A stretch of DNA of 11,213 nt, taken from positions 1 to 11,213 of the forward strand of contig CAJQOR010000417.1 in NCBI GenBank assembly GCA_905479965.1, given 5' to 3'. The notes under the pieces are model-generated. The model had not been told where the DNA came from. It saw only the letters and a program-made list of their open reading frames with translations, and made no database searches. The DNA comes from an uncultured Rhizobiaceae group bacterium. GTDB taxonomy: Bacteria > Pseudomonadota > Alphaproteobacteria > Rhizobiales > Rhizobiaceae. The translations under genes were made by a program, and so were the position numbers. Below, in pieces: positions 1 to 11,213 of the stretch; position 1 is the first letter of the stretch; the number at the start of each line of letters is the position of its first letter.

Positions 1-1144
1 CATCAATATCAGGTGGCTCATTACGTTCTGGAGAAATAAATCGCTCAAACAAAAGGTCAACTTTATTGGGGTTCACATCGGTAATTTGCAAACAATAACA
101 CACAGTGGAATTGGCCGCGGACCCACGGCCCTGACATAATATATTTTGGCTGCGCGCATAACGCACAATATCCCATACCGTTAGAAAATAGGGCGCATAA
201 TCTAACTGCTTTATCAGTGCCAATTCATGTTCAATTTGATCAATTATTGCTTTTGGAACGCCATCTGGATAACGATCCTTAGCACCTTGATAGGCAAGTT
301 CAGTTAGAGTTTCCTGAGGTGTGCCAGTACCAAACTTCTCATCAGGATATTGGTATTTCAACTCATCCAGCGAAAAACCTAATTGTTCCGCAAACTTGGT
401 AGAATTTACAATGGCTTGCGGATATGCCTTTAGAAGATGGCTCATATCTATGCCTGATTTTAAATGGCGCTCTGCGTTTTTAAATAATTGAAAGCCCATA
501 TCATAAACGGGCTTATGGTGCTCAATTGCAGACAAGACATCGCGCAAGGGGCGGCGACCGTGCTCATGCATAAAGACATCATTGCTTGCCATTAACGGGA
601 TAAATATCTTTTCAGACAATTCTGATAAACACGCAAAACGATATTGATCATGCCCGTCATAATGCGGGATAAGCGCTAAATATATCGCTTCCTTTATATG
701 CTCTTTTAAAAACGCAAGCTCTTCGGTAAACACATCTAGATCATTATGCGCGTTTGCTCCCGGCAGCACACAAAACAGCAGGTGAGTTGACCAATTGACC
801 AAATCATGGCGCGTTAATTGACATGAACCTTTTTCTGATCGCAAGTTACCAATTGTCAAAAGACGGCATAAATGCCCCCAACCTTTGCGATTTTTTGGAT
901 ATGCTAAAATATCAGATGTGCCATCGCTGAAAACAAGGCGGCACCCGGGATGATAAACAATATCAGCTTCCTTTGCCGCCATGTGCGCACGCACAACGCC
1001 CGCCACTGTGTTTTGATCCGCCAAACCAATATGTGTTAAACCAAGCTTTGCTGCACGCACGATCAATTCTTCTGGGTGTGATGCGCCTTTTAAGAACGAA
1101 AAATTACTCGCAACACCAAGTTCTGCATAGGGAATGAGCTGCAT
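1..1144 (-). CDS. dnaE2: Error-prone DNA polymerase DnaE2, N-terminal part (3' end outside window)
   Basis: DnaE2 (ImuC) is the C-family polymerase that performs error-prone translesion synthesis together with ImuA and ImuB. Translating the minus strand gives about 381 residues, roughly a third of the usual protein of about 1,100. The N-terminus carries the PHP-domain start ([21 protein letters not shown], residues about 7-27). Further on come the family-typical segments [18 protein letters not shown] and [10 protein letters not shown], then [18 protein letters not shown] at the window edge. The last segment holds the first two aspartates of the polymerase active-site motif (PDxDxD in DnaE enzymes), so the catalytic palm is entered but not completed here. 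The chosen ATG lies two bases after the imuB stop. A GTG two codons upstream overlaps that stop and is an alternative. Either way translation is probably coupled to imuB. No frameshift is visible in the part seen. Confidence 0.95.
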
Positions 1145-1146
1145 AT

Positions 1147-2826
1147 TCACGCAAATAACCCATGCATAAACCACCTTGGTAAGAGGCCTTGTGATAAATG
1201 CGTTTCACGCTCATAAAGGCCCTGACGGAAAATCCAAAACCTGCGACCTGATTTGTCTTCAAGACGATAATAATCGCGCGTTTGGGCACTTTCACCATCA
1301 ATCCACCATTCAGCAGCAATGCGCTCTGGACCTTCTGCCCGTGCAACCTGATATTGGCTGCGACGCCATTTAAAACGAATAGGCGGACCTTCAGGCACTT
1401 CGGCAATTGCAGTCACAGGTTCAGGGTTTGAAAACAGCCTAATCGGGCGCTCATAGACATTATTTTTCATCATTGGGTCATCAAGCTCTTTATGTTCAAT
1501 TATGGGTACAAAAGAGGCAGCACGCTCGGGAATAAAACTTTGATGAAAAACAGGTTTTACAACGCTAGTTTTGCCCAAGCGTGCGGTTATCTGATCGGCT
1601 AATTGGTGCATGTTGGTTTGAACATTGTTGCCATTTACAAATGAATCTTGAACGTTCGATTTAATAACGGCCTGGATGACACAAAGCCTTATCGTTTCAA
1701 ATCCTGTCCCTGCATCAGACTCATCATAAATTGCCGCCAACTTTTGCGAAAAAAGTGCCCTAATACGTTTTGCATCACGAGAAGGGGCAGATAAGCCAAT
1801 CATGATTTTACGCACAACGCCATCCATACGAAATAACAACAGCATAAACTCTTGTCCCGCCTGACCACGCTTTTCTAAATCATGACGCAACGAATTTGAT
1901 AATTGCTCAATACAAGTTTCAATATCTTCTTGGCGGCCGATGGGTTCAGCTAACCGGCGTTCAACAGACAAATCAGACACAGGCAAATGCGGGGAAACGG
2001 GCTCTTCTTCCTGTCCCAAAGCTTGATCAAGTCGCTTTAAAAGCAAAGGGCCAAACCGGCGCATTAATGGTTTTCGAGGAGCCAATATAATATCTTTGAC
2101 TTTTTTTAACCCAACACGCTCAAGCGCTAACAGCATATCAAGCGGCAAACGCAAAGCAGCCATTGGAAACTGGCGAAATCGCGTTTCGAAATTATTCCAA
2201 TTCATAATTGCATTTACATGATCTGCGGCATGATCAGAAGGCGCACATTGCCGTGCAAGCCCCCATGCCAAACCAGGCGTGGGGGCAATCGAGCCCTGTG
2301 CATAAACACCCAACTTATCAAAACGCGAGACAATATCATTGAGCATTTCAGCTTCGCCGCCAAACAAATGCGCGCAGCCTGTGATATCCAAAAACAGCCC
2401 TTGCGGTTTGCCAAAAGGTGCATCAATGCCAATCAACGGCGTATATCGATCCGCCCAATCAGCCAGTGCATTTAAAAACGCCAAGTCAGCAGCATCATCG
2501 CTGGGGATAATATCAAGATCGGGGCATATCGCGCGCGCTTCGGTCACCCCTTGCCCTTCTCGCAATCTGTGAGATTGCGCGCTGATATCAAGTGATGCTA
2601 ACCGCATAGCACCCTTTTGTTTTGCCACACACACCATGGGTGCAAGGTTTTTTAACTCACGCTGTGTTTTATCCAAACGCCAAGATGCGCCCCATCTCAG
2701 ACGCTTGATCCGATCCGTTGCCAGATAAGGAAACGCCACCGCCAATATCCGGCGGTTGCTCTTGATAAAAATCGACTGCGTTGGAAGAGATGTCTTGATG
2801 TCTTGTGATAAAAGAGTGGCTGTCAT
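1147..2826 (-). CDS. imuB: ImuB, non-catalytic Y-family polymerase-like mutasome protein
   Basis: ImuB is the hub of the SOS mutasome: it bridges the beta clamp, ImuA and DnaE2 but does not itself synthesise DNA. The 559-residue product starts its conserved core at [18 protein letters not shown] (25-42). That segment replaces the Asp-containing palm motif of active DinB enzymes. Residues 134-158 ([25 protein letters not shown]) are a family signature. The C-terminal block [20 protein letters not shown] (517-536) is the conserved tail thought to contact RecA/ImuA. A canonical clamp-binding pentapeptide is not obvious; VQDSFVNG near 392-399 is the best candidate by position. The ATG at 2826 is preceded by a GGAATGGAAC purine-rich stretch, and no later ATG precedes the core. 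This start lies inside imuA, so the first 52 codons are shared with the 3' end of imuA in another frame. It is followed almost immediately by dnaE2. Confidence 0.93.
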
Positions 2827-3646
2827 TGTTCCATTCCAAAATAAACGATTGGGGCGCTGGGTTTTTGCTTTTCTCTAGCGTGATCTGAAATGCAGGATGT
2901 GAAAGACTGCTGGCAAACATCTTTTGCGATGGCAGTGTTCGTAATGCCGCCGGCGCTGATTGCACACCAAAACGAAGACGTGCAGCTGTAGCTTCTTCAT
3001 GCCCTGCTTGCCGCAACAAAAAAAACGGACGACCCGAACTTTGCGCTCTTAAATGCAAACGCCGTGTGCCTGCCATATCAAGATTTTGCGGATTTCCACG
3101 CACTTCTAAAATCGTCGCAGCAACTGATTTTTGTTTGGCCGCAAGTTCTGCCACCCAAAGCGCATCATGTAAGGAACGAGGCTGTATAAAAAGACATGTT
3201 GCAGGGTTAATGCCTAACGAAACTAACCCGGGCGGATATATATGCCCGCCCTCAAGGCGCGAAGTTGTTTCGCTGATAAAAAGAATCGGCAAGTCTTCGT
3301 TGTGCTTTTGCTTTAAAAAGCTTTGCATTTGATGCGCCAAGATCCAGGTAAAAGTGCTTGCAGCACCTGTTTGTCGTGTTTCTTGTGATCGAAACTCTGT
3401 GAGAGCAGCAAGGTTTATCCCACCAGAAAGCGCTGTGTCTAAAACTGGATTATCAAATCCAAGAACATTATTATTCTTATTGCCATATTGCGCAGAAAGC
3501 GTAACTAAGCCCTCCTCCTTGCACTCATGCTTTCCAGCTGATTTTGCAAAAGACGTGTCATCAAAACGAGCTGTAGATCGATTTTCAATTTTTGCTATCT
3601 TATGCCGAAGACAATTCAAGCCCTCGCGCGCTTGATGCTCTCGCAT
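2669..3646 (-). CDS. imuA: ImuA, RecA-like SOS mutasome protein
   Basis: ImuA is a RecA-fold accessory protein needed with ImuB and DnaE2 for damage-induced mutagenesis. The product is 325 residues from the ATG at 3646. Family landmarks are LGFDNPVLDTALSGGINLAAL (62-82), GGHIYPPGLVSLGI (133-146), DALWVAELAA (161-170), LDMAGTRRLHLRAQ (189-202), FFLLRQ (208-213) and [12 protein letters not shown] (268-279). A Walker A motif is absent, as is usual for ImuA. The start was chosen because AGGTGA sits 7 bases upstream and the protein then begins with the expected Arg/Glu-rich helix. A longer frame would begin at a GTG (3676) that lies within the LexA box. The product is longer than typical ImuA (about 250-270 residues) because of a roughly 45-residue tail that runs 158 bases into imuB. 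It is first gene of the SOS operon. Confidence 0.93.
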   Translation of the reverse strand: MREHQAREGLNCLRHKIAKIENRSTARFDDTSFAKSAGKHECKEEGLVTLSAQYGNKNNNVLGFDNPVLDTALSGGINLAALTEFRSQETRQTGAASTFTWILAHQMQSFLKQKHNEDLPILFISETTSRLEGGHIYPPGLVSLGINPATCLFIQPRSLHDALWVAELAAKQKSVAATILEVRGNPQNLDMAGTRRLHLRAQSSGRPFFLLRQAGHEEATAARLRFGVQSAPAALRTLPSQKMFASSLSHPAFQITLEKSKNPAPQSFILEWNNDSHSFITRHQDISSNAVDFYQEQPPDIGGGVSLSGNGSDQASEMGRILAFG

Positions 3647-3653
3647 TGCACGT

Positions 3654-3659
3654 TCACCT
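3654..3659 (-). promoter_or_regulatory. Ribosome binding site that fixes the imuA start
   Basis: On the minus strand AGGTGA lies 7 bases before the ATG at 3646. This supports the ATG over the upstream GTG at 3676, which has no such signal and overlaps the LexA box. Confidence 0.7.
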
Positions 3660-3670
3660 ATCTCATTTAT

Positions 3671-3685
3671 GTTCACTATTTGTTC
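3671..3685 (-). promoter_or_regulatory. LexA binding site (alphaproteobacterial SOS box) upstream of imuA
   Basis: The plus strand reads GTTC-ACTATTT-GTTC, an exact match to the GTTC-N7-GTTC direct-repeat LexA box of alphaproteobacteria. It ends 25 bases before the imuA ATG at 3646. A TATACT hexamer (3687-3692 on the minus strand) abuts it and could be the -10 element, so bound LexA would cover the transcription start. A TTGACT (3714-3719) lies upstream, but its 21-base spacing to TATACT is longer than ideal, so the -35 assignment is uncertain. This site should place imuA-imuB-dnaE2 under SOS control. Confidence 0.9.
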
Positions 3686-3729
3686 TAGTATAGATTCCAG
3701 AAGATCAAAAAAGAGTCAAGCATATTTTG

Positions 3730-3743
3730 AGGAATAAATTCCT
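3730..3743. repeat. 14-bp perfect palindrome between DUF2164 gene and imuA
   Basis: AGGAATAAATTCCT consists of 6-base arms (AGGAAT / ATTCCT) around two bases. It lies 18 bases downstream of the DUF2164 stop and about 40 bases upstream of the candidate imuA -10. It could be a weak terminator stem for the upstream operon (no U-run follows directly) or a second regulatory site for imuA. I cannot decide between these. Confidence 0.35.
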
Positions 3744-3760
3744 TGCGTTGATTCTTAAGC

Positions 3761-3997
3761 TTAGCGTATCTCTGGCTCATAAAGCGTCACATCAAGCTCT
3801 TCGATTTTCTCCATTAGGAAATTTCGTGCATCCCCAATAGCTTGATTATATTGACTAGGGCCGATTTGTTTGAGCATAAAATCAACGACTTCAGCTGCCT
3901 GAAATTCACTCAGCTCGTTATCAAATTCATCTTTAAAAAAACCTTGTAATGCACGGGCAACATCTAATTTCCGTTCATCGCTTAATTGTAAACCCAT
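3761..3997 (-). CDS. DUF2164 family protein
   Basis: This is a 78-residue soluble protein with no signal peptide or membrane segment. It matches the DUF2164 pattern: an acidic helical N-terminus (LSDERKLDVARALQGFFKDEFDNELSEFQAAEVVDFML), then the hallmark IGPSQYNQAIGDARNFL (45-61) and an ending close to LYEPE. Molecular function is unknown for the family. The ATG is preceded by TAGGAGT at good spacing. It starts 30 bases after the stop of the CoA-transferase gene on the same strand, so the two are probably co-transcribed. The downstream imuA has its own SOS promoter. Confidence 0.85.
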   Translation of the reverse strand: MGLQLSDERKLDVARALQGFFKDEFDNELSEFQAAEVVDFMLKQIGPSQYNQAIGDARNFLMEKIEELDVTLYEPEIR

Positions 3998-4027
3998 GAC
4001 ATCAACTCCTACAAATCAGTCACCAAT

Positions 4028-5407
4028 CTAAAACTCAGGGCGGGATTGATGCAAGAGGCTTCCAGGTTTTGCCCAAAAAGGTTTTAAATCATCAATCACA
4101 AGCGGCGATTTTAAACGCTTTAAAGGACCCAATTCAGTTTTTTCAATCACGGAACAAACATCATCAGTGGTTTCTGCCATAGAATTTTCGTCAAACTGAT
4201 CACGCTCTGTGATTTTTAAAAGTTCAGCCGTGCGCGCCAGTGATAAACGTGCAGAACACGCTTGGCCATGATCGCGCAATCGCGACAGCCCACGCAAAGC
4301 ACTCGCTGCGATGAGATAACCCGTTGCGTGATCGAGCGCTTGGACACTCATGGGGCAAGGCTGAAGGTTAGGTTGAGAATTGGGTTGATGATTTTGAGAA
4401 ATATCCATGCCTTTAGCGGCAATACCGCAGCTCATTTGTACCAAACTATCAAAACCGCGCCTATTGCGCCAAGGACCAGACCAACCATAAGCATTATGGG
4501 ATATATCAATCAAAGAAGGGTTGAGTTCTCGCAAGCGAGCATCATCAAGGCCAAGGTTTTCAAGCGCATTGGCGCGATAGCCATGGATGAAAACATCCGC
4601 TTGCGAAATAAGCGTCTTTAGATGCGCCAGATCTTCCGCGTCTTTTAAATCAAGCGTTGCACAGGATTTGCCAGGCGTCATATCTAAAATATGCTCACCC
4701 TCATCCCAGCCTTTTGGATCAATACGCAAAACACTTGCGCCATAATGGGCTAAAAATCTCGTGGCCACCGGGCCTGCTATAATGCGCGTGAGATCAAGAA
4801 CCTTTAATCCTTGTAGAGGTCTGGTTGCCACAGGCTGATGATTTAACTCCGCGCCTTTAAAATGCTGCCAAGCAATGAGCGGCTCTTTTGATAAGGCGAG
4901 CCCCTGTGGATGGGTTGCCCAATCCTTACTATTCATCATTTTTGCCGCAGCACCTCCACTTTTTACGATCATTTCTTCAAGAGCTTCACCTTTATAACGC
5001 GCAACTTTATCTGCCATCGCATTACGATCTAAATCACCCAAAACTTGTGTAACGACATTACGATGATGCGGCGCATTGGTGTGTAGGCGAAGAAAACCAT
5101 CTTGCGTTTGGTAATCACCTGCCAAATCATCCCAAGGTGACGATAATGCCCAACCTTGCGAGCGTAATGAGCTACCAAACCAAAGATAAGCCAAATGCTG
5201 ATCAACACTAATCTGACCCTCATATTGAGAACCAAATGCATAATGAGCCAGCGCCAATCCAGCCGCTGCGATTGAACTTGACGCCAATGAGGTCACCGCA
5301 AACACATCAGATGACGTAACATGATCGTTTTTCACGTGAATCATTAATGCCTGGTACCGATCGTCATCCATGTTGAGAGCATTTAAAATAGGTTTAAGCA
5401 GCGCCAT
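4028..5407 (-). CDS. Family III CoA-transferase (CaiB/BaiF type) with extra N-terminal domain
   Basis: Family III CoA-transferases move CoA between carboxylic acids through an aspartyl-CoA intermediate. The 459-residue product has the CaiB/BaiF core in its second half: PLQGLKVLDLTRIIAGPVATRFLAHYGA (197-224), GYRANALENLGL (276-287), LNPSLIDIS (295-303) and GFDSLVQMSCGIA (318-330). ALDHATGY follows; its Asp (about 359) aligns with the catalytic Asp169 of formyl-CoA transferase. Residues 1-195 form an additional domain (LAYLWFGSSL, LHTNAPHHR) seen in a group of long alphaproteobacterial homologues. Three QPN-like tetrapeptides directly precede the catalytic Asp region. The start is the ATG at 5407, with AAGGTG five bases upstream; a longer frame to 5470 begins with TTG and runs into the divergent promoter. 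The substrate is unknown. It is divergent from the HTH-citrate synthase and probably co-transcribed with the DUF2164 gene. Confidence 0.87.
   Translation of the reverse strand: MALLKPILNALNMDDDRYQALMIHVKNDHVTSSDVFAVTSLASSSIAAAGLALAHYAFGSQYEGQISVDQHLAYLWFGSSLRSQGWALSSPWDDLAGDYQTQDGFLRLHTNAPHHRNVVTQVLGDLDRNAMADKVARYKGEALEEMIVKSGGAAAKMMNSKDWATHPQGLALSKEPLIAWQHFKGAELNHQPVATRPLQGLKVLDLTRIIAGPVATRFLAHYGASVLRIDPKGWDEGEHILDMTPGKSCATLDLKDAEDLAHLKTLISQADVFIHGYRANALENLGLDDARLRELNPSLIDISHNAYGWSGPWRNRRGFDSLVQMSCGIAAKGMDISQNHQPNSQPNLQPCPMSVQALDHATGYLIAASALRGLSRLRDHGQACSARLSLARTAELLKITERDQFDENSMAETTDDVCSVIEKTELGPLKRLKSPLVIDDLKPFWAKPGSLLHQSRPEF
4355..4390 (-). repeat. Three degenerate 12-bp tandem units inside the CoA-transferase gene
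   Basis: On the minus strand three consecutive four-codon units encode HQPN, SQPN and LQPC. The DNA copies share a CAACC(C/T)AA-like core and have drifted at other positions. They form a Gln/Pro/Asn-rich loop just before the catalytic Asp segment and probably arose by local slippage. Confidence 0.6.
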
Positions 5408-5412
5408 TGGGA

Positions 5413-5418
5413 CACCTT
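5413..5418 (-). promoter_or_regulatory. Ribosome binding site that fixes the CoA-transferase start
   Basis: AAGGTG on the minus strand lies five bases before the ATG at 5407. The alternative in-frame TTG at 5470 has no comparable site. Confidence 0.6.
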
Positions 5419-5454
5419 TCATAATCTGAACTGTTGATGAAAGGATTTCGACAA

Positions 5455-5487
5455 CTTGACAGATCGTCAAGATTGATCAACATAATC
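5455..5487 (+). promoter_or_regulatory. Candidate promoter with inverted repeat for the HTH-citrate synthase gene
   Basis: A perfect inverted repeat CTTGAC-N5-GTCAAG (5455-5471) contains a consensus -35 hexamer TTGACA (5456-5461). A good -10 match, CATAAT (5481-5486), follows after a 19-base spacer, and an 8-base palindrome TTGATCAA (5473-5480) fills the rest of that spacer. A 19-base spacer is typical of promoters controlled by MerR-family proteins, and the downstream gene encodes a MerR-like HTH. The -10 lies only four bases before the ATG at 5491, which has no Shine-Dalgarno sequence, so transcription from here would give a nearly leaderless mRNA. The same 83-base region must also hold the promoter of the divergent CoA-transferase, which I could not assign. 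Confidence 0.45.
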
Positions 5488-5490
5488 AAT

Positions 5491-6615
5491 ATGAAAAAAG
5501 ATCAAGATGTCTTTACGCTAACTGCAAATGACGTGTGCGAAACGCTCAATATCTCACGCCAAACGCTCTATGCTTATGTCAGCCGCGGTAAAGTTCGAGC
5601 TTTAGCGCAACAAGGTGATGCGCGCAAAAGTCTTTATCACGCCCATGATGTTGAAACGCTGCTTGCAAGCAAAAAACGCGGGCGCTCAAGACGTGCGATT
5701 GCAAAATCCACCCAGAGCTGGGGCGAACCGGTTTTAAAATCAGAAATCAGCCATATTGATCAAGGAAAGCTCTATTACCGTGGCTATGACGCCATTGAGA
5801 TGTCCAAAGAAGCGACATATGAAAATGTTGCCAAGTTGCTGATCAACACGGATTTGGGTTTTGATCCGGATTTCAAGTTTGTGCCTATAGAAGGCAAAAA
5901 CCCATTTGTGAGAATGCTGGCTGCAGCAACGCATATCCTGACAACAAACTACCCCTTAGAAGAAGCTGATCGAAACGGCTTTATACTAAAATCACTGCTG
6001 GCAGCCATTTGTCAGACAAAAACACTTAAAAACGAACCATTTCATGTTCACCTGTCAAACTACTTCTCACAGGAGAGTGATTTTGCTGAAATTGCACGAC
6101 GTTGTCTGGTGCTATGTGCTGATCATGAGCTTAACCCATCTGCATATACCGCCCGTGTTGCAGCATCAGCGCATGCAAGCACCGAAGCCTGTATTTTAGC
6201 AGCTCTTGCAAGTTTTTCTGGAACCCGACATGGATCAATGACATCAATGACGCGCTGGTGGGTCGGACGCGCAGCCATGAAAAAAGATGATGATAGGATT
6301 AAGTTCATTAAGGGGATCAAACATCCACCAGGATTTGGCCATCCAATTTATCCTAAAATAGATCCTCGCGCTAAAGAGTTGCTCACATATTTTGACATGC
6401 CAGATGGCTGGGGTGAGATTATCACGCAAGTTGAAAAAGAATATGGCCTTTACCCCAATATCGATTTCGCACTAGCTGCAATGGAAAAAAGTCTAGGGTT
6501 ACGACCAAAAACAGGCCAAACACTGTTCGGTTTTGGGCGCGTAATTGGTTGGATTGCCCACACCGAAGAACAGCGTGAAAGCGGAAAACTCATTCGCCCC
6601 AGAGCATGGCGTTAA
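5491..6615 (+). CDS. Citrate synthase family enzyme with N-terminal MerR-like HTH domain
   Basis: The 374-residue product fuses a DNA-binding-type domain to a citrate synthase fold. Residues 9-58 (LTANDVCETLNISRQTLYAYVSRGKVRA, then ARKSLYHAHDVETLL) look like a MerR/excisionase-type winged helix. A basic linker (KKRGRSRR, 61-68) follows. The synthase part starts at ISHIDQGKLYYRGYDAIE (86-103). It keeps the residues that match the pig enzyme's active site: His212 in DHELN, His247 in SGTRHGSM, His284 in GFGHPIYPKIDPR, Asp325 in PNIDFAL, and Arg350 in FGFGRVIGW. It is therefore probably active with an acyl-CoA and a 2-oxo acid; whether the product is citrate, methylcitrate or another compound is not visible. 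The ATG was chosen because the HTH begins here; in-frame TTG/ATG codons at 5434/5437 overlap the promoter region. It converges with the TetR gene, with only 11 bases between stops. Confidence 0.88.
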   Translation: MKKDQDVFTLTANDVCETLNISRQTLYAYVSRGKVRALAQQGDARKSLYHAHDVETLLASKKRGRSRRAIAKSTQSWGEPVLKSEISHIDQGKLYYRGYDAIEMSKEATYENVAKLLINTDLGFDPDFKFVPIEGKNPFVRMLAAATHILTTNYPLEEADRNGFILKSLLAAICQTKTLKNEPFHVHLSNYFSQESDFAEIARRCLVLCADHELNPSAYTARVAASAHASTEACILAALASFSGTRHGSMTSMTRWWVGRAAMKKDDDRIKFIKGIKHPPGFGHPIYPKIDPRAKELLTYFDMPDGWGEIITQVEKEYGLYPNIDFALAAMEKSLGLRPKTGQTLFGFGRVIGWIAHTEEQRESGKLIRPRAWR

Positions 6616-6626
6616 ACGTACAAAAA

Positions 6627-7220
6627 TTACGCAAATTTCAATAAATTGTCCAAAGCCTTACGCGTTTTCGCCTGCAATTCTGCTTCACTAGGAACGGACA
6701 TCACACCAATAGCGCGCCGAATTTGCATATCTCCAATGAGTAAACTTAAATAAAGATTGCCTAATTCATCTATCTCCAGATCACCAAATGTCCCTTGTTC
6801 TTTAATCTGAGAAAGGACTTTTGAAATTAAGGGAAAAACACGTTCACGACCAACTTCAGACAAGGCTTTGCCAAGTTCACCGCTGGGATCAGCAGCAGCT
6901 GCGCGGTTTAAGGCAATTGCACGATCGCTTGATAAAAGCCGCAGTAACTTCAAACTAATCTCTTCAAGTATTTGCATAGGATCGCGTTGACGATCTAGAT
7001 CTTGGATCAAGCTTTCATAAACATCATCCGCATTGCGGATCACCATCGCCTGAAACAAACCTTTTTTATCGCCATACCATCGATAAAGCGTTTCATTGGA
7101 GGCCTTCGCACGCTTGGCAATCGCGAGCATTGAAATGTTATCATAGCCTTTTTCATCAATCAGCTCGTAGGCGGCCTCTTCGATTAATCGCCGCCGCTCT
7201 CTTTGTGCACTTTCACGCAT
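6627..7220 (-). CDS. TetR/AcrR family transcriptional regulator
   Basis: This 197-residue protein has the standard TetR N-terminal DNA-binding domain. Helix 1 is around residues 7-24 and the HTH around 30-49 (MLAIAKRAKASNETLYRWYGDKKGLF). The all-helical ligand-binding domain has an AefR-like character (NRAAAADPSGELGKALSEVGRERVF). The ligand cannot be predicted. The ATG at 7220 has GAGG five bases upstream; a GTG two codons earlier is less likely. It is transcribed divergently from the DUF1772 membrane protein gene, and two copies of a 16-bp near-palindrome lie between them. It therefore probably represses both itself and that neighbour. Confidence 0.9.
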   Translation of the reverse strand: MRESAQRERRRLIEEAAYELIDEKGYDNISMLAIAKRAKASNETLYRWYGDKKGLFQAMVIRNADDVYESLIQDLDRQRDPMQILEEISLKLLRLLSSDRAIALNRAAAADPSGELGKALSEVGRERVFPLISKVLSQIKEQGTFGDLEIDELGNLYLSLLIGDMQIRRAIGVMSVPSEAELQAKTRKALDNLLKFA

Positions 7221-7231
7221 GATCACCTCAC

Positions 7232-7260
7232 TTGACAGATATCGTACATTAAATTACGGA
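7232..7260 (+). promoter_or_regulatory. Possible promoter for the DUF1772 gene
   Basis: A consensus -35 hexamer TTGACA (7232-7237) is followed after 17 bases by TACGGA (7255-7260), a poor -10 match. It would overlap the first operator copy. The -35 is convincing; the -10 is not. Confidence 0.3.
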
Positions 7261-7268
7261 TATGTAAA
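7241..7268 (-). promoter_or_regulatory. Candidate promoter of the tetR gene overlapping an operator
   Basis: On the minus strand TTTACA (7263-7268) and TACGAT (7241-7246) are separated by 16 bases. The -10 hexamer overlaps the first operator copy and the start codon follows about 20 bases later, an arrangement expected for autorepression. Both hexamers are imperfect matches. Confidence 0.35.
7243..7258. promoter_or_regulatory. Probable TetR operator, copy 1
   Basis: CGTACATTAAATTACG is palindromic at 12 of 16 positions (outer arms CGTA...TACG). An identical copy lies 28 bases further on. Its position between a tetR gene and its divergent neighbour makes it a probable binding site of that regulator. 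Confidence 0.7.
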
Positions 7269-7270
7269 TA

Positions 7271-7286
7271 CGTACATTAAATTACG
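7271..7286. promoter_or_regulatory. Probable TetR operator, copy 2
   Basis: This is an exact second copy of CGTACATTAAATTACG in the same orientation, ending six bases before the GGAG ribosome binding site of the DUF1772 gene. The 28-base offset is between two and three helical turns. Confidence 0.7.
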
Positions 7287-7301
7287 CTTTTGGAGATTTC
7301 A

Positions 7302-7814
7302 ATGACTGTATGGCTCAAAACATCGGCTTTCATATCCACGCTTTTCGCAGCCGCAATATTTGGATTTTTCTATGCTTGGGTTAGCTCAACCATGTGGGGG
7401 CTTGATCAGATTGACAGCGAAGTTGCCATTCTAGCCATGCAAGGCATGAATGCATCGGTAAGAAACGCCATATTCGGATTGATCTTCTTTGGCACCGCGC
7501 CTGCGCTATTTTTAACCGCAGCAATTGCAGCCTCAATGAGGCTAAAAAAGCTCGCGGTGATATTCACGTGCTCAGGATTGATATATCTGTTCGGCGGCGC
7601 AGTTTTAACATTTATGATCAATGTACCGATGAATGAGCAACTCGCGCTGGTTCAATTACCGCTATCACCACAAGAGGCAAAAACAATTTGGCAAAGCTAT
7701 TCTAAAGAATGGCAATTTTGGAACCAGACGCGCACCGTCTTTTCAGGCCTAGCATTTCTTGCAGCCGCCTGTGGGATTTATACCTTGGGGAAAACCACGA
7801 TCAATAAAGCTTAA
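7302..7814 (+). CDS. DUF1772 family integral membrane protein
   Basis: The 170-residue protein has four predicted membrane segments, at about 8-28, 56-76, 84-106 and 146-163. Between segments 3 and 4 it carries the family hallmark NVPMN (107-111) followed by W...Y...W..WN..R (130-144). DUF1772 includes anthrone-oxygenase-like proteins, but most bacterial members have no known role. The ATG at 7302 has GGAG six bases upstream; an in-frame TTG at 7290 overlaps that site and is rejected. Divergence from a tetR gene with duplicated operators suggests it is the regulated target, perhaps in response to a small lipophilic compound; this is inference. The gene converges with the alkyltransferase-like gene, with nine bases between stops. 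Confidence 0.83.
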   Translation: MTVWLKTSAFISTLFAAAIFGFFYAWVSSTMWGLDQIDSEVAILAMQGMNASVRNAIFGLIFFGTAPALFLTAAIAASMRLKKLAVIFTCSGLIYLFGGAVLTFMINVPMNEQLALVQLPLSPQEAKTIWQSYSKEWQFWNQTRTVFSGLAFLAAACGIYTLGKTTINKA

Positions 7815-7822
7815 GCCATCTT

Positions 7823-7853
7823 CTTACGCAGCTTCATTTAGTTGCTGCGTAAG
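7823..7853. terminator. Hairpin between convergent genes, possible bidirectional terminator
   Basis: A perfect 10-base stem, CTTACGCAGC and GCTGCGTAAG, encloses an 11-base loop. The left arm includes the last two Ala codons and stop of the minus-strand alkyltransferase-like gene; the stem begins nine bases after the DUF1772 stop. No U-run follows on either strand, so it is not a classical intrinsic terminator, but its place between converging genes favours a role in transcript ends. Confidence 0.45.
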
Positions 7854-8243
7854 GTAAGGTTCTAAATCAAAGGACAATTTCTTGCGCATCGGTGCTTTTT
7901 CTCCAAGCACCCGCCAAAACGGCACTAACTCAGACAAAGCTGCGCCATTTTGATAATCTTCATTTGATGCTTCACAAATAATCCGCAAAAAGATGCCTGT
8001 TGTTAATGGGCACACAACATCAACATTCATTCGCTCTGCTAATTGCGCCCGCAAAAACTGCGTATCCTTGATCCGCCCTTGTGGAATGGTGGCAATAATA
8101 TCTGCCACCATGTCAGGAGTGGCGATGAGCATCTTTTGACCAGCCTTCATACCCATCATGTCTTTTCTGACAGGTTTTATTTCATGACCTTTCGCATTTG
8201 CAATGTCATATTTCTCGCTCCAGCTTTTTGAAGATTTACCCAT
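7824..8243 (-). CDS. Small protein resembling the alkyltransferase (MGMT/ATL) winged-helix domain
   Basis: The 139-residue soluble protein has a basic N-terminus (MGKSSKSWSEKYD). Residues 44-70 (DMVADIIATIPQGRIKDTQFLRAQLAE) resemble the 'IPxGxVxTY..IA' part of O6-alkylguanine-DNA alkyltransferases and alkyltransferase-like proteins. The methyl-acceptor motif PCHR is missing. Instead a segment VVCPLTTGIFLRI (76-88) carries a single Cys (78) followed by Pro, and then PFWRVLG (108-114). A group of uncharacterised bacterial proteins has a similar 'CP(I/L)TTGIF' segment, from memory. It could recognise alkylated DNA without repairing it, or be unrelated in function. It starts 29 bases after the stop of the AraC-GyrI gene on the same strand, with AGAGG upstream of its ATG, so the pair is likely one operon. 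Confidence 0.65.
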   Translation of the reverse strand: MGKSSKSWSEKYDIANAKGHEIKPVRKDMMGMKAGQKMLIATPDMVADIIATIPQGRIKDTQFLRAQLAERMNVDVVCPLTTGIFLRIICEASNEDYQNGAALSELVPFWRVLGEKAPMRKKLSFDLEPYLTQQLNEAA

Positions 8244-8272
8244 CGTTTTCAGCCTCTATACGTTTTCCCAAC

Positions 8273-9139
8273 TCAATTCTTCAACGGCACATGAATTTCA
8301 GTGATCAACTCACTTGGAGCTGTATTACGAGGACTATTGAGATATTTCTCAAATGGCGGCGCATCAGCAAATTCATGACCAGCTTCAGGGATCCAAGTTC
8401 CATAAAACCAAGTATAGGCTTTAGATAACTCGCCATACGGACCCTTATGAGTAAGGACAGCATACTTCCCGTCATCAATTTTCGAAATCTCAAGCGGTGC
8501 AGCAACACTTTGGTCTTCTTTTACAACAGCACCGGCAAATGATCGCAATTCATCAACAGCAACAGACCCCGGGTCGTCATAATAAATACCGATCATCGCA
8601 ATCATATCTTGAATTGCACCTTGACCAATACAAAGCCCAACAGCTTGCTCAAACTTGCCGCCAATTTCCATATAAGACCCTTTATGCGGCAGGCCAGCGA
8701 GGGTTACAGCGTTAATTGTTTTAATCTCAACATCATACATCTTTGCATCTCTTTCAGAACTTGGAACATCATAAACCGTATGATAGCCGCGGTGACGATA
8801 CTCGCCCGGCGGCATTTCAAAATGGTCTGCGAAAATGCGCGTGAAAGATTGTAAATTAGGATAGCCGTAGCGTTTACCAATGTCTTCGATCGATAAATCT
8901 GTTGAAATAAGATCACGGCCCGCAAACTGTAAACGAAGTCGTTTAACGGTTTGCGTGATCGTTTCACCCGTCATACCCGCATAAACACGATGCCAGTGAT
9001 AAGGTGACAAACAAGCAATATCTGCCAAAGCTATTAGATCAAGATCCTTATCAAGGTTGTTCAGGATGTAATCGGTCACCCGCTCCATCCGATCATGATA
9101 ATTCACCCAAAGGTGTTGGGCATTTTTACGTTTGTTCAT
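8273..9139 (-). CDS. AraC-type HTH protein with C-terminal GyrI-like domain
   Basis: The 288-residue protein places the DNA-binding domain first: two AraC-type helix-turn-helix units around 36-55 (LADIACLSPYHWHRVYAG) and 84-106 (IEDIGKRYGYPNLQSFTRIFADHF), closed by MPPGEYR. The C-terminal half (about 135-287) is GyrI-like, with the signature HKGPYGELSKAYTWFYGTWIP (231-251) and the ending ELITEIHVPL. This is the Rob/SbmC-type effector-binding fold. Some GyrI-like proteins bind drugs, and others hydrolyse cyclopropanoid DNA-alkylating natural products. It is probably a cytoplasmic sensor-regulator for a hydrophobic or genotoxic compound; the ligand is not visible. An AGGAT site lies eight bases before the ATG, and a promoter is visible upstream. 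The alkyltransferase-like gene follows it. Confidence 0.9.
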   Translation of the reverse strand: MNKRKNAQHLWVNYHDRMERVTDYILNNLDKDLDLIALADIACLSPYHWHRVYAGMTGETITQTVKRLRLQFAGRDLISTDLSIEDIGKRYGYPNLQSFTRIFADHFEMPPGEYRHRGYHTVYDVPSSERDAKMYDVEIKTINAVTLAGLPHKGSYMEIGGKFEQAVGLCIGQGAIQDMIAMIGIYYDDPGSVAVDELRSFAGAVVKEDQSVAAPLEISKIDDGKYAVLTHKGPYGELSKAYTWFYGTWIPEAGHEFADAPPFEKYLNSPRNTAPSELITEIHVPLKN

Positions 9140-9171
9140 AACCAGTATCCTATTGCAATTTTCACTCGCAA

Positions 9172-9200
9172 ATAAGACGTAACATCACCTTGTTTGACAA
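9172..9200 (-). promoter_or_regulatory. Candidate promoter of the araC-gyrI operon
   Basis: On the minus strand TTGTCA (9195-9200) and TCTTAT (9172-9177) are separated by exactly 17 bases, a good sigma-70-type arrangement. The -10 lies about 32 bases before the ATG at 9139. No obvious operator for the AraC protein is seen. Confidence 0.5.
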
Positions 9201-9223
9201 ATCTTGCTGACTTGATGCAATGA

Positions 9224-9430
9224 TTATTGTTCCCCCAATTTCATATCGGGGGAATAGGTTTTTCCATCCACGTCTTTGCACACGGCCTGACCGCACTGCA
9301 TGCGGTTCTCAGCCTGATTAAATGTGTAAACTGGCGATCCATGCAGGGTCCATCCATTATTTAAGGCATCAGTGACGCGATGACAAAAACTTGAATCGTC
9401 CGGCCCAGACAAAAAACGATATAACTTCAT
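9224..9430 (-). CDS. DUF1737 family small protein
   Basis: The 68-residue product matches DUF1737 along its length: MKLYRFLSGPDDSSFCHRVT at the start, then ALNNGWTLHGSP, a CGQAV motif (46-50) and a YSPDMKLGEQ end. It has three cysteines, no signal peptide and no membrane segment. Function is unknown. Its start is ten bases after the stop of the CoA ester lyase gene, with an AGGG site eight bases before the ATG that touches that stop. The two are therefore almost certainly co-transcribed. Confidence 0.88.
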   Translation of the reverse strand: MKLYRFLSGPDDSSFCHRVTDALNNGWTLHGSPVYTFNQAENRMQCGQAVCKDVDGKTYSPDMKLGEQ

Positions 9431-9440
9431 AATAAGAACC

Positions 9441-10373
9441 CTAATTCGTGATCAATTTCGATTTTGCAACAAGCTTTTCAGCCATTTCCAAATGAAGCCG
9501 TTCAATCATTTTACCGTTGAGTTGAATGACACCTGCATCTTCATTTTTCGCCTCTGCAAAAGCATCGATAATGTCTTGCGCTTCGCTCAAGGCATTTTCT
9601 TCAATCCCAAACGCCTTATTGGCAAACTCGATCTGGCTCGGATGGATAAGTGATTTACCATCAAATCCCATGGAACGACCGTCTATGCTTTCACGCTCAA
9701 ACCCTGAAGTATCTTTAAAATCATTATAAACACCATCGATCACATCAAGACCATAAGCGCGTGCAGATAGGACAATCTGACTAAGCCAATTGGACAAATA
9801 AGGGCGCCCTTCCTGAGGTTTAACACCTGTTTCCTTCACTAAATCATTCGTTCCGGCAACAAAACAATCTAGTCTTGTGCCCGGAGTTCGGGCAAACCTT
9901 GCAATCGAAGCGACATTTAAAATACCGCGCGGAGTTTCAATCATTGCCCATAAGCGCAAATCTGGAGAAGTGTCCATTTCAACCAATGCATCATTAACCT
10001 CAATGATATCATCAGCCTCTGAAACCTTCGGCAATAAGATCGCTGACGGCATGATCGCACGCGCAGCTATCAAATCTTCACTTCCCCATGCGCTCGAAAG
10101 TGCGTTTATCCGGATCAAGATCTCTTTTTCGCTGCGTTGAATACCATTTGGGAAATTGTCGTTCAAAAATGCGCGTAAAGTCTCGCGCGCTGCAGCTTTC
10201 TGGATAGGCAAGATCGCATCTTCTAGATCATAAATGACCACATCGGACGATAAAGAAAGTGATTTCTCTAGCGCACGTTCGTTATTAGCTGGCACATAAA
10301 GAACAGACCTTCGCGGTCGAACGGGGCGTACAGCTTCTGGGATCTTAATATTCGACAGGCTTTTATCACTCAT
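9441..10373 (-). CDS. HpcH/HpaI aldolase/citrate lyase-type CoA ester lyase (CitE-like)
   Basis: The 310-residue product belongs to the CitE/malyl-CoA lyase group of TIM-barrel enzymes, which cleave or form 3-hydroxyacyl-CoA esters using Mg2+. The motifs appear in order: RRSVLYVPANNERALEKS (21-38), VVIYDLEDAI (45-54), IRIN (87-90), LLPK (113-116), MIETPRG (144-150) with probable metal ligand Glu146, and AGTNDL (173-178) with probable metal ligand Asp177. GFDGKSLIHPSQI (236-248) follows near the end. All key residues are present, so it should be active. Whether it is a malyl-CoA, methylmalyl-CoA or citramalyl-CoA lyase, or a thioesterase like malyl-CoA thioesterase, cannot be told. No strong ribosome binding site is seen; the ATG is supported by the family-type N-terminus. 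It is divergent from leuD. Confidence 0.88.
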   Translation of the reverse strand: MSDKSLSNIKIPEAVRPVRPRRSVLYVPANNERALEKSLSLSSDVVIYDLEDAILPIQKAAARETLRAFLNDNFPNGIQRSEKEILIRINALSSAWGSEDLIAARAIMPSAILLPKVSEADDIIEVNDALVEMDTSPDLRLWAMIETPRGILNVASIARFARTPGTRLDCFVAGTNDLVKETGVKPQEGRPYLSNWLSQIVLSARAYGLDVIDGVYNDFKDTSGFERESIDGRSMGFDGKSLIHPSQIEFANKAFGIEENALSEAQDIIDAFAEAKNEDAGVIQLNGKMIERLHLEMAEKLVAKSKLITN

Positions 10374-10521
10374 ATCTATCTACTTTTAAAATTTTTATGC
10401 ACCAAATAGTCGGTTCTTGACGAGATCAAAACACTGAAAATGGCTATTTCTTTCAAAAAACACTTCTTTTTCTCACATATGTTTGGTAAACGCAGCTACA
10501 AACTTCATATGGATGAAAATA
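10374..10521. promoter_or_regulatory. AT-rich divergent intergenic region between CoA ester lyase gene and leuD
   Basis: These 148 bases must carry the promoters of both flanking genes. A TTGACG (10417-10422, plus strand) is a reasonable -35 for leuD, but no convincing -10 lies 16-18 bases downstream; GGCTAT at 10442-10447 follows after 19. I see no leader peptide with leucine codons, attenuator hairpin or clear operator. Confidence 0.3.
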
Positions 10522-11127
10522 ATGGAAAAATTCACAACGCTCACTGGTGTTGCAGCACCCTATCCTGTCATCAACATTGACACGGACATGATCATTCCAA
10601 AAGATTACCTCAAAACAATTAAACGCACAGGTTTATCTGTTGGTCTTTTTGCCGAATCTCGTTTTAACGAAGATGGCTCTGAAAAACCTGATTTTGTGCT
10701 TAACAAACCTGCTTATCGCAATGCAGAAATTTTAGTTGCTGGCGATAACTTTGGTTGCGGTTCTTCTCGTGAACATGCGCCATGGGCTTTGCTTGATTTT
10801 GGTATTCGCTGCGTGATCTCAACTAGCTTTGCGGACATTTTCTACAATAACTGTTTCAAAAATGGCATTTTGCCAATTGTTGTCACAGCTGAAGAACTTG
10901 AAAAACTTCTCGATGATGCAGAACGCGGTTCAAATTCAACACTCACAGTTGATCTTGAAAGTCAGCAAATCAAAGGCCCAGATGGCGGTACGATTACATT
11001 TGATATCGATCCGTTCCGCAAACATTGTTTGCTGAATGGTCTTGATGATATTGCACTCACTCTAGAAAAAGCAGCAGCCATCGACACATACGAAGGCAAA
11101 TTAGGTGATACACGTCCCTGGGCATAA
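10522..11127 (+). CDS. leuD: 3-isopropylmalate dehydratase small subunit LeuD
   Basis: LeuD pairs with LeuC to form the isopropylmalate isomerase of leucine biosynthesis, which interconverts 2- and 3-isopropylmalate; the Fe-S cluster sits in LeuC. The 201-residue product has the aconitase swivel-domain motifs [14 protein letters not shown] (18-31), [17 protein letters not shown] (74-90) and [18 protein letters not shown] (102-119). These are intact and at the usual rhizobial length. The start is set at ATG 10522 because homologues begin MEKF; an ATG at 10513 and a TTG at 10483 are in frame but extend beyond the family. The ribosome binding site is weak (GGATG seven bases upstream). Its last codons (Trp-Ala-stop) form the first unit of a tandem repeat. 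leuC is not in the window. Confidence 0.96.
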
Positions 11128-11162
11128 CTTGGGCATAACTTGAGCTTAACTTGGGCGTAACA
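11119..11162. repeat. Four tandem imperfect copies of an 11-bp unit at the leuD 3' end
   Basis: The units are TGGGCATAACT (11119-11129), TGGGCATAACT (11130-11140), TGAGCTTAACT (11141-11151) and TGGGCGTAACA (11152-11162). The first two are identical and the others differ by two bases each. The first copy contains the last two codons and stop of leuD, so the array looks like a local duplication of the gene end that has begun to drift. Confidence 0.85.
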
Positions 11163-11204
11163 CATATTGCACAATGCATTAGAAAATCACTTTGAGGGTA
11201 TGAC

Positions 11205-11213
11205 ATGCGAAAT
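11205..11213 (+). CDS. Start of the next gene, cut off by the window edge
   Basis: An ATG at 11205 is preceded six bases earlier by GAGGG (11194-11198), a good ribosome binding site. Only three codons (Met-Arg-Asn) are in the window, so the product cannot be identified. An ATG five bases earlier in another frame is too close to the site. In this setting leuB would be a natural guess, but nothing here proves it. Confidence 0.4.

Follow-up and report, generated by a model that had tools for sequence, protein, structure and literature searches.

The window, that is, the whole stretch of 11,213 nucleotides analyzed here, comes from an uncultured bacterium of the Rhizobiaceae and carries a gene (5491-6615, plus strand, ATG at 5491) that encodes a 374-residue fusion of a helix-turn-helix (HTH) domain with a citrate synthase, hereafter HTH-CS. 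The original prediction had recognized the fusion from the letters of the DNA, and profile searches bear this out, since a single ORF matches both HTH_17 (31.7 bits against a cut-off of 27) and Citrate_synt (PF00285; 170.3 bits, above the curated cut-off of 27). The winged HTH, delimited by the profile match and structure models, occupies residues 10-61 (5518-5673, plus strand), and the region of its recognition helix, TLYAYVSRG, corresponds to residues 25-33. It is followed by a basic linker, as predicted (residues 64-80; 5680-5730, plus strand), where pLDDT is below 50 in the full model, and by the citrate-synthase fold (residues 73-374; 5707-6612, plus strand). In the full model a helix covers residues 51-62 ahead of the low-confidence linker, and in the HTH-only model it covers residues 51-70, both being models of monomers.

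The predicted catalytic His/His/Asp set is present as H247, H284, and D325, and H212, R293, R350, and R371 are kept as well; we take these seven positions to be the catalytic set together with the oxaloacetate-binding residues. Each of them is retained in 103-109 of the 109 HTH-CS rows aligned from the loci listed, which indicates that the substrate pocket is under selection. HTH-CS nevertheless lies far under the cut-off of every NCBIfam citrate synthase model listed (the best is TIGR01800, with 118 bits vs. 421.3), and its relatives are annotated with the NCBI-style name "citrate synthase family protein." By profile, predicted fold, and residues, and not by demonstrated activity, HTH-CS belongs to the citrate synthase fold family. 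No relative was found among the viral contigs in which one was sought.

Divergent from HTH-CS lies a gene for a 464-residue CaiB/BaiF-like family III CoA-transferase (4028-5422, minus strand, with its start at 5422 or 5407), which is presumed to be co-regulated. To judge from its profile matches, this partner may be circularly permuted: PF02515 positions 1-199 are matched by the C-terminal half of the protein. In 8 of 10 relatives the N-terminal half matches positions ~226-323, with E-values from 3.7e-06 to 0.19 and a single match that passes the cut-off; the N-terminal part of the window protein itself gave no match. Permuted-looking CaiB-type partners are also seen at L001, L002, L004, L009, L018, L063, L084, and L085.

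The window also holds other gene pairs. Two genes on the minus strand (1147-3676) resemble an error-prone polymerase cassette that is presumably of the ImuB/ImuA type; the first has an IMS match and the second has no Pfam match. Within 6627-7814, a TetR-type regulator is divergent from an anthrone-oxygenase-like (PF08592) protein, the two being paired by position only. Finally, the gene of a CitE-like C-C lyase (9441-10373, minus strand) is divergent from leuD (10483-11127, plus strand), near the HTH-CS gene without adjoining it.

The Upstream Palindrome and a Larger Operator

The original prediction rested in part on a perfect inverted repeat, CTTGAC-N5-GTCAAG, placed over the -35, and on a 19-base spacer from there to CATAAT. 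Both are in the DNA: the repeat is exact at 5455-5471 and is the only match in the window at up to two mismatches, and the -35-like TTGACA (5456-5461, plus strand) and the -10-like CATAAT (5481-5486, plus strand) stand 19 bases apart, a pair that a promoter scan limited to spacers of 16-18 did not report. The arrangement TTGACA-N19-CATAAT is retained in four close orthologues of the window gene (L081-L084). Since CATAAT ends four bases before the ATG, a transcript that starts from it would be leaderless or nearly so. Taken alone, the inverted repeat is weak evidence, because 56 of 200 shuffles contain at least one match at up to two mismatches. This frequency is what speaks for an ordinary annotated citrate synthase preceded by a chance palindrome; however, the conservation of the operator described below is far above that in shuffles and already contradicts this explanation, to which we give a negligible probability.

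None of the protein searches made use of the operator. An initial scan of genome contigs yielded at least 80 HTH-CS loci whose upstream regions share one element; these were partly found with the peptide pattern TLYAYVSRG, so that the conservation of that helix is partly selected. A search of 297 Rhizobiaceae genomes (61 with a match at E <=1e-30, some to the citrate synthase part only) added 30 loci, of which four are close orthologues (93, 90, 90, and 67% identity). Adding the window and L112 and removing duplicates gave a final set of 109 loci from Alpha-, Beta-, and a few Gammaproteobacteria.

In the window, the shared element is GTCAAGATTGATCAACATAATCAATAT (5466-5492, plus strand), with three half-sites at 5466-5470, 5473-5477, and 5485-5489. 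It encloses the -10-like hexamer and ends on the first two bases, A and T, of the HTH-CS start codon. Only the right arm of the palindrome overlaps it; the left arm is an extra upstream half-site, TTGAC (5456-5460, plus strand), which is found in close relatives at N5. Column counts over 105 rows give the 27-bp consensus RTCAAtcTTGATyaatatrATCAAyrT, in which A4, A5, TTGA (8-11), TC (21-22), and A24 are invariant and whose core is RTCAA-N2-TTGAT-N7-ATCAA, with half-sites of TTGAT type. A score of at least 17/25 is reached in 105 of the 108 loci listed with enough upstream sequence; among 2160 shuffled upstream regions it is reached in 6, and among 1637 stretches taken from elsewhere in these loci in 1. 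The counts are not independent because the loci are related to each other. By this measure it is the larger operator, and not the palindrome alone, that clearly exceeds chance. The four best other operator-like matches in the window all lie outside the CitE-like/leuD region. At 30 of the 105 loci the operator ends directly at an ATG, which in 27 cases is in frame with the gene, and this suggests leaderless transcripts at such loci.

Conservation of the inverted repeat, which the original prediction had named as a check, holds in part: the four close orthologues keep the spaced promoter, but a TTGAY half-site five bases upstream of the operator occurs in only 10 of the 105 loci listed, the window included. 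As its left arm is lineage-specific, CTTGAC-N5-GTCAAG was rejected as the core operator, and the 19-base spacing, seen in the window and in L081-L084, was rejected as a rule of the family because it is not kept beyond this lineage. The same counts bear on the possibility that HTH-CS is an activator of MerR type, which would untwist a promoter with a 19-base spacer to which it is bound. The window and L081-L084 have a 19-base spacer; across the family, the upstream half-site or -35 has that spacing in 10 of 105 loci, and the dyad overlaps the -10, and abuts the ATG in 30 of 105, rather than lying inside the spacer. We consider this type of activation improbable.

Partner Genes, Distant Sites, and Genes Without the Operator

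Among the 109 loci listed, the gene divergent from HTH-CS, as assigned by tblastn, is an additional, HTH-less citrate synthase (CS2) in 66, a CaiB-like gene in 28 (the group to which the window belongs), an MFS transporter in 6, and another gene in 6, one of which (L044) is a DUF2332 gene; in 3 it is cut off by the contig edge. When the three main partner types are mapped on a quick tree built from the 109 proteins, 5 changes are required, vs. a mean of 30.3 when shuffled, and the operator persists although the partner type changes between lineages. Among the CaiB-type genomes, those near the window (G001-G003, G039, G142, G212, G270) have GltA and HTH-CS without CS2, and some of them also have a short citryl-CoA-lyase-like protein; the CaiB-type betaproteobacteria and pseudomonad (G015, G018, G024, G027) have a further, better-scoring citrate synthase elsewhere (403-425 bits).

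Two observations on these partners may be added. In CS2, the position of D325 of the window protein is occupied by Glu in 55 of 56 rows, these being the rows with a readable ORF, and likewise in B. subtilis citrate synthase 1. One Paraburkholderia genome has a second HTH-CS with a CaiB-like partner (L112, 1711-2961 and 3019-4533) and an exact operator of its own, the other copy being of MFS type.

Across genomes, the operator follows HTH-CS. In the Caulobacteraceae (the family of G026), the exact site is present in 85 of 199 genomes and a reversed control pattern in 0 of 199. HTH-CS, defined by a match at E <=1e-45 to the C. vibrioides OR37 protein, is found in 157 of the 199, including all 85 genomes with an exact site, and none of the 42 genomes without a match has the site; absence here means an E-value limit, and G234 and G058 fall below the limit of the Rhizobiaceae search yet carry HTH-CS. 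The 95 exact sites of this family comprise 79 at HTH-CS, 15 before DUF2332 genes, and one, near a contig start (G384:C226), that is assigned to neither. When 41 site loci were extracted (30 automatic picks and 11 chosen as second sites or as unlike the consensus), 27 were HTH-CS promoters and 14 lay directly before a DUF2332 gene. In the Rhizobiaceae (the family of G002), 64 of 297 genomes have an exact site, and 31 of the 35 exact-site loci examined are at HTH-CS; at the other four (L211, L213, L215, L216), a search for HTH-CS, CS2, CaiB, MFS, and DUF2332 found none of them.

A broad regulon was considered and rejected, since the 25 exact sites in 23 of 27 genomes chosen for HTH-CS are nearly all at HTH-CS promoters: 23 at those already known, one at the second HTH-CS (L112), and one at DUF2332 (L111). 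One-mismatch sites in G005, G007, and G008, and one in G020, are known HTH-CS promoters, and five other one-mismatch loci (L184-L188) are without HTH-CS, CS2, CaiB, MFS, and DUF2332.

The DUF2332 (PF10094) genes are the apparent target in trans. In Roseomonas, DUF2332 is the divergent partner of HTH-CS; in the Caulobacteraceae, where PF10094 is found in 67 of 199 genomes, DUF2332 genes with the HTH-CS operator were located at L111 (3017-4069), L115 (2334-3401), L117, L119, L120, L122, and L147-L156. Their promoters were scored with a matrix built from HTH-CS promoters only, in 51 genomes that have HTH-CS (54 with both genes minus G346, G392, and G466, whose DUF2332 matches are broken or weak) and in 13 that do not, genomes with two DUF2332 genes (G431, G498) being counted once. 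Under a strict limit (an exact site or a score >=17.9, the lowest training score), the operator is present in 22 of 51 vs. 0 of 13 (Fisher p 0.0026). Under a lenient one, set above the largest of 540 Markov-resampled stretches, the figures are 33 of 51 (15 exact and 18 more) vs. 0 of 13 (Fisher 1.6e-5), although some of these sites are poor (G453 -0.5, G369 1.8, G325 3.0); both comparisons are between genomes that are not independent, being related. Among the genomes that pass the lenient limit are G325, G326, and G385, in which HTH-CS lacks an adjoining CS2, and a two-mismatch match (G326:C20) stands before DUF2332. In five genomes the sole exact site beginning with G is at DUF2332, and the promoter of HTH-CS/CS2 has an operator beginning with A. 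The strongest indication that HTH-CS reads the operator is that a site is seen at a second, distant gene only in genomes with HTH-CS; what would be its cognate operator is present in its own promoter and in those of its putative targets. DUF2332 is unmentioned in the open-access full-text literature searched.

Not every HTH-CS gene has the full operator. The three loci without it among the 108 (L025, L027, L037) group together in a single clade with an SH-aLRT of 100 on the quick tree, are also without the main partner types (CS2, CaiB-like, and MFS), and come from genomes in which no operator site was found at up to one mismatch. In the genomes of this clade, CS2 is absent from G324 and G326, while in G325 fragments of citrate synthase lie on different contigs. 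The full operator is also absent from 13 further, hand-picked Caulobacteraceae HTH-CS genes without adjoining CS2, at which the protein must therefore act otherwise or use another site. Six of these genes (L164-L166, L168, L170, L171) have only the left part, RTCAATCTTGAT or a near match, which would fit a third half-site that served the partner. TLYAYVSRG is retained in 7 of the 13 and the recognition helix is altered in 6, as if it drifts once the full operator is gone.

These partnerless genes, which still keep the HTH without the full site, fit the hypothesis that some other regulator binds the operator and that the HTH of the fusion has a different role, such as making subunit contacts with the partner citrate synthase; it also favors this hypothesis that DNA binding by the fusion is something we infer. 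However, another regulator would have to account for an HTH-CS match in 85 of 85 genomes with the site and for sites in 0 of 42 genomes without a match, for sites at DUF2332 only where HTH-CS is present, and for a gene across the operator that changes between lineages. We regard it as very improbable.

A Proposed Regulator Derived from Citrate Synthase

On these grounds we propose, with a probability of about 0.8, that HTH-CS is a one-component transcription factor derived from citrate synthase, which would regulate itself and its partner genes, probably as a ligand-sensing repressor. The parts of this proposal differ in strength. That HTH-CS is the regulator of the 27-bp operator is highly likely; that it senses the ligands of citrate synthase is probable; and that it represses rather than activates is somewhat favored. 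A dimer or higher oligomer would bind, through the winged HTH, the three-half-site operator, which overlaps the -10 and the HTH-CS start codon within the shared divergent promoter region. Because the operator covers these two elements, repression is the likelier mode, and HTH-CS would regulate, most likely repress, its own gene and its partner. In the window this partner is the CaiB-like CoA-transferase; at other loci CS2, a transporter of MFS type, or DUF2332 would be under its control. The preserved active site would most likely be a sensor of oxaloacetate and/or acyl-CoA, or of the condensation product, ligand-driven closure of the citrate synthase part would change DNA binding, and the alternative citrate synthase or the CoA-transferase would be adjusted to the supply of oxaloacetate or acyl-CoA. 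The earlier claim that the fusion controls its own gene and the divergent one is strongly supported, on comparative grounds, by the conserved operator, its co-occurrence with the HTH-CS gene, and the target in trans; the palindrome and the 19-base spacing are specific to the lineage.

A very probable counterpart is found in Caulobacter crescentus, which has three citrate synthase genes; E. coli gltA is complemented by CitB and not by CitC, and CitB (CCNA_03757) and CitC (CCNA_03758), the former with the higher identity to B. subtilis CitA (37% vs. 32%), have consecutive locus tags (PMC7083601). In the available portion of that paper, CitC is described only as a paralogue that fails to complement gltA, and the term "helix-turn-helix" is absent from the main text as available (PMC7083601). 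The CCNA_03757 promoter appears, in the portion available of a second paper, only as a negative control for IscR binding (PMC11475020). In C. vibrioides OR37 (G010), the PF00285 genes number exactly three and include the HTH-CS/CS2 pair; its CS2 has B. subtilis citrate synthase 1 (2c6x) as its best match in the PDB, consistent with the higher identity of CitB to B. subtilis CitA. From the number of genes, the pair, and this match, CitC/CitB is very probably the orthologue pair of HTH-CS/CS2, and CitC is taken to be an HTH-CS with a divergent, HTH-less citrate synthase, CitB, beside it.

An intact active site allows ligand sensing, and the failure of CitC to replace gltA fits it; however, a plain enzyme would likewise keep its active site, and complementation can fail for other reasons. 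HTH-CS might be a catalytically active (methyl)citrate synthase that in addition binds its own promoter, as PutA does, with catalysis and regulation side by side. We hold this to be possible, though unlikely, in view of the reported behavior of CitC (PMC7083601) and of the citrate synthase profile, much of whose first 150 positions is poorly matched by HTH-CS. Beyond the regulator proposed here, the chances are slightly better than even that there is a widespread family of regulators with the citrate synthase fold, which would gauge oxaloacetate/acyl-CoA through an intact but non-productive active site and use the strongly conserved operator to switch an alternative citrate synthase, a permuted CoA-transferase, a transporter, or DUF2332, possibly forming mixed dimers with the citrate synthase under their control.

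The site in front of the HTH-CS genes, conserved in many Alpha- and Betaproteobacteria, suggests that an enzyme of central metabolism has become a gene switch; the wider reading, if true, would make it a direct gauge, at the level of genes, of the entry point of the TCA cycle. The operator is kept well enough for target genes to be read from genomes, and it would tie the uncharacterized DUF2332 and a CoA-transferase to citrate metabolism. The proposal also offers a possible explanation for the failure of Caulobacter CitC to function as a citrate synthase in E. coli, and it serves as a warning that HTH-CS genes should not be counted as citrate synthases in metabolic models.

In the open-access full text searched, with subscription papers thinly covered, no description of the operator, the partners, or a regulatory role of HTH-CS was found, and only PMC7083601 bears on the gene; what was known is the annotation as citrate synthase family, in which the fusions are visible. 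In 2-methylcitrate synthase PrpC, matches span the citrate synthase part only, and there is no HTH. MerR-family regulators are characterized by an N-terminal winged HTH of MerR type, by a promoter spacer of 19-20 bp with the dyad inside it, and by a long antiparallel dimerization helix after the HTH. HTH-CS may or may not belong to this family; it differs from members of the superfamily such as SoxR, CarH, GlnR, and BldC in that its effector part is a whole citrate synthase fold, its full model, which is of a monomer, shows no long dimerization helix, and its putative operator consists of three TTGAT-type half-sites over the -10. To our knowledge, no regulator, whether trigger enzyme or enzyme-derived, has been made from citrate synthase, the gate of the TCA cycle. 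Parallels are also offered by PutA, BirA, and NadR, which are trigger enzymes or enzyme-derived regulators: as in these, a DNA-binding domain is fused to a metabolic enzyme and would be expected to answer to its substrates, with the difference that in HTH-CS catalysis may be lost. In this sense, HTH-CS would work like a trigger enzyme or an enzyme-derived one-component regulator.
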